From Gemmatimonadota bacterium (GTDB lineage: Bacteria > Gemmatimonadota > Gemmatimonadetes > Gemmatimonadales > Gemmatimonadaceae): a stretch of 64,000 nucleotides of DNA. Position numbers and translations under genes: made by a program. Location of the stretch: assembly GCA_028287235.1 (NCBI GenBank), contig JAQBQB010000030.1, positions 248,001 to 312,000 on the forward strand, written 5' to 3'. The notes below the pieces were generated by a model. The model saw nothing but the letters and a program-made list of their open reading frames with translations, was not told where the DNA came from and made no database searches. This document shows positions 1 to 64,000 of the stretch, piece by piece; position 1 is the stretch's first letter, and the number at the start of each line of letters is the position of its first letter.

Positions 1-292
1 CGCGCCGCAGCTCCGCTTCGTCGAGGTAGAACTTGAACTCGAAGGTCGGCGAATGGCTGACCAGGCAGAACGGGCGCAGCAGAAAACTTCGGCACTTCGA
101 CGTCTGAGTCGAGATGCTCTTCAGCAGGTCGTATTGGTCGACGTGATTGACGCCAACGAGATGAATCGCCCGAACCTCGGGCGATTGGGGTGTAGCGGGT
201 CGAACGGATTGAGCGCGGACGACGACCGGAGCGAGACTGAGCGCTCCGGCGGTCAACAGGGCCCGGATCCGATTGGGAGTCGGGAAATGCAT
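1..292 (-). CDS. BamA/TamA-like outer-membrane protein, N-terminus only
   Basis: Only the first 97 codons are visible; the gene runs off the left edge. Translation of the minus strand from the ATG at 292 stays open to base 1. It gives a basic start and a hydrophobic segment ending near Ala-Gln, consistent with a Sec signal peptide. A segment beginning VRAIHLVGVNHV follows, which reads like the first strand of a POTRA repeat, and then FKFYLDEAELRR. POTRA repeats precede the barrel in the Omp85 (BamA/TamA) family, which inserts or exports outer-membrane proteins. The family call is inferred from this short stretch. The gene lies downstream of rho on the same strand, separated by a long perfect hairpin. 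Confidence 0.6.
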   Translation of the reverse strand, partial: MHFPTPNRIRALLTAGALSLAPVVVRAQSVRPATPQSPEVRAIHLVGVNHVDQYDLLKSISTQTSKCRSFLLRPFCLVSHSPTFEFKFYLDEAELRR

Positions 293-369
293 GGCTGGGA
301 ACAGCTTGAGCAAAGGGTAGGCCGAGGCGTCCTCTTCGCTAATACCGAGCCCTGCGGGGCGGATACTCG

Positions 370-419
370 AGGTCCCTGGTCCCTGTTCTGGGTGTGCTCA
401 GAACAGGGACCAGGGACCT
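370..419. repeat. Perfect 21-bp inverted repeat (hairpin)
   Basis: Arms at 370-390 and 399-419 pair perfectly around an 8-base loop. Each arm carries the internal direct repeat GGTCCCT-GGTCCCT. It sits between the rho stop and the start of the next minus-strand gene, so it could act as a rho-proximal terminator or processing hairpin. No T-tract follows on either strand, so a classical intrinsic terminator is not supported. The internally repetitive arm looks more like a dispersed palindromic repeat. Confidence 0.75.
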
Positions 420-464
420 AAAGCGCCCAATCGCACGCTTCCCGCGATCAATACGGTACCGGTC

Positions 465-2132
465 TTAGAGTCCAGCGAGCAACGAGTCGTTGGAAGGCGT
501 TGCCGCGATGCGCTTGATCAGCCACTCCATCGCGCTCTGCGGCGGCATCTGGCTCAATCCCCGGCGCAGCGTGAACACGCTGTCGATCTGGTCGGCCCGG
601 AAGAGCTTTTCCTCGCGGCGCGTGCCACTCGTACCGATGTCGATCGCCGGATAGATGCGCTTTTCCGCCAGGCTGCGATCGAGCTTGATCTCGCAGTTTC
701 CGGTGCCCTTGAACTCCTCGAAGATCACGTCGTCCATGCGCGACCCGGTCTCGACGAGCGCCGTGGCGATGATGGTCAGCGATCCGCCGCCCGACGTGGC
801 CGGTATCGAGCGCGCCGAGCCGAAGAAGGCTTTCGGCTTCGCCATCGCCGACGAGTCGAGTCCGCCCGACAACGTTCGTCCCGTTCCGCGCTCGGCGGTG
901 TTGTGCGCCCGCGCCATGCGCGTGAGCGAGTCGAGCACGATGACCACGTCCTGGCCTGCCTCCACGAGCCGGTGCGCGCGGTTGAGCACCATCTCGGTGA
1001 CCTCCACGTGCCGCTGCGCCGGTTGGTCGAAGCTCGACGACACGACTTCGCCGACACCCCAGGAGACCGCCTCGCTCACTTCCTCCGGACGCTCGTCGAC
1101 GAGAAGAATCAACAGCGCCGCGTTCGGATGGTTGATCGCCACGCCTTCGGTGATCGCGTGGAGCAGGGTCGTCTTACCGGCCCGCGCCGGCGCGACGATG
1201 AGCGCACGCTGCCCGTAGCCGATCGGCGCGATGAGGTCGATCGCGCGCCGAGTGAGCTCGTGGCCGGTCTTGGCCGGACGTCCCGTTTCCATGAACAGCT
1301 TGCGCTCGGGATACGAGGCGGGTAGCGAGTTGAAGTCGGGGCGCTTCGCCGCGAGCGCGGGATCTTCACCATTGATCGTGCGGATCTCCACGACCGTGAC
1401 GCGGCCGCGGGGATCGACGCCGACCGTGGCGTCGATCAGATCCGACTTGCGCAGCGTGTACTGTCGCACGATGTGCGGCGGCACGTATGCGTCGCCCGCC
1501 TCGGCGAGATAGCTGTTGCCCGGGCGGCGAATGAAGCCCGCGTCGCGCGCGCCTTCGAACCATCCGCGCGTCTCCGTGGTGGCGACGATTTGGACGGGCG
1601 CCTGCGGTTGCTGCGCCTGGTGTGACTGACTTGGTTGATTGGCTTGATTTGGTTGCGCTGGTCCATCGCGGCGGGGACCGCGGCCGCGTCCTCTGCGGTG
1701 ACGCCGTCCGTTGCGGTCCTGTGGTCCGCCGTTGCGATCGCCGCGGTCTCCGCGGTCGTTTCTGTCGCCCCGGTCGGGACGGTCGCCGCGATCTCCGCGG
1801 TCGCGCTGCGTTGGTTGCTGCTGGTAGCTCTGGCCCGGTGCGTTTCCGCCGTCGCCACTACTGCCGGCTCCTGAATCTCCGCCGCCGTTGTCGGCGGCTG
1901 AAGGTGCGGAGGGCGCCGTCTCGGTGGACGACTGCCGGTCGGCGCGTGGTGGCGGCGGGCCCGAGTCGGACGAGCTCTCCTCGCGAGCCTGCGGTGAGGA
2001 GCTTTCGCCGGACTCACCGCCGCCGGTGGCGTCGCCTTCCTCGCGATACGGATTGTCGCCGGTCTCTCCGCCGGAACGGCTGTTCGGACGTGGACCGCGT
2101 CCGCGCCGCGGTGGGCGTCGACGTTCGTTCAT
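465..2132 (-). CDS. rho: Transcription termination factor Rho
   Basis: RNA-dependent hexameric ATPase that terminates transcription in the cytoplasm. The 555-residue product is longer than the usual ~420 because residues 1-180 form a low-complexity, charged region. This includes an RGD/RND-repeat tract near 109-140, an RGRGRG cluster near 147-152 and a Q/N/P-rich linker. The conserved part begins around 185 with the RNA-binding domain (WFEGARDAGFIRR), followed by Walker A (APARAGKTT, about 314-322), a VDERPEE segment, Walker B (VIVLDSLTR) and the C-terminal RRG loop region. The ATG at 2132 was chosen because homology-like sequence ends there; the frame stays open much further upstream only because it runs antisense to the next gene. 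No strong Shine-Dalgarno sequence precedes this ATG. Confidence 0.95.
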   Translation of the reverse strand: MNERRRPPRRGRGPRPNSRSGGETGDNPYREEGDATGGGESGESSSPQAREESSSDSGPPPPRADRQSSTETAPSAPSAADNGGGDSGAGSSGDGGNAPGQSYQQQPTQRDRGDRGDRPDRGDRNDRGDRGDRNGGPQDRNGRRHRRGRGRGPRRDGPAQPNQANQPSQSHQAQQPQAPVQIVATTETRGWFEGARDAGFIRRPGNSYLAEAGDAYVPPHIVRQYTLRKSDLIDATVGVDPRGRVTVVEIRTINGEDPALAAKRPDFNSLPASYPERKLFMETGRPAKTGHELTRRAIDLIAPIGYGQRALIVAPARAGKTTLLHAITEGVAINHPNAALLILLVDERPEEVSEAVSWGVGEVVSSSFDQPAQRHVEVTEMVLNRAHRLVEAGQDVVIVLDSLTRMARAHNTAERGTGRTLSGGLDSSAMAKPKAFFGSARSIPATSGGGSLTIIATALVETGSRMDDVIFEEFKGTGNCEIKLDRSLAEKRIYPAIDIGTSGTRREEKLFRADQIDSVFTLRRGLSQMPPQSAMEWLIKRIAATPSNDSLLAGL

Positions 2133-2639
2133 GCACTTGTGTGGTAAAATGGTGAATCTGGTTCGGATCGCCCGCGTGCTTCGCGGACCCTGCTGCATAG
2201 CTGCATATCGAGCTGCTCGTCCTGTGACATCCAAGGACATACGCTCGAATGGATCGCTCGCGGACTTGTGCCGTGTGTGCGATGAAACGAGTTGTATGAC
2301 GGGATGAAACAATGAGACGCGACGCGTGCTCTGCTGTCGGTATCGCCGGCGCGCGGACACCTCACGCGTTACTGGCGATGCTGGCGCTACGGCGCGGCGC
2401 TTGACGTCTGGACCTGGTCGCTCATTCGGCGAGGGACCGGGAACAACTCCTGACGTACTGGCCGGAGGGACGACGTCGCGGTCGTGCCGGCGGACGCCAA
2501 GAGTATCGCCAAGAACCCACTTTGGCGCAACCCTCCCTATGCTTCGCCGGACATTCCCCGGCTTCGCATCAGGGTGACGTTCGCTTTTCCCGAGACGCCA
2601 GCGCTGCGAACTTCGTGCCGGGTCCCTAGCTTTCGGGCC
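2133..2639. other. Gene-free divergent region between rho and a TPR-like gene
   Basis: About 500 bases with no coding signal I trust. Open frames here are shadows or have the wrong codon bias. It must hold the rho promoter and leader (minus strand) and the promoter of the 2640 gene (plus strand). I found no convincing -35/-10 pair. A short GCTGCATA repeat occurs near 2192-2206. Confidence 0.5.
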
Positions 2640-3248
2640 ATGACCAGCCCGACCTCCGCCTCTCCTTTCCGCGATCCCGCCAGCGAGCTGGCCGCCTTCG
2701 TCGACGACTACCAACGGTCGGGCGACGTGGGAACGCTGCTCGACCAGCTCAAAGCGCTGGCGAAGCGATCGTCCCCCGACCTGCTCAAGGCAGCCTCGCA
2801 GAGCTACCGCGAGATGCCCGAGGTAGTCATACCCCTCTATGAGCGAATTGTGGCGGATTCGCCCGACGACGCCCAATCCATGGTCGTGTTGGCGAACGCC
2901 TACTGGCTCACCGGCCGCGGCCCCGACGTGGTGAGCGAGCTCGCGTCGCGCGCGAAAAAGGTGGACGCGAGCAATCGCGGCGCCTGGCACCTGTGGGCGC
3001 TGGCGGAGTCCGATCTGCGCAAGCGGACCAACCGGTGGCACGAGGTGACGAAGCACTTTCCGAGCGACCAGCTCGCCCGCGCCGCGCTCGCCGACAACGC
3101 CACGAGCCTGGCCAACGACGAGTCCGACCCCGTGGCGCTCAAGCTCGCGATCGCGACGTACGAGAGCCTGCTGGCGGAATCGAAGGCCACGGCGCAGAAG
3201 CTCGCCCTCGAGCAAACTCTAAAGACGCTGCGAACCTTCAAGGTATGA
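2640..3248 (+). CDS. Small TPR-like helical protein of unknown function
   Basis: A 202-residue, alanine- and leucine-rich cytoplasmic protein with no signal peptide. The segment around residues 60-120 (YREMPEVVIPLYERIVADSPDDAQSM, then VLANAYWLTGR) has the helix-turn-helix spacing of tetratricopeptide repeats, with the usual A/Y/G pattern. The ATG at 2640 begins a frame with consistent coding bias; the open frame upstream lacks such bias. It is divergent from rho with no obvious partner gene. A scaffold or chaperone role is generic for TPR proteins and is only an inference here. Confidence 0.7.
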   Translation: MTSPTSASPFRDPASELAAFVDDYQRSGDVGTLLDQLKALAKRSSPDLLKAASQSYREMPEVVIPLYERIVADSPDDAQSMVVLANAYWLTGRGPDVVSELASRAKKVDASNRGAWHLWALAESDLRKRTNRWHEVTKHFPSDQLARAALADNATSLANDESDPVALKLAIATYESLLAESKATAQKLALEQTLKTLRTFKV

Positions 3249-3348
3249 GGGCGGCGGACCGGTGGATCGGCGGACGGAGCTGACGCTGGCCGACTGGATT
3301 CGAGCGGGCATGCGTCCGCTCGAGTGAACGTGACCAGTCGGTGTCGTC

Positions 3349-3831
3349 TCAGCCCGCGGCGTCCTGCACGCGCGGCGCGAGGGCGGCCACGGCGTCGGTC
3401 ATGTCGCGGAGGTCGAACGGCTTGCGAAGGAAGTGGCACTTGCACGCGGCGATGAGCTTGTGGGCACGCTCGGTGATGTCGCCGGTCATGAAGAGCGTCT
3501 GGTAGCGCAGGTGCGGCTGGTGTCCGGCGGCGACCTCGAAGATCACGTCGCCGCGCATGTCGGGAATGCGCAAGTCGATGAGCATGACGTCGATGTGCTC
3601 GTTGCGGACGATCGCGAGCGCGCTCTCGCCGGACTGCGCGGCGATGGCGTCATAGCCACCGCGGGACAGTGCCATCGTGAGGGCTTTGCAGATCGACGGC
3701 TCGTCGTCCACGACGAGTACCCGCACCTGTTTGCCAAACGACATCGACTCGTTCGCCTTCGTCTGTGGGCTTGCGCCTCGTGAACCCGGATGCTGCACCC
3801 CGCCGGAGCCGGGGACCACCTTCCACGTCAT
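3349..3831 (-). CDS. Single-domain response regulator (receiver only)
   Basis: A 160-residue protein holding one receiver domain: acidic pocket VVDDEPS, phospho-acceptor Asp in MLIDLRIPDM, the conserved Thr in FMTGD, and Lys in FLRKPFD. There is no output domain, so it would act CheY-like or as a phosphate sink. The first ~30 residues are not conserved-looking. The ATG at 3831 is supported by AGGAG upstream and overlaps the stop of the preceding regulator gene (ATGA), which implies translational coupling. A second Met at the start of the receiver (MSFGKQ) is an alternative start. Confidence 0.85.
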   Translation of the reverse strand: MTWKVVPGSGGVQHPGSRGASPQTKANESMSFGKQVRVLVVDDEPSICKALTMALSRGGYDAIAAQSGESALAIVRNEHIDVMLIDLRIPDMRGDVIFEVAAGHQPHLRYQTLFMTGDITERAHKLIAACKCHFLRKPFDLRDMTDAVAALAPRVQDAAG

Positions 3832-4664
3832 TGCTTTCTTCTCCTGCGCCGAACTTCCTCCGCGAGGAGGGAGACGAGCGCGCGTCCAGTGACTTCCTTT
3901 CGCACCTGCTCGGTCGTCTGGCCCGTGAGCTCGCGCATCTGCTGCGAGAGCTGCCAGGGAGAGTGGTAACCGGCTTTGGCCGCCACATCTTTGATCGACC
4001 GCCCAGGATCCTGCAAGTACGCATAGGCTCTGAGGAGCCGTGCCGCAACCACCAATGATCTGGCCGAGAAGATCCCGGCTGGTTCCAGATTCCGATAGAG
4101 CGTGCGGAGGTTCATGCTCGCGGCCGCCGCGAGGTCCGACGCGTTCTTGAACTCGTTGGGCGACCGGAAGAGCTGGTCGATCGCCCGGACCACCGTCACC
4201 GGCAGGCTGGACAACGGGCCCGCCAGCTCCTGCAACATCAAATCGCTCAGCGCCTGCCCCGGAATTCCCTCCAGCAACTCGAGGAACCGTCCAGGTTGAT
4301 CATCGAACCGACTCAGGACGACGTGTTCGACGCCTGTTTTGGCCAGTCGCACGACCGCTTTGATGGAAGCAGGTGCGAGCGTGGTGTACACGACGAGCGG
4401 GAGCGACGGAAATTCTCTGCGAAGGAGCTCGAGCGTCTCGACTTGGACGAAGCCGCCGGCGGAGGGGTCGGCGACGACGAGATCCATGCCGCGGTGTTGG
4501 ACCAGGGCTTGGAGCTCGGCCCAGCTCGCAACGGAAGTGAGCGAGTGCTCGGATCCGAGGACGATTCTGAGGTGCGAGAGGAGCTGACGTGGGAGGAACG
4601 CGACGACGTCCACGTGGGCCAGTATCGGACTCGGATGACATAAAAGCGCATAAACCTGACACAA
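3828..4664 (-). CDS. AraC-type regulator with degenerate receiver-like N-terminus
   Basis: The 278-residue frame ends in an AraC-family double helix-turn-helix: NASDLAAAASMNLRTLYRNL, then SIKDVAAKAGYHSPWQLSQQMRE. The first ~130 residues resemble a receiver fold (VVAFLPRQLLSHLRIVL, DLVVADPSAGG, LPLVVYTT), but I see no clear phosphorylation site, so it is probably a pseudo-receiver. The 4664 start is TTG without a Shine-Dalgarno; the GTG at 4613, just before the conserved-looking part, is an equally good start. It overlaps the downstream receiver gene by four bases, so the two probably act together. Confidence 0.8.
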   Translation of the reverse strand: MCQVYALLCHPSPILAHVDVVAFLPRQLLSHLRIVLGSEHSLTSVASWAELQALVQHRGMDLVVADPSAGGFVQVETLELLRREFPSLPLVVYTTLAPASIKAVVRLAKTGVEHVVLSRFDDQPGRFLELLEGIPGQALSDLMLQELAGPLSSLPVTVVRAIDQLFRSPNEFKNASDLAAAASMNLRTLYRNLEPAGIFSARSLVVAARLLRAYAYLQDPGRSIKDVAAKAGYHSPWQLSQQMRELTGQTTEQVRKEVTGRALVSLLAEEVRRRRRKQ

Positions 4665-4711
4665 AATGCGAGTTTACGCCCCGGCCCGCGACCCTAGAAT
4701 GCCGAGCAGAT

Positions 4712-4729
4712 GTTTTCCGCCAAGAAAAC
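4712..4729. promoter_or_regulatory. Candidate operator, inverted repeat GTTTTC-N6-GAAAAC
   Basis: A perfect six-base inverted repeat with a six-base spacer lies in the short divergent interval between the AraC-type regulator (minus) and the 46-residue lipoprotein gene (plus). Position and symmetry suit a regulator site. The cognate protein is unknown; the adjacent AraC-type regulator is the obvious candidate, although AraC sites are more often direct repeats. Confidence 0.35.
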
Positions 4730-4772
4730 GCATGATTCTGATCGCATTCTGACCTAAATGGAGATCGCCCCC

Positions 4773-4913
4773 ATGTCCCGCCGCCCCCTCGTTCTCCTTC
4801 TGTTGGTCGTGTCCTCCTTTGCGTTGTCTGCGTGCGCTGATGTGACGGCGCCGCATAATGATGATACGTGCCGCAGCGGCTACATCGATTCTACCGGCCG
4901 TTGCGCACCGTGA
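4773..4913 (+). CDS. 46-residue lipoprotein, short gene
   Basis: Translation gives MSRRPLVLLLLVVSSFALSA followed by Cys21: a basic N-terminus, a hydrophobic core and a textbook lipobox (LSAC). The mature part is only 26 residues with two more cysteines (C33 and C44), which could form a disulphide. GGAG nine bases upstream selects the ATG at 4773 over an in-frame ATG at 4758. A strong intrinsic terminator lies 30 bases after the stop, so this is a complete single-gene transcription unit. The function is unknown. A membrane-anchored micro-lipoprotein next to a regulator pair suggests a regulated envelope role. Confidence 0.75.
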   Translation: MSRRPLVLLLLVVSSFALSACADVTAPHNDDTCRSGYIDSTGRCAP

Positions 4914-4944
4914 GCCGCTAGACCAGCTAATCTGAGCTCCAATC

Positions 4945-4978
4945 GAGGACCGGCGACATCGTCGCCGGTCCTCTTTCT
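4945..4978 (+). terminator. Intrinsic terminator
   Basis: A perfect 13-bp GC-rich stem (4945-4957 with 4961-4973) with a three-base ATC loop, followed by TTTCT. It ends the 46-residue lipoprotein transcript and overlaps the 3' end of the convergent TPR gene. Confidence 0.9.
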
Positions 4979-6218
4979 ATCCCGCCCCCGCCATTTGCTT
5001 CATGTTCCGAATTGCGCCGATGACGCTCTGGACGGATGGGTCAATTTCAATCGGTGTTGCCGATCTTTCAGTACGTGGCTCAGATCGGTGAGCTGCCGCT
5101 AGAGCCGCCTCAGCTTCAAACAGCAACTGATTCAGCTTGTGCGCTGAAGCCATTGCTATCGCCGACTCAAGGTACGACACACTAGCTTCGGCACGACCAA
5201 AAGACTGGTACCCCCGACCGACATTGAGCAAATACATCACACGAAGCTGCGGTGTGAGATCGGCGGATTCCAAGTCCCGTCGATATCGATCAAACTGAAG
5301 TTCGCTGCGTTGATCGGCGGCAAGTTCCAGCATGTTCAGCTCGCAGAACCAGCGAACGTATTGCTCTTGTGTGGTCGCTGCTACGATCAAGTACGAATCA
5401 CGCGCCGCATCCAGCAACCCGAGGAAGCGGAATGCCGTCGCAATGTTCATGAGGATACGATCTCGTTCTCGCTGCGAGCTACTCAGGTCAAGCGCCTCGT
5501 AGGAGTACCGGATAGCTCGATCGTGCTCACCTCTTGAACCAGCAACGAACGCGCGGTCGACCAGGGCGCGGGCCTGTAGTTCGTCATGCCCACCAGCTTG
5601 TGCCCGGAGGATTGTCTCATCGAGAATGAGCTCGGCCTGCGGCATGTTGCCTCGGGCCATGGCGACCTTCGCGTCGCCTAGACGGCCCCGAAGAACCCCG
5701 ATCATGTCTCCTGCCGCTAAGGCAACGCATGATGCCGTGTTGTACGCGTCGGCAGCGTCATCGAGCTCACCGATGGTACGACAGCAGATCGCGAGTTGGA
5801 TATAGGCGGAGACCACGACGTCGGCGTCGTCTGTCGGATGTGCGTGCGCAACGATGGTGCGGTACACGTCCGCGGCGATTGACCATTTCGCGTCGTACTC
5901 GAGTGCCTGGCCATACGCCATCAAACGCGGAATGACGGCGTGCATGTCGACGCTCGTCGATGAGACGATCGCGTCCACGATACCGGTCAGCATCCGCCGC
6001 AAGGGCGTGCTGCCTGCCACCTCCGCAATCGCCTCGCGCACCGAGCTCACGCCCCACGCATCCACTCGCGACGGCGTCGCGCCGTCCTCGATCCAACTAT
6101 CCACCAGACGCATGACGACCAAGCCGGCGCTTACAGAGCGCCAGCTCGCATCGGTCTCGTCCATCCTTCCGAGCTCCTCGAAGAACGCGAGGTGCCGCAA
6201 CATTCCCTCTGATTCCAT
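4977..6218 (-). CDS. TPR-repeat protein, cytoplasmic
   Basis: A 413-residue protein with no signal or membrane segment. From about residue 120 to 390 it consists of helical pairs of TPR type (for example GELDDAADAYNTA, GEHDRAIRYSYEAL, GLLDAARDSYLIV, GRAEASVSYLESA). The first ~100 residues do not resemble a known domain. The start is supported by GGAGGT six bases upstream. Its base composition is less GC-rich than that of its neighbours. Similar proteins often serve as sensors or scaffolds, but nothing here shows the partner. A candidate promoter and a CRP-like site lie upstream. Confidence 0.75.
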   Translation of the reverse strand: MESEGMLRHLAFFEELGRMDETDASWRSVSAGLVVMRLVDSWIEDGATPSRVDAWGVSSVREAIAEVAGSTPLRRMLTGIVDAIVSSTSVDMHAVIPRLMAYGQALEYDAKWSIAADVYRTIVAHAHPTDDADVVVSAYIQLAICCRTIGELDDAADAYNTASCVALAAGDMIGVLRGRLGDAKVAMARGNMPQAELILDETILRAQAGGHDELQARALVDRAFVAGSRGEHDRAIRYSYEALDLSSSQRERDRILMNIATAFRFLGLLDAARDSYLIVAATTQEQYVRWFCELNMLELAADQRSELQFDRYRRDLESADLTPQLRVMYLLNVGRGYQSFGRAEASVSYLESAIAMASAHKLNQLLFEAEAALAAAHRSEPRTERSATPIEIDPSVQSVIGAIRNMKQMAGAG

Positions 6219-6275
6219 CGCGCCTGACCTCCACAGTCGGCGTGCAACATCCCGAATGGTTCTACCTCAGTGGCA

Positions 6276-6304
6276 TATATCGACCACCGCTTCTGAATCC
6301 TCAA
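6276..6304 (-). promoter_or_regulatory. Possible sigma-70 promoter of the TPR gene
   Basis: On the minus strand TTGAGG (6304-6299) and GATATA (6281-6276) are separated by 17 bases, about 60 bases before the TPR start codon. The -35 is good and the -10 weak. Confidence 0.35.
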
Positions 6305-6354
6305 GCCCTGAATCATGTCATTACACCGGCGAAACGTGACGTTATCCACATTCG

Positions 6355-6370
6355 CGTGATATAGATCACG
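6355..6370. promoter_or_regulatory. CRP/FNR-family binding site
   Basis: CGTGATATAGATCACG is a perfect inverted repeat (CGTGAT, ATAG, ATCACG). Its core GTGA-N6-TCAC matches the consensus half-sites of CRP/FNR proteins and differs from the optimal E. coli CRP core by one central base. It lies between the divergent TPR gene and the type II secretion operon and could control either. Confidence 0.6.
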
Positions 6371-6612
6371 GAACTCGAATCGCAATCGACAATCCGCTCG
6401 GCTCCGCGCGTCTCGACGCGTCTCGATTGTATCCATCACGCCACCGCCCCCGACGCCCCGGCGTTTCCGATGACGCCCGCGTTCGAACCATGCCAGCCTC
6501 CGGTGACACGCGCGCTATGCTGCCGTCGTGCGCCGTGCTCGCGCTCTCCGCCGCGCGCCGACCACGAGTCGATACAATGAGAGATCTCTAACGCACACCC
6601 GGTGGTCGCGCC

Positions 6613-7131
6613 ATGACTCTGCTACTCGGCATCCTGCTCGCGGCCGTCGGATCGGCCACCCGCCCCGCGCCAACGCCCTGCTACGTCATCGTCACCGCAA
6701 TCGTCTCGACGCCCGACCCGTACACCATCCGCCGCGTAGTCACCACGGGCATCCGCCGCTACGACGACGCCGGCGGTGGGTCCCCATCGTACTGTACCCC
6801 GATCGCCGGCGATGGAGCCGCGCGTGCACAACGAGCCGTCGACCTCCGCGTTCGCGATGCGTTCCATGCCGGCTCCATCGAACACGTCGTGGTGCAAAGC
6901 ACGTCCGCCGATGTCGCCGGCGCACACCTCGTCCAGATTGTCGCGAAGTCGCGCTCGACTCTCGGCAGCCTCAAGGGTGTCGAAGTCGTCCCGGTCGAAC
7001 GCCAGCGCGGACAGGCGGCCGACAGCGTCTCGCTTCCGGCGCTCCACGCCGAGCCCGCGGCACGTGCCGCCTGCATCGACGAGAACGCCGCGCTCCAGCG
7101 CGCCAACGCCGCGTTCCATTGGGCGTGCTGA
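6613..7131 (+). CDS. Secreted hypothetical protein heading the type II secretion operon
   Basis: A 172-residue protein with a short hydrophobic N-terminus (MTLLLGILLAAVGSA) compatible with export; I do not recognise the rest. It has a few cysteines (near 23, 61, 153 and 172) that could form disulphides in the periplasm. It ends four bases before gspE and appears to be the first gene of the secretion operon, so it may be an accessory factor or an assembly-linked periplasmic protein. The start lacks a strong ribosome site. Confidence 0.55.
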   Translation: MTLLLGILLAAVGSATRPAPTPCYVIVTAIVSTPDPYTIRRVVTTGIRRYDDAGGGSPSYCTPIAGDGAARAQRAVDLRVRDAFHAGSIEHVVVQSTSADVAGAHLVQIVAKSRSTLGSLKGVEVVPVERQRGQAADSVSLPALHAEPAARAACIDENAALQRANAAFHWAC

Positions 7132-7135
7132 TCCA

Positions 7136-8599
7136 ATGCCCGACGACTTCCTCCCGCTCGCCGCGTCGCTGAGTCGCGACTATCTGCTCCACCATCGCCT
7201 CTGTCCCACGGCACTCGACACCAGCGGGCATTTGATCGTCGTCGCGACCGACGACGCCCTCGTGGCCGGCGCCGACGACATCGCCTTCGCCTATCAACGC
7301 CCCGTCGCGCTCGAGCGCGTGCCGCGCGAGGAGCTCGAGCGGCTCGTCGAGCGGGTCACCACCCGCGCCGAGCGAAGCGTGGAGCTGGCGCGCGTCGGCT
7401 CCGCGGCAGACGATCTCGCCACCGACGTGCGCGACCTCGCGAATCAACCGCCGGTGATCCGCTACGTGAACCTGCTCGTGCGCGACGCGTACGACCTCGC
7501 GGCCAGCGACATCCACCTCGAGGCGTCGCGCACCGGCCTCGCCGCGCGCTTCCGCGTCGACGGCGTGCTCGTTCCGGCGCCCGAGCCGCCGAGCCACCTG
7601 CATCACGCCGTCGTCTCGCGGATCAAGCTGCTCGCCGAGCTGGATATCGCCGAGCGTCGCCGGCCGCAGGACGGGCGCATTCGCGTTCGGCTCGAGGCGC
7701 GCGAGCTCGATCTCCGCGTGTCCACGATCCCCACTATGTACGGCGAAAGCGTCGTGCTCCGCCTGCTCGATCATGGAGGCCGGCCCGTCACGCTCGACGA
7801 GCTGGGCATGTCGTCGCAGGTGCACGACGTCATGACGCATCTGTCGACGCGGCGGCACGGCATGGTCCTCGTCACCGGCCCGACCGGAAGCGGAAAGACG
7901 ACAACGCTGTACGCCGCGCTTCAACGCCGCGACGCGTCGACCGAAAAGATCATCACCGTCGAAGATCCGATCGAGTACCAGCTCGTCGGCATCACGCAGA
8001 TGCCGGTCCATCGCCACGCGGGCGTGACGTTCGGCGGCGCGCTGCGCGCAATTCTGCGTCAGGATCCCGACGTGGTCATGATTGGCGAGATGCGCGACCA
8101 GGAGACGGCCGAGATCTCCGTGCAGGCGGCGATGACGGGACACCTCGTCTTCAGCACGCTGCACACCAATGACGCGGTGAGCGCCATCCCTCGCCTGCTC
8201 GATCTCGGCATTCCCGACTACCTCGTCTCGGCGACACTCGAGGGCGTGCTGGCGCAACGACTCGTCCGCAAGGTGTGCGGCGGCTGCCGCATCGCATACG
8301 AGCCGAGCGTCGACACCGCCGCGGCGGTGGCGGGACACTTCGTCGGCCGTGTCACGTTGGCGCGCGGCGCCGGTTGCGCAGCATGTCGCGGCACGGGCTT
8401 TCGCGGCCGGCTCGGAATCTTCGAGCTGCTCGTGGTCACCGACGAGCTCCGCGACGCGATCGCCGCCCGTGCGTCGCGCGCGCAGCTCCGCGCGCTTGCC
8501 GCCTCCGGCGGCCTCGTTCCGCTTCGCGGCGACGGGTGGCAGAAAGTGGTCGCCGGGCTCACCACCGTCGAGGAGGTCGCACGTGTCGTCCAGGACTGA
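7136..8599 (+). CDS. gspE: Type II secretion ATPase GspE
   Basis: A 487-residue cytoplasmic hexameric ATPase that powers pseudopilus assembly. An N-terminal GspE_N-like domain is followed by Walker A GPTGSGKTT (248-256), an Asp box, Walker B (DPDVVMIGEMRD) and a His box (FSTLHTNDA). A zinc-binding tetracysteine module follows (CGGC, then about 30 residues later CAAC). The length matches the family. The ATG at 7136 follows the previous stop by four bases. gspG starts within its last codons, and GSP-type genes follow directly, which supports the Gsp rather than the PilB assignment. Confidence 0.95.
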   Translation: MPDDFLPLAASLSRDYLLHHRLCPTALDTSGHLIVVATDDALVAGADDIAFAYQRPVALERVPREELERLVERVTTRAERSVELARVGSAADDLATDVRDLANQPPVIRYVNLLVRDAYDLAASDIHLEASRTGLAARFRVDGVLVPAPEPPSHLHHAVVSRIKLLAELDIAERRRPQDGRIRVRLEARELDLRVSTIPTMYGESVVLRLLDHGGRPVTLDELGMSSQVHDVMTHLSTRRHGMVLVTGPTGSGKTTTLYAALQRRDASTEKIITVEDPIEYQLVGITQMPVHRHAGVTFGGALRAILRQDPDVVMIGEMRDQETAEISVQAAMTGHLVFSTLHTNDAVSAIPRLLDLGIPDYLVSATLEGVLAQRLVRKVCGGCRIAYEPSVDTAAAVAGHFVGRVTLARGAGCAACRGTGFRGRLGIFELLVVTDELRDAIAARASRAQLRALAASGGLVPLRGDGWQKVVAGLTTVEEVARVVQD

Positions 8600-9056
8600 T
8601 CGCCGCGGCTGGTTCGCGCGCGCGCCACGCGGCTTTACACTCATCGAGCTGCTCGTCACCATCGCGATCATCGCCACGTTGGCTGCGATCGTCGCGCCCT
8701 CGCTCTTCGGCAACATCGGCGATGCTCGGCGCAATTCGGCGAAAAGCCAGGTCCAGATCCTTTCCCTGGCGCTCGACGCGTACCGTCTCGACAACGAGAG
8801 CTTTCCAACGACGGAGCAGGGCATCGAGTCGCTGCGAACCGTACCGATTACCGGCGATCCGCCGCCGAACTGGAAAGGGCCGTACCTCCGCCAGCTCGTC
8901 CCGCTCGATCCGTGGGGCCGCGCCTACGTCTACGTGTCGCCCGGAGTCGCGAACCCTAGCTCCTACGACCTCTACTCGCTCGGCAAAGACGGCCGGCCCG
9001 GCGGCGACGGCGAAGACGCCGACATCACGTCGTGGAACGGGCCAGTCCGTCAATAG
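8583..9056 (+). CDS. gspG: Major pseudopilin GspG
   Basis: A 157-residue prepilin. The type III signal ends in RGFTLIELLV, with cleavage after Gly and the conserved Glu at +5, followed by the N-terminal hydrophobic helix. The C-terminal half has GspG hallmarks: YRLDNESFPTTEQGIESL, WKGPYL, LDPWGR and a calcium-loop-like GKDGRPGGDGEDADI. It polymerises into the pseudopilus. The GTG at 8583 is set by GAGGAGG seven bases upstream and overlaps the end of gspE. Confidence 0.95.
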   Translation: MSSRTDRRGWFARAPRGFTLIELLVTIAIIATLAAIVAPSLFGNIGDARRNSAKSQVQILSLALDAYRLDNESFPTTEQGIESLRTVPITGDPPPNWKGPYLRQLVPLDPWGRAYVYVSPGVANPSSYDLYSLGKDGRPGGDGEDADITSWNGPVRQ

Positions 9057-9064
9057 GAACGAAC

Positions 9065-10255
9065 ATGCAAACGGTATTCGCCTTTCAGGCTGCGGCGATC
9101 GACGGTCGCGTCGATCGCGGTGTCATAGACGCCGACTCGAGCGAGCAAGCGCGCGAGATCCTCGCGACGCGCGGACTCTACGTCCTTGCGCTCGATGCGA
9201 AGGGGGCCCGCCGCACACGGCGCGAGCCGCTCTCATCCGCCGATCTCGCGCTGGGACTTCGCATTCTTGGCGACCTGCTCGAATCGGGTCTTCCTGTGGG
9301 GCGCGCGTTGCACGCGTTCGAGGACCTCGCGCCGAAAGGCTGGCGAGTCGCGCTGCCGAACATTCGGCAGTCCATCCGCGAAGGGGAGGGGCTCGCCGAC
9401 GCGCTTGCCGCGGCGCCGATCGACATTCCACCGTTGGTCATCGGAATCGCGCAGGCCGGTGAAGCGGGAGGGCGCATCGCCCCCGCGGTTCGCCGCGCCG
9501 CCGAGCTCACAGAAGCGTCCGCGGAGACCGAGGCGGCCGTCCGCGCGGCGCTCGCATATCCCGCGGTCGTTGCCTTGGCGGGCGTGTGCGCAATCACCGT
9601 GTTGATCACCGTGGTGCTTCCTCGCTTCGCGAAGATCCTGCTCGACCTTGGCCAGGCACTGCCCGCGTCGACCAGGTTGGTCATCGATCTCTCCGCGGGC
9701 GCTCGCTCGCTCCTGCTTCCCGCGTTCGTGCTTTCGACCATCTCGTTCATCGCCTGGCGAGCGTGGACACTCAACGCGAACGGCCGGCGACAGTGGCACC
9801 GCGCGCTGCTCGCCGTGCCCGTTGTCGGTTCCGTGCGGCGGTCGTCGGCCGTTGCGCGCATGGCGCATTCGCTCGGTGCCTTGCTCGACAGCGGCATTGC
9901 GATCGCGCCGGCGCTGCTGTTCGCGGCGCGCGCAACAGCCGACGGCGAGCTGGAGTTCCGGATACTCCAGGCTCGCACGAGCGTCACCGCGGGCCAAAGC
10001 CTGTCGCACGCCCTCGAGGCGAGCGGCGCGACGACGCAGACGACAGTTCGCCTGATACGCGCCGGCGAGGAGTCCGGCGGCTTGTCCGCCATGCTGTCGC
10101 ACGCCGCAAGGATCGAGCAGCAGCGCGCCGATCGCATCGTGCGCGCTGCCGTCCGCATGCTCGAGCCGGTGCTCCTGCTGAGCTTCGCGTCCGTCGTCGC
10201 TCTCGTCGCCGCGGCGCTCTTGCAAGCCATCTATAGCGTGCGGCCCACGTCATGA
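9065..10255 (+). CDS. gspF: Type II secretion inner-membrane platform protein GspF
   Basis: A 396-residue polytopic protein with two T2SSF domains (roughly 65-185 and 270-390), three transmembrane helices and the repeated motif pair GLPVGRALHAFE / GIAIAPALLFAA plus IAQAGEAGG / LIRAGEESGG. GspF anchors GspE to the membrane and forms the assembly platform. It starts eight bases after gspG, and its stop overlaps the ATG of the next gene (ATGA). Confidence 0.95.
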   Translation: MQTVFAFQAAAIDGRVDRGVIDADSSEQAREILATRGLYVLALDAKGARRTRREPLSSADLALGLRILGDLLESGLPVGRALHAFEDLAPKGWRVALPNIRQSIREGEGLADALAAAPIDIPPLVIGIAQAGEAGGRIAPAVRRAAELTEASAETEAAVRAALAYPAVVALAGVCAITVLITVVLPRFAKILLDLGQALPASTRLVIDLSAGARSLLLPAFVLSTISFIAWRAWTLNANGRRQWHRALLAVPVVGSVRRSSAVARMAHSLGALLDSGIAIAPALLFAARATADGELEFRILQARTSVTAGQSLSHALEASGATTQTTVRLIRAGEESGGLSAMLSHAARIEQQRADRIVRAAVRMLEPVLLLSFASVVALVAAALLQAIYSVRPTS

Positions 10256-10554
10256 GACGGCCGCGCCGAGCCGTCACTCTCGTGGAGCTGCTCGTGACGC
10301 TGGTCGTTCTCGGCGTCATCGCGTCGGTGACTACGCTCGGTGTGCGCAGAATCGAACGGCCTGTTCTCGACGATCCCGCTACGACCGTGGCGGAATCGTT
10401 GCGCGCCGCGATCGCCGAGGGCAGGAGCATCACGCTCGTGTTGTCGGTGCACGGGGCGCCTGTCCTGGCCACCGTTATTCCCGACGGAAGCGTGATTGCC
10501 GACAGCGCGCTTCACATCGATCCACTCACGGCGCGCCGGACCAATGCGCGCTGA
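10252..10554 (+). CDS. gspH: Minor pseudopilin, GspH-like
   Basis: A 100-residue protein with a prepilin signal (RRAVTLVELLVTLVVLGVIAS, +5 Glu). The soluble part is very short for GspH, which is usually ~150 residues or more. Position between gspF and gspI suggests GspH. It overlaps both neighbours, so translation is coupled. It may be a reduced form lacking part of the C-terminal beta domain. Confidence 0.75.
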   Translation: MRRPRRAVTLVELLVTLVVLGVIASVTTLGVRRIERPVLDDPATTVAESLRAAIAEGRSITLVLSVHGAPVLATVIPDGSVIADSALHIDPLTARRTNAR

Positions 10555-10906
10555 AACGGCCCGGAGCGGTGCCGCGATCATCGAGGCCCTCGTCGCGATG
10601 GTGATGCTCGCCGTCGCGGGAACGGCGTTGATCGCCCTGCTTGGCCAGACACGGCATTCAATGCGTACGCTGCGCGACAGCGAGAAGCTCACCCGTGAAG
10701 CATCCGCCCAGCTCGACCGCCTCGTGCTGTTCGACCGCGCCGAGCTAGCCGCGCGTGAAGGTCGGTATACGCTCGCCGGCTGGAGCATGAGCGTCACGCA
10801 GGTCGCGCCCGCGTTGTTCGACGTGTTCGTGGCGCGGACCGACACCGGCGCTGCCCTGCTCGGCACCACGCTGTACCGACCGGACAGCGCGTATGTGGAT
10901 CGCTGA
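10544..10906 (+). CDS. gspI: Minor pseudopilin, GspI-like
   Basis: A 120-residue protein with the N-terminal pattern GAAIIEALVAMVMLAVAGTALIAL: a prepilin helix with Glu at +5 but without the usual Phe-Thr-Leu. The order between H-like and J-like pseudopilins argues for GspI, which nucleates the pseudopilus tip with J and K. It overlaps the previous gene by 11 bases and the next by 14. Confidence 0.75.
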   Translation: MRAETARSGAAIIEALVAMVMLAVAGTALIALLGQTRHSMRTLRDSEKLTREASAQLDRLVLFDRAELAAREGRYTLAGWSMSVTQVAPALFDVFVARTDTGAALLGTTLYRPDSAYVDR

Positions 10907-11435
10907 GCGACGTCGCGGTATGACGCTGCTCGAGATCGTGGCCGCTCTCGGAATTGCGGCGATGGCGATGCTCGGCGGCATTCTCCTCCTCGATCAGGTC
11001 GAGGACAGCGGCGCCCGTATCGCGCGCGACGGCACGGCGCAGGCGAGCGAGGGAAACAGCGCACGCACGTTCCGCCGCCTCTTGCTCGAGGCAGAGCCGT
11101 CGTTCGACTCGACGAGGCGATTCCGAGGCGACGCGCGCAGCATCGAATACTTCACCCGATGCCAGGTACCCGCGGGATGGACCGAGCCGTGCCGCGTTTC
11201 GCTCGCCGTGGACTCGCTCGCCGACAGTAGCGCGGTGTCCGCGCAATTCGACAACGGCGCCCGATTCGTTCTCGAGCGGCATGCCGGAATGATTGGCTTT
11301 CGTTTCTTCGACGCCGCGTCGCGCGACTCCGCGTGGGTCGCGTCGTGGTCGACGAGCGCGACGCTGCCCACCGCTGTCGGCATCGTGCTGCGGAGCGACA
11401 CCATCGTACTGCCCGTGGGCGCGTCTCGTGACTAG
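10893..11435 (+). CDS. gspJ: Minor pseudopilin, GspJ-like
   Basis: A 180-residue protein with the prepilin signal RRGMTLLEIVAALGIAAMAM and a soluble domain containing FRRLLLEAEP and a strand-rich C-terminus. Its size and position fit GspJ of the I-J-K tip complex. The ATG lies inside the end of the gspI-like gene. Confidence 0.8.
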   Translation: MWIAERRRGMTLLEIVAALGIAAMAMLGGILLLDQVEDSGARIARDGTAQASEGNSARTFRRLLLEAEPSFDSTRRFRGDARSIEYFTRCQVPAGWTEPCRVSLAVDSLADSSAVSAQFDNGARFVLERHAGMIGFRFFDAASRDSAWVASWSTSATLPTAVGIVLRSDTIVLPVGASRD

Positions 11436-12297
11436 TCGATCCGGCGCGGCGCGACGCGGCTTCACGATGTTGACGACGCTCTGGATCATGACCGTCGCAT
11501 CGGTCGCGGCCATGGCCGCCGCGCTGGCCGGCCGCACATCCGTGTACGCCGCACGAAATCGCGTGGAGCTCGAGCGCGCCTACTGGAGAGCGGCGGGCTG
11601 CGCGCGGCGCGCCCAAGCGGCCATGGATGCCGCGCTCGACACGGCGGCGACGCCCGAGCAGGCCACGCTCATCTGGCGGATCCTGAACCACGCCGTCGCC
11701 GGCTCCGCCCTCATCGTGGGGTGCAACGTGTCGCTCGAGGCGGCGGGCACCCGGCTCGATCTGAATGCGGCGAGCGACGAAGCCGTCGCCAATCTCGCGG
11801 TTGCGCTCGGATACGGAAACGACGAGGCGCGCGCCATGGCCGACTCGCTCACCGACTGGCGACACGCCGAGGGTTCCATTCGTCCGCTCGGCGACGCGCG
11901 CGAGCTGTCGCGGGTGCGCGGCTTCGAGAATTTCGCCCGCTTCGACTCGGTCGTGTCGGTCGAACCCGGTCGTATCTCGTTCGCGACCGCGCCGGTCACC
12001 GTGTTGCTCGCCGTTCCCGGCGTGACGCCGGAGCTCGCGACGGCAATCGTCGCTCGTCAACAGTCGGGCGCACCGATCGCTGATCTGAGCGAGGCGTTGG
12101 CGAGCGTCTCCGAAGCGTCCGCCGCGACATTGGCGTCGCGCTACTCCGACGCCATGCGTATGACGACCGCCGATCCTGACGCTTGGCTGCTGCGATCGAT
12201 CGCGAGCAGTGGACTTCCGCCGAACACCTTCGTGCTGCAATGGCGCCTCGGTCGTGTGGGCCGCCGGATCGTTGTCCTTCGCGTGCGGAGACTGTGA
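11428..12297 (+). CDS. gspK: Minor pseudopilin GspK
   Basis: A 289-residue protein, the largest pseudopilin. The N-terminal signal RRGFTMLTTLWIMTVASVAAMAA lacks the +5 Glu, as is typical of GspK. The middle carries the GspK/SAM-like segments RLDLNAASDEAVANLAVALG and DWRHAEGSIRPLGDARELSRVRGF. GspK caps the pseudopilus tip. The GTG at 11428 overlaps the gspJ stop, and the gene ends with TGATG into the next gene. Confidence 0.9.
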   Translation: MTSRSGAARRGFTMLTTLWIMTVASVAAMAAALAGRTSVYAARNRVELERAYWRAAGCARRAQAAMDAALDTAATPEQATLIWRILNHAVAGSALIVGCNVSLEAAGTRLDLNAASDEAVANLAVALGYGNDEARAMADSLTDWRHAEGSIRPLGDARELSRVRGFENFARFDSVVSVEPGRISFATAPVTVLLAVPGVTPELATAIVARQQSGAPIADLSEALASVSEASAATLASRYSDAMRMTTADPDAWLLRSIASSGLPPNTFVLQWRLGRVGRRIVVLRVRRL

Positions 12298-13508
12298 TGA
12301 CGACGCGTCTGGGACTCGAGGTGCGTGACCGAGAGCTCTGCGCGGTCATGCTCAGATCCGGTACACTGCACTGGCATGGTCGAGTGGAGCTGGCCGATTC
12401 CGTTCCCTTATCCGAGTCGCTGACGCAACTGCTCGCCACGGCGCCGCGGCGCGGTCTCGTCAGGGCACAACTCCGCGTGGCGCTGGGTCTCGGAACCGCC
12501 CAGGTAAAACGTCTCGACGGCTTGCCCTCGCTGCGCCACCGATCGCAGATGACGCAAATGGTGCGCGAGAACGCCGGGGCGCTTTTTCTCCGAACGTTCG
12601 GTGCGGCCGTGATTCCGGAAGTACATCGTACCGGTGACGGCCAGTGCTGGGGCGCTCTCCTGGATCGCGCGGCGCTCGAGATGGTCGTCGTCGCCGCGCA
12701 GCATTGCCGTTGGCGAGTGGTGTTGGTCGTTCCGACCATCTCTGCGCTTGCGCGAGTCCATGTGTCGGAGGTGCTCGTCCTGTCCGACGGCGCACAGCAC
12801 GTCGAGTTGACGACCGATCGCGGCGAGCTGCGAGCCGTTCGTCGCGTGAGTGCAGGCGCGGCGCAACTCACGATTCCGGCACCCCTTCGCGAGCTTGGCG
12901 AAGATGCCGTCGCGTTCGTCGGAGCGTACGCCGCTGCGCTTTCGGCGCGGAACGATCCGCTTGCCTGGACGCCCGAGGCGTCACCGGCCCGCGCGACCGC
13001 GATCCGTCGCGCGAAGCTGACGGCGTGGTCGGCTGCGCTGGCTGTGGCGTGCGCCGCGGCGGTAGTAGCGCCCACGCTCCGCGCCGCGCTGTTCGTGCGG
13101 CGCGAAGGTGCGTCGGCAATTCATACGCGCGCAACTGAGCTCGAAGTGGCGCGAACCGACGCCGAGCTCCTGCGTGCTATGCAACTCTTGAACGCGGTGG
13201 GCGCATTCGATGCGAGTCGCGGGCAATTGACGCGCATGCTGGCAGCGCTCGGTCAGGCCATTCCGGAGTCCACCGCCATCGTGGCGCTCCGAGTCGATTC
13301 GATCGAGGGCAGCTTCGTCGGCGTCTCGCCGCACGTGGCAGACTTACTCGCCGAGCTGGGCTCGGTGGACCAGATGGCCGGCGCTCGCATCGTTGGTTCT
13401 CTCACACGTGAGACGCTTGCTGGAGCACGCCTCGAGCGCGCGACATTTCGCTTTCGGAGACCGCGCGCAGCCAACGCGCATTCCATTCCAACCACGACGA
13501 GACGATGA
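12297..13508 (+). CDS. GspL/PilM-like type II secretion assembly protein
   Basis: A 403-residue protein with a long N-terminal actin-like cytoplasmic part (MTTRLGLEVRDRELCAV, then alternating strands and helices), one transmembrane helix near 240-265 and a short C-terminal periplasmic part. This is the GspL layout (PilM fused to PilN). GspL links the GspE ATPase to GspM in the inner membrane. Sequence resemblance is weak, so the call rests on architecture and gene order. Starts overlap at both ends. Confidence 0.75.
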   Translation: MTTRLGLEVRDRELCAVMLRSGTLHWHGRVELADSVPLSESLTQLLATAPRRGLVRAQLRVALGLGTAQVKRLDGLPSLRHRSQMTQMVRENAGALFLRTFGAAVIPEVHRTGDGQCWGALLDRAALEMVVVAAQHCRWRVVLVVPTISALARVHVSEVLVLSDGAQHVELTTDRGELRAVRRVSAGAAQLTIPAPLRELGEDAVAFVGAYAAALSARNDPLAWTPEASPARATAIRRAKLTAWSAALAVACAAAVVAPTLRAALFVRREGASAIHTRATELEVARTDAELLRAMQLLNAVGAFDASRGQLTRMLAALGQAIPESTAIVALRVDSIEGSFVGVSPHVADLLAELGSVDQMAGARIVGSLTRETLAGARLERATFRFRRPRAANAHSIPTTTRR

Positions 13509-14098
13509 TGATCGACCTCGGACTCAGCACGCGCGATCGGCGGACGCTCGTCATTGGCCTTGCGTCGATCGCGACACTCGGTCTCGTGGCGCGCGGTGTT
13601 CCGGCGTTTCGCACGTGGGAGAGCACGCGCCGCGCCGAAGCCGCGGCCCTCGCCGACCGTCTTGCAACGGCGCGGCGGTCGGCTCGAGCGCTGCCGGCGC
13701 TGCGCGACAGTTTGCGCGCGCGTCGATCGCGCATCACGTTGCTCGACTCGACGTTGATCAGTGCGGCGTCGTCATCGGCAGCCGCGGCGGCGCTGGCGTC
13801 GGTGGTCGAAGACCTTGCCGACGACGCGCCGATCAGAGTGAGCGCGCTGCAGCTTCGCGCCGACTCGGTGACTCGCGCCGGTCTCGCGACGGTGACCGTT
13901 CGTGTGACCGGCGTCGCCGATGTCATCGGACTCGCCGCGTTTCTCCGCGCCGTCGATGGCGGCGAGCATCACACCTCCGTGCGCGAGCTGGCCATCTCGC
14001 AACCCGACCCCGCGGCACCAGACTCGAAACCGGAGATGCTCCGCATCGACGCATTGATCGAGACGGTCGCGCTCATTCGACAGGGGCTAGTCAAGTGA
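13505..14098 (+). CDS. GspM-like inner-membrane protein
   Basis: A 197-residue bitopic protein: an N-terminal transmembrane helix (TLVIGLASIATLGLVARG), an alanine/arginine-rich coiled-coil-like stretch, then a small ferredoxin-like domain (IRVSALQLRAD, LATVTVRVTGVADVIGLAAFLRAVD). This is the layout of GspM/PilO, the partner of GspL. The start overlaps the previous stop and the end overlaps the next gene by four bases. Confidence 0.8.
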   Translation: MMIDLGLSTRDRRTLVIGLASIATLGLVARGVPAFRTWESTRRAEAAALADRLATARRSARALPALRDSLRARRSRITLLDSTLISAASSSAAAAALASVVEDLADDAPIRVSALQLRADSVTRAGLATVTVRVTGVADVIGLAAFLRAVDGGEHHTSVRELAISQPDPAAPDSKPEMLRIDALIETVALIRQGLVK

Positions 14099-14580
14099 CT
14101 CGACAGTCATCGATCGCGCTCGCCGCCGCACTCGCGTCGCTCAGCGCCGTCGCGGCATATCGTTGGCGCCACGCGCTTCTCGTACCGGTCGAACCTGACG
14201 TCGCCATGCAGACTGCGACGGCTGTACGAGTCGACTTGCCCGACTCCGCGCTCGCCGTCGCGGAGGAACAGCTCGTGTCGAACGATCCATTCCGCCTGGC
14301 GAACGTGCCCTCGGCTGTCCGATATGATCCTTCTATAGAAGGAGCAGTTGCCGTGGCAAATGCCCCGCCGCGTGTGCGTCCCGTGATGACGCTCAAGGCG
14401 ATCGTCGGCGGACCACCCTGGCAGGCAGTCGTCGACGGAATTCCGGGCCAGCCCCCGGGCGTGCTCGTGCGTCAGGGCACCACGCTCGACAAGCTCGCCA
14501 TTCGAAGCGTCACGCGTGACAGCGTCGTCATTCAGGGGCCGGACACGACATGGGTATTGGGCTTCGGGAGACGTCCGTGA
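14095..14580 (+). CDS. GspC/PilP-like periplasmic clamp protein
   Basis: A 161-residue protein with an N-terminal membrane anchor, a Pro-rich linker and a C-terminal domain with the homology-region pattern of GspC (MTLKAIVGGPPWQAVVDG, GVLVRQG, LAIRSVTRDSVVIQGPD). It has no PDZ domain, so it is a short form that would connect GspM/L with the secretin. GTG start at 14095 overlaps the previous stop. Within the gene a perfect 14-bp palindrome at 14329-14342 brings AAGGAG in front of an in-frame GTG at 14353. Confidence 0.7.
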   Translation: MTRQSSIALAAALASLSAVAAYRWRHALLVPVEPDVAMQTATAVRVDLPDSALAVAEEQLVSNDPFRLANVPSAVRYDPSIEGAVAVANAPPRVRPVMTLKAIVGGPPWQAVVDGIPGQPPGVLVRQGTTLDKLAIRSVTRDSVVIQGPDTTWVLGFGRRP

Positions 14581-16097
14581 GACTCAGACACTCGGCGTGC
14601 GTCGTCGCGATTGCCTTCACCGCACGCGCGCTCGGCGCTCAAGCACCGCCGCCGGCAGCACGCGCGCCGGACAGCGTGACGCTGCGCATCGTTGGCACCG
14701 AGCTTCGGTCGGCGATCCAGATCGTTCAACAGTATCTCGACAAGCCGGTCATCTTCAGCGGCCAAGGTGCGGGTGCGGGACCGCCGGTAAGTCTCGAGAC
14801 ACCGCGGCCTGTCGCGCGCGCGGATGTTCCGCGGCTGCTCCGCGGACTGCTCGATTCGCAAGGCTACGAGCTCGTCGACGACACGACGACCGGCACATAC
14901 CGCGCTCGCCCGAAGGAGCAGCAACGGGTGCAGCCGCCACAATTTGCGTCGCCGTCTCCGGCCGCGCCGGACGCGGCGCGCCGGCAGGCTGCCGCGCCGG
15001 AGCTGTTCGTGATCTCGTTACGCCACGCGCGCGCGAACAACGTCGCGAGCACGATCAACGCGCTCTTCGGCCGCGCAACGCCGGGTGCGTCGAATGGCTC
15101 GAGCAGCGGTCGCGCCATGACGCTCGCCGACGAGCTGCGCGGCAATCAGATTCCGCCCGTGGACGCGCCCCTTCCGCAGAATATTCCCGGAACCGGCGGC
15201 CGGGCAGCGACTCTCACCGGCGAGCTGACCATCGTCGCCGACGCGCGCGTGAACAGCCTGCTCGTTCGTGCCAACCGCGCCGACTTCGAGCTGATTCAGG
15301 CCGCCGTACAACAGATCGACGTCCGGCCGCCGCAGGTGCTCATCGAAGTGCTCATCGTCGAGGCGCGGCGCGATCGCAACTTCAGCCTCGGCGTGAACGC
15401 ATCCATCGCCGATCGGCACGTCGTGAACACTGAGAACACCACCGCGGGTGGATCGTTCACGCCCGGCAACGCCGGGTTGGCCGACTTCACCCTCAGAGTG
15501 ATGGGCGCCGGCGGCTTCGATCTCGACGCAACGATTACCGCGGCCGCGGGACGCGGCGACGTCAAGATCATCAGCCGGCCCGTGGTGCTCGCCGCCAACG
15601 ACGAGCAGGCCGAGGTGGTGGTGGGCAGCCAGCGGCCGTTCGTGCAGGTGTCGCGCTCGCTGCCCACCGATGCGGCGGTGCGCGATCAGGTCGTCCAGTA
15701 CAAGGACGTCGGCACGAAGCTGAGCGTTCGTCCGACGATCAGCGTCGATGGAACGGTGCAGCTGAGCGTCACGCAGGAAGTGAGCAGCGCCACGACGGAG
15801 ACCGCCTTCAACGCGCCGGTGATCTCGACACGCTCCGTGAAAACCGATCTGCTGGTCCGAGACGAGCAGACGATCGTTCTCGGCGGCCTCACCGACAAGC
15901 AGCATGACGTGCAGTCGCGCGGCATCCCGCTGCTGTCGCGCATTCCGTTCATCGGCGGTTTCTTTGGCAGTCATTCGCGCAGCACGACGGAAACGGAGCT
16001 GTTCATCTTTCTCACGCCACGCGTCATTCGCAACGACGAAGACGCCAAACGTCTGACCGATCCGCTCCGCGAGCGATCGAAGCGAGACGTGCCGTGA
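14577..16097 (+). CDS. gspD: Secretin GspD
   Basis: About 506 residues forming the outer-membrane channel of the secretion system. A signal peptide ends near ARALGA. N-domains follow, including an N3-type repeat (LFVISLRHARANNVASTINALFGR and LTIVADARVNSLLVRA). The secretin domain contains VQYKDVGTKLSVRPTI and ends with the signature IPLLSRIPFIGGFFG. The GTG at 14577 is preceded by GGGAG at good spacing; an ATG at 14550 inside the previous gene is the alternative. It is short for GspD (usually ~650), having fewer N-domains. Confidence 0.95.
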   Translation: MRLRHSACVVAIAFTARALGAQAPPPAARAPDSVTLRIVGTELRSAIQIVQQYLDKPVIFSGQGAGAGPPVSLETPRPVARADVPRLLRGLLDSQGYELVDDTTTGTYRARPKEQQRVQPPQFASPSPAAPDAARRQAAAPELFVISLRHARANNVASTINALFGRATPGASNGSSSGRAMTLADELRGNQIPPVDAPLPQNIPGTGGRAATLTGELTIVADARVNSLLVRANRADFELIQAAVQQIDVRPPQVLIEVLIVEARRDRNFSLGVNASIADRHVVNTENTTAGGSFTPGNAGLADFTLRVMGAGGFDLDATITAAAGRGDVKIISRPVVLAANDEQAEVVVGSQRPFVQVSRSLPTDAAVRDQVVQYKDVGTKLSVRPTISVDGTVQLSVTQEVSSATTETAFNAPVISTRSVKTDLLVRDEQTIVLGGLTDKQHDVQSRGIPLLSRIPFIGGFFGSHSRSTTETELFIFLTPRVIRNDEDAKRLTDPLRERSKRDVP

Positions 16098-17101
16098 CGG
16101 CGGCGGAATCGATTCTCGTCGGCCAGTCGAAACCAATGCGTCGGTTGCGCCAGACCATCGCGACGGTGGCGCCGGCACGCGTGCCGGTGTTGATCGAGGG
16201 ATCGACCGGTACCGGAAAGGAGCTCGCTGCGTCGCTGTTGCATGAGCTCAGCGGTCGACGCGGCGCCTTCGTGGCCTTCAACGTGTGCGCCGTGGGCGAC
16301 ACGATGTTCGAGGATGCTCTCTTCGGCCACACGCGCGGCGCGTTCACCGGCGCGGCGGGCGACACGCCTGGATTTCTGCGAGAGGCGCACGGCGGCACCG
16401 TCTTTCTCGACGAGATCAGCGGCCTGCCACTACCGCTTCAGGCGAAGCTGCTGCGCGCCGTGGAGACCGGTGTGTTTCGGCCCATCGGCAGCTCGCGTGA
16501 CGCGATGAGCGACTTTCGCTTGGTAGCCGCGACGAACGAGCAGGTCGAGTCGCTCGTCGCCGCCGGCCGGTTTCGCGCCGACCTCGCGCATCGGTTGAGC
16601 GGCATCGTCATCACGCTGCCCACTCTCGCCGAGCGTCTCGACGACGTGCCGATGCTGGTCGAGCACTTCGCTCGCGGCGTCACGGTCACGCCGGGTGCCT
16701 GTCGCGCGCTGCAGGAGCGCGCATGGCCGGGCAATGTGCGCGAGCTCAAGCAGGTCGTCGACGCAGCGCTGGTCTTTGCGCACGGCGTGCTCGACGCCGA
16801 CGCCGTCGCGACAGCGCTCACGCATCGGCCGCGCACCGGCGTCGCGAATGTCACCGCCCCATCAATGCTCGCCGACGACTATCTCGCTTCCGAGCGCCGT
16901 CGGCTGCTTCAGCTGCTCGACGGCGCAGCGTGGGACACCGATCGCGCGGCCGCTGGACTCGGCATCCACCGCTCGACGCTGTACCGTCGCCTCAAGCGGC
17001 TGGGCATCGCACTTCCGCCGGTGCGGCGAGCGCGCGAACAATGTGTCGTGCGAGACGTACGGCCGGATTCGCACGCGTTCGCGCTCATTCGAGCGAACTA
17101 G
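16094..17101 (+). CDS. Sigma-54-dependent activator, no sensory domain
   Basis: A 335-residue protein starting directly with the AAA+ domain: Walker A GSTGTGKE (36-43), GAFTGA loop (82-87) that contacts sigma-54, Walker B TVFLDEISG, and arginine-finger region FRADLAHRLSG. A C-terminal Fis-type helix-turn-helix follows (DRAAAGLGIHRSTLYRRLKRLG). With no N-terminal receiver or GAF domain, its activity must be set by expression or by a partner. It overlaps gspD by four bases, so it is the last gene of the secretion operon, and it overlaps the convergent IclR gene by 17 bases. Confidence 0.9.
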   Translation: MTAAESILVGQSKPMRRLRQTIATVAPARVPVLIEGSTGTGKELAASLLHELSGRRGAFVAFNVCAVGDTMFEDALFGHTRGAFTGAAGDTPGFLREAHGGTVFLDEISGLPLPLQAKLLRAVETGVFRPIGSSRDAMSDFRLVAATNEQVESLVAAGRFRADLAHRLSGIVITLPTLAERLDDVPMLVEHFARGVTVTPGACRALQERAWPGNVRELKQVVDAALVFAHGVLDADAVATALTHRPRTGVANVTAPSMLADDYLASERRRLLQLLDGAAWDTDRAAAGLGIHRSTLYRRLKRLGIALPPVRRAREQCVVRDVRPDSHAFALIRAN

Positions 17102-17906
17102 TGGACCGGTTCACCCGAACTCCGTCGCGATAGCCCATCGACTCCGACAGGTTTCGCGCCGCGTCGATCACGTGGGTCGCCAGCCCGCCAACGTGCTCTC
17201 GCGCCCACCGTGAAACCGGCCCGCCGATCGCGATCGCCGCAACGACGTCGCCTCGATGATTGCACACCGGGGCGGCGATCGCCGCGAGGTCGGGCTCGAG
17301 CTCCGCCCACGCCATCGCGTAGCCGCGCGCACGCACGGAGGCGAGGTCGGCGCGCAGGGCCGTCTCATCGGTGATCGTGTCCGGTGTCAGCCTGGTGAGT
17401 CCCGCCGCGAGCACGTCGTCGAGAAACTGCTCGCTCGCGTAGCTGAGCAGAACCTTGCCCGCGGCGGTGGCGTGCATGGGCAGGTGCCGGCCCACCCACC
17501 CCACGTGCATCACCGGACGCGGACTGTCCGCGACCTCCACGTTCACCGCTTCTTTGCCCAGGAGCACGGTGAGGTTCGCTGTCTCGCCCGTTCGTTCCGC
17601 CAGCAGGGCGAGGTACGGCCGTGCCGACTGCTGCAACGTCGTCGACTGTCGGGCGACCTCACCGAGTGCGGCGAGGCGCATCGATAACCGATACCGGCCG
17701 GACTCGGGATCGCGGTCGAGAAAGCCGGCGCGCTCCATGTCGGACAGCCTGCGCGACACGGTGCTTTTCGGGCGCTCGAGGATCGCGGCCACCTCGAGCA
17801 CCCCCAACTCTCGGCGCTCGAAGGCGAACAGCTCGAGCACGTCCATAATCTTGCGGAGCATCTTGGTGAGCCGTACCTTAGCCTGGAAAACGGAATGTAG
17901 TTCCAT
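17085..17906 (-). CDS. IclR-family transcriptional regulator
   Basis: A 273-residue regulator. The N-terminal winged helix-turn-helix is LGVLEVAAILERPKSTVSRRLSDMERAGFL, followed by the IclR effector domain (LAERTGETANLTVLLGKEAVNVE, LPMHATAAGKVLLSY, GYAMAWAELEPDLAAIAAPV). IclR proteins bind small organic ligands and usually repress adjacent catabolic or transport genes. The ATG at 17906 lies inside a perfect palindrome; the ATG at 17861 (258 residues) is a plausible alternative. It is divergent from the SusC receptor gene and probably controls that operon and itself. Confidence 0.9.
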   Translation of the reverse strand: MELHSVFQAKVRLTKMLRKIMDVLELFAFERRELGVLEVAAILERPKSTVSRRLSDMERAGFLDRDPESGRYRLSMRLAALGEVARQSTTLQQSARPYLALLAERTGETANLTVLLGKEAVNVEVADSPRPVMHVGWVGRHLPMHATAAGKVLLSYASEQFLDDVLAAGLTRLTPDTITDETALRADLASVRARGYAMAWAELEPDLAAIAAPVCNHRGDVVAAIAIGGPVSRWAREHVGGLATHVIDAARNLSESMGYRDGVRVNRSTSSLE

Positions 17907-17916
17907 AATATGGAAC
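17900..17916. promoter_or_regulatory. IclR-type operator palindrome
   Basis: GTTCCATAATATGGAAC: perfect seven-base arms around AAT. GTTCC/GGAAC half-sites of this spacing are typical of IclR-family operators. It covers the regulator's start region and lies about 150 bases upstream of the divergent SusC gene, so one site could give autoregulation and operon control. Confidence 0.75.
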
Positions 17917-18063
17917 ACACAAACACTCATTCCGCCTTGTTCGTTCCCAGTGCCAACCCAGTCCAACCCCAGCCTCAGCTCCTCGCCTTTGCCCTGACCG
18001 CCGCTCGCGGTCGTACCGCTTTCCTGCTCGTCGTGGCCTCCCCCATCGATAGCGGAGCGCAGC

Positions 18064-21000
18064 ATGATCTCCAGTGATGTTCGTTCGCGTGTGCCCACTC
18101 CCGCCGTTCGCCGGCGGGCCGCCCTGGTTCTCACCATTCTCGCGGCGCTGACGACCGGGTCTCGGTCCGCCCTGGCGAACAACGCGCCCCCGCCCCCGCC
18201 CCCGCCCCAGCAGGCGACCGGCGGGCGGGCAGGAACCGGAATCGTCGCCGGCACCGTCATCGCCGGCGTGACGCGCGAGCCCCTTGGCGGAGCAACGGTG
18301 CAGATCGAAGGCACCGGCCTGATGACGCAGACCGCCGCGAACGGCACCTTCCGGCTGGTCAACGTGCCCACGGGCGCGCGCACCGTCAGCTCGAGAATTC
18401 TGGGATACGGCAAAATCAGTCGACAGGTCACCGTCATCGACGGCGCCACCACGGCGGCGGACTTCACGCTCGAGCGCGTGGCGTCGACGCTCGACGCCAT
18501 GGTCGTGACCGGCACGCCGATGGCGTCGTCGAAGCGCGAGCTCGGCAACGCCGTGGGCATCGTGAATGCCGCCGACGTGGTGGCGCTCGCACCGCCGCCA
18601 AATGTGCAACAGCTGCTCAACAACGTCGCCGGCGTGCGCGTCGCCGCGGCCGGCGGCGACGTGGGATCGGGAGGCAACACCCGCATTCGCGGCGCGAGCA
18701 GCATGACGCTGAGCTCCGAGCCGCTCGTCTACATCGACGGCGTGCGCGTGAACAATTCGGCCGCCGACAACGGCGGGTTCGGCGTGGGCGTGGACTCGCG
18801 CTACCCGCCGTCGCGCATCAACGACATCGACCCCGACGAGATCCAGAGCATCGAGATCGTGAAGGGACCGGCCGCGGCGACGCTGTACGGCACCGAGGCG
18901 TCGAACGGGGTGATCAACATCCTCACGAAGAAGGGCGTGAAGGGCAAAGCGTTGATGAGCTACCAAGTGGAACAGGGCGCCAACTGGCTTCCCAATCCGG
19001 AGAATCTCTTTCAGCACTCGTACTACAAGAGCGCCTCGGGCCAGATCGTGGACGCCAACGTTCTCGCGCATGACCGGCTCGTTGGATTTCCCGTGTCGTA
19101 CTACGGCTCGTGCCCCACGCCGTACAAGCAGGACGGCTCGATGTGCAAGGGCACGCCGTTCTCCACCGGACGCCCGCAGGGCTATCAAGCCACAGTCTCC
19201 GGCGGCATCGAAGGACTGTCGTACTATTTCTTCGGCGGCTTCGATCGCGACGAAGGCGCTGTGGACTACAACTGGAAGAACCGGCTCAGCGGCCGGAGCA
19301 ACCTGACCTTCACGCCGAACACGAAAGTGTCGGTGGACTTCGGGTTGTCGTACATCCGCAGCCGTCTACGCTCGGCGGGAACGCAGCAGCCCGTCACCAC
19401 CGCCATTCTTTGGTCCTGCCCGTCGCCCGGCTGCGAGCCGGGAAGGAATCTCCCGAACGGACTGGATAGTCCCATTCGCGGCTACCTCCTGTACGTGCCC
19501 GAGGTGTACGAGAATGACATCCAGGGCTACGAGGACCTCGATCGCAACACGGTGACGACGACGCTTCGCCACACGCCCACCTCGTGGCTGTCGCAGCGGC
19601 TCACGGTTGGCGGCGACTTCACCAACCAGCAGCTCACGGGACTATGGAAGAAGATCTCCACCGTGGGCAGCCTCAATCCGAACGGCCGCCGCGAGGTGTC
19701 GACGAACGGCACGTCGTACGTGAGCGTCGACTACGCGACCACGGCCAAGTGGCGGCCGCGCCCGGCGATCGGACTCGAGACGGCGGCGGGCGCGCAATAC
19801 TACCGCAAGCAGACGGAAGGCATCTTCGCGCGCGGCGACGTGTTCCCCGTGGGCGATCTGGAAACGATCACCTCGGGCGCGCTCAAGACCTCGGCCGAGA
19901 ATTTCGTCGAGAACAAGACGGTGGGGTTGTACGCGCAGGAGCAGTTCGCCTGGCGAGACCGGATCTTTCTCACGGCCGCGCTGCGCGGCGACGACAACAG
20001 CGCGTTCGGCAAACAGTACAAGGCGACGCGTTATCCGAAGTTCAGCGGGTCGTGGGTCGTGAGCGAGGAGCCGTTCATGGCGCGCGTACCCGTGCTCTCG
20101 TCGCTCAAGCTGCGCTCGGCGTGGGGCAAGGCGGGGCAGCAGCCCGACGCCTTCGCCGCGTTGCGCACGTACGCACCGGAGACGGGCGCCGGCGGAACGC
20201 CCACGCTCACGCCGCAGAACCTCGGCAACGTCGATCTGCGGCCCGAGGTGGGCCAGGAGCTCGAGGCCGGCTTCGACGCCGCGTTCTTCGGCGACCGCCT
20301 CGGCTTCGAGTTCACTTGGTACGACAAGAAGACGATGGACGCGCTGGTCCAGGTGCCCGCGCTTCCCTCGCTCGGTTTTCCCGGCGTGCAGTATCGAAAC
20401 ATCGGGCAGGTGAACAATCGCGGCTTCGAGAGCGCGCTCACCGCCAACGTGTTCCGTGGCAAGAGGGCCGAGCTGCAGCTGGGATTCAAGGCGTCGCACA
20501 ACAGCAACAGCGTCGCCACGCTCGGCGGCACTTCGTCGCTCGTCATGAACGCCACGTTTGGACAGTACCACGTGCCCGGCTTCCCGCTGGCGAGCATCTT
20601 CCAGCGCCGCATCGTATCGGCGACGCTCGACAACAGCGGCGCGGCGCCGAAGCCGACGAACATGATGTGCGAGAGCGGCGACCTCGTGCCGGGAACGTCG
20701 TTCTCGCGCGGCGGCGGACCGCCGGTGCCCTGCGCGCAGGCGCCGTCGGTGTACTGGGGCAATCCGCTGCCCTCCTGGGAAACATCGACTACCGCGACGC
20801 TCACGCTATTCAAGAACTTACAACTGTTCGGGCTCGTCGACGCGCTCGGCGGCAACGAGATTCTGAGCGGCGACATCCGCGCCTCGCTGCTGTCCTTCCG
20901 TAACCAGGTCGCCATTCTCCAGGCGACCGACCCGATCCTCCTCGGCTACGACGTGCTCGACACGCGCCGCCAACCGGGCATCGTGAAAGGCGGCTTCGCG

Positions 21001-21267
21001 AAGCTGCGCCAACTCTCGGCGACGTACACGCTGCCGCCGAGTACGCTCTCTCGCGTCGGTCTCACGCGCGGTTCCATCACGGTGTCGGGCCAGAATCTCT
21101 GGACGCTCTGGGTGGCGCAGCGCTCCGACTTCGGTGTGAAGCTCACCGACCCGGAAATTCGAAACAGCGCCGGCTCCGGATCCGACCCCGGAGGCCTGCT
21201 CGGATACAACCAGGAAGGATGGCCGCAGCTTCGCCGTTTCCTCGTCAGCCTGCGGGTGACGCCATGA
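18064..21267 (+). CDS. SusC/RagA-type TonB-dependent receptor
   Basis: A 1067-residue outer-membrane transporter. The signal peptide ends near residue 38; a poly-Pro stretch follows, then a carboxypeptidase-regulatory-like beta domain (about 58-137), a TonB box (LDAMVVTGT, 143-151), the plug domain (NVQQLLNNVAGVRV, TRIRGASSM, VYIDGVRVNN, IVKGPAAATLYGTEASNGVINI) and the barrel. It imports a bound substrate using TonB energy. The following SusD gene overlaps by four bases. The ligand is unknown. GGAG precedes the ATG by eight bases. Paired SusC/SusD outside Bacteroidetes is well known in Gemmatimonadota. Confidence 0.95.
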   Translation: MISSDVRSRVPTPAVRRRAALVLTILAALTTGSRSALANNAPPPPPPPQQATGGRAGTGIVAGTVIAGVTREPLGGATVQIEGTGLMTQTAANGTFRLVNVPTGARTVSSRILGYGKISRQVTVIDGATTAADFTLERVASTLDAMVVTGTPMASSKRELGNAVGIVNAADVVALAPPPNVQQLLNNVAGVRVAAAGGDVGSGGNTRIRGASSMTLSSEPLVYIDGVRVNNSAADNGGFGVGVDSRYPPSRINDIDPDEIQSIEIVKGPAAATLYGTEASNGVINILTKKGVKGKALMSYQVEQGANWLPNPENLFQHSYYKSASGQIVDANVLAHDRLVGFPVSYYGSCPTPYKQDGSMCKGTPFSTGRPQGYQATVSGGIEGLSYYFFGGFDRDEGAVDYNWKNRLSGRSNLTFTPNTKVSVDFGLSYIRSRLRSAGTQQPVTTAILWSCPSPGCEPGRNLPNGLDSPIRGYLLYVPEVYENDIQGYEDLDRNTVTTTLRHTPTSWLSQRLTVGGDFTNQQLTGLWKKISTVGSLNPNGRREVSTNGTSYVSVDYATTAKWRPRPAIGLETAAGAQYYRKQTEGIFARGDVFPVGDLETITSGALKTSAENFVENKTVGLYAQEQFAWRDRIFLTAALRGDDNSAFGKQYKATRYPKFSGSWVVSEEPFMARVPVLSSLKLRSAWGKAGQQPDAFAALRTYAPETGAGGTPTLTPQNLGNVDLRPEVGQELEAGFDAAFFGDRLGFEFTWYDKKTMDALVQVPALPSLGFPGVQYRNIGQVNNRGFESALTANVFRGKRAELQLGFKASHNSNSVATLGGTSSLVMNATFGQYHVPGFPLASIFQRRIVSATLDNSGAAPKPTNMMCESGDLVPGTSFSRGGGPPVPCAQAPSVYWGNPLPSWETSTTATLTLFKNLQLFGLVDALGGNEILSGDIRASLLSFRNQVAILQATDPILLGYDVLDTRRQPGIVKGGFAKLRQLSATYTLPPSTLSRVGLTRGSITVSGQNLWTLWVAQRSDFGVKLTDPEIRNSAGSGSDPGGLLGYNQEGWPQLRRFLVSLRVTP

Positions 21268-22577
21268 GCCGCCGATTCGATCTCCGGGTGCTGTTGCTCG
21301 TCGCCGCCGGCGTGGTGGGGACGACGTCCTGCCGCGACATCCTCTCCGTGCACGTTCCGGGACGCGTGCAGTCCGATGCGTTGAACGATCCGTCGCTCGC
21401 CGCGACGATGGTAGCGAGCGTGGTGTCGGATCTCGAATGCGCCTGGAATAACTACGCCGCGGGCGCTGCGCTCATCTCGGACGAGTTCATCCAGGCGTCG
21501 GGAAATCTCAACCAGCGAAACTGGGGCTCGCGGCGCATCACCGCCGACGAGCCAACGATGGCGCAGGGCACCTGCCGCACACAGTACGGCGTGTACACCA
21601 CCCTGCACACGGCGCGGTTTCAGGCGGAGGACATCTTCAAGCGCCTCGAGACGTTTACCGACGCGCAGGTCACCGGCCGCGTGTCGCTCGAGGCGACGGT
21701 GAAGGCCTACGGTGCGTACGCGCTCGTCGCGCTGGGCGAGGGCTTCTGCGAGATGGCATTGGACGGCGGGCCGCTGATGACGAAGGCGCAGGTGCTCGCG
21801 CTCGCCGAAACGCGGTTCACCGAGGCGATCGACCTGGCGACGAAGAGCAACAACACCGACATCCTCAACATGGCGCTCGTTGGCCGGGCGCGCGTGCGGC
21901 TCGATCTCGCCAACTTCGCCGGCGCGCTCGCCGACGCGGCGCGAATCCCGACGGGTTACGTGAAGAACGTGACACGCGACGACAGCGACCTGCGGCGCTA
22001 CGACGGCTTCTGCGAGTTCATCACCTGCGCCACGAACCGCCACGCCACGGTGGCGCCGAACTACCGCAACGTGACGTGGCAGGGTGTGCCTGATCCTCGC
22101 GTGGCCGTCAGCACGAGAAATCAGCTCGCCTTCGACAACGCGCAGATCCACTACTTCCCGACCAACAAGCACACGTCGCGCAGCTTCCCGCTCATTCTCG
22201 CGTCGTTCAAGGAGGCGCGGCTGATCATCGCCGAGGCGTCGGCGCGAACGAACGATCTGGCGCGTGCACGCACCCTGATCAACGCGATGCACACGGAGGC
22301 CGTCATTCCCGGCTACGACGCGCCCGGCACCGACAACCAGGACCAGGTCATCACGCAGGTGATCGAGGAGCGCCGCCGCGAGCTGTTCACCGAAGGCGGA
22401 CATCGCTTCAACGACCAACTGCGCTTCCGCGGCACCAAGTACAACATCCCGTTCAAAGGCGAGCCGGGGTCGATCCACCCCAACGGCGTGGACGCCACGA
22501 ACCTTCCCTACGGTACGACGACCTGCTTCCCGCTGCCGACCGTCGAGCGGATCGGCAACCCAAACATCGGCGGGTGA
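21264..22577 (+). CDS. SusD/RagB-like surface lipoprotein
   Basis: A 437-residue lipoprotein: signal peptide with lipobox ending in Cys23 (GTTSC), then TPR-like helices of the SusD fold. The C-terminal RagB/SusD signature is visible: LILASFKEARLIIAEASAR, then VIEERRRELFTEGGHRFNDQLR and a final CFPLPTVERIGNPN. SusD caps the SusC channel and captures the substrate outside the cell. The start overlaps the SusC stop (ATGA), so stoichiometric production is likely. Confidence 0.9.
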   Translation: MSRRFDLRVLLLVAAGVVGTTSCRDILSVHVPGRVQSDALNDPSLAATMVASVVSDLECAWNNYAAGAALISDEFIQASGNLNQRNWGSRRITADEPTMAQGTCRTQYGVYTTLHTARFQAEDIFKRLETFTDAQVTGRVSLEATVKAYGAYALVALGEGFCEMALDGGPLMTKAQVLALAETRFTEAIDLATKSNNTDILNMALVGRARVRLDLANFAGALADAARIPTGYVKNVTRDDSDLRRYDGFCEFITCATNRHATVAPNYRNVTWQGVPDPRVAVSTRNQLAFDNAQIHYFPTNKHTSRSFPLILASFKEARLIIAEASARTNDLARARTLINAMHTEAVIPGYDAPGTDNQDQVITQVIEERRRELFTEGGHRFNDQLRFRGTKYNIPFKGEPGSIHPNGVDATNLPYGTTTCFPLPTVERIGNPNIGG

Positions 22578-22616
22578 CGAATGCCGCGCACTCGAATGTC
22601 CTCGGAGATCGCCACC

Positions 22617-24065
22617 ATGCATCCTGTCTCGACCATGCGCACCGCGGTTCGCGGTGCGCTTGCTCTTCTCGCGTGCGGCGCGACCGCCGCGATCGCACAA
22701 AAATTTCCCGCCAACCCGGCTGTCGACCGTTTGTTCGCGCAGTGGGACAAGCCCACGTCGCCGGGATGTGCGGTAGGAGTGGTGCGCGACGGCCGGTTCA
22801 TCTACCAGCGCGGCTATGGGATGGCGAATCTGGACTACGACATCCCGAACTCGCCGCATCTCGTCTACTACATCGGGTCGGATTCGAAGCAGTTCACGGC
22901 GGCGGCCATCGGGCTGCTCGTGTTGCAGGGGAAGATCGGGCTCGACGACGACATCAGAAAATACGTTCCCGAGATGCCCGACTATCGCGCCACGTATGGC
23001 GTGCCGGTGACGATCCAACAGTTGCTGCACCACACGAGCGGCATCCGGGACATCTATACCTTGATGAGCCTCGCCGGACTCCGGATGGAGGACGTGATGA
23101 CCGACGAGCGCATGCTCGCGCTCATTGCGGGCCAGAAGGAGCTCAACTTCAAGCCCGGCTCCGAGTATCTGTACAGCAACTCGACCTACTGGCTGCTCGG
23201 ACAGATCGTCAAGCGCGTGACGGGCAAGTCGTTGCGCGTCTTCGCCGACGAGCAAATCTTCCAGCCGCTCGGCATGACGAGCACGCACTTCCACGACGAC
23301 CCGGGCCACCCGATGAAGCGTCGGGCCATGAGCTACGAGCAAGACGGCGCCGGTGGCTTCCGGATCAGCTACCTGCAGAACTTCGACAAGATCGGCGCCG
23401 GCGGGCTTTACTCGACGGTCGAGGATTTACAGAAGTGGGATGAGAATTATTATACTCACAAGGTAGGCGGCGACGCACTCCAAAAGCTGATTCACACCCG
23501 CGGCGTTCTCACGAACGGCGACACGATCCCATATGCGTTCGGCAACAACGTCGACCGCTACCGCGGGCTGCGGGTGGACGAGCATGGGGGAAGCCTCATG
23601 GGCTACAAGGCGTACATTATCCGCTTTCCCGACCAGCGGTTCAGCGTGCTCGAAACGTGCAACCTGGGCTCGATCGATCCGGGCGTGCCGGCCCGCCAGA
23701 TTGCCGATCTCTATCTCGGCGCCACGATGACCCAAGCCGTGGTCGCGGCGGCGCCCCGGCGCGGGCGCGAGCCGCCGAAGACGACCACCCTGACGAGCGC
23801 CGAACTCTCGCGCGTCGCGGGCGACTACTACAGCGACGAGCTCGACGTCACGTACCACATCGTGCCGTCCGGCAATGGTCTGATATTGCGCCGGCCGATC
23901 GCCACCTCTCGACTGGTTCCGGTCGACCACGATACCTTTCGCGCCGAGGGTGACGCGATGGCCGCGACCCTCTCGCTGCACTTCGAGCCGTCGGGCAATG
24001 CAGCGCCCTCGTGGTTCACCGTGGAGGCTGGACGCGTGACGAACATTCGATTCAGACGGCGCTGA
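22617..24065 (+). CDS. Serine hydrolase of the beta-lactamase/esterase (class C) fold
   Basis: A 482-residue exported hydrolase. The signal peptide ends at AIAQ. Active-site motifs of penicillin-binding-protein-like hydrolases are present: SDSK (SxxK), YSN (YxN) in LYSNSTYW, and HGG in VDEHGGSLMGYK in place of KTG. A C-terminal strand-rich domain follows (YHIVPSGNGLILRRP). Such proteins are esterases, D-aminopeptidases or amidases; true beta-lactamase activity is unlikely. The ATG at 22617 has GGAG nine bases upstream; an earlier ATG at 22581 lacks one. Placed after SusD, it probably cleaves the imported or captured substrate. Confidence 0.85.
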   Translation: MHPVSTMRTAVRGALALLACGATAAIAQKFPANPAVDRLFAQWDKPTSPGCAVGVVRDGRFIYQRGYGMANLDYDIPNSPHLVYYIGSDSKQFTAAAIGLLVLQGKIGLDDDIRKYVPEMPDYRATYGVPVTIQQLLHHTSGIRDIYTLMSLAGLRMEDVMTDERMLALIAGQKELNFKPGSEYLYSNSTYWLLGQIVKRVTGKSLRVFADEQIFQPLGMTSTHFHDDPGHPMKRRAMSYEQDGAGGFRISYLQNFDKIGAGGLYSTVEDLQKWDENYYTHKVGGDALQKLIHTRGVLTNGDTIPYAFGNNVDRYRGLRVDEHGGSLMGYKAYIIRFPDQRFSVLETCNLGSIDPGVPARQIADLYLGATMTQAVVAAAPRRGREPPKTTTLTSAELSRVAGDYYSDELDVTYHIVPSGNGLILRRPIATSRLVPVDHDTFRAEGDAMAATLSLHFEPSGNAAPSWFTVEAGRVTNIRFRRR

Positions 24066-25669
24066 TGCGATTGCGGCTCTGCACACTCAACGCGGTGCTC
24101 GCGCTCGCGGCCTGTAGCCACTCACCGCTCGCGGGCCCGACGCACGCCGCGCCGGCCGCGAACGTCAGCCCGGGCGACTGGCCCGCCTTCAACCGAACTC
24201 TCGCCGGCGACCGCTTCTCGCCACTCGCCGAGATCGATCGGTCGAACGTCGGGCGTATCCGCGCTGTGTGCAGCTACGCGCTCCCGGAAGTCACCGCGCT
24301 GCAAACGGGCCCAATCGTCGTTGGCGGTACGATGTATTTCACCACCGACACCATCTCCTACGCCATCGACGCGAGCAATTGCGCCGAGAAGTGGAGGAGC
24401 GTGCGCCACAGCCCCACGCCGAATCGTTTGGCCGTCAATCGCGGCGCCGCGTACATGAACGGCCGGCTGTTCCGCGGAACCTCCGACGCGCACGTGATCG
24501 CCATCGACACCGCCGACGGCCATTCGATCTGGGACGTCGCCCTCGACGTGGCCGGTCGCGGCGTCACCGTCCCCATGGCGCCGACCGCCTGGAACGGCCT
24601 CGTGTTCGTCGGCAACGCCGGCGGCGACCTCTCAGGCGTGATCGGCCACGTCTATGCCCTCGACGCGCGCGATGGTCACGTTGTCTGGCGCTTCGACGTC
24701 GTGCCACAGAGCGGGCCGGCTCTGGCGACCTGGCCGACGGTGCCACGCTATCCGGTGTCCGGCGGCGCGTTCTGGACGGCGTTCACGCTCGACGAACGCA
24801 CCGGCGTGTTGTATGTCGCCGCCGGCAACCCGGCGCCCGACTTCGACATCGCCGTGCGCGACGGCGAGAACTTGTATTCGAATTCGCTCATCGCGCTGAA
24901 CGCAGCAGACGGGCATATGCTCGCGTACAACCAGCTCGTGAAGCACGATTTTCACGACTGGGACGTCGACAGCCCGGCACCGCTCGTCACCACGCGCTCC
25001 GGCCGGCAGATCGCCGCATCGGCGAACAAAGACGGCTTCCTTTCGGTCGTGGACCGCAGCCGCGTGGCCGGCGGCGCGCTGCCGGTCGTCTTTCAGGTGC
25101 CGACGACGACCCGCGAAAATGTCGACACGCCGCTGTCGCGCGATCGCAAGACGCGCTTCTGCCCGGGGCTGCAGGGCGGATCGGAGTGGAACGGCGCCGC
25201 GTACCATCCGCAGCTCAACGCCTTGTACGTCGGCGCCGTGGACTGGTGTACCAGCGTGCAGCTCGCGCCCGCGTCGGCGCCGGTGCCGCCGATCGGCGCG
25301 TCCTGGTTCGGCGCGGCGGCGCAGACGATGGATCCACCGGCCAACGCGAAGGGTTGGCTCACCGCCTTCGACGCCGACAACGGTGCCGTGCGTTGGAAGT
25401 TCGCCGCGACGCGCCCAATGCTCGCGGGCGTCACGCCCACCGCCGGTGGGCTCGTCTTCGCCGCCGACATGGGCGGAACGCTGTACGCCTTCGACGCCGA
25501 GAACGGCCGCATACTCTGGCAGACGGCGACTGGTCAGTCGATGGGCGGCGGGATCGTCAGCTACTCCGCCGGCGGTCGACAGTTGATCGGCGTCGCCGCG
25601 GGAATGAAATCGCCGATCTGGCCAGGCGGCTCATTGGCGAGCCAAATCCTCATCTACGGTCTGCGCTGA
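24065..25669 (+). CDS. PQQ-type quinoprotein dehydrogenase-like lipoprotein
   Basis: A 534-residue protein with a lipobox ending in Cys17 (LAAC) and a beta-propeller of PQQ-dehydrogenase repeats, such as GHVYALDARDGHVVWRFD, LIALNAADGHMLAYNQ, KGWLTAFDADNGAVRWKF and GTLYAFDAENGRILWQT. It resembles soluble quinoprotein alcohol dehydrogenases and would oxidise an alcohol or sugar in the periplasm. I see neither a cytochrome c CxxCH motif nor the vicinal Cys-Cys of methanol dehydrogenases, so catalysis is not certain. ATG overlaps the previous stop, making it the fourth gene of the SusCD operon. Confidence 0.8.
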   Translation: MRLRLCTLNAVLALAACSHSPLAGPTHAAPAANVSPGDWPAFNRTLAGDRFSPLAEIDRSNVGRIRAVCSYALPEVTALQTGPIVVGGTMYFTTDTISYAIDASNCAEKWRSVRHSPTPNRLAVNRGAAYMNGRLFRGTSDAHVIAIDTADGHSIWDVALDVAGRGVTVPMAPTAWNGLVFVGNAGGDLSGVIGHVYALDARDGHVVWRFDVVPQSGPALATWPTVPRYPVSGGAFWTAFTLDERTGVLYVAAGNPAPDFDIAVRDGENLYSNSLIALNAADGHMLAYNQLVKHDFHDWDVDSPAPLVTTRSGRQIAASANKDGFLSVVDRSRVAGGALPVVFQVPTTTRENVDTPLSRDRKTRFCPGLQGGSEWNGAAYHPQLNALYVGAVDWCTSVQLAPASAPVPPIGASWFGAAAQTMDPPANAKGWLTAFDADNGAVRWKFAATRPMLAGVTPTAGGLVFAADMGGTLYAFDAENGRILWQTATGQSMGGGIVSYSAGGRQLIGVAAGMKSPIWPGGSLASQILIYGLR

Positions 25670-25687
25670 ACCCACTCGCGCGCGAAG

Positions 25688-25768
25688 ATGACAGCGAGAT
25701 GACAATCGCATGACAGCCGGCGACATGACGCGAAGCTGACATGCGCGCAGCCATGAGCGTTCTAGAAT
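25688..25768 (+). promoter_or_regulatory. Pho-box-like direct-repeat array and candidate -10
   Basis: Seven-base units ATGACAG (25688), ATGACAA (25699) and ATGACAG (25710) recur every 11 bases. After a gap, ATGACGC (25725) and CTGACAT (25736) are again 11 apart. On the minus strand the first three read CTGTCAT-N4-TTGTCAT-N4-CTGTCAT, the layout of PhoB/OmpR-family sites. A -10-like TAGAAT follows at 25763-25768, upstream of the PepSY gene. The regulator is not encoded nearby. Confidence 0.6.
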
Positions 25769-25884
25769 GTTCCAATGTTTTGCGCGTCTGTTACCGGACC
25801 AATGCGCGCGCAAACGGGTATGGAATCGGGAAGGCGCCGCCACTCGGCGTCGAACGACTTCCATCTCATGAAGGAGCAGCACAC

Positions 25885-26274
25885 ATGAAGATCAGAATCC
25901 TCGCGACCGCCGCGGCGATCGTTACGCTCGCCGCCGGCCACGCACACGCCCAGGCACAGACGTCGTACAAGCGCGATCTCCCCGACTCGCTCGTTCGCGA
26001 AGCGAAGGTCACCGAGTCCGCCGCCATCGCCATGGCCAAGAAGGCCGTGCCGAACGGCGAGGTCGCCAGCATCGAGCTCGAGCGCGAAGGCGGTAAGCTC
26101 ATCTATTCGATGGACGTGAAGACCGCCGGCAAGAAGGGCATCGACGAGGTCAACGTCGACGCGAAGACCGGCCGCATGGTCGGCGGCGTGCAGCATGAGA
26201 ACCCGGCTACCGAAAGCGCCGAAGCGAAAGCCGAGGCCGCGGCCGCCAAGCACGCTGCGAAGAACAAGGCGTAA
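25885..26274 (+). CDS. Secreted PepSY-domain protein
   Basis: A 129-residue protein with a clean signal peptide (ends AHAQA) and one PepSY domain (VTESAAIAMAKKAVPNGEVASIELEREGGKLIYSMDVK, DEVNVDAKTGRMV), with an Ala/Lys/Glu-rich tail. PepSY domains act as periplasmic protease inhibitors or sensors. AAGGAG eight bases upstream fixes the ATG. A direct-repeat array resembling Pho boxes lies in front, which suggests control by an OmpR-family regulator. Confidence 0.85.
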   Translation: MKIRILATAAAIVTLAAGHAHAQAQTSYKRDLPDSLVREAKVTESAAIAMAKKAVPNGEVASIELEREGGKLIYSMDVKTAGKKGIDEVNVDAKTGRMVGGVQHENPATESAEAKAEAAAAKHAAKNKA

Positions 26275-26555
26275 TCGGCACGCCACGATCCGCGCGGCGA
26301 CAGCCTCACGCCTGAGCTCTCTCGAATATCATCGGGCTGTAGGGCAGCATCTGTACGTTGCAGATGGAGGCTGCCGTCGCGCACCAGCCGCACCTCGCCA
26401 CCCGCTTCAGCCGGACATCGAATGTGACCAGCAAACGGGAAGCGCAGCTGAGCGCCACGGTGGCCTGGAGCCTCGGCGCGTATTTTGAGGAGGACTAGCG
26501 CGACGCCGTACGGCGTCCCTGAGCCCGTCACCAGCCGTAAGCACCGGAAGCCGAG
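26275..26555. other. Intergenic region with a 16-bp perfect palindrome
   Basis: No gene is supported here. GACGCCGTACGGCGTC at 26502-26517 is a perfect palindrome just upstream of the DksA-like gene. It could be an operator; there is no T-tract. Confidence 0.4.
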
Positions 26556-26924
26556 ATGCCACTCACCGACACGCAACGTCAGGAAGTCGAGCGCCGCCTG
26601 CACGAGGAGCGCGCGAGCGCGCTCCGCGCCCTCAACCGCCTCGTGGATGAGAGCGCCGAAGCGTCGGAGCAAGACCGCGCGAGCGATCTGTCCGCGGTTC
26701 CCTTTCACACCGCCGATCTCGGCACCGACACTATGGATGCGGAGCTCGACGCCTCGAACGCCACGCGCACGTCGCGCGAGCTCAACGAGATCGACGCGGC
26801 GCTCGAGCGGTTGTACAAGAACCCGAAGCAATTCGGTATCTGTGAGAATACCGGAGAGGAGATCAAGTTCGAGCGGCTGCTGATAATTCCATGGGCTCGC
26901 ACCTGTGGCGAGGCGGAGGCCTAG
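26556..26924 (+). CDS. TraR/DksA-family protein with degenerate zinc finger
   Basis: A 122-residue protein: an N-terminal coiled coil (ERRLHEERASALRALNRL), the acidic linker and the C-terminal DksA/TraR finger motif (FGICENTGEEIKFERLLIIPWARTC). The canonical finger has four cysteines (two CxxC pairs). Here only C96 and C117 remain; the partners are Thr99 and Ala120. DksA-type proteins enter the RNA polymerase secondary channel. Loss of zinc ligands is common in one branch of this family, so function may be retained. GGAAG precedes the ATG by six bases. Confidence 0.8.
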   Translation: MPLTDTQRQEVERRLHEERASALRALNRLVDESAEASEQDRASDLSAVPFHTADLGTDTMDAELDASNATRTSRELNEIDAALERLYKNPKQFGICENTGEEIKFERLLIIPWARTCGEAEA

Positions 26925-27021
26925 CCGCTATCGGATTTCCGTGCCGATAATAGATTGAGGCCACCTCCCGCCATCCCTCCCGCCGGTCGGGTCGACCCTC
27001 CTCCGAAGCACCAGCAGGTTC

Positions 27022-28686
27022 ATGATGCGGCCCCACCGCAGGCTAGCGACGTTGCTTGCCGCGTTTGCCGTCGTTGCCGCTGCGCTCCTTGCGCTGCTCA
27101 CGACGCCAACCGGTGCGAGCGCCCAAACGTGCGACACGACGACCACGCGCACGACCTACGCCGGCCGGGGCGGGGTCATGCCCGTCATCCGCTCGATCGC
27201 TGTTCGCACCGACGCACCGATCGCGCTGCCCATCGGCGGTACCTGGCTCTCCTCGCTCCGGCGGACCACCGAGTCGCACATCGTCCGCCGGCAACTGTTG
27301 TTCGCCCCGGGCGAACGAATCGACACGCTGCGTATCGCGGAAACGCTGCGCCGGTTGCGCGACCAGCGGCTGTATGCCGACGTCGTCCTCGAGGTGGCGC
27401 GCTGCGCCGGCGCGGATTCCGTGGACCTCACCGTCGCGACGCGCGACGCGTGGACGCTCCGGCCCATCGCCCGCGTCGTGCCGCCGGCCACCGTGTCGCT
27501 CGGCGTGGAAGACCGCAACGTCCTCGGCACCGCGCGGTCGGTCTCGATCAGCAACGACCAGACGGAACGCGGGCACGGCGGCAGCGTCGCCATCACCGAC
27601 CCCTGGTTGTTCGGAACGAATGTCATCGGCGGCATTCGCTTCTCCGACGTGGCGGGAAACCATTTGTTGCGCGCGAGTCTGCGCCATCACGAGATCAGCA
27701 ACTTCGATCCGTGGCGCGCCGAGGCATCGCTCGCGCGGCAGACGTTCAGCGACATGCGTCCACGCGAGCACGCGCTCGGAACGCTGTACGTCGCCGCGCA
27801 GGTGGGGCACACGATCGGCAACTCGCGTATGTCCATCACCCTTCCGTATGTCGGCGCCGAGCTGGATAGCGCCCACGTCATCGCGGTACGCCGGGGCGAT
27901 CTGGGAATTCCCGGCGACCATCAACGGCGCTTCATCGGGCTCGACGCGGGGCTGCTCCGTCGCGCGGCGCAGTTCGACACGGTGAGCTGGTTCGTTCCAC
28001 ATCGCGGCTTTCTCGACATTCCGAGCGGTTTCGAGGAGGACGTGATGATCGCGCCGGGCACGGATCGCGCGCAGCACGCCGCGGCGGCGCGCTTCGATGC
28101 CTGGGCCGGACGCATGTGGATTCCGCGCCGTGGCCAGCTCGTGACTGCCGACCTCTGGTCCTCGGGCTTCGTCGGCAACGTCCGCGCGAACCAGATCGAC
28201 CGCGTTGCGCTATCCGGATACCAGGAGGCGCGCGGCGGCTTCTGGGGCGGGCGCGTGATGTTCGAGCAGCTCCTCCAGCTCGACCCCGATCTGAGAATTC
28301 TGTCGCTCGCCACGGTCGCGAACGATCCCTCGTTTCCCGCGGTGCCGCAGCCCTTCCGCCTCGCCGACCGCGTCTTTACCTCCTCGGCCGAGCGCTCGGT
28401 GCATCTGCGGCCGGTTGGGCGTTCGTCGTCGCTCGACGGCGCGCTGTTCGCTGCCGCATCGGCCCGGTGGGACGCTCCGACGATGGGCACCGACCATTTT
28501 GCGGTCGCCATCGTGGGTGCGCGCCTGCGGCTTCTCGCCGCGAACGGCGCCATTTCGTCGACACGAGTCGACGTATCGTATCCGGTAGCCGCGAGCGGCA
28601 GCGTGGTGCGGCGACTGCTCGTGAGCGTCAGCATCGCGCCGCTGTTCGATACGGCGCGCCAGCGCGACGGACGGCGGCGGCAGTAG
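27022..28686 (+). CDS. Outer-membrane protein with POTRA-like N-terminus (Omp85/TamA-like)
   Basis: A 554-residue protein with signal peptide (ends ASAQ). A POTRA-like module follows (ESHIVRRQLLFAPGERIDTLRIAETLRRLRDQRLYADVVLEVARC, then VDLTVATRDAWTL), then a strand-rich, aromatic-poor C-terminal half typical of a barrel. Only one or two POTRA units are present, fewer than in BamA. It may be a TamA- or Omp85-like assembly or translocation protein. It stands alone between a DksA-like gene and a convergent permease gene. Confidence 0.7.
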   Translation: MMRPHRRLATLLAAFAVVAAALLALLTTPTGASAQTCDTTTTRTTYAGRGGVMPVIRSIAVRTDAPIALPIGGTWLSSLRRTTESHIVRRQLLFAPGERIDTLRIAETLRRLRDQRLYADVVLEVARCAGADSVDLTVATRDAWTLRPIARVVPPATVSLGVEDRNVLGTARSVSISNDQTERGHGGSVAITDPWLFGTNVIGGIRFSDVAGNHLLRASLRHHEISNFDPWRAEASLARQTFSDMRPREHALGTLYVAAQVGHTIGNSRMSITLPYVGAELDSAHVIAVRRGDLGIPGDHQRRFIGLDAGLLRRAAQFDTVSWFVPHRGFLDIPSGFEEDVMIAPGTDRAQHAAAARFDAWAGRMWIPRRGQLVTADLWSSGFVGNVRANQIDRVALSGYQEARGGFWGGRVMFEQLLQLDPDLRILSLATVANDPSFPAVPQPFRLADRVFTSSAERSVHLRPVGRSSSLDGALFAAASARWDAPTMGTDHFAVAIVGARLRLLAANGAISSTRVDVSYPVAASGSVVRRLLVSVSIAPLFDTARQRDGRRRQ

Positions 28687-28704
28687 CCGTCGGCGCCGCG
28701 GTCG

Positions 28705-31350
28705 CTACTCCTGCCGCAGCGTCGTCGTCGGGTCGATTGTCGTCGCCGCTCGCGAGGGAACGAACGCGGCGCCCATGCACGCGGCGAGGACGCAGAGCGA
28801 TCCACCGACGAACGCCACGAGGTCGAATGCGGGCATGCTTTGAATGCTCGACGCGAGCACCCGTGCGACGCCCATGGCGAGGATGCCCCCGATGGCGATC
28901 CCGGAGAATGCGTGGCGCACCGATTGGCTCAGCACGAGCTTCAGGACATCGCGCGTCGTTGCGCCCAATGCCAGTCGAATCCCGATCTCCCGCGTGCGCT
29001 GGCCGACGACGTACGACACGACGCCGTACACTCCCGCCAGCGTGAGGCAGAGCGCCAGGATGCCGAGCGACAACGAGACCCAGTAGGCCACCCGGTACGG
29101 ATAGACGCCGCCGGCAACGAATGTCTCCAGCCGATCGATGCGGCTCACGGCCCCCGGCGTCGTGCGCTCGAGATCGTCGTCGAGCGTGCGCTTCGCCAAC
29201 GCAGGGTCGCCGCGAACCTTCGCGAGAAAGCAACAGCCGCTGCTGTCGGCGTTCGTGAGGAGATACATGACGGCGCGGTCGCTTCCGTTCTCGAGCGACT
29301 GCGTCACGACGTTTCGCGCGATCCCAACGACGCGCGCATTCTGGAATTGACGCAGCGAACTATCGTCGGCGCCGCGAACGCCCGCCTCGCGGCGCTGGAG
29401 GTGAATCGTCTGCCCGAGCGGGCTCGCGCCCGGCCAGAGCTGCCGCGCGGCCGTTTCGCTGACGACCACCGCCGGCGTTGCACTGTGCTCGTCCTGCGGA
29501 CTGAACTCGCGTCCGCCGGCGATTCCAATCGTCAGCACGTCGAAGTACGACGACGAAACGCGATTGTACGCGACGTCGACCACCGAAGAATCTCCGCTTC
29601 GGACCACGGCGACCGTGGGAAAGTGCGCGTCGAGCGGGAGCGTCGCCGCCGCCGCGACGACGTCGACGAGCGCACTCTGACGCAGTCGCGCGAGAACGGC
29701 CGCGCGCGATCGATCCACGGTCTCAATTGATACGACGTCGCGCGTCCGAATGCCGATATCCGTCCGCCCGAGGCGACCGGCCTCGCGAAGGAGGATCGCC
29801 GCGACAATGAGCAGCAGCGTCGAGACCGTCACCTGGGCGACGACGAGTGCATTTCGCAGGCGCGTCGGAGAACGCTCCGCACCGAAGTTGCCGCGCGTCG
29901 CCTGCACGACGCTCAGTTTCGTGGTTTGAAGGGACGGCGCGAGCCCGAAGAACAGCGCGGACGCGAACGCCGTGCCGAAGGTGAAGAGGAGCACGCGTGC
30001 GTCCGGCTGCAATGGAACGAGGCGAACGAACGGCGCCAGATCCGCCGGCAGCGTCGCGAACATGGCACGGACTCCCACGCCGATCGCGAGCCACGCGATC
30101 GCGAAGCCCAGCGCCACCGCCGGCAGCGCGAGCAGCATGCTCTCGGTAACGAGTTGGCGAACGAGCCGTGCGCGCGAGGCACCAAGCGCCAGGCGAACTC
30201 CGAGCTCGCGTTGGCGTGCGAGGCCGCGCGCGAGCATCATGTTCGCGACATTCGCGCAGGCAAGCAGCAGCACGAGCGCGAACGCCACCGCGATGGGCGT
30301 GAAGACGAGATACGACTTGAGCGAACGCGGGAGCGGGCTGGCGCGCGATATGAGGAAGACGTGGGCGGCAAGGCTGCTATCGGGCCGGCCGGCGCCCTGC
30401 GTTTGCATCTTCGACAGAGTCGCGGTCGCCGCCTGTAATTCGCTCGTGTTCGGCGCGAGTCGTCCGAGCAACGATAGCAGCTCCGGACGGGAGGGCGCGC
30501 TGAGATCCGCGGACTCTTCGAATCTCGGCAGCATTCCTAACGGCACCCAGAAGTCGCGCGGCTTCTTGAACAATCCCTCAAAGCCCGCTCGAGCAACACC
30601 GACAACTTGATATGGGTAACCGCGCAACAGAATTCGGCGGCCGACGATGTTCGAATCGCCGCCGAAGCGATTGCGCCACGCGGAATGGCTGAGCACGATC
30701 ACGGGCGAGCCGTCGACGGGGCCGGCATCGTCGGGGACGAGCATCCGCCCGAGCGCCGGCTGCACTCCGAGCATCCCGAAGAAATCTCCAGTGACGGCGT
30801 CGCCGTTTGCCGCAACGCCATTGAGGCGCGTGCTCACCGTGTGAAAGGCCGCGAGCCCCGCGAAGGCTGGATTGTCGCGCCGCAGCGTGGAATAATCCGC
30901 CAAGCTGAAATCGTGAATCCGTCCGACACGGTCCATCCATTGGAGCGAGTACAGCGAATGCGGATCGCGTACGTCGAACGGCCGCAAGACGTACGCATTG
31001 AAGATCGTGAATACGCTTGCCGTCAGCCCGATGCCGAGCCCGATGGTCAGCACGACCGACAGCGCGAACGTCGGGGCTCGGCGGAAGGCGCGTAATGCGT
31101 ACCGGACGTCCTGCGCGATCTCTTCGACCGGCCGGAGACCGCGTACGTCGCGGGCGTCTTCTTTCACGAGGTCGAGGTTTCCGAACTCGCGGCGCGCAAG
31201 AGCGCGAGCCTGGTGCGGATCGGCGCCGGCCGCTTCGTGCTTCCGCGCCTGCATCTCGATGTGGAACTCGAGCTCCTCGCTGAGCTCTTGCTCTGCCCGT
31301 CGCGGGGCGAATAGAGCACGCACGCGAAGGACCACGTCGGACCATTTCAT
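28705..31350 (-). CDS. ADOP-type FtsX/MacB permease
   Basis: An 881-residue permease of the acidobacterial duplicated orphan permease type. An N-terminal prefix domain (RAEQELSEELEFHIEMQARKHEAAG) precedes two MacB_PCD/FtsX units, each with a periplasmic domain and C-terminal helices (one near 330-420, one near 750-870, ending VPSRAATTIDPTTTLRQE). No ATPase is encoded nearby. It probably extrudes lipids, peptides or drugs, or acts mechanically; the substrate is unknown. It starts one base after the PadR gene stop, so the pair is an operon. Confidence 0.9.
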   Translation of the reverse strand: MKWSDVVLRVRALFAPRRAEQELSEELEFHIEMQARKHEAAGADPHQARALARREFGNLDLVKEDARDVRGLRPVEEIAQDVRYALRAFRRAPTFALSVVLTIGLGIGLTASVFTIFNAYVLRPFDVRDPHSLYSLQWMDRVGRIHDFSLADYSTLRRDNPAFAGLAAFHTVSTRLNGVAANGDAVTGDFFGMLGVQPALGRMLVPDDAGPVDGSPVIVLSHSAWRNRFGGDSNIVGRRILLRGYPYQVVGVARAGFEGLFKKPRDFWVPLGMLPRFEESADLSAPSRPELLSLLGRLAPNTSELQAATATLSKMQTQGAGRPDSSLAAHVFLISRASPLPRSLKSYLVFTPIAVAFALVLLLACANVANMMLARGLARQRELGVRLALGASRARLVRQLVTESMLLALPAVALGFAIAWLAIGVGVRAMFATLPADLAPFVRLVPLQPDARVLLFTFGTAFASALFFGLAPSLQTTKLSVVQATRGNFGAERSPTRLRNALVVAQVTVSTLLLIVAAILLREAGRLGRTDIGIRTRDVVSIETVDRSRAAVLARLRQSALVDVVAAAATLPLDAHFPTVAVVRSGDSSVVDVAYNRVSSSYFDVLTIGIAGGREFSPQDEHSATPAVVVSETAARQLWPGASPLGQTIHLQRREAGVRGADDSSLRQFQNARVVGIARNVVTQSLENGSDRAVMYLLTNADSSGCCFLAKVRGDPALAKRTLDDDLERTTPGAVSRIDRLETFVAGGVYPYRVAYWVSLSLGILALCLTLAGVYGVVSYVVGQRTREIGIRLALGATTRDVLKLVLSQSVRHAFSGIAIGGILAMGVARVLASSIQSMPAFDLVAFVGGSLCVLAACMGAAFVPSRAATTIDPTTTLRQE

Positions 31351-31351
31351 G

Positions 31352-31684
31352 TCAGGCCAGCCGCATCACTCGGCCGACCGCAGCCGAAAAGCGTGTCCAT
31401 TGCTCGGCCTCCTCATCGAGTTGGCGCCGGCCCGAGGCCGTGAGGCTGTAGAAGCGCGCACGGCGGCCGAGCTCCGAGACGCCCCACTCCGAGGTGATCC
31501 ACCCTTGATGCTCCAGGCGGTGGAGCGCAGGATAGAGGGAGCCCTGATTCACGCGAAGCACGTCGCGCGAGAGCAGTTGGATGCGCTCGGAGATCGCCCA
31601 TCCGTGCCGCGACTCGGCGACGAGCGTGCGGAGGATGAGGAGGTCGAGCGTGCCCTGGAGCAGGTCCAGCCGTGTCGTGGTCAT
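31352..31684 (-). CDS. PadR-family transcriptional regulator
   Basis: A 110-residue winged-helix protein with the PadR pattern LLQGTLDLLILRTL, HGWAISERIQ, VNQGSLYPALHRLEHQGWITSEWG and RRARFYSLTASGRRQL. PadR proteins repress neighbouring transporter genes. It is encoded immediately before an ADOP permease. The ATG at 31684 is preferred to a TTG at 31705 because nested operator-like repeats occupy the sequence just upstream; no Shine-Dalgarno is seen, so the message may be leaderless. Confidence 0.9.
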   Translation of the reverse strand: MTTTRLDLLQGTLDLLILRTLVAESRHGWAISERIQLLSRDVLRVNQGSLYPALHRLEHQGWITSEWGVSELGRRARFYSLTASGRRQLDEEAEQWTRFSAAVGRVMRLA

Positions 31685-31740
31685 GGTGTCGTTTGTCGAC
31701 ACCAATAATGCGAGTGTTGGTGTCGAATGTCAACACCAAC
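31685..31740. promoter_or_regulatory. Nested PadR-like operator repeats
   Basis: Three interleaved inverted repeats of the same half-site: GGTGTCG/CGACACC (31685-31703), TCGACACCAA/TTGGTGTCGA (31696-31705 with 31717-31726) and GTTGGTGT/ACACCAAC (31716-31723 with 31733-31740). They abut the PadR start codon, which is expected for autorepression. Confidence 0.75.
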
Positions 31741-31754
31741 AGCCGCGCGTGTCG

Positions 31755-32210
31755 CTAGACCAGCCGCACCCGCGCTGGCCACACCTTCCATAGAATGATG
31801 AACACGGCCAGCGCCGCCGCCGCGACCACCGCCGCGACGGGCTGATTCCCGAGAATGATTCGCGCGATGATGTACAGGTCGAGCGCCGTCGCCACGGCAA
31901 GGGGAACCATGCTCCACATCAACAATCGGGACGACACGTCGATGAATCGCCTCGACACGCTCATCGGCTCACGTTGGCGGTGCAGGGCAGCGGGCGTCAT
32001 GACGAGCGCGACGGACACGACCACACACAGAATGGCCGCCAGGTGGAGTCGCTGCTCGTTCGCCGAAACGGCCTCGGCAAACCGCTGGTTGAAGATCGCG
32101 ACCAACTGGAAGCCGAACAGCGCCTGCACGCCGGGAAGAACCATGCGGCATTCCTCGAGCAGATGCTTCGCCGCGTCCTCGAGCGACAGTTGCTTCTCGT
32201 TGTCGGGCAT
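31755..32210 (-). CDS. Four-helix membrane protein, DUF6328-like
   Basis: A 151-residue inner-membrane protein with four predicted helices. The pattern LEECRMVLPGVQALFGFQLVAIFNQRF near the start and MTPAALHRQ after helix 2 resembles the DUF6328 family of unknown function. GGAGG lies four bases before the ATG. It is divergent from the acyltransferase gene and separate from the PadR/ADOP unit on the same strand. Confidence 0.75.
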   Translation of the reverse strand: MPDNEKQLSLEDAAKHLLEECRMVLPGVQALFGFQLVAIFNQRFAEAVSANEQRLHLAAILCVVVSVALVMTPAALHRQREPMSVSRRFIDVSSRLLMWSMVPLAVATALDLYIIARIILGNQPVAAVVAAAALAVFIILWKVWPARVRLV

Positions 32211-32301
32211 CGATCCTCCGGGACCGGCGGGTTCAGACGGACGTTAACACTCCCCCGGGCCGGGTTGTAACTTCGGCCGCCTGCTTCCCGTACCCCATAG
32301 G

Positions 32302-34275
32302 ATGTCGTCCGACCGCCCTGGCTTCCGCCCCGACATCGAAGGCATGCGCGGTGCCGCGATTCTCCTGGTCGTCGGCTTTCACGCCGGGGTCTCGTGGCTG
32401 GCCGGCGGTTACGTGGGCGTGGACATCTTCTTCGTCCTGTCGGGCTACCTCATCACCGGCCTGCTCGTCCGCGAGCTGCGGCGAACGGGCGACGTCGACC
32501 TCGCCGAGTTCTACGCGCGGCGCGCGCTGCGTCTGCTGCCGGCGCTGCTCGTCGTGTTGCTGGCGACAATCGGCATCGCGCTCTGGCTGTACGCGCCGAT
32601 CGACCAGCGGCTCATCGCCTCCAACGGTCGCGCGGTGGCGCTCTATTGGAGCAACGTGCTGTTCGCGCAGGGCGCCGTGGATTACCACGCGAATTCGGCG
32701 AACCCCTTTCTTCACACCTGGTCGCTCGCGGTCGAAGAGCAGTTCTACATCATCTGGCCACTGCTGTTCGTGCTCGTCGGGCGTGCCTACGGCGCGTCTG
32801 GATCGACGCGGAGGCGAATCGCCACCTGGGTCGCAGTCGCCGGGGCGTTGTCGTTCGTCGCGTCGCTGTACGTCACGCGTGTAGCGCAGCCATGGGCGTT
32901 CTTCGGCATGCCGACGCGGATCTGGGAGTTCGCGCTCGGCGGGCTCGTGGCGCTTGCGGTCAATGATGAACCTCTAACAGACTGGAAGTGGGGCACGCTG
33001 CTCCAGGTGGCCGGCCTCGTCGCGATCGGAATCGCCGTGCTGTCGTACCACCAGGGCATGCCTTATCCGGGAGGTCCGGCGCTCGTTCCCGCGCTGGGTG
33101 GCGCCGCGATATTGGCGGGCGGACGCCGCGCGCCCACCGGTCCGGTTACCGGCGTGCTGAGCGCATCGCCGCTCCGCTGGCTTGGTCGCATGTCGTACTC
33201 CTGGTATCTCTGGCACTGGCCGCTCGTCGGCGCGGCCGCGGTCGTCGATTGGGAGATCGGCGTGGCCGGACGGCTCGCTTGGTCGGCGGCGGCGCTCGGG
33301 CTCGCGATGCTCACGTACTATTTCGTCGAGGAGCCGGCGCGCCGCGGCAAGCTGTTTCGCGGCCGTCCGCAACTCCTGTCGGCGCTCGCGCTGGGCGCGA
33401 GCGTGGTTGCCGCATTGATCGCGTACGGCGCGATGTTCGTCGCGGCGCGCAACGCGGCGCCGCCGGTGCAGCAACGACTTGCGGCAGCGCGCCACGATGG
33501 CATGGGCCACGACTGCTGGGGCTCGCTGCTCGAGAACGCCACGGCGCCATGCATCTTCGGTGACGCGCGCGCATCGACGACCGTCGCGCTTTTGGGCGAC
33601 TCGCACGCCGAACACTGGCTGCCGGCGCTCGATCGCATCGGACGCGAGCGCGGATGGAAGATCGTGGCGATGGTGAAGCCGGCCTGTCCTGTCGCCGACA
33701 TGCCGGAGCTCGTGAACAATCGGCTCAAGCGGCGCTACAACGAGTGCACCGAATGGCGGCGGCGGATGCTCGAGCGAATCGTTCGCATGCGGCCGGCGGC
33801 CGTGGTGCTCTCGAGCTACGATCACTACATGCCGCGGAGCGGCGACGGCGAGGACTGGCAGGTGACGCCGGCGCTCTGGCGCGCGGGGCTGCGCCGCACG
33901 TACGGCATGTTGTCGCGGGCCGGCATTAACACCGTCGTGATTCGCGGCACGCCGATGACGGGATTCAACGTACCAGGCTGTCTCTCGCGGCGAGCGAGCG
34001 GCGCGCCGTTCTCGGCCAAGCCGTGCGTGTACGACCTCGCGCGCTCGCTGTCGCCCGTCGCGATTGCCGCGCAGAACGACGCGGCGCGTGGGCTCGCCCA
34101 CATCGCGTTCGTCGACATGACCGACCGGTTCTGCGCCACCGTGCGCTGCCCGGTCGTGGTCCGTGGGGCGATCGTCTTCAAGGACGACGATCACATCACG
34201 GCAACGTTTAGCCGCGCCGAGGGACCGGTGTTGGGCGCGCGGATCGGAGCGGCGATGGTGCGGCTCGGACGCTGA
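32302..34275 (+). CDS. Acyltransferase-3/SGNH peptidoglycan or polysaccharide O-acetyltransferase (OatA-like)
   Basis: A 657-residue two-domain protein. The N-terminal acyltransferase-3 domain has about ten helices (RPDIEGMRGAAILLVVGFHAG, YVGVDIFFVLSGYLITGLL, FYARRALRLLPAL, WSLAVEEQFYIIWPLL). It is joined to a C-terminal SGNH esterase-like domain with block I LLGDSHAEHW and a final DDDHIT. It would move acetyl groups across the membrane and transfer them to cell-surface glycan. It stands alone, divergent from the DUF6328-like gene. Confidence 0.9.
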   Translation: MSSDRPGFRPDIEGMRGAAILLVVGFHAGVSWLAGGYVGVDIFFVLSGYLITGLLVRELRRTGDVDLAEFYARRALRLLPALLVVLLATIGIALWLYAPIDQRLIASNGRAVALYWSNVLFAQGAVDYHANSANPFLHTWSLAVEEQFYIIWPLLFVLVGRAYGASGSTRRRIATWVAVAGALSFVASLYVTRVAQPWAFFGMPTRIWEFALGGLVALAVNDEPLTDWKWGTLLQVAGLVAIGIAVLSYHQGMPYPGGPALVPALGGAAILAGGRRAPTGPVTGVLSASPLRWLGRMSYSWYLWHWPLVGAAAVVDWEIGVAGRLAWSAAALGLAMLTYYFVEEPARRGKLFRGRPQLLSALALGASVVAALIAYGAMFVAARNAAPPVQQRLAAARHDGMGHDCWGSLLENATAPCIFGDARASTTVALLGDSHAEHWLPALDRIGRERGWKIVAMVKPACPVADMPELVNNRLKRRYNECTEWRRRMLERIVRMRPAAVVLSSYDHYMPRSGDGEDWQVTPALWRAGLRRTYGMLSRAGINTVVIRGTPMTGFNVPGCLSRRASGAPFSAKPCVYDLARSLSPVAIAAQNDAARGLAHIAFVDMTDRFCATVRCPVVVRGAIVFKDDDHITATFSRAEGPVLGARIGAAMVRLGR

Positions 34276-34315
34276 GTCCCCGGCGGAGGGTTCGGCCCGG
34301 CTGTGCGCGTTCCAC

Positions 34316-34358
34316 ATGATTATCACATCTTGACAATCATATGGAGCGATCCTATCCT
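34316..34358 (+). promoter_or_regulatory. Sigma-70 promoter overlapped by an inverted repeat
   Basis: TTGACA (34330-34335) and TATCCT (34353-34358) are separated by exactly 17 bases. The inverted repeat ATGATT-N13-AATCAT (34316-34321 with 34335-34340) straddles the -35, as expected of a repressor site. The downstream gene is a PadR regulator, starting 30 bases after the -10. Confidence 0.8.
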
Positions 34359-34387
34359 GAGATCGAACACCAACCTCGCGAGCCGCC

Positions 34388-34723
34388 GTGGACGAGACGA
34401 ACACCGACGTCATTCAGGGCACGCTGGACATGCTGATCCTCAAGACGCTCAGCCTGCAGCCGCTGCACGGCTTCGGCATTGGGCGGCGCATCGAGCAGAT
34501 CTCGCGCGGCGTCTTCAAGGTCAACCCAGGCTCGCTGCTCACGGCGCTGCAACGCCTCGAGCGCGCCGGATGGCTCGACGCGGAATGGCGGCAGACCGAG
34601 AACTCGCGGCGCGCGAAGTTCTATTCACTCACACGCACCGGACGTAGGCAGCTCGAGGTCGAGACTGAAGACTGGAGCCGCCGAACGTCCGCCGTCGCGC
34701 GCCTCCTCAAGGCCGAGGGCTGA
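34388..34723 (+). CDS. PadR-family transcriptional regulator
   Basis: A 111-residue winged-helix regulator: IQGTLDMLILKTL, HGFGIGRRIEQ, VNPGSLLTALQRLERAGWLDAEW, RRAKFYSLTRTGRRQLEVE. GTG start at 34388. It precedes a second ADOP permease by four bases, repeating the PadR-ADOP arrangement at 28.7-31.7 kb in the opposite orientation. A consensus-like promoter with an operator-like repeat lies directly upstream, so autoregulation is likely. Confidence 0.9.
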   Translation: MDETNTDVIQGTLDMLILKTLSLQPLHGFGIGRRIEQISRGVFKVNPGSLLTALQRLERAGWLDAEWRQTENSRRAKFYSLTRTGRRQLEVETEDWSRRTSAVARLLKAEG

Positions 34724-34727
34724 GCGG

Positions 34728-37373
34728 GTGTCGCTCCGGCGCCAGCTCGCGCGCGGAGTCCGAGCGCTCGTGAATCGCGCCGCCGCCGACCGGGACGTCG
34801 GCGACGAAGTTCGCGATTATCTCGATCGCGCCACCGCGGCGCACGTCGCCCGCGGCCTCACTCAGGGCGCTGCACTCCGCGCCGCGCAACTGGAGCTCGG
34901 CAACATGACGGTGGTCCGGGAGCGCGTTCGTGGATACGGGTGGGAGAACGCGATCGACACACTCGTCGCCGATCTCCGCTTTGCCATTCGACGCCTTCGC
35001 ACCAATCCGGGTTTCGCTATCGTCAGCGTGCTCACGTTGGCGCTCGGCATTGGCGCGAGCACGGCGATCTTCAGCGCGGTGAACCCCATCCTGTTCGAGC
35101 CGTTGCCCTATCCGCACGCCTCGCGGATCGCGGCCATCTCCGACATCGCCGGCGACGGCTCACCGGCCGACGTGACCTTCGGCACCTACCGCGAGCTCGC
35201 CGAGCGCAATCGCTCGTTCGATGCGATTGCGGTTTTCAAGGCGTGGCAGCCGACCATGCTCGGCGACGCGGAGCCGGAGCGCATCGCCGGACAGCGCGTG
35301 ACTGCCGACTACTTCCGCGTCCTCGGCGTGCCGCCGGTCATCGGACGCGACTTCCAGGATACCGACGACCGGACGAACGCACCCAACGTCGTGATGCTCA
35401 GCGACGCGCTCTGGCGGCGGCGGTTTGGCGCCGACCCTGGCATCATTGGCCGCGACATCAAGCTCGCCGACAACAACTATTCGGTCATCGGCGTGATGCC
35501 GGCCGGGTTCGAGAACGTCGTCGCGCCATCGGCGCTAGCCTGGACCACGCTGCAGTACGATCGGTCGCTGCCGATCGACGGACGAGAGTGGGGACATCAC
35601 CTGCGCATGATCGGGCGCCTGCGCTCAGGCATCGACCTGTCCCAAGCGGCGCTTCAGCTCGACGCCGTCGCGCGCACGCCGCTGCCCGAGTTTCACCGCG
35701 TGCCGTGGGCGAGCCTGAGCGGAGGCATGCTCGTGCACTCGCTGCAGGACGACACGACGCGCGCTGTGCGGCCGGCGCTCCTCGCCGTCCTCGGTGCGGT
35801 AGTGCTGGTGCTCGTCATCGCCTGTGTGAACGTGACGAATCTGCTGCTCACGCGCGCCGCGCAACGGCGCGGTGAGTTCGCGATGCGCGCCGCGCTCGGC
35901 GCCGGCCGCACGCGGCTGATCCGGCAATTGCTCACGGAGAGTCTGCTGCTGGCGATCATCGGCGGGCTGTTGGGAATGGCGGTCGCGGAGCTCGGCGTGC
36001 GCGCGCTCGTGGCGTTGAGCCCACCCGGTCTGCCGCGCGTGAACGCAATTCGCGTCGACGGCGCTGTGTTCGCGTTCGGCATGGTCGTCACTACGGTGAT
36101 CGGCTTCGTGGTTGGCGTCATTCCGGCGCTGCACGCGTCGCGCGAGGATCTACGCACCGGATTGCAGGCGAGCTCGCGGCGCACTGCGGGCGATCACCAG
36201 TTCACGCGCGGAACGCTCGTCGTCGCCGAAGTCGCGCTGGCACTCGTGCTGTTGGTGAGCGCGGGATTGCTCATGCGAAGCCTCGAGCATCTCTTCGCGG
36301 TTGCCCCGGGCTTCGACGCGCAGCATCTGCTGACCATGCAAGTGCAGGCATCCGGCCGGCAGTTCGACGACACGGGCGCCACGAATCGATTTTACGATCG
36401 GGCCCTCGATGCGGTGCAACACCTTCCCGGCGTGACGGCCGCCGCGTTCACGAGCCAATTGCCGCTGAGCGGCGACTTCGACGGCTACGGCGTGCACTTC
36501 GAGAACGACGTCGATCCGTCGGGCGACGGGAGCGCGCTACGCTACGCCGTGACGGCGGACTACTTCAAGGTGATGGGCATCCCGCTTCGGCGTGGCCGTC
36601 TCCTCGGGACGTACGACGTTGGCGGCGCACCGTTCGTGGTGCTGCTGAACGAATCGTTCGCGAAGCGGAAGTTTCCCGGCCAGAACCCGATCGGACGGCG
36701 AATGCACGTGGGGCCGGCAGATGGCCCGTGGTACACCATCGTGGGAATCGTGGGCGACGTGAAGCACACATCGCTCGCGGCGGGCGAGCTGGATGCAGTC
36801 TACATCCCGAGCGGGCAATGGTTTTTCGCCGACCGTGCGCGGTCGCTGGTCGTCCGCTCGCGAGCCGACATCGCGGCGTTGGTCCCCGCGATGAAAGCGG
36901 CGATCTGGTCGGCCGACAAGAACCAGGCGATCGTGCGCGTCGCGACGATGGATCACCTGGTCGCTGCTACCGCGGCGGACCGCCGTTTCGCGCTCACGTT
37001 GTTCGAGATGTTCGGTCTCGTTGCGCTACTTCTGGCGGCGATCGGCATCTACGGCGTGCTCTCGGGGAACGTCTCCGAGCGCACGCGCGAGATCGGCGTT
37101 CGCTCGGCGCTCGGGGCGTCGCCGTCGGACATCCTCACGCTCGTGATCCGGCAGGGGATGTCGCTCGCGGCGCTGGGTGTCGTGATCGGAGCGAGCGGCG
37201 CGGTGGTCGCGAGCCGGGCGCTCGTCACGCTGCTGTTCGGTGTTTCGCGGCTCGATCCGGTCACGTATGCCGGCGTGATCGTGCTGCTCGCCGGCGTGTC
37301 GCTCGTCGCGTGCGGGGTGCCTGCGTGGCGTGCGGCGAGAGTCGATCCAGCGTGTACGCTTCGCGCCAGCTGA
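34728..37373 (+). CDS. ADOP-type FtsX/MacB permease
   Basis: An 881-residue permease with a short N-terminal prefix (DVGDEVRDYLDRATAAHVARGLTQGAAL), the first helix (IVSVLTLALGIGASTAIFSAVNPIL), a large periplasmic domain, four central helices, a second periplasmic domain and three C-terminal helices ending AWRAARVDPACTLRAS. It is similar in layout to the ADOP gene at 28705 but clearly divergent in sequence. GTG start with a purine-rich site upstream, coupled to the PadR gene. No ATPase is adjacent. Confidence 0.9.
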   Translation: MSLRRQLARGVRALVNRAAADRDVGDEVRDYLDRATAAHVARGLTQGAALRAAQLELGNMTVVRERVRGYGWENAIDTLVADLRFAIRRLRTNPGFAIVSVLTLALGIGASTAIFSAVNPILFEPLPYPHASRIAAISDIAGDGSPADVTFGTYRELAERNRSFDAIAVFKAWQPTMLGDAEPERIAGQRVTADYFRVLGVPPVIGRDFQDTDDRTNAPNVVMLSDALWRRRFGADPGIIGRDIKLADNNYSVIGVMPAGFENVVAPSALAWTTLQYDRSLPIDGREWGHHLRMIGRLRSGIDLSQAALQLDAVARTPLPEFHRVPWASLSGGMLVHSLQDDTTRAVRPALLAVLGAVVLVLVIACVNVTNLLLTRAAQRRGEFAMRAALGAGRTRLIRQLLTESLLLAIIGGLLGMAVAELGVRALVALSPPGLPRVNAIRVDGAVFAFGMVVTTVIGFVVGVIPALHASREDLRTGLQASSRRTAGDHQFTRGTLVVAEVALALVLLVSAGLLMRSLEHLFAVAPGFDAQHLLTMQVQASGRQFDDTGATNRFYDRALDAVQHLPGVTAAAFTSQLPLSGDFDGYGVHFENDVDPSGDGSALRYAVTADYFKVMGIPLRRGRLLGTYDVGGAPFVVLLNESFAKRKFPGQNPIGRRMHVGPADGPWYTIVGIVGDVKHTSLAAGELDAVYIPSGQWFFADRARSLVVRSRADIAALVPAMKAAIWSADKNQAIVRVATMDHLVAATAADRRFALTLFEMFGLVALLLAAIGIYGVLSGNVSERTREIGVRSALGASPSDILTLVIRQGMSLAALGVVIGASGAVVASRALVTLLFGVSRLDPVTYAGVIVLLAGVSLVACGVPAWRAARVDPACTLRAS

Positions 37374-37603
37374 CGATCGCGCAGCAAAATCGGTGCAACC
37401 ACCGCCGATTTCCAATTTCGTCGCGGAAATGAATGCCATTGCTGCGTTTACGTCGTAATCAGCACTCCGATCCGACCGTAGCGAATCGCTCCGCCTAGCC
37501 TCGAGGTGCATCGAAACGAGACGCTGGGAACTCCTGGCTGGACCAACGGGTTCCCGCTGACACGTTTCGTTGTTCCTTCCTGAATGGCAAGCCGGAGACA
37601 ATC
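37374..37603. other. Intergenic region with small hairpin
   Basis: AAATCGG (37387-37393) pairs with CCGATTT (37405-37411) shortly after the permease stop. It may be a weak terminator, although no T-run follows. The rest shows no gene; it probably holds the promoter of the lipoprotein gene at 37604. Confidence 0.35.
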
Positions 37604-38284
37604 ATGAATCGACCGCGCCGAGTGATGGTGCTTCTATCCGCGGTGATGTTCCTGCTCGGAGGCATCGCCGCCTGCGGCAGAGATCCAATCTCTCCCCGCG
37701 CCGCCCATGCAACCTCTTCGTCGCCGAGTCTGTCGCGCGGCAGCAGCGGGATCAGCGGCAGCAGCAGCGACGACCCGTACTTTCTTACCCCCGCCCCCGG
37801 CGCGCCGTCGATCCTGAACCCGGTGATCGTCTTCACCGTGCAGAAGGGCGTCGACAAAGTCGTGAAGATGTACTACCAGCCGCGCCGGCCTGGCGACTCC
37901 ACCGTCTTCGCGCAATTCCGCGTGCCGCAAGACGGTCTCGCGTCCCGTCCGGATGGAACGCCGATCGCAAATGGCGAGTCCGTTCAGATCACCATGACGC
38001 TCATCGACGCGGACAAAGGCATCATCGACTTCCAGCCGTCGGGACTGCGCTTCTCCACGAAGCACTCGGCGACGCTCAAGATCAGCTATCGCTTCGCCGA
38101 TCCGGATCTGAATCACGACGGGGTGGTCGACTTCCGCGACACGCTCCTTCGGCAGATGCTGCACATGATCTGCCGTGAAACGCCGAATGATCCGTGGACG
38201 CCGATTCCGAGCGCGAACAACACGGATCTCGACGAAGTCCAGGCGGCGATTCTCGGCTTCACCGGCTACGCGATCGAATACTGA
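37604..38284 (+). CDS. Lipoprotein with an EF-hand/dockerin-like calcium loop
   Basis: A 226-residue lipoprotein: lipobox GIAAC, a Ser-rich linker, then a strand-rich domain. Near residues 165-180 is DPDLNHDGVVDFRD, matching the calcium-binding loop of EF-hand/dockerin modules. Two Cys lie in or near the lipobox and the C-terminal helix. GGAG lies six bases before the ATG. Its stop overlaps the ATG of the sigma-54 activator, so it may be a signal input or target of that pathway. The function is otherwise unknown. Confidence 0.7.
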   Translation: MNRPRRVMVLLSAVMFLLGGIAACGRDPISPRAAHATSSSPSLSRGSSGISGSSSDDPYFLTPAPGAPSILNPVIVFTVQKGVDKVVKMYYQPRRPGDSTVFAQFRVPQDGLASRPDGTPIANGESVQITMTLIDADKGIIDFQPSGLRFSTKHSATLKISYRFADPDLNHDGVVDFRDTLLRQMLHMICRETPNDPWTPIPSANNTDLDEVQAAILGFTGYAIEY

Positions 38285-39699
38285 TGAAATCCGACGTACC
38301 GCGGCTCGCCGTTCTCCAGCTCAGTGATTCGTTTTCAGTTCTCTGGGCGACGCTCGCGCGCGAGTGTGACCTCGCGTTGGAGGTCACCACGTCGGCCGAC
38401 GGCTTTGCGTCGGGCGGCGATTGCGTGGCGCTCGTCGCGGCGGGCGGTGAGGAGCATCGGCTGGAGGCGTTGTTCCGCGACCGGCTGTCGCGCGACGCGG
38501 ACATCGCCGCCGTCTGCGCGCAGAGCGATCGGCGCACCGTGGTCTCCGTGATCCGCGCCGGCGCCGCGGACTTCTTCACGCTCACCGACGACCTCGATCT
38601 GTTGCGATCGTGGGTGCGCGAGCAGGCCGAGCGTATTCGCACTCGTCGCCAGCGGACCGCGTTCGCCGACAATCAACGCAGCAAGTACCGCTTCGAGGGC
38701 ATCCTCGGCGAGAGCTCCGCGCTCGTGTCGGCGCTCGATCGAGCGGCGCGGATCATTCCGCACGGCGGCGTCACGGTGCTGATCACCGGAGAGACGGGCA
38801 CGGGCAAGGAGCTGCTGGCGCGCGCGCTTCACTACAACGGACCGCGGCACGACGCGCCGTTCGTCGACGTGAATTGCGCGGCGATCCCCGAGCATTTGCT
38901 CGAGAGTGAGCTGTTCGGCCACGAGAAGGGCGCGTTTACCGACGCGACCAGCGTGAAGCCGGGACTCTTCGAGGTGGCGAAGGGTGGAACGCTCTTCCTC
39001 GACGAGATCGCCCACCTGCCATCGACGCTGCAGGGTAAGCTGCTTCGCGTGCTGCAGGAGCGGCACATCCGGCGCGTGGGCGGAACAAAGTCGATTCCGA
39101 TCGACGTGAAGGTCGTTGCCGCGACGCATGTGAATCTCGCAGACGCGGTGCGGCGCGGCGAATTCCGCGAGGATCTGTTCTACCGGCTGAACGTCGTACC
39201 GGTCGAGCTGCCGCCGCTTCGTGCCAGACCGGAAGACATCGTACCGCTCGCGCGCCACTTTCTGACCGCGTTCGCCACGGAGTACGGCGTACGCGCGCCT
39301 TACCTGCTGCCGGCGGCGCAACGTGCGCTGCGGCAGCGGCAATGGCCGGGGAACGTTCGCGAGCTGCGCAACTCGATGGAGCGTGCCGTGCTGCTCTCCG
39401 ACGGGCGCTCGATCGACGGCACCGACGTGCAATCCGAGGTGGGGGCGGAGGTGGTGATGCGGAACGGCATCCCCTTTCCCGCTCCGCTCAGCGCCGTCAT
39501 CGAGGCGACGGTACGCGAGATGCTCGAGTACTGCGGCGGCAACAAGAGCGAAGCGGCGCGGCGACTCGGCATCTCCCGCACGCGCTTTCAACGTTTGCTC
39601 GATAGCGACGGACCGTCCGTCGAGCGCGAGTCTCTCGACGACACGATCCCGCTGCGCCTTCTCGCCGGGCGTGTAGCAGTCGGCGCGCGGGGGCGGTAG
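38284..39699 (+). CDS. Sigma-54-type activator with pseudo-receiver and variant GAFTGA loop
   Basis: A 471-residue NtrC-like protein. The first ~115 residues are receiver-like but lack a recognisable phospho-acceptor Asp (VALVAAGG at that position). The AAA+ domain has Walker A GETGTGKE and Walker B TLFLDEIAH. The sigma-54 contact loop reads GAFTDA (216-221) instead of GAFTGA. A Fis-type helix-turn-helix ends it (NKSEAARRLGISRTRFQRLLDSD). The Gly-to-Asp change may alter or abolish sigma-54 activation. ATG overlaps the lipoprotein stop; the next gene's GTG overlaps its own stop. Confidence 0.85.
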   Translation: MKSDVPRLAVLQLSDSFSVLWATLARECDLALEVTTSADGFASGGDCVALVAAGGEEHRLEALFRDRLSRDADIAAVCAQSDRRTVVSVIRAGAADFFTLTDDLDLLRSWVREQAERIRTRRQRTAFADNQRSKYRFEGILGESSALVSALDRAARIIPHGGVTVLITGETGTGKELLARALHYNGPRHDAPFVDVNCAAIPEHLLESELFGHEKGAFTDATSVKPGLFEVAKGGTLFLDEIAHLPSTLQGKLLRVLQERHIRRVGGTKSIPIDVKVVAATHVNLADAVRRGEFREDLFYRLNVVPVELPPLRARPEDIVPLARHFLTAFATEYGVRAPYLLPAAQRALRQRQWPGNVRELRNSMERAVLLSDGRSIDGTDVQSEVGAEVVMRNGIPFPAPLSAVIEATVREMLEYCGGNKSEAARRLGISRTRFQRLLDSDGPSVERESLDDTIPLRLLAGRVAVGARGR

Positions 39700-40790
39700 T
39701 GACCGCGGCCGCACGGCACGAGGTGTTGCGCGATCGGGCGCTTTCGCTCTCGTCGGAGAGCGCGTGGCCGGAGCTATGCGCGCTGTTCACCGTAGAGGTG
39801 GACGTCCCGTCCGTGGGCACCACGCTCCTGCCGCCCGAGCTCGCGAATCTGCGTGCCGAGGCGTTGCTTCGTTCCGGCCGTGCGCGCGAGGCGTACGATT
39901 GGCTCACGCTGGTGTTGCCGCTGATCGAGCAGCGCAAGGATCGGGCGGCGGTGCGCCAGGCGGTGAATCTGCTGGGGGCGGCGACATTCGAGCTCGGCGA
40001 GCTGGGTTCCGCCACGTCGTCGTTCGAGCGTGCGCTGGAGCTTGGCCAGCGCGACGGCGACGACTTGCTCGTGGCGCGGGCGACGAACAACCTCGGCGCG
40101 ATCGCCAACGTGCGCGGCGACCGTGAGCGCGCGCTGATGATGTACGCGCTCGCGATCGCCGCCTATCAACGCCTCGGCCAACCGCGCGGGCTTGCCGCTG
40201 CGTACCACAACATGGCCATCACCTTTCGGCACATCGGTCTTCTCGACCGCGCCGACGAGTACGAGCGGCGCGCGATCGAGTTCGCGCGCGACGCCAACAA
40301 TCCGCACATCATGGCGCTCGCGCGAATCGGCCGAGCTGAGATCAGCCTCATGCTGGGCGACGCGCGCCTCGCCGCGGTCACCGCCTGGCGCGTCGCCGGC
40401 GAGTTCGCCGAGCGCGGCGATCCGATCCAACGGGCAAACGCGCTGCGCGTGGTCGGCGCGGCGCGCGTGGCGCTCGGCGAGCTCGATGGCGCGGAGATGG
40501 TGCTCGAGGAAGGCCTCGAGCTGGCGCAGAACCATCACGCCGCGCTGACCGAGGCCGAGCTGCTCCGCTCGCGCGCCGAGCTTCGCGTGTGGCGCGCAGA
40601 TTTCTCGGGTGCGCTCGAGGATGGGAAGCGCGCGATGGACATATTCGACCGGCTCAATGCGAGTGCCGACCGTGATAAGCTCGGCGCGTGGGTGACCGCG
40701 CTGGAGCTGCGGACTGCGTCGACCGTCATCCCGAGCGAGCGAAGCGAGTCGACGGATCCCCGTAGCTCGCACGTTTCCCCGATGCCGTGA
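39699..40790 (+). CDS. TPR-repeat protein coupled to the sigma-54 activator
   Basis: A 363-residue cytoplasmic protein with about seven TPR units (GELGSATSSFERALELG, GDRERALMMYALAIAAYQ, GLLDRADEYERRAIEFA, GELDGAEMVLEEGLELA, ADFSGALEDGKRAMDIF). GTG start overlaps the preceding stop. The last ~20 residues (VIPSERSESTDPRSS) are translated from a dispersed repeat (40727-40761), so the C-terminus is probably an insertion artefact. Architecture and coupling suggest a partner or regulator of the upstream activator. Confidence 0.8.
   Translation: MTAAARHEVLRDRALSLSSESAWPELCALFTVEVDVPSVGTTLLPPELANLRAEALLRSGRAREAYDWLTLVLPLIEQRKDRAAVRQAVNLLGAATFELGELGSATSSFERALELGQRDGDDLLVARATNNLGAIANVRGDRERALMMYALAIAAYQRLGQPRGLAAAYHNMAITFRHIGLLDRADEYERRAIEFARDANNPHIMALARIGRAEISLMLGDARLAAVTAWRVAGEFAERGDPIQRANALRVVGAARVALGELDGAEMVLEEGLELAQNHHAALTEAELLRSRAELRVWRADFSGALEDGKRAMDIFDRLNASADRDKLGAWVTALELRTASTVIPSERSESTDPRSSHVSPMP
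40727..40761. repeat. Dispersed GTCATCCCGAGCG-type repeat
   Basis: GTCATCCCGAGCG, a GAAGCGAG core and GACGGATCC form the 3' end of the TPR gene. A related copy occurs at 57863-57888. The element resembles GTCATCCTGAGCGAAGCGAAGGATC-type repeats familiar from several GC-rich phyla; the family match is from memory. Confidence 0.6.
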
Positions 40791-40875
40791 CATAAACTGA
40801 TTCGCCTCCCCTACCGCTCGGAACGACAAGAGGTGCTCCGGACAGCCCACCGACAGGTCAGAGTGGGTATTCTAT

Positions 40876-41550
40876 GTGTACATGCGACTCGACCTGGCAC
40901 GCGCGAACATGGACGGTGGAGCACATCAACTCGCGCGCATCGCCGTCATGGTGTTCGCGGTCGCGCTCCCGCGCGACATGGTCGCGCAAGCTCCACAGCG
41001 TGACTCGGTTGTCGCGCCGGTAGCGCCGACACCCCCGAATCCCGACTCGGTGTATCGGCCCGAGGAGATTCGCGGTTATCTGCTCGGCACATTTGGACCA
41101 CGACCGATCATTCGCGCGCTGGCGCTCGCGGGATTCGATCAGTGGCGTCACCGGCCAGCGAGCTTTCCCTCGAACGGCCGAGGATTCGGCGACCGGCTCG
41201 GCTCCCGCTACGGCCAGGTGGCGATCTCCCACACGCTTCGCTTCGGACTGTCGCGCGTGTTCGACGAGCGCACGATACCCTATCGCGTTTGCGCGTGCGG
41301 AGATTCGTCGTCGCGCGTTGCGTACGCGCTGCTCTCGCCCCTTCGCGTCAACACGCCGAATGGCGTTCGGTTGTCGATGATGAACCCCATCGCCGAGATC
41401 ACGAGCGGAATTCTCGTGACCACCGTTCGATCGGGCGGGCTGCAGGTTGCCGACGGCGTACGCAACGGAATCATCGGATTGGCCGGCGAGTCGGCGGCGT
41501 CGCTCGTTCGCGAATTCTGGCCATGGCATTGGCGGCCGCCGTTCTTGTGA
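40876..41550 (+). CDS. Exported hypothetical protein
   Basis: A 224-residue protein; I do not recognise a family. A hydrophobic segment (QLARIAVMVFAVALPRDMVAQA) could be a signal peptide if translation starts at the GTG at 40876 or the ATG at 40882. The middle contains FGDRLGSRYGQVAISHTLRFGLSRVF and two cysteines in a CAC motif. The Pro-rich stretch after the signal suits a periplasmic protein. It precedes a lytic transglycosylase on the same strand. Confidence 0.5.
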   Translation: MYMRLDLARANMDGGAHQLARIAVMVFAVALPRDMVAQAPQRDSVVAPVAPTPPNPDSVYRPEEIRGYLLGTFGPRPIIRALALAGFDQWRHRPASFPSNGRGFGDRLGSRYGQVAISHTLRFGLSRVFDERTIPYRVCACGDSSSRVAYALLSPLRVNTPNGVRLSMMNPIAEITSGILVTTVRSGGLQVADGVRNGIIGLAGESAASLVREFWPWHWRPPFL

Positions 41551-41552
41551 AG

Positions 41553-41570
41553 CTGACGCGAATGTGACAG
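41553..41570 (+). promoter_or_regulatory. Two TGAC repeats, 11-bp spacing
   Basis: CTGACGC (41553) and GTGACAG (41564) have the same seven-base unit and 11-base period as the Pho-box-like array at 25688-25742. They lie upstream of the lytic transglycosylase gene. With only two units, chance is possible. Confidence 0.35.
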
Positions 41571-41623
41571 TGCGGGTTCATGCGGGACCATCGTCGATAC
41601 GACCGGGTAGAAAACAGGGTACG

Positions 41624-42478
41624 ATGTCCCCCTCCCCTATGTCGATGCCGACATTCCGCAGTGCGATACAATCCGCCAAACAACGATGCGTCCGCTGGGC
41701 TCCGACCGGAGCTCTCTTTGTCGCGGCAACGATCGTCGCCGTTGAAAGTGCGGGGCATCCGAGCCGGCTTTTGGCTCCGCCCGCTGCCGCAGCGATCAGC
41801 GCGCCGGTAATCGCTCAGACGAGCCCGCGTCCGTCGATCGTATTGGCAACGGCCGCCGCGCCACCGGCACCGGAGGCCGACTCGGCAACACCGCCGCGCT
41901 GGGAAATGGCGAACGTCGCCAACGCGCGCGTGGACAAATGGGTCGGTCGCTTCAAGACCTCGCTCAAGGCAGACTTCGGCGCGTCGCTTCAACGCATGAG
42001 CGGCTTCGCGAAGATGATCTCGCAGAAGTTGGCGGCGAAGCAGATGCCGCAGGAGCTCGTCTATCTCGCGATGATCGAGTCCGAGTTCAAGCCCACTGCG
42101 CGCTCACCGGTACACGCACTCGGCCTCTGGCAGTTCATGAGCGCCACCGCGCGGATGTATGGGTTGAACGTCGGTCACTCCGTCGACGAGCGAACGAATC
42201 CCGCGAAGTCGACCGATGCCGCGCTGAGCTACCTCGCCGATCTGCATCAACGCTTCGGATCGTGGTACCTGGCCGCCGCCGCTTACAACGCCGGCGAGGG
42301 CACCGTGGCACGTGCGCTTCGCACCGTTACCGGCAAAGCCACCGGTTCCGACGCCGACTTCTATCGTATCTCCTCGCACCTGCCGGCGGAAACACGGGAC
42401 TATGTGCCGAAGCTCATCGCCGCCGCGCGCATTGGAAAGGATCCGAGCAGCTACGGCTTTACAGATCCCGGCGGTTGA
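41624..42478 (+). CDS. Lytic transglycosylase (SLT/MltD-type domain)
   Basis: A 284-residue protein with a membrane anchor or signal near residues 25-45, an Ala/Pro-rich linker, and a C-terminal SLT catalytic domain. The putative catalytic Glu is in LVYLAMIESEF, followed by SPVHALGLWQFMSATARMYGL, SYLADLHQRFGSWYLAAAAYNAGEG and YVPKLIAAARIG. It cleaves peptidoglycan to 1,6-anhydromuropeptides. No LysM repeat is seen. Its 3' end overlaps the convergent permease gene by 20 bases. Confidence 0.9.
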   Translation: MSPSPMSMPTFRSAIQSAKQRCVRWAPTGALFVAATIVAVESAGHPSRLLAPPAAAAISAPVIAQTSPRPSIVLATAAAPPAPEADSATPPRWEMANVANARVDKWVGRFKTSLKADFGASLQRMSGFAKMISQKLAAKQMPQELVYLAMIESEFKPTARSPVHALGLWQFMSATARMYGLNVGHSVDERTNPAKSTDAALSYLADLHQRFGSWYLAAAAYNAGEGTVARALRTVTGKATGSDADFYRISSHLPAETRDYVPKLIAAARIGKDPSSYGFTDPGG

Positions 42479-43292
42479 AGTGATACGTGGCGATCGCGAG
42501 CACGACGGCGAGATATGCTGCCGCATACGCCACGGCCGTGCCGCTCGGGATCGAGACGTTCGCGAACGGCGAGAATGACAGCGAGCCGGCGAGCGGCGTC
42601 TGCATCTCGTACGCCGCCCGCCGCCACAGCGATTCTCCGGGCATGAGAAGACTCGACCACACACCCAGGGTCACGATCTGCGCGCTCTGGGAAAAGCCGC
42701 TCACCTGCTCGAGCCATCCGCCCATGAACGCCGCGCCCTGCAAGCCGAGCACGATCACGCCGTTGGTCAGCGTCGAGAACCAGGTGCCGAAGAGAAAGGT
42801 CAGCGCGAGCGCGATGAGGCACTCGAAGATGATCAACGCCGCGCCGACCATCGGGTGTTCCGGAAGCACGCCGGTGACTGCATACGCCACGGCCACGGTG
42901 CCGGAGAACGTCAGCAATACGTAGATCGAGACCATCGCCGCGAAACCCAGATACTTCCCGCCGAGGATCTGCCATCGGGCAATGGGCTTGGTCGCGATTG
43001 CGTGGATGGTGCCCGAGCTGATCTCGCCGGCAATCGTGTCGATCGACGTCAGGATCGTCATGACGACGGCGAGCAAGTCACACGTGTAGAGGCCGATCAT
43101 GAGCATGCCGCTCTCGACCTGATAGCGCACGAACGGCGACATGGGCCGCGACTGGAATTCGTCGACCTGCAGCCGGAGCGCGATCGCGAAGATCGCGAGC
43201 AGGATCGCGCCGCAGAGCAGCGCGGTCCAGAGAATCCGCCGCCGCGCCGCTTCGCGAAAGGTGATGCCCGCCATGATCCAAAGTCCGTTCAT
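42459..43292 (-). CDS. ABC-2-type transporter permease
   Basis: A 277-residue inner-membrane protein with six helices, NosY-like: an N-terminal FREAARRRILWTALLCGAILLAIFAIAL, then GEISSGTIHAIATKPIARWQILGGKYLGF, the hallmark of ABC-2 permeases. It forms an exporter with the ATPase that ends eight bases upstream. The exported substrate is unknown. Confidence 0.9.
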   Translation of the reverse strand: MNGLWIMAGITFREAARRRILWTALLCGAILLAIFAIALRLQVDEFQSRPMSPFVRYQVESGMLMIGLYTCDLLAVVMTILTSIDTIAGEISSGTIHAIATKPIARWQILGGKYLGFAAMVSIYVLLTFSGTVAVAYAVTGVLPEHPMVGAALIIFECLIALALTFLFGTWFSTLTNGVIVLGLQGAAFMGGWLEQVSGFSQSAQIVTLGVWSSLLMPGESLWRRAAYEMQTPLAGSLSFSPFANVSIPSGTAVAYAAAYLAVVLAIATYHFNRRDL

Positions 43293-43299
43293 CGTGCGC

Positions 43300-44223
43300 T
43301 CACAGGCCCGGGTCCTTTCCCATGATCCGCACGAACAGCTCCTCGAGCGGCTCACGCTGCGGAACGACCTCGTACACTTCCGCTCCAGAGCTCACGAGGT
43401 GGCGAACGATCTCGGGCACGAGCTCCTTCGATCGGGTCGTCAACGACAACTGGTCGCCGTCGGCGACGACGGCGGTGCACCACCGCTCCAACCCGGCCAG
43501 TGCACTCGGCGAAACGTTGTGCGCGGCGACGAGCACCCGCGTCTCGTCGCGCGATCGGTTCCGCAGATCCTCGGCGGCAACGACCTCGCCCTCTTTGATG
43601 AACACCACGCGGTCGCAGGTGATCTCGATCTCTCCCAACAAGTGCGAATTGAGAAAGACCGTTGCCCCGCGATCGCGCTGTGCACGGAGAATGTCGCGCA
43701 CCATTCGCCGCCCGATCGGATCGAGGCCCGATGTTGGCTCGTCGAGGAACACGATGTCGGGCTCGTGCACGAGCGCCTGCGCGAGACCGATGCGCTGCAG
43801 CATCCCTTTTGAGAATCCTCTCAGTCGCCGGTCCGCGTGCGGCGTCAAGCCGACCATCTCGATCACTTCCGGCACGCGGCGGCGGAGTGCGGCGTGCTCC
43901 ATGCCGCAGAGCCGTCCGTGCAAGGCGAGCAATTCCGACGCGGTGAGCCAATCGTAGAAGCGGAAATCTTCCGGAAGAAATCCGATTCGGCGACGCGTGT
44001 CGACGGTGCCGGCTGGCGCGCCGAGCACGATCGCGTCGCCGCCGGTGGGTCGCACGAGGCCGAGGAGCATCTTGATCGACGTGCTTTTCCCGGCGCCGTT
44101 CGGCCCGAGAAAGCCGAAGATCTCCCCGCGCGGCACCTGAAGCGACAGGCCCTTCACGGCCACAGTCCGTCCGAACTCCTTGCGGAGCCCGCGTGTCTCG
44201 ATCGCGAATTGGTCGGAGGCCAC
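43300..44223 (-). CDS. ABC transporter ATP-binding protein
   Basis: A 307-residue ATPase: Walker A GPNGAGKS, signature GFSKGMLQR (an LSGGQ variant), Walker B DIVFLDEPTSGLDP and switch His in NSHLL. The C-terminal ~80 residues form an accessory domain as in the NosF/CcmA type. GTG start at 44223, two bases after the stop of the upstream lipoprotein gene. It energises the permease directly downstream. Confidence 0.95.
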   Translation of the reverse strand: MASDQFAIETRGLRKEFGRTVAVKGLSLQVPRGEIFGFLGPNGAGKSTSIKMLLGLVRPTGGDAIVLGAPAGTVDTRRRIGFLPEDFRFYDWLTASELLALHGRLCGMEHAALRRRVPEVIEMVGLTPHADRRLRGFSKGMLQRIGLAQALVHEPDIVFLDEPTSGLDPIGRRMVRDILRAQRDRGATVFLNSHLLGEIEITCDRVVFIKEGEVVAAEDLRNRSRDETRVLVAAHNVSPSALAGLERWCTAVVADGDQLSLTTRSKELVPEIVRHLVSSGAEVYEVVPQREPLEELFVRIMGKDPGL

Positions 44224-44225
44224 GC

Positions 44226-45143
44226 TCAACTCACGGAGTTGGCGAGCGGCAGCGCATCGGCCGAGCTTCCGTATCCAGTCAGCTCGTACACCGTGCCATC
44301 TTTTTCCCAGATCAGCGCCCACGTTGGCCCGCGACGTCCGCCGGTATTCATCAGCATGCCGGGCACGCCCTGCACCGTGACGACGTCGTACGAGCGCATC
44401 GCCCGCGGGAGCGACAGCACCACGGCGGACTGCCAGTGCACCAGCGACTGAAACGCGTGCGCCTGCTTCGGGCTCATTCCCGCGAGCTCCAGCGCGATCT
44501 CCGTGAGGCGATCCATCTCCAGACCAGGCGGAACGTCGCCGGCGGCGCGCGGACTCTGCACCAGCACGACGCAATTTCCGTTGTCGGTCGACGGAGGCGG
44601 TGGTCCCTGAATCTGTGCCTGGATGGTGTTCGCTACCGGTACCGGGCAATTGCCGTATTGCGCCCGAATGGCGCGCGGCGTCCGTAACGCGAGGTGCGCG
44701 CCCTGAATCGACGCCGGCAGCGATGCCGCGGACTGGCCGGCCTCCATCAGAATCGTGCGCAGCTCGTCGCGGTCGACCGTCATCTCGACCGAGCGCGCGC
44801 CGATCACGCTCAGCACCGCGGAGTCGTGGCGCGCCCTCGGCAGCCGCGCCGCGAATCCGGCGATCCGCTCCGCGGCGCTCGGCGACGGCGCGCGCTGATC
44901 CGGTTCGTCGAAGACGACGTTCACTTTCTTCGACACCATTCCACCGATGGCGTCCTGCAACTGCCGGTTGGCGTTGGACCCCGGAGCGGCCGCCGGGTTG
45001 GCGGCGACAGGTTGCGGCTTGGCGAGGCGCAGCGACGAGAAGAATCGCCGCGCCGTGCGTTGGCCCGGCGGTGTACACGCCGCCGCGACAACTACCGCGG
45101 CGGCGGCAATCCATACCCAGCGTGGTCGCGCCCGTGATGCCAT
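44226..45143 (-). CDS. Lipoprotein encoded with an ABC exporter
   Basis: A 305-residue lipoprotein (lipobox VAAAC, Cys23). The C-terminal part (SYDVVTVQGVPGMLMNTGGRRGPTWALIWEKDGTVYELTGYG) resembles DUF4367-like domains of anti-sigma and related proteins. ATG at 45143 has GGAGGG upstream; 45161 is an alternative. It lies two bases before the ABC ATPase, so it is likely a periplasmic accessory of the exporter. Confidence 0.7.
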   Translation of the reverse strand: MASRARPRWVWIAAAAVVVAAACTPPGQRTARRFFSSLRLAKPQPVAANPAAAPGSNANRQLQDAIGGMVSKKVNVVFDEPDQRAPSPSAAERIAGFAARLPRARHDSAVLSVIGARSVEMTVDRDELRTILMEAGQSAASLPASIQGAHLALRTPRAIRAQYGNCPVPVANTIQAQIQGPPPPSTDNGNCVVLVQSPRAAGDVPPGLEMDRLTEIALELAGMSPKQAHAFQSLVHWQSAVVLSLPRAMRSYDVVTVQGVPGMLMNTGGRRGPTWALIWEKDGTVYELTGYGSSADALPLANSVS

Positions 45144-45234
45144 CGACAGTCCCTCCGTCATGCAACGCTAACGGGTGAAGCTGTCAGAGGGATGACGCCG
45201 CCGTATCACCGGGCTGTAAGGCCTTCGGCGTCAG

Positions 45235-46407
45235 TCAGGCTTTCAACACCACTTTCTCGCAGTTATCCTCTTTGTTGTTGAACATCTCGTATCCCCGCGC
45301 CGCCATGTCCAGCGGCAGGTGATGCGTAATCACGAACGTCGGGTCGATCTCGCCCTTCTCGATGCGATCGAGCAGCGGCTTCATGTAGCGATGCACGTGG
45401 CACTGGCCGGTCTTGATCGTGAGCGACCGGTTCATCACGGCGTTCATCGGGAACTTGTCGATCAGCCCACCGTACACGCCGATCACGGACACGGTGCCGC
45501 CGTTCGCGCACGAGAGAATGGCTTCGCGCAGCGCGATCGGCCTGTCGGACTGCATGCGCATCATCTGCTTCGCGCGGTCGTGGACGTAGAACAGGCCGTG
45601 CGAGTGCCCTTCCACGCCGACGGCGTCGATGCACGCATCGGGGCCGCGGCCGGCGGTAAGATCCTTCAATACGTCCGGCACGCTGTCCACTTCCTCGTAG
45701 TTGATCGTCACAGCGCCCAGCCGTTCGCGGGCGATGTCCAACCGGTAGGGAAAGCGGTCGATGGCAATCACGCGCTCGGCGCCCAGCATGTACGCGCTGG
45801 CGATCGCGAACTGACCGACCGGCCCGCAGCCCCACACGGCGATCGTGTCCCCCTTCTGGATGTTGCACATCTCCGCGCCCATGTAGCCGGTCGGGAGGAT
45901 GTCGGAAAGAAAGAGCACCTGGTCGTCGCTCAGGCTCTCGGGAACTCGCAGCGGGCCGACGTCGGCGAATGGTACGCGGGCGTACTCCGCCTGGCCGCCG
46001 GCGAATCCACCGAGCAGATGCGTGTAGCCGTAAATGCCGGCCGGCGAATGACCCATGAGCTTTTCGGCCAACCACGCATTGGGATTAGAGTTCTCGCACA
46101 CCGAGAAGAGCTCGTTCTTGCAGGCGCGACACACGCCACAGGCGATGGGGAAGGGCACCACGATCCGGTCGCCCACCTCGAGCCGGTTGACGTTGCGCCC
46201 CACCTCGACCACCTCGCCCATGAACTCGTGTCCCAGCACGTCGCCAGGCTCGAGCGCCGGGATGAACGCGTTGTACAGGTGCAGGTCGGAGCCGCAGATC
46301 GCGGTCGACGTGATCTTCACGATGCAGTCGCCCTGATTCAGGATTTTGGGATCCGGCACCGTCGTGACTTCCATCTTGTTCGGTCCCATCCAGCACGTTG
46401 CCTTCAT
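45235..46407 (-). CDS. Zinc-dependent alcohol dehydrogenase (glutathione-independent formaldehyde-dehydrogenase type)
   Basis: A 390-residue MDR enzyme. Catalytic zinc ligands lie in AICGSDLH and GHEFMGEV; structural zinc cysteines in [15 protein letters not shown]; Rossmann motif GCGPVGQFA. An insertion around residues 115-140 and the segment [20 protein letters not shown] are typical of the FdhA-like branch. It would oxidise an alcohol or aldehyde with NAD+. AGGAG nine bases upstream fixes the start. It lies downstream of the SRPBCC gene on the same strand. Confidence 0.9.
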
Positions 46408-46438
46408 TGCATCATCTCCTGCCAGCGGAGAACTGGGG

Positions 46439-47482
46439 TCAGAGGGTCACGGGTTCGTCGTCGGGTTGCGCGGGGTGCGGCCCGGGATGTTTCGTCGCGT
46501 CGGAAATGACGATCTCGCCGATCTCCATCACCTGCTTGAGGTGGCGCAGGTCGTCTTGCACCTGCTGTCCCGGCTCCTCTCTGAAGAGCATCGCCACCTT
46601 GGAGCCGAGCTTGCCGAGCGGCGGCTTGTACTCCAACTCGACGCGCACCTCGGTGCCGCGGTCGCCCGGGGCAGCCATGAAACGCACGGTGCCGGAGTTG
46701 TAGACGTCCGACCCCTCGACCGACCGCCAGGAGATCAGCTCGTTCGGGCGATCCTCCGTCGTCACGGCATCCCATTCCACCGAGTGGCCCGCGGGCGCCT
46801 TCGCTTTCCAGTGAGAGCGCTGTGGCCCGGCGACGGTGACGGACTCGAGGTGCCGCATGAAGCGCGGGAAGTTCTCGAAGTCATGCCAGAATGCGTATAC
46901 CTCCGACACGGGCTTGCCCACGGTGATGCTGCGTTTCGTTCGAATGACGTCGTCGTCGGCATCGGCGTTCGCCACGGTCTCGGGCTGCTTGGCAAGCAGC
47001 CGTGCGCACATCACGTCCAGCGCGGTGACGGCCAGAACGTTGGCCGTCGCGAACAACGTGCGGCCGCGCTTGTTGTCGGGATTCGCGAGCGCGCGGCCGA
47101 GCAGCGCCAGGTCGAGGGCGTCGCCGGCAACGCGCGACCATACCGCGGTCGCCGGCTGCTGCTTCGAGAGGATCGAGACGCCATGTCCGATCTCGCGCAC
47201 GCCCATGAGTCGCATCACGGCTCGGTTGCGATCGTCGTCCTCCACGCCCACGATCTTGGTCATGGGGCCGGCCGCGATCAGCTCGGCGAGGCCGAGGCCG
47301 ATGCTGAACACGCCGAGAAAGTTGGCGAGGCTTTCGCCGCCGGTGCCGCGGTCTTCGTCGGCAAGCTCTTGATAGGGCCGTGTCTTCGACGGCCGCGGGC
47401 GAACGGTTGCGCCCAGTGCCTTCGTGTGCGCTCGTTCAGAATCGCCGGACCCGCCGGCTCTGGACTGGCTCGATGTACCCAT
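46439..47482 (-). CDS. SRPBCC (START/cyclase-like) protein with hydrophobic N-terminal domain
   Basis: A 347-residue protein. Residues ~50-170 contain hydrophobic helices ([18 protein letters not shown]). A C-terminal SRPBCC domain follows ([49 protein letters not shown]). The domain binds hydrophobic ligands; the ligand here is unknown. It is the likely operon partner of the zinc dehydrogenase 31 bases downstream. GAGGAG supports the ATG. Confidence 0.85.
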
Positions 47483-47555
47483 GTGTGCTCCTCGCGTCCA
47501 ACGGCGTGATGAAGGAGCCCGCCGCGCGCGCAGGTCGCGTGCCCAAGGAGCATCG

Positions 47556-47717
47556 ATGCCCCAGGCGTTCGTGGGGCGCTGGTCGGAGCGCTTGGCCTAT
47601 GAGTTCGCCGGCATCCACACGCGTGAGGCTCTCTTTGCTCTCACGGTGCCGCAGGCCGCCGCGGGCGGCCTCGTGCTACATCAGGCCGGCCAGAGCTCAG
47701 CGGCGAAGAAGCAGTAG
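47556..47717 (+). CDS. Candidate 53-residue small protein
   Basis: Between two minus-strand genes, a short plus-strand frame begins with ATG five bases after a full AAGGAG. It has strong G/C preference at third codon positions, like real genes here. The product (MPQAFVGRWSERLAYEFAG, ending SSAAKKQ) has no recognised domain. Its 3' end overlaps the opposite GAF-like gene by 21 bases. The ribosome site and codon bias are what support it; expression is unproven. Confidence 0.45.
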   Translation: MPQAFVGRWSERLAYEFAGIHTREALFALTVPQAAAGGLVLHQAGQSSAAKKQ

Positions 47718-48119
47718 CCAGTGAGCCGCAACGAGTGGCGCCACGTCGCGCAGCAACCGGCGGCATTCGTCCGACGCGATGCGCGGACGGTGGTCGTAGT
47801 GGCTCAGCGTTCCCACGCGCACGCCGTTCGTATCGAGGAGCGTTGTGCCGCAGTACGAATACCGCCCCGGTAGATCGGTCGCGCCGTGGTACACTACGCT
47901 CGGGTTCTCCCGATCGAACAACTGAATGATGGCCTGCGCGCCGGTTTCGTCGCTGAAGGCGCCGGTAAACCGAAATCGGGTGCGCTCGTTCAACCAGCCG
48001 AGCGCGACGTGCAGGCCGTCGGCCTCCAGCACGTTGCCGAATTCGGCGACGGGGGTTCCGCCGCTGTAAATGCGCGGGCGCGCCGGCAGCTGCGCGGTGG
48101 AAGGCGCCAGTCCCGTCAT
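47697..48119 (-). CDS. GAF-like small sensor protein
   Basis: A 140-residue protein. The stretch around ETGAQAIIQLFDRE, then GRYSYCGTTLLDTNGVRVGTLSHYDHRPR has the pattern of the last half of GAF domains (small-molecule or redox sensing); the first half is less clear. It overlaps the upstream small gene by four bases (ATGA), so the two are translated together. It lies downstream of a kinase/NarL regulator pair. Confidence 0.6.
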   Translation of the reverse strand: MTGLAPSTAQLPARPRIYSGGTPVAEFGNVLEADGLHVALGWLNERTRFRFTGAFSDETGAQAIIQLFDRENPSVVYHGATDLPGRYSYCGTTLLDTNGVRVGTLSHYDHRPRIASDECRRLLRDVAPLVAAHWLLLLRR

Positions 48120-48463
48120 GTGGGCGGCAGGCTCTTGGTTTGGGAGTCGGTCGCGCGACCCTCGGCGGCGTAGTACTCCTGGATGCACAACGTGACAACT
48201 TGCGCGAGGACACCTTCCGTGTTGCGCAGCGTGACGGTCTCGGCGTCGGGATGCCACCAACGCCGCTTGACCGCGATGATGAGCTCCTCGGCGCGAATGC
48301 CCTGCTCGCGCGCAATCATGCACGTTTCACGTATCCAGACCCGCGAGCTGGCGTCGATTGGACGACCGCTTCGCGTGTCGTCGGCTGCCGCGGTGAGGAT
48401 CGCGCCGATCCGGTCCTGGAGCCCACTCTCGTACTGGGCCTCCCGAGACTCTTTGATTGGCAT
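48116..48463 (-). CDS. Hypothetical protein coupled to a GAF-like gene
   Basis: A 115-residue cytoplasmic protein I do not recognise: basic and helical, with the segment SRVWIRETCMIAREQGIRAEELIIAVKRRWWHPDAE. The ATG at 48463 starts the part with coding bias; the frame is open further up. It sits 100 bases after the NarL-type regulator on the same strand. Confidence 0.55.
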   Translation of the reverse strand: MPIKESREAQYESGLQDRIGAILTAAADDTRSGRPIDASSRVWIRETCMIAREQGIRAEELIIAVKRRWWHPDAETVTLRNTEGVLAQVVTLCIQEYYAAEGRATDSQTKSLPPT

Positions 48464-48562
48464 ACGCCAACGGTAGGCAGCGGTACCAAGCGCGGGTAGC
48501 GGGATTGTCGGAGACGGGCATGTAGGGAATATCCCTGACACGCGACCTGCCGCACGTCGCCG

Positions 48563-49228
48563 CTATTCGGCGAGCCAGCCGCGCCGGATGGCGTACCGAA
48601 CGATGTCGACCCGGCTCGTCAATCCCAATTTCTCCGAGAAGCGACTCTTGTACGTCTCCACGGTCTTCACGCTCAACCCGAGCTCCGTGGCGATCGCCTT
48701 GTTGCTGAACCCACTCGCGATACGAACGAGCACGTCGCGCTCCCGCCTGCTCAACGATTCGGTCGTGTCCCGGTCCGCGGTGACGTGCGCGTCGAGATAG
48801 CTCTCGACCAGCACGTCGGAAATTCCCGCGTCCACGTACGTCCTTCCTGCCGCCACGGTTCTCACAGCGCGAATGAGCTCCGCCGCCGCCGCTCGCTTGA
48901 GCACATAGCCGGACGCCCCCGCCTTGAGCACCTGGGTGAGGTACACACCTTCCTCGTGCACGGTGAGCACGAGCACCTTCACGTCGGGACAATCTCGGCG
49001 AACGTGCACCAGCGCTTCCGTGCCGCTCATTCCGGGCATCGAGAGATCCATGATCAGCACGTCGGGCGTGAAGCGCTTCGCAGCCGCGCAGGCGCCTTGT
49101 CCATCTTCCGCCTCCGCGACCACCGACATGCCGGGCTGCGCGTTGATCAGGAGCTTCAGCCCCTCGCGCACCACCGGGTGGTCGTCGGCGAGCACGATCC
49201 GAAGCGCGCCTTCATCGATGCCGAACAT
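48563..49228 (-). CDS. NarL/FixJ-family response regulator
   Basis: A 221-residue regulator. Receiver domain with acidic pair LADDHP, phospho-acceptor Asp61 in LIMDLSMPG, Thr in VLTVHE and Lys in YVLKRA. A LuxR-type helix-turn-helix follows (LSRRERDVLVRIASGFSNKAIATELGLSVKTVETYKSRFSEKLGL). It starts eight bases after the histidine kinase gene, its evident partner. Confidence 0.95.
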   Translation of the reverse strand: MFGIDEGALRIVLADDHPVVREGLKLLINAQPGMSVVAEAEDGQGACAAAKRFTPDVLIMDLSMPGMSGTEALVHVRRDCPDVKVLVLTVHEEGVYLTQVLKAGASGYVLKRAAAAELIRAVRTVAAGRTYVDAGISDVLVESYLDAHVTADRDTTESLSRRERDVLVRIASGFSNKAIATELGLSVKTVETYKSRFSEKLGLTSRVDIVRYAIRRGWLAE

Positions 49229-49235
49229 CGCGTCG

Positions 49236-51008
49236 TCAACCACGCCGGTTTTCCATTGCGCGCACTCGTTCAGGAATGCGGAAGAACAGCGTCGTGCCGC
49301 GCCCGGGCGCCGATTCCACATCCACCGAGCCGCCCAGCTGCGCGGCTCGCTCCTGAATGCCGAGAATCCCCAGTCCGCCCGCGGCGTCCAATCCGGACGA
49401 GCGATCGCCCGGCGATGCGGATTCGAATCCTCTGCCGTCGTCCTCGACGATGGCATTCACCTGACCATCGCGCCGCTCCACGACCACGCTGGCGCGCGTG
49501 GCTCCGCTGTGCTTCGCGACATTCGTCAGCGCTTCCTGCACGACTCGGTATACCGCGCTCTCGATCGCCGTGGGCAGACGAGCCGACTCCGTCTCGGCGT
49601 GCACCTGGCACACGATGCCCGATTGCTTGGACCACGATCGCGCATACGCCGCGAGCGCCGCGTCGAGGCCGAAGTCGTCGAGCGCGCGCGGGCGCAACTG
49701 CAGCGCGATCGTATGCAGCTCGCGGCCCAGGAGACTGGTCATCGACTGCAGCTCCGACACGTGCCGTTCGGCGACGCTGCCCGGCTCCGTGACCTGGGCC
49801 AACTCCTGCAAGCGAAGCCCGAGTGCGGTCAGATGCTGCCCCACCTCGTCGTGCAGCTCGCGCGACAGATGCCGGCGCTCGGCCTCCTGCGCGCCCGCGA
49901 GGCGCTGCAGCAGAATGTTCCGGTCCTCGGCGTCCTGCACGCGCCCTTCGATCTCGAGTGCAAGCACCGCGTTGGCCTGAGTGAGCTGGGCGGTACGCGC
50001 CTCCACTCTGCTTTCCAGCGCCGCGCGCGCGGCCTCGAGCTCGCGGCGCGCCAACACCTGCGGCGTGACGTCCACGGCATGCACGACCACATCCCGGTCG
50101 CGGCCAGATCCGTCGAACCCCGGGCCGGCAGCGACGCTCGGCTGCAACACGAAGTTCCAGAACGTCTGCTCGATCTCTCCGTTTGGTCCGCGGCCGATCG
50201 GCAGCTGAATCTCCGATTCGACGAACGGCTCGCCCGTCTCGTATACGCGCGCGATTCGCTCGAACAATCCACTGTTCTCCATCTCGGGAAAGACGTCGCG
50301 GAAGGGACGTCCGATGACGTTGGACTTTCGGACGAACCGTTCCCACGTGGGATTCACATACGTCACGACCTGATCGGGGCCGGAATAGATCGCCATCACG
50401 GCGGGCGCGATGTCGAGAAGGGCGGCAAGCTGCTGCCGCTCGGCCGACAGCGTGGCGGTGAGCGTCTTGAGCCGCCGCTCGGCGAGCATGCGCTGCGTGG
50501 TCTCCTGGCACACGACCAGTACGCCGCCTATTTCGCCGCTGTCGTCGCGCACGGGGCTGTAGCCGTACGTCCACCACACGTCTTCCACGCGACCGTTGCG
50601 ATCGATCGGCACGAACTGGTCTTCGTGCCACGTCGCTTCGCCGCGCGTCATCACGCCCTCGATCTGCGGGCCGATCGAGTCCCAGATGTCCGTCCAGAAT
50701 TCGCGCCCGCGCGCGCCGAGCGCCCGCGGATGACGCCCGCCTCCGCCAAAGCTGGGCCGATACGCGTCGTTGTAGATCTGCACGAGATCCGGACCCCACC
50801 AGATGAACATCGGATGGCGCGACGCGAGTACCGTCGTGGCGATGTTTTGCAGGCTCTTCGGCCACTCGCTCACCGGACCGAGCGGCGTGCTCGCCCAATC
50901 CAGCTCACGGCAGAGCGCGCGCATCTCGCCAGGACCGGCGAACAGCTCGGCGGCCACTTCACCGCGAGCTCCGTACTCCTGCTCCGCTCCCCCGGCACGC
51001 GCACTCAT
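49236..51008 (-). CDS. PAS-containing histidine kinase (HisKA_3, NarX/DegS type)
   Basis: A 590-residue soluble kinase with two PAS domains (about 50-175 and 195-320), a coiled coil, and a HisKA_3 domain with phospho-acceptor His386 in RHLSRELHDEVGQ. The ATPase domain follows (EALTNVAKHSGA, EDDGRGF, GLGILGIQERAAQLGG). It lacks membrane segments, so it senses a cytoplasmic cue. It phosphorylates the NarL-type regulator encoded eight bases downstream. Confidence 0.95.
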   Translation of the reverse strand: MSARAGGAEQEYGARGEVAAELFAGPGEMRALCRELDWASTPLGPVSEWPKSLQNIATTVLASRHPMFIWWGPDLVQIYNDAYRPSFGGGGRHPRALGARGREFWTDIWDSIGPQIEGVMTRGEATWHEDQFVPIDRNGRVEDVWWTYGYSPVRDDSGEIGGVLVVCQETTQRMLAERRLKTLTATLSAERQQLAALLDIAPAVMAIYSGPDQVVTYVNPTWERFVRKSNVIGRPFRDVFPEMENSGLFERIARVYETGEPFVESEIQLPIGRGPNGEIEQTFWNFVLQPSVAAGPGFDGSGRDRDVVVHAVDVTPQVLARRELEAARAALESRVEARTAQLTQANAVLALEIEGRVQDAEDRNILLQRLAGAQEAERRHLSRELHDEVGQHLTALGLRLQELAQVTEPGSVAERHVSELQSMTSLLGRELHTIALQLRPRALDDFGLDAALAAYARSWSKQSGIVCQVHAETESARLPTAIESAVYRVVQEALTNVAKHSGATRASVVVERRDGQVNAIVEDDGRGFESASPGDRSSGLDAAGGLGILGIQERAAQLGGSVDVESAPGRGTTLFFRIPERVRAMENRRG

Positions 51009-51040
51009 GAAGTGATTCTATCGTGCGCGCGCGCCGCGCG

Positions 51041-51973
51041 CTAATTCGCCGCCGCGCCATTCGCTCTTTCCCGAGACTGGCCAACCGTGATCAACCCCAC
51101 GCCGGCCAAGATCACCGCGGCCGCGAGCAGCGTGTGCGCCGTCACCGGCTCTCCAGCAATAGCCCAGCCGAGGAACACGGCGACGATCGGATTCACGTAC
51201 GCGTACGTCGACGCCTTCGCCGGACTCACGGCCCGCAGCAGATAGATGTAGGCCGTGAATCCCACCAACGACCCGAACGTCACGAGATAGATCCATCCCA
51301 GCCACGACGCCGCGGAAATCTGGCGCACGTGCAGCTGACCCACCTCGCCGAGCGCCACTCCCAGCAGGATCAGCGCGACACTGCCGCCGAGCATCTGCAG
51401 ACCCGTGGACAGGGCGGCCGAGTCCGGCCGAGAGCCGTATCGATTGTAGATCGACCCCAACGCCCACGACAGCGAACCGATCATCAGCACCACCACCGCC
51501 GTCGTGTCCACGGCTCCGTGGCCGGCGAGTGTCTCGGGCCCCACGAGCACCACGAGCCCAACCAGCCCGAGCACCACGCCGGCGATCACGCTCGCGCGCG
51601 GACGATCGCCGTCGGGCAGTATCCAGTCCACGATCACCATCCAGAGCGGCACCACGGCCACGAGCAGCGCCGCCAAGCCCGACGGCACGCGCTGTTCCGC
51701 CCACGACACCGCGCCATTGCCCAGGCAGAGCATTGCCACGCCGGCTACAATCGCGTCGCGCCACTGTGCTTTCGTCGGACGCGGGGCACCGCGCCATCGC
51801 GCCCACGCATAGAGCAGCACACCCGACACGAGAAAGCGCATCCCCACCATGAACAGCGGCGGGATCGTCGCAACGGCGTAGCGAATCGCGAGGTACGTCG
51901 AACCCCACACGATGTACACCGCCACGAACGCGGCGAACACGTGCGACCGGGGATATCGCCCTGCTGAGGTCAA
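51041..51973 (-). CDS. EamA/RhaT-family transporter
   Basis: A 310-residue membrane protein with ten helices in two EamA repeats: HVFAAFVAVYIVWGSTYLAIRYAVATIPPLFMVGMRFLVSG and, in the second, SWALGSIYNRYGSRP and VNPIVAVFLGWAIAGEPVTAHTLLAAAVILAGVGLI. Members export amino acids or metabolites. The TTG at 51973 has GAAGG upstream and overlaps the kinase stop; GTG at 51940 is an alternative. Confidence 0.85.
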   Translation of the reverse strand: MTSAGRYPRSHVFAAFVAVYIVWGSTYLAIRYAVATIPPLFMVGMRFLVSGVLLYAWARWRGAPRPTKAQWRDAIVAGVAMLCLGNGAVSWAEQRVPSGLAALLVAVVPLWMVIVDWILPDGDRPRASVIAGVVLGLVGLVVLVGPETLAGHGAVDTTAVVVLMIGSLSWALGSIYNRYGSRPDSAALSTGLQMLGGSVALILLGVALGEVGQLHVRQISAASWLGWIYLVTFGSLVGFTAYIYLLRAVSPAKASTYAYVNPIVAVFLGWAIAGEPVTAHTLLAAAVILAGVGLITVGQSRERANGAAAN

Positions 51974-53511
51974 TCGCCTTCGATCAAGCGTCGCAACTCT
52001 TCGACGTCGTATGGGCGCGTCACCACCACCGCGTTTCGGAACGCGCCGGGCAGTTGATGCGGCTCGAGCGGGCTCGCCGCCGAGAGGACGAAGCGCGCAT
52101 CGGCGCACCCCGACGTATCGCGCAGCGTCACGGCGATCGACTTTCCGTCGCGGCCGAGCAGGCGCGCATCGCACAGCACCGCGTCGAACGAGGTCTGGCT
52201 TGCGAGCCGGATCGCCAGCTCGCCGCTGCCCGCGTTGATCACCGCGTGTCCGCGCGACGTGAGGAATCGCTCGACGAACATGAGGTCCGTCGCGCCCGGA
52301 TCCACCACGAGCACGTCCAGCGGCGCGGGCGCTTGGCCGGCGTTCACCGGCAACACCGCTGCCTTCGCGATGGGCAGCCGCACTTCGAAGCTCGCGCCGG
52401 CCTGCGCCGAGTCGCCCACCGACACGCTGCCGCCGTGCTCGATGACGATCGCATGCACCACGGCGAGACCGAGCCCAGTGCCCTCGCCTTCGTCCTTCGT
52501 CGTCCAGAAGGGATCCCAGATCTTGGAGCGCGTGCTCTCCGGAATTCCGGGTCCGTTGTCCTCGACCTCGACGATCACGTCGCGTTCGTCGTGGCGCGTG
52601 CGCAGCCGGATCTGCGCCGGCTCGCTGCGCCGTTCGCCGTCGGTCCGCGGCAGCAGCGCGTGCTCGGCGTTGTTCAACAGATTGCGCATCACCTGCTCGA
52701 GCTGCGCGCGGTCGCCGTTCACCGGCGGAAGATTCGGCTCGAGCTCCACGCTGCACACGATCCCCGCCGATTCGAGCTGGTAGCGTCGGGTGCGCACGAT
52801 GTACCCCACGATGTCGTTGACGTCGGTGGCGATGCGCCGCTCGCCGTCGCGTTTCCGCGCCATGGCAAGGAGATCCTTCACGATCGTCGCCGAGCGAATG
52901 GCCTCGTGATTGATCGTGTCGAGCGCCGAGCGATCCTCGGCGGGCCAGGGCTTCTTGAGCAGCAGCTGCGCGAACCCCATGATCGCCGCGAGCGGATTGT
53001 TCAACTCGTGCGCCACGCCGGCGAGCGTGGTGCCCAGGCTCGCCATGCGCTCGCTGCGGCGCAGCAGCTCGTCGTGGCGCAGTCGCTCGGTGACGTCTTC
53101 CACGATGCCGTCGTAGAACTCGATCTCGCCGTTGTCGTCGAAGACGGCGCGCACCGACAGTTTCACCGTGATCGCGCTCCCGTCGCGCCGCTTCCAGCGG
53201 CTTTCGATCCATCCGGGGTGGGTGCTGCCCACCGGGCGGTGCACCAGGCGCTCGCGCTCGCCAGGGTCGAGGTAGAGGTCGCGGGCGAGATCGAGCGTGT
53301 AGAGCTCTTCCGGCGACGTGTAGCCCAGCATGGCGACGAGGACCGAGTTCGCTTCTACGAAGTGGCCCTCCAGGCTGGAGCGATAGATCCCGTAGCCCAC
53401 TCGTTCCACCAGATCCGCGTACCGCGCCTCGCTCCGGGCGTAGCTATCGCCGGGCGCAGGTCTCGGGGTGTCGCGTGTCTGGCTGGGCTCGGATGCCGAC
53501 TCGTTGCTCAT
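51970..53511 (-). CDS. Hybrid histidine kinase: PAS, HisKA, HATPase, receiver
   Basis: A 513-residue cytoplasmic sensor. PAS domain (about 30-140), HisKA with His168 in GVAHELNNPLAAIMGF, HATPase with N-box NLLNNAEHAL, G1 DNGPGIP and G2 GTGLGLAVV. A C-terminal receiver follows (VLVVDPGATDLMFVERFL, phospho-acceptor in VLCDARLLG). The acidic pocket is reduced (VVDP), so the receiver may be weak. ATG at 53511; TTG at 53532 is an alternative. No separate response regulator is next to it. Confidence 0.9.
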   Translation of the reverse strand: MSNESASEPSQTRDTPRPAPGDSYARSEARYADLVERVGYGIYRSSLEGHFVEANSVLVAMLGYTSPEELYTLDLARDLYLDPGERERLVHRPVGSTHPGWIESRWKRRDGSAITVKLSVRAVFDDNGEIEFYDGIVEDVTERLRHDELLRRSERMASLGTTLAGVAHELNNPLAAIMGFAQLLLKKPWPAEDRSALDTINHEAIRSATIVKDLLAMARKRDGERRIATDVNDIVGYIVRTRRYQLESAGIVCSVELEPNLPPVNGDRAQLEQVMRNLLNNAEHALLPRTDGERRSEPAQIRLRTRHDERDVIVEVEDNGPGIPESTRSKIWDPFWTTKDEGEGTGLGLAVVHAIVIEHGGSVSVGDSAQAGASFEVRLPIAKAAVLPVNAGQAPAPLDVLVVDPGATDLMFVERFLTSRGHAVINAGSGELAIRLASQTSFDAVLCDARLLGRDGKSIAVTLRDTSGCADARFVLSAASPLEPHQLPGAFRNAVVVTRPYDVEELRRLIEGD

Positions 53512-53753
53512 TGATTGGCGGGGCTGTGACAAATATTACGACCAAGCAGGGTTTTGCCGCTACAAATGAAGTCGGAAATGCTCGGGAATTCCATTAACCG
53601 CCAATATGTAGCGTTAAGTTGCTCGGATAAATTTATGACGCAATCGTTAGTTGATGGGTTTACTATATTACCTGGTGCGTGGAGCGATGCAGATTGGACG
53701 TCGCGGCGCCGAACGTTTGGCCATATACTTTACGCGTCAACTATTAACAGACT
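53512..53753. other. AT-rich divergent region upstream of an ECF sigma gene
   Basis: About 240 bases markedly more AT-rich than the rest of the window, between the hybrid kinase (minus) and the ECF sigma gene (plus). It contains a -10-like TATACT at 53724-53729 and TATATT at 53664-53669, but no paired -35 at 17 bases and no clear GGAAC-N16-CGTC site. An open frame at 53554-53778 was not accepted. Confidence 0.45.
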
Positions 53754-54347
53754 ATGCAATGCATTCCTTCGATCGTGAGAGAGCGCGACGTCGCCTTCGA
53801 GCATGAGGCGATTCCTTGGATCGACGACGTCTATCGATTCGCCCTCTCCCTGACGCGCGACGAGTCCGACGCCGACGACGTGGTACAGGATACCTTCCTG
53901 CGCGCCTTTCGGTCCTGGCATACGTACATGCCTGGGAGCGACTGCCGCCGCTGGCTGTTCACGATTTGCCGCAACGTCTTCCTGCGCTCGCGCGAACGTT
54001 CGCGTCCCACGGTGGAGCTCGACGCGACCGACGTCGACGCCGTCTCGGCCGACTCGCTTTATTCGGCGGCGATGCACGAAGGGTTCGACGATCTGTTCGC
54101 ACGCCTCGATCTCGCGCCCGCCATCGCTCGCGCGCTGGCGAAGGTGCCCGAGCCGTTCCGCGCGACGCTCATCATCGTCGACGTCGACGACCAGTCGTAT
54201 GAAGCGGCCGCCGAGATGCTCAAAGTGCCCATCGGTACGGTGCGCTCGCGATTGTTCAGGGGGCGTCGCCTGATGCAGGAACAGCTGTTGACGTATGCGA
54301 GCGACGCCGGATTTGGGAGAAGGCCGTCGATGTTGGCCGCCAGCTGA
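53754..54347 (+). CDS. ECF-family RNA polymerase sigma factor
   Basis: A 197-residue sigma factor with region 2 (VYRFALSLTRDESDADDVVQDTFLRAFRSW, then RRWLFTICRNVFLRSRER) and region 4 (LAKVPEPFRATLIIVDVDDQSYEAAAEMLKVPIGTVRSRLFRGRRLM). It directs polymerase to stress or envelope promoters. No anti-sigma gene follows; the next 300 bases are a palindromic repeat. Control may be transcriptional, from the AT-rich region in front. Confidence 0.95.
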   Translation: MQCIPSIVRERDVAFEHEAIPWIDDVYRFALSLTRDESDADDVVQDTFLRAFRSWHTYMPGSDCRRWLFTICRNVFLRSRERSRPTVELDATDVDAVSADSLYSAAMHEGFDDLFARLDLAPAIARALAKVPEPFRATLIIVDVDDQSYEAAAEMLKVPIGTVRSRLFRGRRLMQEQLLTYASDAGFGRRPSMLAAS

Positions 54348-54370
54348 TCATTTCGCCAAGGCGAGCCGCT

Positions 54371-54645
54371 CTGTCGGGACGATTCCGTCGTTATCTCACG
54401 GATGACGCGGATGATGCGGAAAAGACCGGATCGCTCCATTCGCATTCAAATCTCCGAGCGCAACGAGCCCGGACGAACTTTTCTTTGGAACAGACGCTCG
54501 GGGCGCCATTGGTGGCGTCCTGAGCGTCTGTTCCCAAAAAAACACGGCTAGTTGCGGGATCGAATCTTGGATGCTCGCGGAGCGATTCTGCTTTTTCCGC
54601 CCGATCAGCGTGATCCGTGAACAAAACGACGGAATCGTCCTGTCG
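54371..54645. repeat. 275-bp imperfect palindrome with central hairpin
   Basis: Arms 54371-54445 and 54571-54645 are inverted copies, roughly three-quarters identical over 75 bases, sharing GGACGATTCCGTCGTT, CACGGAT, GCGGAAAA and TCGCTCC. At the centre, 54487-54499 pairs perfectly with 54522-54534 and continues with G-U pairs. It fills the gap between convergent genes. It resembles a repeat element or a fossil mobile element; there is no transposase and no T-tract of a terminator. Confidence 0.75.
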
Positions 54646-54657
54646 TATCGGCAAGAA

Positions 54658-55164
54658 TCAGGTGGAAGGTGTCCACACCTTCTGCCGCACCGCCGGAAAG
54701 CTCTCTCCATTCAGCGTCAACTTTGTTTCTGTGACGATGTCTGGCGCGAGCGACGTCGCCACCGAGCAGTATCGCTCGTACGACAGTTGAATGGCGCGCT
54801 CGGCATGCTCGCGCTCGATCCCGGCGCCGTCGATCCGGAACTCGATCTCCATCCGCTGCACGCGTCTCGGGAATTCCTCGCGGCGCTCGGCCACGACGTT
54901 GATCACCATGCGCTCCACGGGTGTCTTCCGCTTGGCGATGATGTCGATGACGTCCACGCCCGAGCAGGTCGCGACGGCGTTGAGCAGCGTCTCGACGGGA
55001 CCGGGCGCTTCCTTGGCGCTCGCGTCGATGCGATGCGTGCGGCCCACGGGGCCGGCGTCGAACAGACGCTCGCCGCGCCACACGACTTCCGTGCGGGTGA
55101 GGACGGGGCCGGGGGGCGCCGCCGCCGTCGGCGGAGTGAGAGTGGGTTCTACGGGTGATGACAT
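54658..55164 (-). CDS. OsmC-family peroxide-reducing protein
   Basis: A 168-residue OsmC/Ohr-type protein. The two conserved redox cysteines lie in NAVATCSGVDV and YERYCSV, with the Arg-rich and Glu-containing strands between. It reduces organic hydroperoxides using thiols. It is the last gene of a minus-strand run starting at 56929, 12 bases after a sulfurtransferase, which fits a sulfur/redox theme. Confidence 0.9.
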   Translation of the reverse strand: MSSPVEPTLTPPTAAAPPGPVLTRTEVVWRGERLFDAGPVGRTHRIDASAKEAPGPVETLLNAVATCSGVDVIDIIAKRKTPVERMVINVVAERREEFPRRVQRMEIEFRIDGAGIEREHAERAIQLSYERYCSVATSLAPDIVTETKLTLNGESFPAVRQKVWTPST

Positions 55165-55176
55165 GCAGCGTGCTCC

Positions 55177-56061
55177 TTAGCGTTCGATGGGGGCGCGAAC
55201 GGCGTTGCCCCATTCCGTCCAGCTTCCGTCGTAGTTTCGAACTTTATCATAGCCGAGCAGGTAGCGCAGCACGAACCAGGTGTGGCTCGAGCGCTCGCCG
55301 ATGCGGCAGTAGGCGATCACGTCGTCGCTCGGCGTCAATCCCTGTTCGGTCTCGTAGATCGCGCGCAGCTCGCTCGCCGGCTTGAAGGTGCCGTCGGGGT
55401 TCGCGGCACGCGCCCAGGGAACGCTCTTCGCCGTGGGAATGTGTCCGCCGCGCATCGCGCCTTCCTGCGGATATTCGGGCATGTGGAGCTTCTTCCCCGA
55501 GTATTCGTCCGGCGAGCGGACGTCCACGAGGCGGCCCTTCGCGTCGAGGTGTTTGCGGACGTCGGACATGAACGCGCGAATTTTTTCGTCGCTGCGCGGC
55601 TTGGCGGTGAAGCTCGAGCGCTTCGCGGGTGCGGCCGCGTCGGTCGTCATGTCGCGTCCTTCCTGCTCCCACTTCATACGGCCGCCGTCGAGGATCTTGG
55701 CGTTCGTGAAGCCGAAGAGCTGGAACACCCAGAAGGCGTACGTCGCCCACCAGTTGTTCTTGTCGCCGTAGAAGACGACCGTCGTGGACTCGTCGATGCC
55801 TTTCGAGCGCAGGAGCTCCTCGAACTGCTCGCGCGAGATGTAGTCGCGCATGAGCGCGTCGTTCAGATCGGCATGCCAGTCGATCTTCATCGCGCCGGGA
55901 ATGTGGCCGGTGTCGTACAGCAGCACGTCTTCGTCGCTCTCGACGATGCGAAGAGTCTGATCGTCGAGGTGGCCGGCGAGCCATGCGGTGGTGACGAGCG
56001 CCTCGGGATGGGCGTAGCCCTTCGCGGCGATGTCGGGGTCGGTCTGTTGTGGCGCTGACAT
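55177..56061 (-). CDS. Thiosulfate/3-mercaptopyruvate-type sulfurtransferase (two rhodanese domains)
   Basis: A 294-residue protein with tandem rhodanese domains (about 20-140 and 165-290). The catalytic loop is in the second domain, [16 protein letters not shown]; its CRIGER loop matches the CR(K/V)G(E/V)T/R class of actinobacterial CysA-like enzymes. It transfers sulfane sulfur to thiols. CsaA lies 13 bases upstream and OsmC 12 bases downstream in one operon. Confidence 0.9.
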
Positions 56062-56074
56062 GGATTATTCTCTG

Positions 56075-56407
56075 CTAGCCGATTCGCGTACCGTTCGCGA
56101 CCGGTTGATCGAGCGCAAGTAAAACGACTTCGGTTTGCGTCGGCATGCCGCCGAGGACGAGAACTTCACTGCTGAATCCCGCGATGCGCCGCGTGCCGAG
56201 GTTCACGGCGGCAACGACCTGTCGTCCCACGAGCTGCTCGGGCGTGTAGTGCACCGTGAGCTGCGCGCTGGAGCGCTTTTGGCCGATCTCCGCTCCGAAG
56301 TCGATCAACAGCTTGATCGACGGTTTGCGCGCCTCGGGAAACGGCTCGGCGTCGAGCACCGTGCCCACGCGCATGTCGATGGCGAAGAACTCCTCGGGAG
56401 TGGCCAT
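56075..56407 (-). CDS. csaA: tRNA-binding-domain protein CsaA
   Basis: A 110-residue single-domain protein of the tRNA_bind (EMAP/Trbp111) OB fold: FFAIDMRVGTVLDAEPFPEARKPSIKLLIDFG, then LVGRQVVAAVNLGTRRIAGFSSEVLVLG. CsaA has been described as a secretion-related chaperone and binds peptides; its tRNA role is uncertain. It lies nine bases after the upstream membrane-protein gene. Confidence 0.9.
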   Translation of the reverse strand: MATPEEFFAIDMRVGTVLDAEPFPEARKPSIKLLIDFGAEIGQKRSSAQLTVHYTPEQLVGRQVVAAVNLGTRRIAGFSSEVLVLGGMPTQTEVVLLALDQPVANGTRIG

Positions 56408-56416
56408 GAGACAAAC

Positions 56417-56929
56417 TTACACGTACCGGGCAACCGCCATCGCGATCACGGCCACGAGCGCCAGCGTCATCGCGATCTGCGCGCCGGTCTTCATGCGGGC
56501 GCGAAGCACTGCGATGCGGGCGGTCTGTTCGGCGGTGGGTGGAGCGCCCGATGCGGCGATCGCGGCTCCCATTTTTCCGATCGTCCCGGCGGAGCGCGCG
56601 GTCATGATGCTGCCGACGACGAGCGCCACCAAGCCACAGAGGCCGCCGATCGAATAGGTCATGCCCGATCTGGACGAGGCCCACGTTGGCGCGACCGACA
56701 TGTTGAGATAGAACAAGGCGAAGCCGGCGAGCACGGCGATGCCGCCCATGGCGGGGAGATACTTCGTCAGCTTGGTGCCCTGTACCAGGTTCTGCATGAC
56801 CTGGCCGCCGGCGGCGCCCGACGAACTGAGCGCGGGCATGATGAACGCCGACATCAGCACCAGGCCGCCGACCCACAGCACGCCAGCGAGAATATGGAGT
56901 AGGCGAAAAACGATCATCCAGCTCTGCAT
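56417..56929 (-). CDS. Four-helix membrane protein, CopD/DUF2269-like
   Basis: A 170-residue inner-membrane protein. The first helix FRLLHILAGVLWVGGLVLMSAFIMPAL has the His/Trp pattern of CopD/DUF2269 proteins (possible heme or copper handling). Three further helices follow near 60-75, 88-107 and 150-169. It is the first gene of the operon ending with osmC. The function is unproven. Confidence 0.7.
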   Translation of the reverse strand: MQSWMIVFRLLHILAGVLWVGGLVLMSAFIMPALSSSGAAGGQVMQNLVQGTKLTKYLPAMGGIAVLAGFALFYLNMSVAPTWASSRSGMTYSIGGLCGLVALVVGSIMTARSAGTIGKMGAAIAASGAPPTAEQTARIAVLRARMKTGAQIAMTLALVAVIAMAVARYV

Positions 56930-57000
56930 GGGGACCGGCTCCGGTTGGGGGTGCGTGAATGATTCACGCCAGCCCGTCCAGCCCGCTAGTGCCGGAGGTC

Positions 57001-57050
57001 AACTGCGGTCGACTGCGGTCAACTGCGGTCAATTGCAGTCAACCGCGCTC
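57001..57050. repeat. 10-bp tandem repeat, five units
   Basis: Units AACTGCGGTC, GACTGCGGTC, AACTGCGGTC, AATTGCAGTC and AACCGCGCTC occur head to tail. The last units form the 3' end of the hydrolase gene on the minus strand (stop at 57039), so repeat slippage could change its C-terminus. Confidence 0.85.
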
Positions 57051-57815
57051 GCTCAGCCAGCGTGCGACGGTGTCGGCCGTCGTCTCCCACCCGGGCTCGT
57101 TGATCACCATGTGGCCGTGCCCGACCATCGTCTGGAGCGGGGCGGCGTAGCGCTTCGCGATCCTTTCGACGACCGGCTTCGGGATGAAGCGGTCCTCGTC
57201 GGCGGCGATGACGAGCGTGGGGCAGCGCACGCGGCGCGCGCTCACGGGAACGCCCGTGATCGACATGTCGCGCGCCGCGCGGCCGCTGTCGGGAATCAAC
57301 TTGTCCAACATGCCGTTCTGCAGCTCGGCCGGCACGCGATTCAACACGATCTCACGCAGATCCTCGCGCCGCGGCGCGACGACGCGCGACGTCAGGATCC
57401 AGGGCAGATATTTGAGTTGTTTGATGGCTACGCGCGCCGTGAGCACCATGATGCCGCGCGGTGGCGCCGGCGTGACGAGCACCGCGGCGGCGGCCAGTCC
57501 GTCTTCAGCCAGGCGTTGCGCGATCAATCCGCCCATGGAGTGGCCGACGACGGCCGGCGTGCCGAGGTGCGTCGCGACCGCCGCGGCGTCGCGCACGAAG
57601 TCCTCGATCGAGACGCGGCCGAGGTCAACGTTCGGCATGCTGCCGCCGCGGCCGCGTAGGTGCACGGCGTACGCCGGGAAACCGCGAGCGGCAAAGAACG
57701 GGAGCCACTCCGCCCAGACCGAGGCATCGGCGAAGTATCCGTGCACGAACAACACCGGCGGCCGGGTGGCGTGTGCCGGCTGTGCGTGAAGGACGGTGAG
57801 GTCGGCGAGGCGCAT
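57039..57815 (-). CDS. Alpha/beta-fold hydrolase
   Basis: A 258-residue cytoplasmic hydrolase: oxyanion motif VLFVHGYFADASVW, nucleophile elbow GHSMGG, acid region LVIAADEDRFIPKP and catalytic His in MVGHGHMVINE. The substrate cannot be told from the sequence; esterases and lipases are likely. No neighbour links it to a pathway. No Shine-Dalgarno precedes the ATG. Confidence 0.85.
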   Translation of the reverse strand: MRLADLTVLHAQPAHATRPPVLFVHGYFADASVWAEWLPFFAARGFPAYAVHLRGRGGSMPNVDLGRVSIEDFVRDAAAVATHLGTPAVVGHSMGGLIAQRLAEDGLAAAAVLVTPAPPRGIMVLTARVAIKQLKYLPWILTSRVVAPRREDLREIVLNRVPAELQNGMLDKLIPDSGRAARDMSITGVPVSARRVRCPTLVIAADEDRFIPKPVVERIAKRYAAPLQTMVGHGHMVINEPGWETTADTVARWLSERG

Positions 57816-57862
57816 GGAGAGGCGAGAGGGGAGCGGGGAGGGAGAAGCGGGAGAAAGGCCGT

Positions 57863-57888
57863 GTCATCCCGGGCGTCGCGATGGATCC
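57863..57888. repeat. Dispersed GTCATCCCGGGCG-type repeat, second copy
   Basis: GTCATCCCGGGCG followed by TCGCGATGGATCC matches the element at 40727-40761 in both flanks. It lies in the 167-base gap between the hydrolase and ferredoxin genes. Confidence 0.5.
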
Positions 57889-57982
57889 ATTTCACCGTGA
57901 TAATAGCCGGCCAGGCGCGCGTTCACCTTTCTGGCGCCGTGCCATCGCCCCCGCTATTCATCCAACTCCCTTTCCTGTCTCG

Positions 57983-58303
57983 ATGCCCGCACCAATCATG
58001 GACCCCTACGCCTACCACGTGCTCGTCTGCGTGGGTGGGTTCTGTTCGCCCGATCAGAAGGGCAGGGAGTTGTACCGGATGCTGCCGTCCCTGCTGCAGC
58101 GCGAGGGCCTGTTGTTCGGACCCGATCGCGTAAAGCGCGGCGAAACGCCGTGCTTGGGGGTGTGCAGCGGCGGGCCGATCGTCGTCGTGTATCCGGACGG
58201 CGTCTGGTATGGCGGCGTGACGCCGGCGCTGCTCGAGCGGATCGTCGTCGAGCATCTGCGCGGAGGCAGGGTGGTGGACGAGGCGGTGTTTCACCGCATC
58301 TAG
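57983..58303 (+). CDS. Thioredoxin-like [2Fe-2S] ferredoxin
   Basis: A 106-residue protein with four cysteines in the pattern of thioredoxin-fold ferredoxins: HVLVCVGGFCSPDQKG, then PCLGVCSGGPIVVVYPDGVWYGGV. It carries electrons in the cytoplasm; the partner is unknown. Starts at 57983 (ATG) or 57998 (ATG, five residues shorter); neither has a good ribosome site. A small gene follows 38 bases later. Confidence 0.85.
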   Translation: MPAPIMDPYAYHVLVCVGGFCSPDQKGRELYRMLPSLLQREGLLFGPDRVKRGETPCLGVCSGGPIVVVYPDGVWYGGVTPALLERIVVEHLRGGRVVDEAVFHRI

Positions 58304-58341
58304 GCGTTGCACCAATCGCGGACTGCGCACACCTTCGTTGC

Positions 58342-58608
58342 ATGGACGATGACCTGCTCTATCAGCGGTTCATGCCCCACGGCCCCGCGGTGCGCATTCG
58401 GAGAACGAGTGGACCGGGAGTGGTGCCCGTCACCGCGGTGCTCGAAGTCGACCGGCGCGCCGGCACGCCGCGCGAGGGCATTGGAACGCCGCCGCCGCTG
58501 ATGCTGTGCGAGGCCGCGAGCGAGGACGATGCGCGGGCGATGCTCGAGCCCCATGCGCGCGAGGACCGCACGCTCGTGCAGCTCATGCGCGAGAAGGGAC
58601 TCCGCTAA
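58342..58608 (+). CDS. Hypothetical 88-residue protein
   Basis: A short cytoplasmic protein of no known family: MDDDLLYQRFMPHG, a strand VPVTAVLEVDRRA and a C-terminal helix DDARAMLEPHAREDRTLVQLMREKG. Codon bias is normal. It may belong with the ferredoxin gene upstream. Its stop overlaps the stop of the convergent HNH gene. Confidence 0.6.
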   Translation: MDDDLLYQRFMPHGPAVRIRRTSGPGVVPVTAVLEVDRRAGTPREGIGTPPPLMLCEAASEDDARAMLEPHAREDRTLVQLMREKGLR

Positions 58609-58937
58609 GCTTTCTTCATTGAGTCGGCGCGGCCGGAGCGCGAGGCGAGCTCGTCCAACTCGTCGGCGACCAGCTTCAACAGCCGCGGCCAGACGTAGCG
58701 GGCGTGGAGAAAGAAATTCTCGCGCGCCACGGGCTGCTCGTGGAGGAATGCACTCAGCCGGCGCTGCCCCTTGAGCGTGTTGCACGCCTTACACGCCGTC
58801 ACTAAGTTGCCCTCCGAGCGATCACCGCCGCGAACACGCGGCTGGACGTGGTCGAGCGTCAGCTCGTCCGCCGCGAAATGCTCGCCGCAGTAGACGCACC
58901 GGAACTCGTCGCGTTCGAAGATCCCGTTACGCTTCAA
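58605..58937 (-). CDS. HNH endonuclease-like protein
   Basis: About 110 residues with a zinc-stabilised HNH domain: CVYC, then LTLDHVQPRVRGG (His of HNH), GNLVTACKACNTLKG. The TTG at 58937 is favoured by GGGAGG about seven bases upstream; a TTG at 58970 is a longer alternative. Related small HNH proteins are common and their cellular role is mostly unknown. It overlaps the divergent 58937 gene at a single base. Confidence 0.8.
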   Translation of the reverse strand: MKRNGIFERDEFRCVYCGEHFAADELTLDHVQPRVRGGDRSEGNLVTACKACNTLKGQRRLSAFLHEQPVARENFFLHARYVWPRLLKLVADELDELASRSGRADSMKKA

Positions 58938-59263
58938 TGGACAACCTCCCGAAGTCCCGACGTGTGGCAATGGACCGGGCGCGAAAGTTCTTGATGGACC
59001 AGATCGGGGATATCGACACGTCCCTTGGCCCCGATCTCTCCCCTCCGCGTTTGACCCTCAGAGCCCTCGAGAAAATCAGTATGTCACGTTCCCGCGAACG
59101 CATTCTAAGCAACCTGGACGAGATGTACCGCGAAGCGTTTGAGCGGGCCAAGGAGTCTGGCGACGCGTCGCAGCAGGCGACGCTCGATTTCGCCTACCGG
59201 CGGGAGCAACTCTACTTCGAGATCCTGCTCGACGTCAGGGACGCAGTCGAAAGACGAGGGTAG
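58937..59263 (+). CDS. Hypothetical 108-residue protein
   Basis: A charged, helical cytoplasmic protein: VAMDRARKFLMDQIGD, then RSRERILSNLDEMYREAFERAKESG and a final helix EILLDVRDAVERRG. I do not recognise it. Start is uncertain: ATG at 58937 shares its first base with the opposite TTG start, and an ATG at 58970 is also possible. Confidence 0.55.
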   Translation: MDNLPKSRRVAMDRARKFLMDQIGDIDTSLGPDLSPPRLTLRALEKISMSRSRERILSNLDEMYREAFERAKESGDASQQATLDFAYRREQLYFEILLDVRDAVERRG

Positions 59264-59274
59264 CGACAGCAGGG

Positions 59275-59420
59275 TGTAGGGTCTGGGTGTAGGGTCTGGG
59301 TCTAGGGTTTAGGGAAGGTGTGCGGGCGCGCCGTGGGCGCGCCCGCTTGGTATGGGGATGCGGACCGTTCATCTCATCGGGCCGCGCCAACGGCGCGGCG
59401 TTCCTTCCCTAAACCCTGTA
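59275..59420. repeat. Telomere-like and inverted-repeat cluster
   Basis: Imperfect GTAGGGTCTGG units at 59275-59318 are followed by an 11-bp hairpin (59322-59332 with 59336-59346) and an 8-bp hairpin (59381-59388 with 59392-59399). AGGGTTTAGGGAAGG (59304-59318) is the exact inverse of 59403-59417. It lies between convergent genes, next to the end of terC, and may include their terminators. Confidence 0.65.
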
Positions 59421-59429
59421 CCCGATACC

Positions 59430-60353
59430 CTAAACCCTGTCTTTTTTCGGCCACACCACCGACGCCCCCGCCGCGATCCCGAGTACCCCGAGTATGATCG
59501 CGAGCGAGAGGATGATGTCGATGTCGAACCATTTCTCGCCGAGCATCTTCACCCCCACGAAGGTGAGGATCAGCGCCAAGGCGTACTTGAGCAGATAGAA
59601 CCGGTCCACGACCGCCGCCAGCAGAAAGTAGAGCGAGCGCAGTCCGAGGATCGCGAAGATGTTCGACGTGAACACGAGAAAGGGATCGGTCGTCACGCCG
59701 AACGTCGCGGGAATCGAGTCGACCGCGAAGATCAGGTCCGTGAACTCGACGAGGATCAGCACAAGCAGCAGCGGCGTCGCCAAACGGCGCCCCGCTTCCA
59801 CGATGAAGAAGTGCTTGCCGTGGAAGTCGCTCGACATTGGCACCACGCGCCGCACGAGCTTGACGATGGGGTTCTCGTTGCCGTCGAACTCGCCGTCGCT
59901 CTTGAACGCCATTCGCACGCCGGTGACGACGAGCATCGCGCCGAAGATGTAGAGAATCCAGTGGAACTTGGCGATCAGCACGGCGCCGAGCCCGATGAAC
60001 AGGCCCCGCATCACGAGCGCGCCGAGGATGCCGTAAAAGAGCACGCGGTGCTGGCAGATCTTCGGCACGCGAAAGTACTCGAAGATCAGCACGATCACGA
60101 AGATGTTGTCGATGCTGAGCGACTCTTCGATGACGTATCCGGTGAGGAACGTCAGGCCGGCGTCATGGCCGTAGAAGGCGTAGAGGCCGCCGGCGAAAGC
60201 GAGCGCGAGCGCGACCCAGATGGCCGTCCAGATTCCCGCCTCTTTCGGGCGCACCTCGTGCGGCTTTCGGTGGAAGACGCCGAGATCGAGCGAGAGCATC
60301 GCGAGGACGAACCCCACGAAGCCGACCCAGAACCAGATGTTGGTGGCGATCAT
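59430..60353 (-). CDS. TerC/Alx-family membrane protein
   Basis: A 307-residue inner-membrane protein with about nine helices. Family signatures are SLSIDNIFVIVLIFEYFRVP, FGAMLVVTGVRMAF, VEFTDLIFAVDSIPATFGVTTDPFLVFTSNIFAILGLRSLYFLLA and FVGVKML. Members handle manganese or act in tellurite resistance. The stop lies at the edge of the repeat cluster; the start is 51 bases after the GDSL gene on the same strand. Confidence 0.95.
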   Translation of the reverse strand: MIATNIWFWVGFVGFVLAMLSLDLGVFHRKPHEVRPKEAGIWTAIWVALALAFAGGLYAFYGHDAGLTFLTGYVIEESLSIDNIFVIVLIFEYFRVPKICQHRVLFYGILGALVMRGLFIGLGAVLIAKFHWILYIFGAMLVVTGVRMAFKSDGEFDGNENPIVKLVRRVVPMSSDFHGKHFFIVEAGRRLATPLLLVLILVEFTDLIFAVDSIPATFGVTTDPFLVFTSNIFAILGLRSLYFLLAAVVDRFYLLKYALALILTFVGVKMLGEKWFDIDIILSLAIILGVLGIAAGASVVWPKKDRV

Positions 60354-60403
60354 GACGCTGGAAACTATCCAGAGTCGCGGTGCGGCGCGGGGTTGTAAGT
60401 CGT

Positions 60404-61180
60404 CTACGGCCTCCCCTGAAACCCATACCGCTTGTTCGCCTCGTCCGCCGACTCCTGAATCAAGCGCGCAACCGTGGGTTCGAACGCGTAGCTCCCCGCA
60501 CCCCGCAGCCGAAAGCTGCTGGGCAATCCGACCACCGAGCGGTCGTACAGCATGCCCAAGATGGACAACGCAACGGCGTAGGATCCCAGCGGCGAGGGAT
60601 GCAGGCCGTCGGAGTAGAACAACAGGCTCGGATCGCGGCGCCACGCGGCGCGCCAGACCTCGCCGCCGGGGAGCATGTAGCCGCGTACTTCCTTCGCGGC
60701 GAGCGAATACGACTCGGTGGCGCGGTCGAAGTCTTGGAGCCGGTCGATCGTCGGCCACACGGCGAGCATCGCCGGCATACCGCCGCCGGAGCGGATGAGC
60801 GGCGCGAACAGCGAGGCCGCGATGCGTAGGGTATCGCGATTCACCGCCACCGACGACGGACCCTGCTGCAACACGACGAGATCGTAGTGTCGGCCCGCGA
60901 CGAGCGCTCGCGCACCGCCGGCGTTCCAGTGATCGATCAGCGCGTAATCGGGAAGCCAGTACACGTCGACCGACGGCAGCGGACTCACTTTCGCCGACTC
61001 GGCCAGCGCGACGAGCATCGACGGCATGTCGTTCGCTGCGGTGAGGCTGTTGCCCACGAACAGAATACGTCGCGGTCCGGAGCCGTACGTGCTCGTGCTC
61101 GGCGCGGTCGACAGGCTGCAGGCCGAGATTGCGGAGATTGAGCAAATGAGTATTGTAAAACAGTGAAGTATGCGTCGCAT
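60404..61180 (-). CDS. GDSL/SGNH-family hydrolase lipoprotein
   Basis: A 258-residue lipoprotein (lipobox ISAC, Cys21). SGNH motifs are present: block I ILFVGNSLTAAN (Ser in GNSL), and the final DGLHPSPLG with the catalytic Asp-His pair. It would hydrolyse esters in the periplasm. It lies six bases after the propeller gene, so the two form an operon, perhaps acting on the same substrate. Confidence 0.85.
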   Translation of the reverse strand: MRRILHCFTILICSISAISACSLSTAPSTSTYGSGPRRILFVGNSLTAANDMPSMLVALAESAKVSPLPSVDVYWLPDYALIDHWNAGGARALVAGRHYDLVVLQQGPSSVAVNRDTLRIAASLFAPLIRSGGGMPAMLAVWPTIDRLQDFDRATESYSLAAKEVRGYMLPGGEVWRAAWRRDPSLLFYSDGLHPSPLGSYAVALSILGMLYDRSVVGLPSSFRLRGAGSYAFEPTVARLIQESADEANKRYGFQGRP

Positions 61181-61186
61181 GGAAGC

Positions 61187-62188
61187 TCAGTAGGGGAGCG
61201 GAACGGCGAGCAGCACGGGCGCCGTGAGCGGAATGGCGGAAATGCGGTGGCCGGCGGCGTCGTGCTTGTTCCACTGGCTGTTGGCCACGTAGACGAACTC
61301 GCGGCCGGCCACTGCGCCGATCGTCGGCTCGTCCGCGACGGTCGAATTCTGGTCCAGCAGCTCGGCGCGCACGACGCGCGTGTACGATGGGTCGAGCACG
61401 AACCGCATGATGCGCGCGGGCGACACGCCGTTCTGCACGGCCACGATCGCGCCGCGATCCCACGCGATTCCGTCGCACCCCACCGACGTGGACCGCGGCG
61501 CGTCGGCGAGGCGCGTGACGCGCTTCGTCGCGAGGTCGAGCCGCCGCAGCCCGCGCGAGTAGTCGGACAGGAACACCACCGCGCCGTTCGGGCCGGGCGC
61601 CATGCCCTGCAGCGAATGAAAGAGCGGACTGCGCACCGCGTCGAGCGACGTCGCACCGGGGCGCAGCCAGTACAGCACGGGGTCGTTCGAGTCGGTGACG
61701 AATACGTCGCCGCGCGGACCCACCGCGAGATCGCCGAGCACGTGTCCGCCGCGAATCGGAGGCAGGTTCCAACGCTGCTCGACCGCGCCGTCGGCGATGC
61801 GTATGCGCAGCAGCGCGGCGATGACGGTATCGCCCGGGGCGAAGCCGTCCATCTGCGCGATGCCGGACGTCGTCGCCCAGAGCACGCCGCGCGCGCCGTC
61901 GACGCGTACGCCGAGCAGCGCGCCGAGATCGTGTCGGTCGCGCGGCCATAGCTCGCGCACGGTGCCGTCGGCGCGGAGCTCGGCGATGGTTCGATGGCGC
62001 ACGCTGGCGACGTAGAAGCGCCCCGTTCGCGAATCGAAGTCCATGCCTTCGGGCCAGAAGGTGGAGTCTGGAAGCGTGGCGCGAACGTGGCTGTGCACCT
62101 GCGGCTCGCGGGTGAGCGCGTCGAGGGCCGTTGCGGTGGCGATCATTAGCGCCGCGCGTCGAATCGATGCTCCGAACAGGGCTCTCAT
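61187..62188 (-). CDS. SMP-30/NHL-like beta-propeller protein, exported
   Basis: A 333-residue protein. After a hydrophobic start (ALMIATATALDAL) come propeller-type repeats: WPEGMDFDSRTGRFYVASVRHRTI, GARGVLWATTSG, GPRGDVFVTDSND, GPNGAVVFLSDYSRG and GVRVD/NGVSP turns. Such propellers bind or hydrolyse lactones or serve as scaffolds. It precedes the GDSL lipoprotein gene. The ATG at 62188 is the first plausible start; an upstream open frame is not supported. Confidence 0.75.
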   Translation of the reverse strand: MRALFGASIRRAALMIATATALDALTREPQVHSHVRATLPDSTFWPEGMDFDSRTGRFYVASVRHRTIAELRADGTVRELWPRDRHDLGALLGVRVDGARGVLWATTSGIAQMDGFAPGDTVIAALLRIRIADGAVEQRWNLPPIRGGHVLGDLAVGPRGDVFVTDSNDPVLYWLRPGATSLDAVRSPLFHSLQGMAPGPNGAVVFLSDYSRGLRRLDLATKRVTRLADAPRSTSVGCDGIAWDRGAIVAVQNGVSPARIMRFVLDPSYTRVVRAELLDQNSTVADEPTIGAVAGREFVYVANSQWNKHDAAGHRISAIPLTAPVLLAVPLPY

Positions 62189-62357
62189 GCCTGCACGGTG
62201 CGACCGCGTCCAAGCACCGACCACGACTCGGTGACGAAGCGCGCGATCCCGCGGGGCGGCGGTGCCGCCCTCGGGACGAGACGATTCGTCACCGGCTTTG
62301 AACGTCTCGCACCTCCGCTCTGGATGCGCCACGCTCCGCGTGCGATCGTTGCGGCGT

Positions 62358-63065
62358 ATGATGAGACTCTGGATGACCTCGTACGCGCGGCGGTCGCCGC
62401 TGTGGAATGCCGGAGTGGTGAGCGTTGCCGCTCACGCGCTCCTGATCGGCGGGGCGGTCGTTGGAACCGCGCCTCCGCCGTCGATGTCGCGGGAGAGTTT
62501 TGCCAACCGTGTCTACTACTTGCCGCCGCCCGATCGTCCGCAGGTGGCGCGCGGCTCGCGCGAAGCGGTGCACTACATCACGCTGGCCGAGGGGCTCGGC
62601 ACTGGTCCGGGACCAGCGGCGATCGACGCACGCCGCGCCATTGGACTCACGGAGCATTCTCGCGACGCGGGTCAGAAAGCCGTCGATTCCGTGACCGCGC
62701 CGCCGCTCGTCGGCGAAGAGCACGGCGACTCCGTGTTCACCGTGCTCGAGGTGGACAGCGCCGTCGTACGCACGCAGTCGAGCGCCGCGCCCGCGTATCC
62801 GCTCGACCTGCTCACGAAGCACGTCGAGGGCGCGGTGACGGCGCGTTACATCGTCGACACTACCGGCTTCGCCGATCCCGAGTCGTTCGTCGTCCTCAAA
62901 TCGACGAACGACGGCTTCGTCCGCGCCGTGCAGGCCGCCCTCCCGTACATGCGCTTCTCACCGGCGAAAATCGGAACGACGCGCGTGCGGCAGCTGGTGG
63001 AACAGATCTTCACCTTCCGGATCAACTCGGGCGACTCGGCGCCGGTGGCCGGCCCCAAGCCATAA
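62358..63065 (+). CDS. Energy transducer TonB-like protein
   Basis: A 235-residue protein: an N-terminal membrane anchor (NAGVVSVAAHALLIGGAVVG), a Pro-containing linker, and a C-terminal TonB domain (YPLDLLTKHVEGAVTARYIVDTTGFADPESFVVLKSTNDGFVRAVQAALPYMRFSPAKIGTTRVRQLVEQIFTF). It couples the proton gradient to outer-membrane receptors and could serve the SusC receptor at 18 kb. No ExbB/ExbD are nearby. The first of two adjacent ATGs (62358, 62361) was chosen. Confidence 0.9.
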   Translation: MMRLWMTSYARRSPLWNAGVVSVAAHALLIGGAVVGTAPPPSMSRESFANRVYYLPPPDRPQVARGSREAVHYITLAEGLGTGPGPAAIDARRAIGLTEHSRDAGQKAVDSVTAPPLVGEEHGDSVFTVLEVDSAVVRTQSSAAPAYPLDLLTKHVEGAVTARYIVDTTGFADPESFVVLKSTNDGFVRAVQAALPYMRFSPAKIGTTRVRQLVEQIFTFRINSGDSAPVAGPKP

Positions 63066-63151
63066 AGGGGGCATCCCTCCCCGCGCGGAGTGCCCGTGTG
63101 CATTATGTGGGTGTTCACACAGCTCTCCGTCTCAGCAGAGGAACACCCCGC

Positions 63152-63544
63152 ATGCTGTATGCTCTCGTCTGTTACAATTCCGAGGACACCGTCTTCTCTT
63201 GGACGAAAGAGGAAGACGACGCGGTCATGGCCAAGCTCGCGGTGGCGCACGAGAAGCTCGCCAGCAAGGGCAAGCTCGGGCCGGCGCTTCGGCTTGGCCC
63301 GTCGAAGACGGCGACGACCCTGCGGAAAAATCAGAACCCGCCCCTGATCACCGACGGCCCGTACGCCGAGACGAAGGAAGCGCTGCTCGGCTTTTACGTG
63401 ATCGACTGCGACTCGCAAGACGAAGCCCTCGACTTCGCGCGCGACCTGGCGAAGGCGAATCCGGGCGGCGCGTACGAGATTCGGCCGATCAGGTTCTTTC
63501 AGCCGGGGAGCCCTATGCCGGCGACTACCGCGGTTACGGCGTAG
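63152..63544 (+). CDS. YCII-related (DGPF-domain) protein
   Basis: A 130-residue protein of the YCII/DGPF family: LYALVCYNSED, then PPLITDGPYAETKEALLGFYVIDCDSQDEALDFA. Members often pair with ECF sigma factors, but none is adjacent here. AGAGGA nine bases upstream supports the ATG. Its 3' end overlaps the convergent LytTR gene by 11 bases. Confidence 0.85.
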   Translation: MLYALVCYNSEDTVFSWTKEEDDAVMAKLAVAHEKLASKGKLGPALRLGPSKTATTLRKNQNPPLITDGPYAETKEALLGFYVIDCDSQDEALDFARDLAKANPGGAYEIRPIRFFQPGSPMPATTAVTA

Positions 63545-64000
63545 CCGTCTCCACGGCCTCCGTTCGCGCGCCGAGGCGCGCATGGAGCCGCTCGCGGTAG
63601 GTGCGTGAGAGCCGGAGCTTCGCGCCGTTGCGCAGCACGATGATCGCGTCGCCGGCGAACCAGGGCTGCACCTCGACGATGCGGTCGACGTTCACGATGT
63701 ACCGCCGGTGGATGCGAATGAAGGCGCGCGGGTCGAGTTGCGGCTCGATGCTCGCCGCGGTCATGCGAATGAGATGGCTCGCGCCGGCGACGTGCAGCCG
63801 AATGTAGTTGCCGTCGGTCTCCCACCAGTCCACGTCGGCGGTGCGGATGATCTTGAGCACGCCGTCGACTTTCACGGCCACGCGGTCGAGCGCCGGCTTC
63901 GCGCTCTGCTGCTGCGTCGCGGCCGCATAGTCCGACAGCAGCGCGCGAATGCGCTCGGCGTCGCCGCCGGCACGCGCGACGTGCACGCGTTCCTTCGCGC
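63534..64000 (-). CDS. LytTR-type response regulator, C-terminal part
   Basis: The frame is open to the right edge, so the N-terminal receiver is outside the window. The visible part holds the LytTR DNA-binding domain: VAVKVDGVLKIIRTADVDWWETDGNYIRLHV, IEPQLDPRAFIRIHRRYIVNVDRIVEVQPWF and LRLSRTYRERLHARL. LytTR regulators control virulence or envelope genes, usually with a sensor kinase; the partner would lie beyond the edge. Confidence 0.9.
   Translation of the reverse strand, partial: AKERVHVARAGGDAERIRALLSDYAAATQQQSAKPALDRVAVKVDGVLKIIRTADVDWWETDGNYIRLHVAGASHLIRMTAASIEPQLDPRAFIRIHRRYIVNVDRIVEVQPWFAGDAIIVLRNGAKLRLSRTYRERLHARLGARTEAVETATP

What the first reader, a model, noticed from the sequence alone, without database searches (positions are those of the whole stretch)
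54371..54645. 275-bp imperfect palindrome between convergent genes
Two ~75-bp inverted arms with long identical blocks flank a separate perfect 13-bp hairpin, giving nested symmetry centred near 54509. There is no transposase. The arms contain CACGGAT and GCGGAAAA blocks that look like a dispersed intergenic repeat present twice in opposite orientation. It could be a MITE-like or REP-type element, or encode a structured RNA.
Basis: seen in the sequence. Interest (0 to 1): 0.65.

Follow-up and report, generated by a model that had tools for sequence, protein, structure and literature searches.

The report
Dispersed composite palindromes behind gene ends
The 290-base mirror-image sequence is one of roughly 35-45 copies of a repeat scattered through this soil bacterium's genome, nearly always directly behind the end of a gene, built from a shared centre and exchangeable arms, with no identifiable enzyme that moves it.

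Summary
The palindrome is real (about 54363-54655; fold z -10.3 as DNA, -10.8 as RNA) and is not unique. The host genome (Gemmatimonadota) holds roughly 35-45 full or partial relatives, about 75% identical, the full ones all palindromic. Of 33 copies whose neighbours I called, 16 lie between convergent genes, 16 between tandem genes and 1 between divergent genes, usually 3-50 bp behind a stop codon. The same ECF-sigma/OsmC gene pair in two species of the genus lacks the insert. The family is modular. A conserved core (CAACGAGCCCGGACGA, T-tract, CTTTGGAACAGACGCTC hairpin) is combined with different arm sets made of short tandem units (9 bp in this family, about 8-11 bp elsewhere), even within one genome, and core and arms also occur separately in other genera. 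Arms of one copy match each other hardly better than arms of different copies, so there is little covariation. No Y1 (RAYT/IS200-type) transposase is encoded, no target-site duplication is seen, no Rfam family matches, and the core's U/A tracts are in the wrong order for an intrinsic terminator. Best reading: a mobile, non-coding extragenic palindrome tolerated or used as a 3'-end structure between genes. Mobiliser and function are unproven.

The parts
54363..54655 (.). Whole composite palindrome (this copy)
   Evidence: Inverted repeats and fold; boundaries from alignment of own copies and end motif
54363..54393 (+). Left end motif GAGCCGCTCTGTCGGGACG and GATTCCGTCGTT outer stem
   Evidence: Conserved in own copies; pairs with 54620-54655
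54396..54424 (+). Left arm tandem units, 9-bp steps: CACGGATGA CGCGGATGA TGCGGAAAA
   Evidence: Lag-9 self-match over 41 own arms; sequence
54426..54437 (+). Left middle stem CCGGATCGCTCC
   Evidence: Conserved block
54458..54478 (+). Left inner stem GCGCAACGAGCCCGGACGAAC, the block shared with other species
   Evidence: Nearly invariant columns across two genera
54479..54542 (+). Central hairpin with U-tract before and A-tract behind the stem (perfect 13-bp part GGAACAGACGCTC/GAGCGTCTGTTCC)
   Evidence: Inverted repeat I1; fold
54545..54555 (-). Degenerate right inner stem of this copy (CGGCTAGTTGC for CGGGCTCGTTGC)
   Evidence: Alignment with own copies
54579..54597 (-). Right middle stem GGAGCGATTCTG followed by a T-run
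   Evidence: Alignment; weak terminator-like site
54603..54619 (-). Right arm tandem units (ATCCGTG / GATCAGCGTG), partly degenerate
   Evidence: Alignment
54620..54655 (-). Right outer stem AACAAAACGACGGAATCGTCC and right end
   Evidence: Inverted repeat I2; alignment
53754..54347 (+). ECF sigma-70 family gene, left convergent neighbour
   Evidence: Pfam Sigma70_r2 and r4_2
54658..55164 (-). OsmC-like gene, right convergent neighbour
   Evidence: Pfam OsmC

Best explanation
This is one copy of a dispersed, non-coding, mobile composite palindrome of about 290 bp. It consists of (i) end motif about YTYGACTGGCCGCTCTGTCGGGACG, (ii) outer arms made of short tandem units about one helical turn long (here 9 bp: CACGGATGA CGCGGATGA TGCGGAAAA), (iii) a middle stem CCGGATCGCTCC, (iv) an inner stem GCGCAACGAGCCCGGACGAA and (v) a central T-tract/A-tract hairpin. 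Copies insert, or survive, directly behind stop codons. Arms are exchanged between copies and replaced between species while the core stays. There the element most likely acts as a passive 3'-end barrier: a very stable hairpin in the mRNA of both neighbouring genes that separates their transcripts and shields their 3' ends. SHOWN: multi-copy, palindromic, biased to gene 3' ends, absent at the same site in relatives, modular, found as a core family in only two genera of the genomes searched. INFERRED: mobility (from empty sites and scattered positions), recombination of half-elements (from independent assortment of arm variants), 3'-end function (from position and stability only). UNKNOWN: the enzyme that moves it.
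For: Copies: 68 matches, both strands counted, in the own genome; full copies about 70-77% identical and self-complementary. Position: 16 convergent, 16 tandem, 1 divergent of 33 copies against 6/46/6 of 58 gene pairs in the window (Fisher p = 8e-5 for convergent). Empty sites: the ECF/OsmC pair has about 40-65 bp between the genes and no element in same-genus G002 and G004, with both own proteins full length; dnaB/radA in G002 and the L011 site in G002 and G005 are also empty. Modularity: the own genome has the same core with a second arm set (CAACAGCGTTAGCACGGACTGGACGGACACGG; L057, L060, L061, L064); G001, G003, G004, G005 and G024 have the core with yet other arms; the A arm without this core occurs in further genera (L112, L115, L116, L119). 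At the dnaB/radA site own and G001 carry the same core with different arms. Unit period: lag 9 matches 0.43 against 0.25 shuffled over 41 own arms. Arm variants, scored by eye on alignment A2, assort independently: 8 both, 3 left only, 5 right only, 6 neither, Fisher p 0.39.
Against: No transposase or other mobiliser was identified and no target-site duplication was found, so movement is inferred only. The core hairpin has U-tract 5' and A-tract 3', the reverse of an intrinsic terminator, and the consensus terminator scan finds only weak sites inside the element. Avoidance of gene starts and coding sequence could be purely selection against damage, without any function. There are no expression data. 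The gene calls behind the position statistic come from a home-made codon-usage caller, and the background is only the 58 gene pairs of this window.
Confidence: 0.55

Rival explanations
1. Ordinary MITE: a non-autonomous derivative of a DDE transposon whose terminal inverted repeats have come to fill the whole element; spread by a transposase now lost or elsewhere in the genome.
For: Dispersed symmetric element with conserved ends (GACTGGCC) and empty sites in relatives.
Against: No target-site duplication of 3-9 bp at any boundary offset in 25 copies; only one DDE_Tnp_1 gene in the genome and no sequence match of the element near it; exchange of arm sets around one core is not expected of a MITE. 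Other transposase families were not scanned.
Confidence: 0.2
2. REP/REPIN/BIME-like element moved by a RAYT (Y1 tyrosine transposase) acting on hairpins in single-stranded DNA.
For: Extragenic, palindromic, many copies, hairpins with conserved motifs, 3'-end bias as known for REPs.
Against: No Y1_Tnp (PF01797) match in a genome estimated 100% complete, while the same search rings in five of 14 control genomes; about 290 bp rather than 20-40 bp REP units (size definition from PMC3733652).
Confidence: 0.08
3. Structured RNA (cis-regulatory or small RNA) maintained for its fold.
For: Extremely stable fold; conserved blocks in the core across two genera.
Against: No Rfam family; within-copy arm identity 72.6% against 71.3% between copies; paired fraction exceeds arm-swapped controls by only 1 percentage point; both strands equivalent; arms replaceable.
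Confidence: 0.1
4. DNA-level site: arrays of one-turn units plus a palindromic core bind a host protein (nucleoid, recombination or cruciform-binding) and are spread by recombination rather than transposition.
For: Tandem units of 8-11 bp in the arms, different units in different species, a core block of 16 bp nearly invariant, arms assorting independently.
Against: No candidate protein; the 3'-end bias is not explained by DNA binding; units differ between arm sets of one genome.
Confidence: 0.15

Closest known systems
REP / BIME / REPIN elements (with RAYT)
   Same: Extragenic palindromic repeats in tens to hundreds of copies, mostly behind genes, able to form hairpins in RNA and DNA.
   Different: About 290 bp with nested layers instead of 20-40 bp units; no RAYT/Y1 gene in the genome; exchangeable arms around a fixed core.
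Bacterial MITEs and similar (Correia/NEMIS, RUP, ERIC/IRU)
   Same: Short non-coding dispersed elements with inverted symmetry; ERIC also forms one long hairpin in intergenic regions (from general knowledge).
   Different: No target-site duplication; no related transposon found; arm sets differ between species and even between copies of one genome.
Bidirectional intrinsic terminators between convergent genes
   Same: Position between two stop codons, GC-rich hairpin, A/T tracts.
   Different: Far longer; the central hairpin has its U-tract before and its A-tract behind the stem; dispersed homologous copies; absent from the same gene pair in relatives.

Membership tests
REP/REPIN | RAYT (Y1 tyrosine transposase) encoded in the genome | tested here: not met
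   PF01797: 0 matches in G000, control genomes positive
REP/REPIN | Short 20-40 bp palindromic unit | tested here: not met
   Unit is about 290 bp; size definition from the abstract of PMC3733652
REP/REPIN | GTAG- or CGTC-type tag at one end of the repeat | not tested
   The tag was not searched for
REP/REPIN | Extragenic, many copies, inverted symmetry | tested here: met
MITE | Target-site duplication | tested here: not met
   25 copies, k = 3-9, offsets -6 to +15 around the end motif: no excess except a 4-mer at offset -4 that is the GGCC self-palindrome; a 2-bp duplication would be missed
MITE | Terminal inverted repeats | tested here: met
   Ends read about GACTGGCC on both sides, but the symmetry runs through the whole element
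MITE | Related autonomous transposon | tested here: inconclusive
   One DDE_Tnp_1 gene, no element match near it; other transposase families not scanned
Structured RNA family | Match to a curated family | tested here: not met
   Rfam: only matches far below gathering scores, mostly miRNA models
Structured RNA family | Compensatory covariation | tested here: not met
   84.6% paired against 83.6% (sd 0.4) with arms swapped between copies: a small excess only
Intrinsic terminator | GC-rich stem followed directly by a U-tract | tested here: not met
   Core: U-tract 5', A-tract 3' on both strands; weak sites only in the scan. A middle stem followed by a T-run exists on the right arm (54579-54597)
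Mobile element | Presence/absence polymorphism at orthologous sites | tested here: met
   Empty sites in G002, G004 (ECF/OsmC), G002 (dnaB/radA) and G002, G005 (L011 site)

The most novel reading that the evidence does not exclude
A widespread, undescribed class of bacterial and phage repeats: long palindromes at gene 3' ends whose arms are arrays of interchangeable one-helical-turn units (CACGGATGA, CGCAGAGGA, CACAGAGGA, CGGACACGG and others) and whose centre is a separate exchangeable module, spread by a mechanism other than known transposases, with arm sets turning over in place between species.
Probability: 0.25. Interest if true: 0.8.

Novelty: new variant of a known kind. Interest (0 to 1): 0.5.

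Why it matters
Large palindromes are usually unstable in bacteria, yet this lineage keeps dozens directly behind its genes and carries them with different arms in different species. If arms and core are independent modules, these elements are natural experiments on how palindromes are made, moved and repaired, and on how closely packed genes separate their transcripts. I found no description in the open papers searched, though most subscription literature was not searchable.

Tried and rejected
Plasmid and phage record searches gave no match. Rfam miRNA matches are hairpin artefacts below gathering scores. RNAalifold of the cross-species core kept only the 10-bp CGAGCC-type stem because inner segments misalign, so the covariance model R1 is mostly a sequence model. 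A phylum search with R1 over 298 genomes found the core only in the own genus and in G024's genus, plus a doubtful tRNA-side hairpin in G074. A shared neighbour family beside several elements (L056 and relatives) looks, from reading its sequence, like a common MacB/FtsX-type permease. A first impression that in L047 the palindrome runs far into the flanks was my own comparison of one flank with itself. A coding role was considered because long ORFs cross the element on the minus strand; indels between copies make it unlikely. Counts of tandem units in viral contigs are not specific: CACAGAGGA 101 hits against 0 for a permuted CACGGATGA-type unit, but CACGAAGGA 12 against 10 for its permuted unit; many of those arrays appear to be read in frame as coding sequence, and only 15 of 95 have an inverted partner against 0 of 9 controls. 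Nearly no element sites are shared between own and relatives apart from dnaB/radA.

Full report
OBSERVATION. Window 54363-54655 holds a nested palindrome between the stop codon of an ECF sigma factor gene (53754-54347, +) and that of an OsmC-like gene (54658-55164, -). Two inverted repeats are found directly: 54365-54392/54625-54652 (28 nt, 82%) and 54479-54508/54513-54542 (30 nt, 87%). Folded as a single strand the region is far more stable than 100 dinucleotide shuffles (z -10.3 as DNA, -10.8 as RNA).

COPIES. The own genome (G000, 5.73 Mb, 31 contigs, estimated 100% complete) holds 68 BLAST matches counting both strands, and 69 matches of a core covariance model counting both strands, i.e. 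roughly 35-45 places. Aligned full copies are about 280-300 bp and about 70-77% identical. The full copies fold into one long hairpin. Some copies are truncated to one arm or part of one (L062, L063, L065; L076).

ANATOMY. From the outside in: end motif about YTYGACTGGCCGCTCTGTCGGGACG; GATTCCGTC; T-rich spacer; tandem units CACGGATGA CGCGGATGA (T/C)GCGGAAAA; CCGGATCGCTCC; a variable stretch; CTCC..GCGCAACGAGCCCGGACGAA; TTTTTCTTTGGAACAGACGCTCGGGA; loop; and the mirror image. In 41 own arms cut by fixed flanking motifs, matches at lag 9 are 0.43 against 0.25 in shuffles, the highest of all lags 3-18. In other arm sets, picked by eye, the best lag is mostly 8-11.

PLACE. For 33 copies flanking genes were called with a codon-usage model trained on the window: 16 convergent, 16 tandem, 1 divergent; usually 3-50 bp behind a stop codon. 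Background in the window: 6 convergent, 46 tandem, 6 divergent; Fisher p 8e-5 for convergent. In the L011 copy the sequence at the palindrome end reads TGACTGG, so the end motif can itself contain a stop codon.

EMPTY SITES AND REPLACEMENT. The ECF/OsmC pair is conserved in the genus. In G002 and G004 the two genes are convergent with about 40-65 bp between them and no element. In G002 dnaB and radA (named from reading their sequences) are about 10 bp apart, whereas the own genome has an A-arm element there, G001 an element with the same core but CGCAGAG-type arms, and G003 and G004 long palindromes with other arms and cores. At the L011 site G002 and G005 are empty, G001 has a decayed CAGAG-arm palindrome and G003 an unrelated CTGAGCG..GAAGG palindrome. 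Otherwise element sites are not shared between species. This fits insertion plus local replacement; a preferred target at some sites is not excluded.

MODULES. Within the own genome four copies (L057, L060, L061, L064) combine the core, or part of it, with another arm set (CAACAGCGTTAGCACGGACTGGACGGACACGGCACGG and similar). The core with further arm sets occurs in G001, G003, G004, G005, in G024 and G394 of another genus and in public Gemmatimonadota MAGs. Conversely the A arm occurs with other centres in other genera of the family (L112, L115, L116), and L119 mixes CGCAGAG and CGCGGATGA units in one element. Across 298 phylum genomes the core model is found only in the own genus and G024's genus, apart from one doubtful match.

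ARMS ARE EXCHANGEABLE. Left and right arm of one copy are 72.6% identical, left and right arms of different copies 71.3%. Pairing over 133 consensus pairs is 84.6%, against 83.6% (sd 0.4) when right arms are swapped between copies. The long/short variant of the tandem-unit stretch, which I scored by eye on alignment A2, occurs in all four left/right combinations (8, 3, 5, 6; Fisher p 0.39). So the hairpin is kept because each arm stays near a common sequence, not by compensatory change, and half-elements seem to recombine. With 22 copies this test has little power to exclude a weak association.

WHAT IT IS NOT. No Y1/RAYT gene; no target-site duplication; no Rfam family; no hit in plasmid or phage records. 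The central hairpin has its U-tract before and its A-tract behind the stem, the reverse of an intrinsic terminator. A T-run behind the middle stem on the right arm, and in a few copies (L008, L026, L047, L056, L065) a separate hairpin close to AAAATTCCCGGCTCGTTGGGCCGGGAATTTT formed within one arm, are closer to terminator form.

MECHANISM. Shown: dispersal, symmetry, position, empty sites, modularity. Inferred: a mobile extragenic palindrome tolerated only behind genes, acting there as a two-way transcript barrier and 3'-end shield. The mover is unknown. I give 0.55 to the whole statement, about 0.85 to 'dispersed mobile composite palindrome' and about 0.4 to the 3'-end role.

WIDER CLASS. Two IMG/VR contigs carry inverted arrays of the unit GACACGGAT with other centres between genes (L123, L124). 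Arrays of CACAGAGGA are frequent in viral contigs and sometimes palindromic, but controls are mixed and homology to the present arms is not shown. I therefore keep the general class as the novel case only.

Noticed in passing
L123:9960-10120 and L124 near 1950 (IMG/VR contigs): Inverted arrays of the 9-bp unit GACACGGAT / ATCCGTGTC between phage genes; in L123 they enclose a perfect hairpin AAAGTAAGGGCACATTGCAATGTGCCCTTACTTT.
   Followed up: partly
L130, L131, L133 and similar viral contigs: Arrays CACAGAGGACACAGAGG appear to be read in frame inside phage genes (Thr-Glu-Asp repeats), without an inverted partner.
   Followed up: no
L237 (G003), behind the orthologue of the L011 neighbour: A different palindrome, CCCTGAGCGTAGCGAAGG ... 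CCTTCGCTCCGCTCAGGATGACA, sits at the site where the own genome has the present element.
   Followed up: no
L010, L244, L246, L247 (dnaB/radA intergenic region): Four of the species compared carry long palindromes with different arms or cores at this one site; G002 (L245) has none.
   Followed up: partly
L101-L103 (G005, G003, G001), between ECF sigma and OsmC genes: A small cysteine-containing ORF resembling an anti-sigma factor appears to lie between the two genes; it is missing in the own genome, G002 and G004.
   Followed up: no
L050, left gene: The called N-terminus of the neighbouring protein (MFLLTDARDATSSVPSVGSKK...) is encoded by element sequence, so a copy may have supplied a gene start.
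   Followed up: no
L076:1-105 (G000 contig C1 start): A contig end made of CCCCACG tandem repeats next to a truncated right arm of the element.
   Followed up: no
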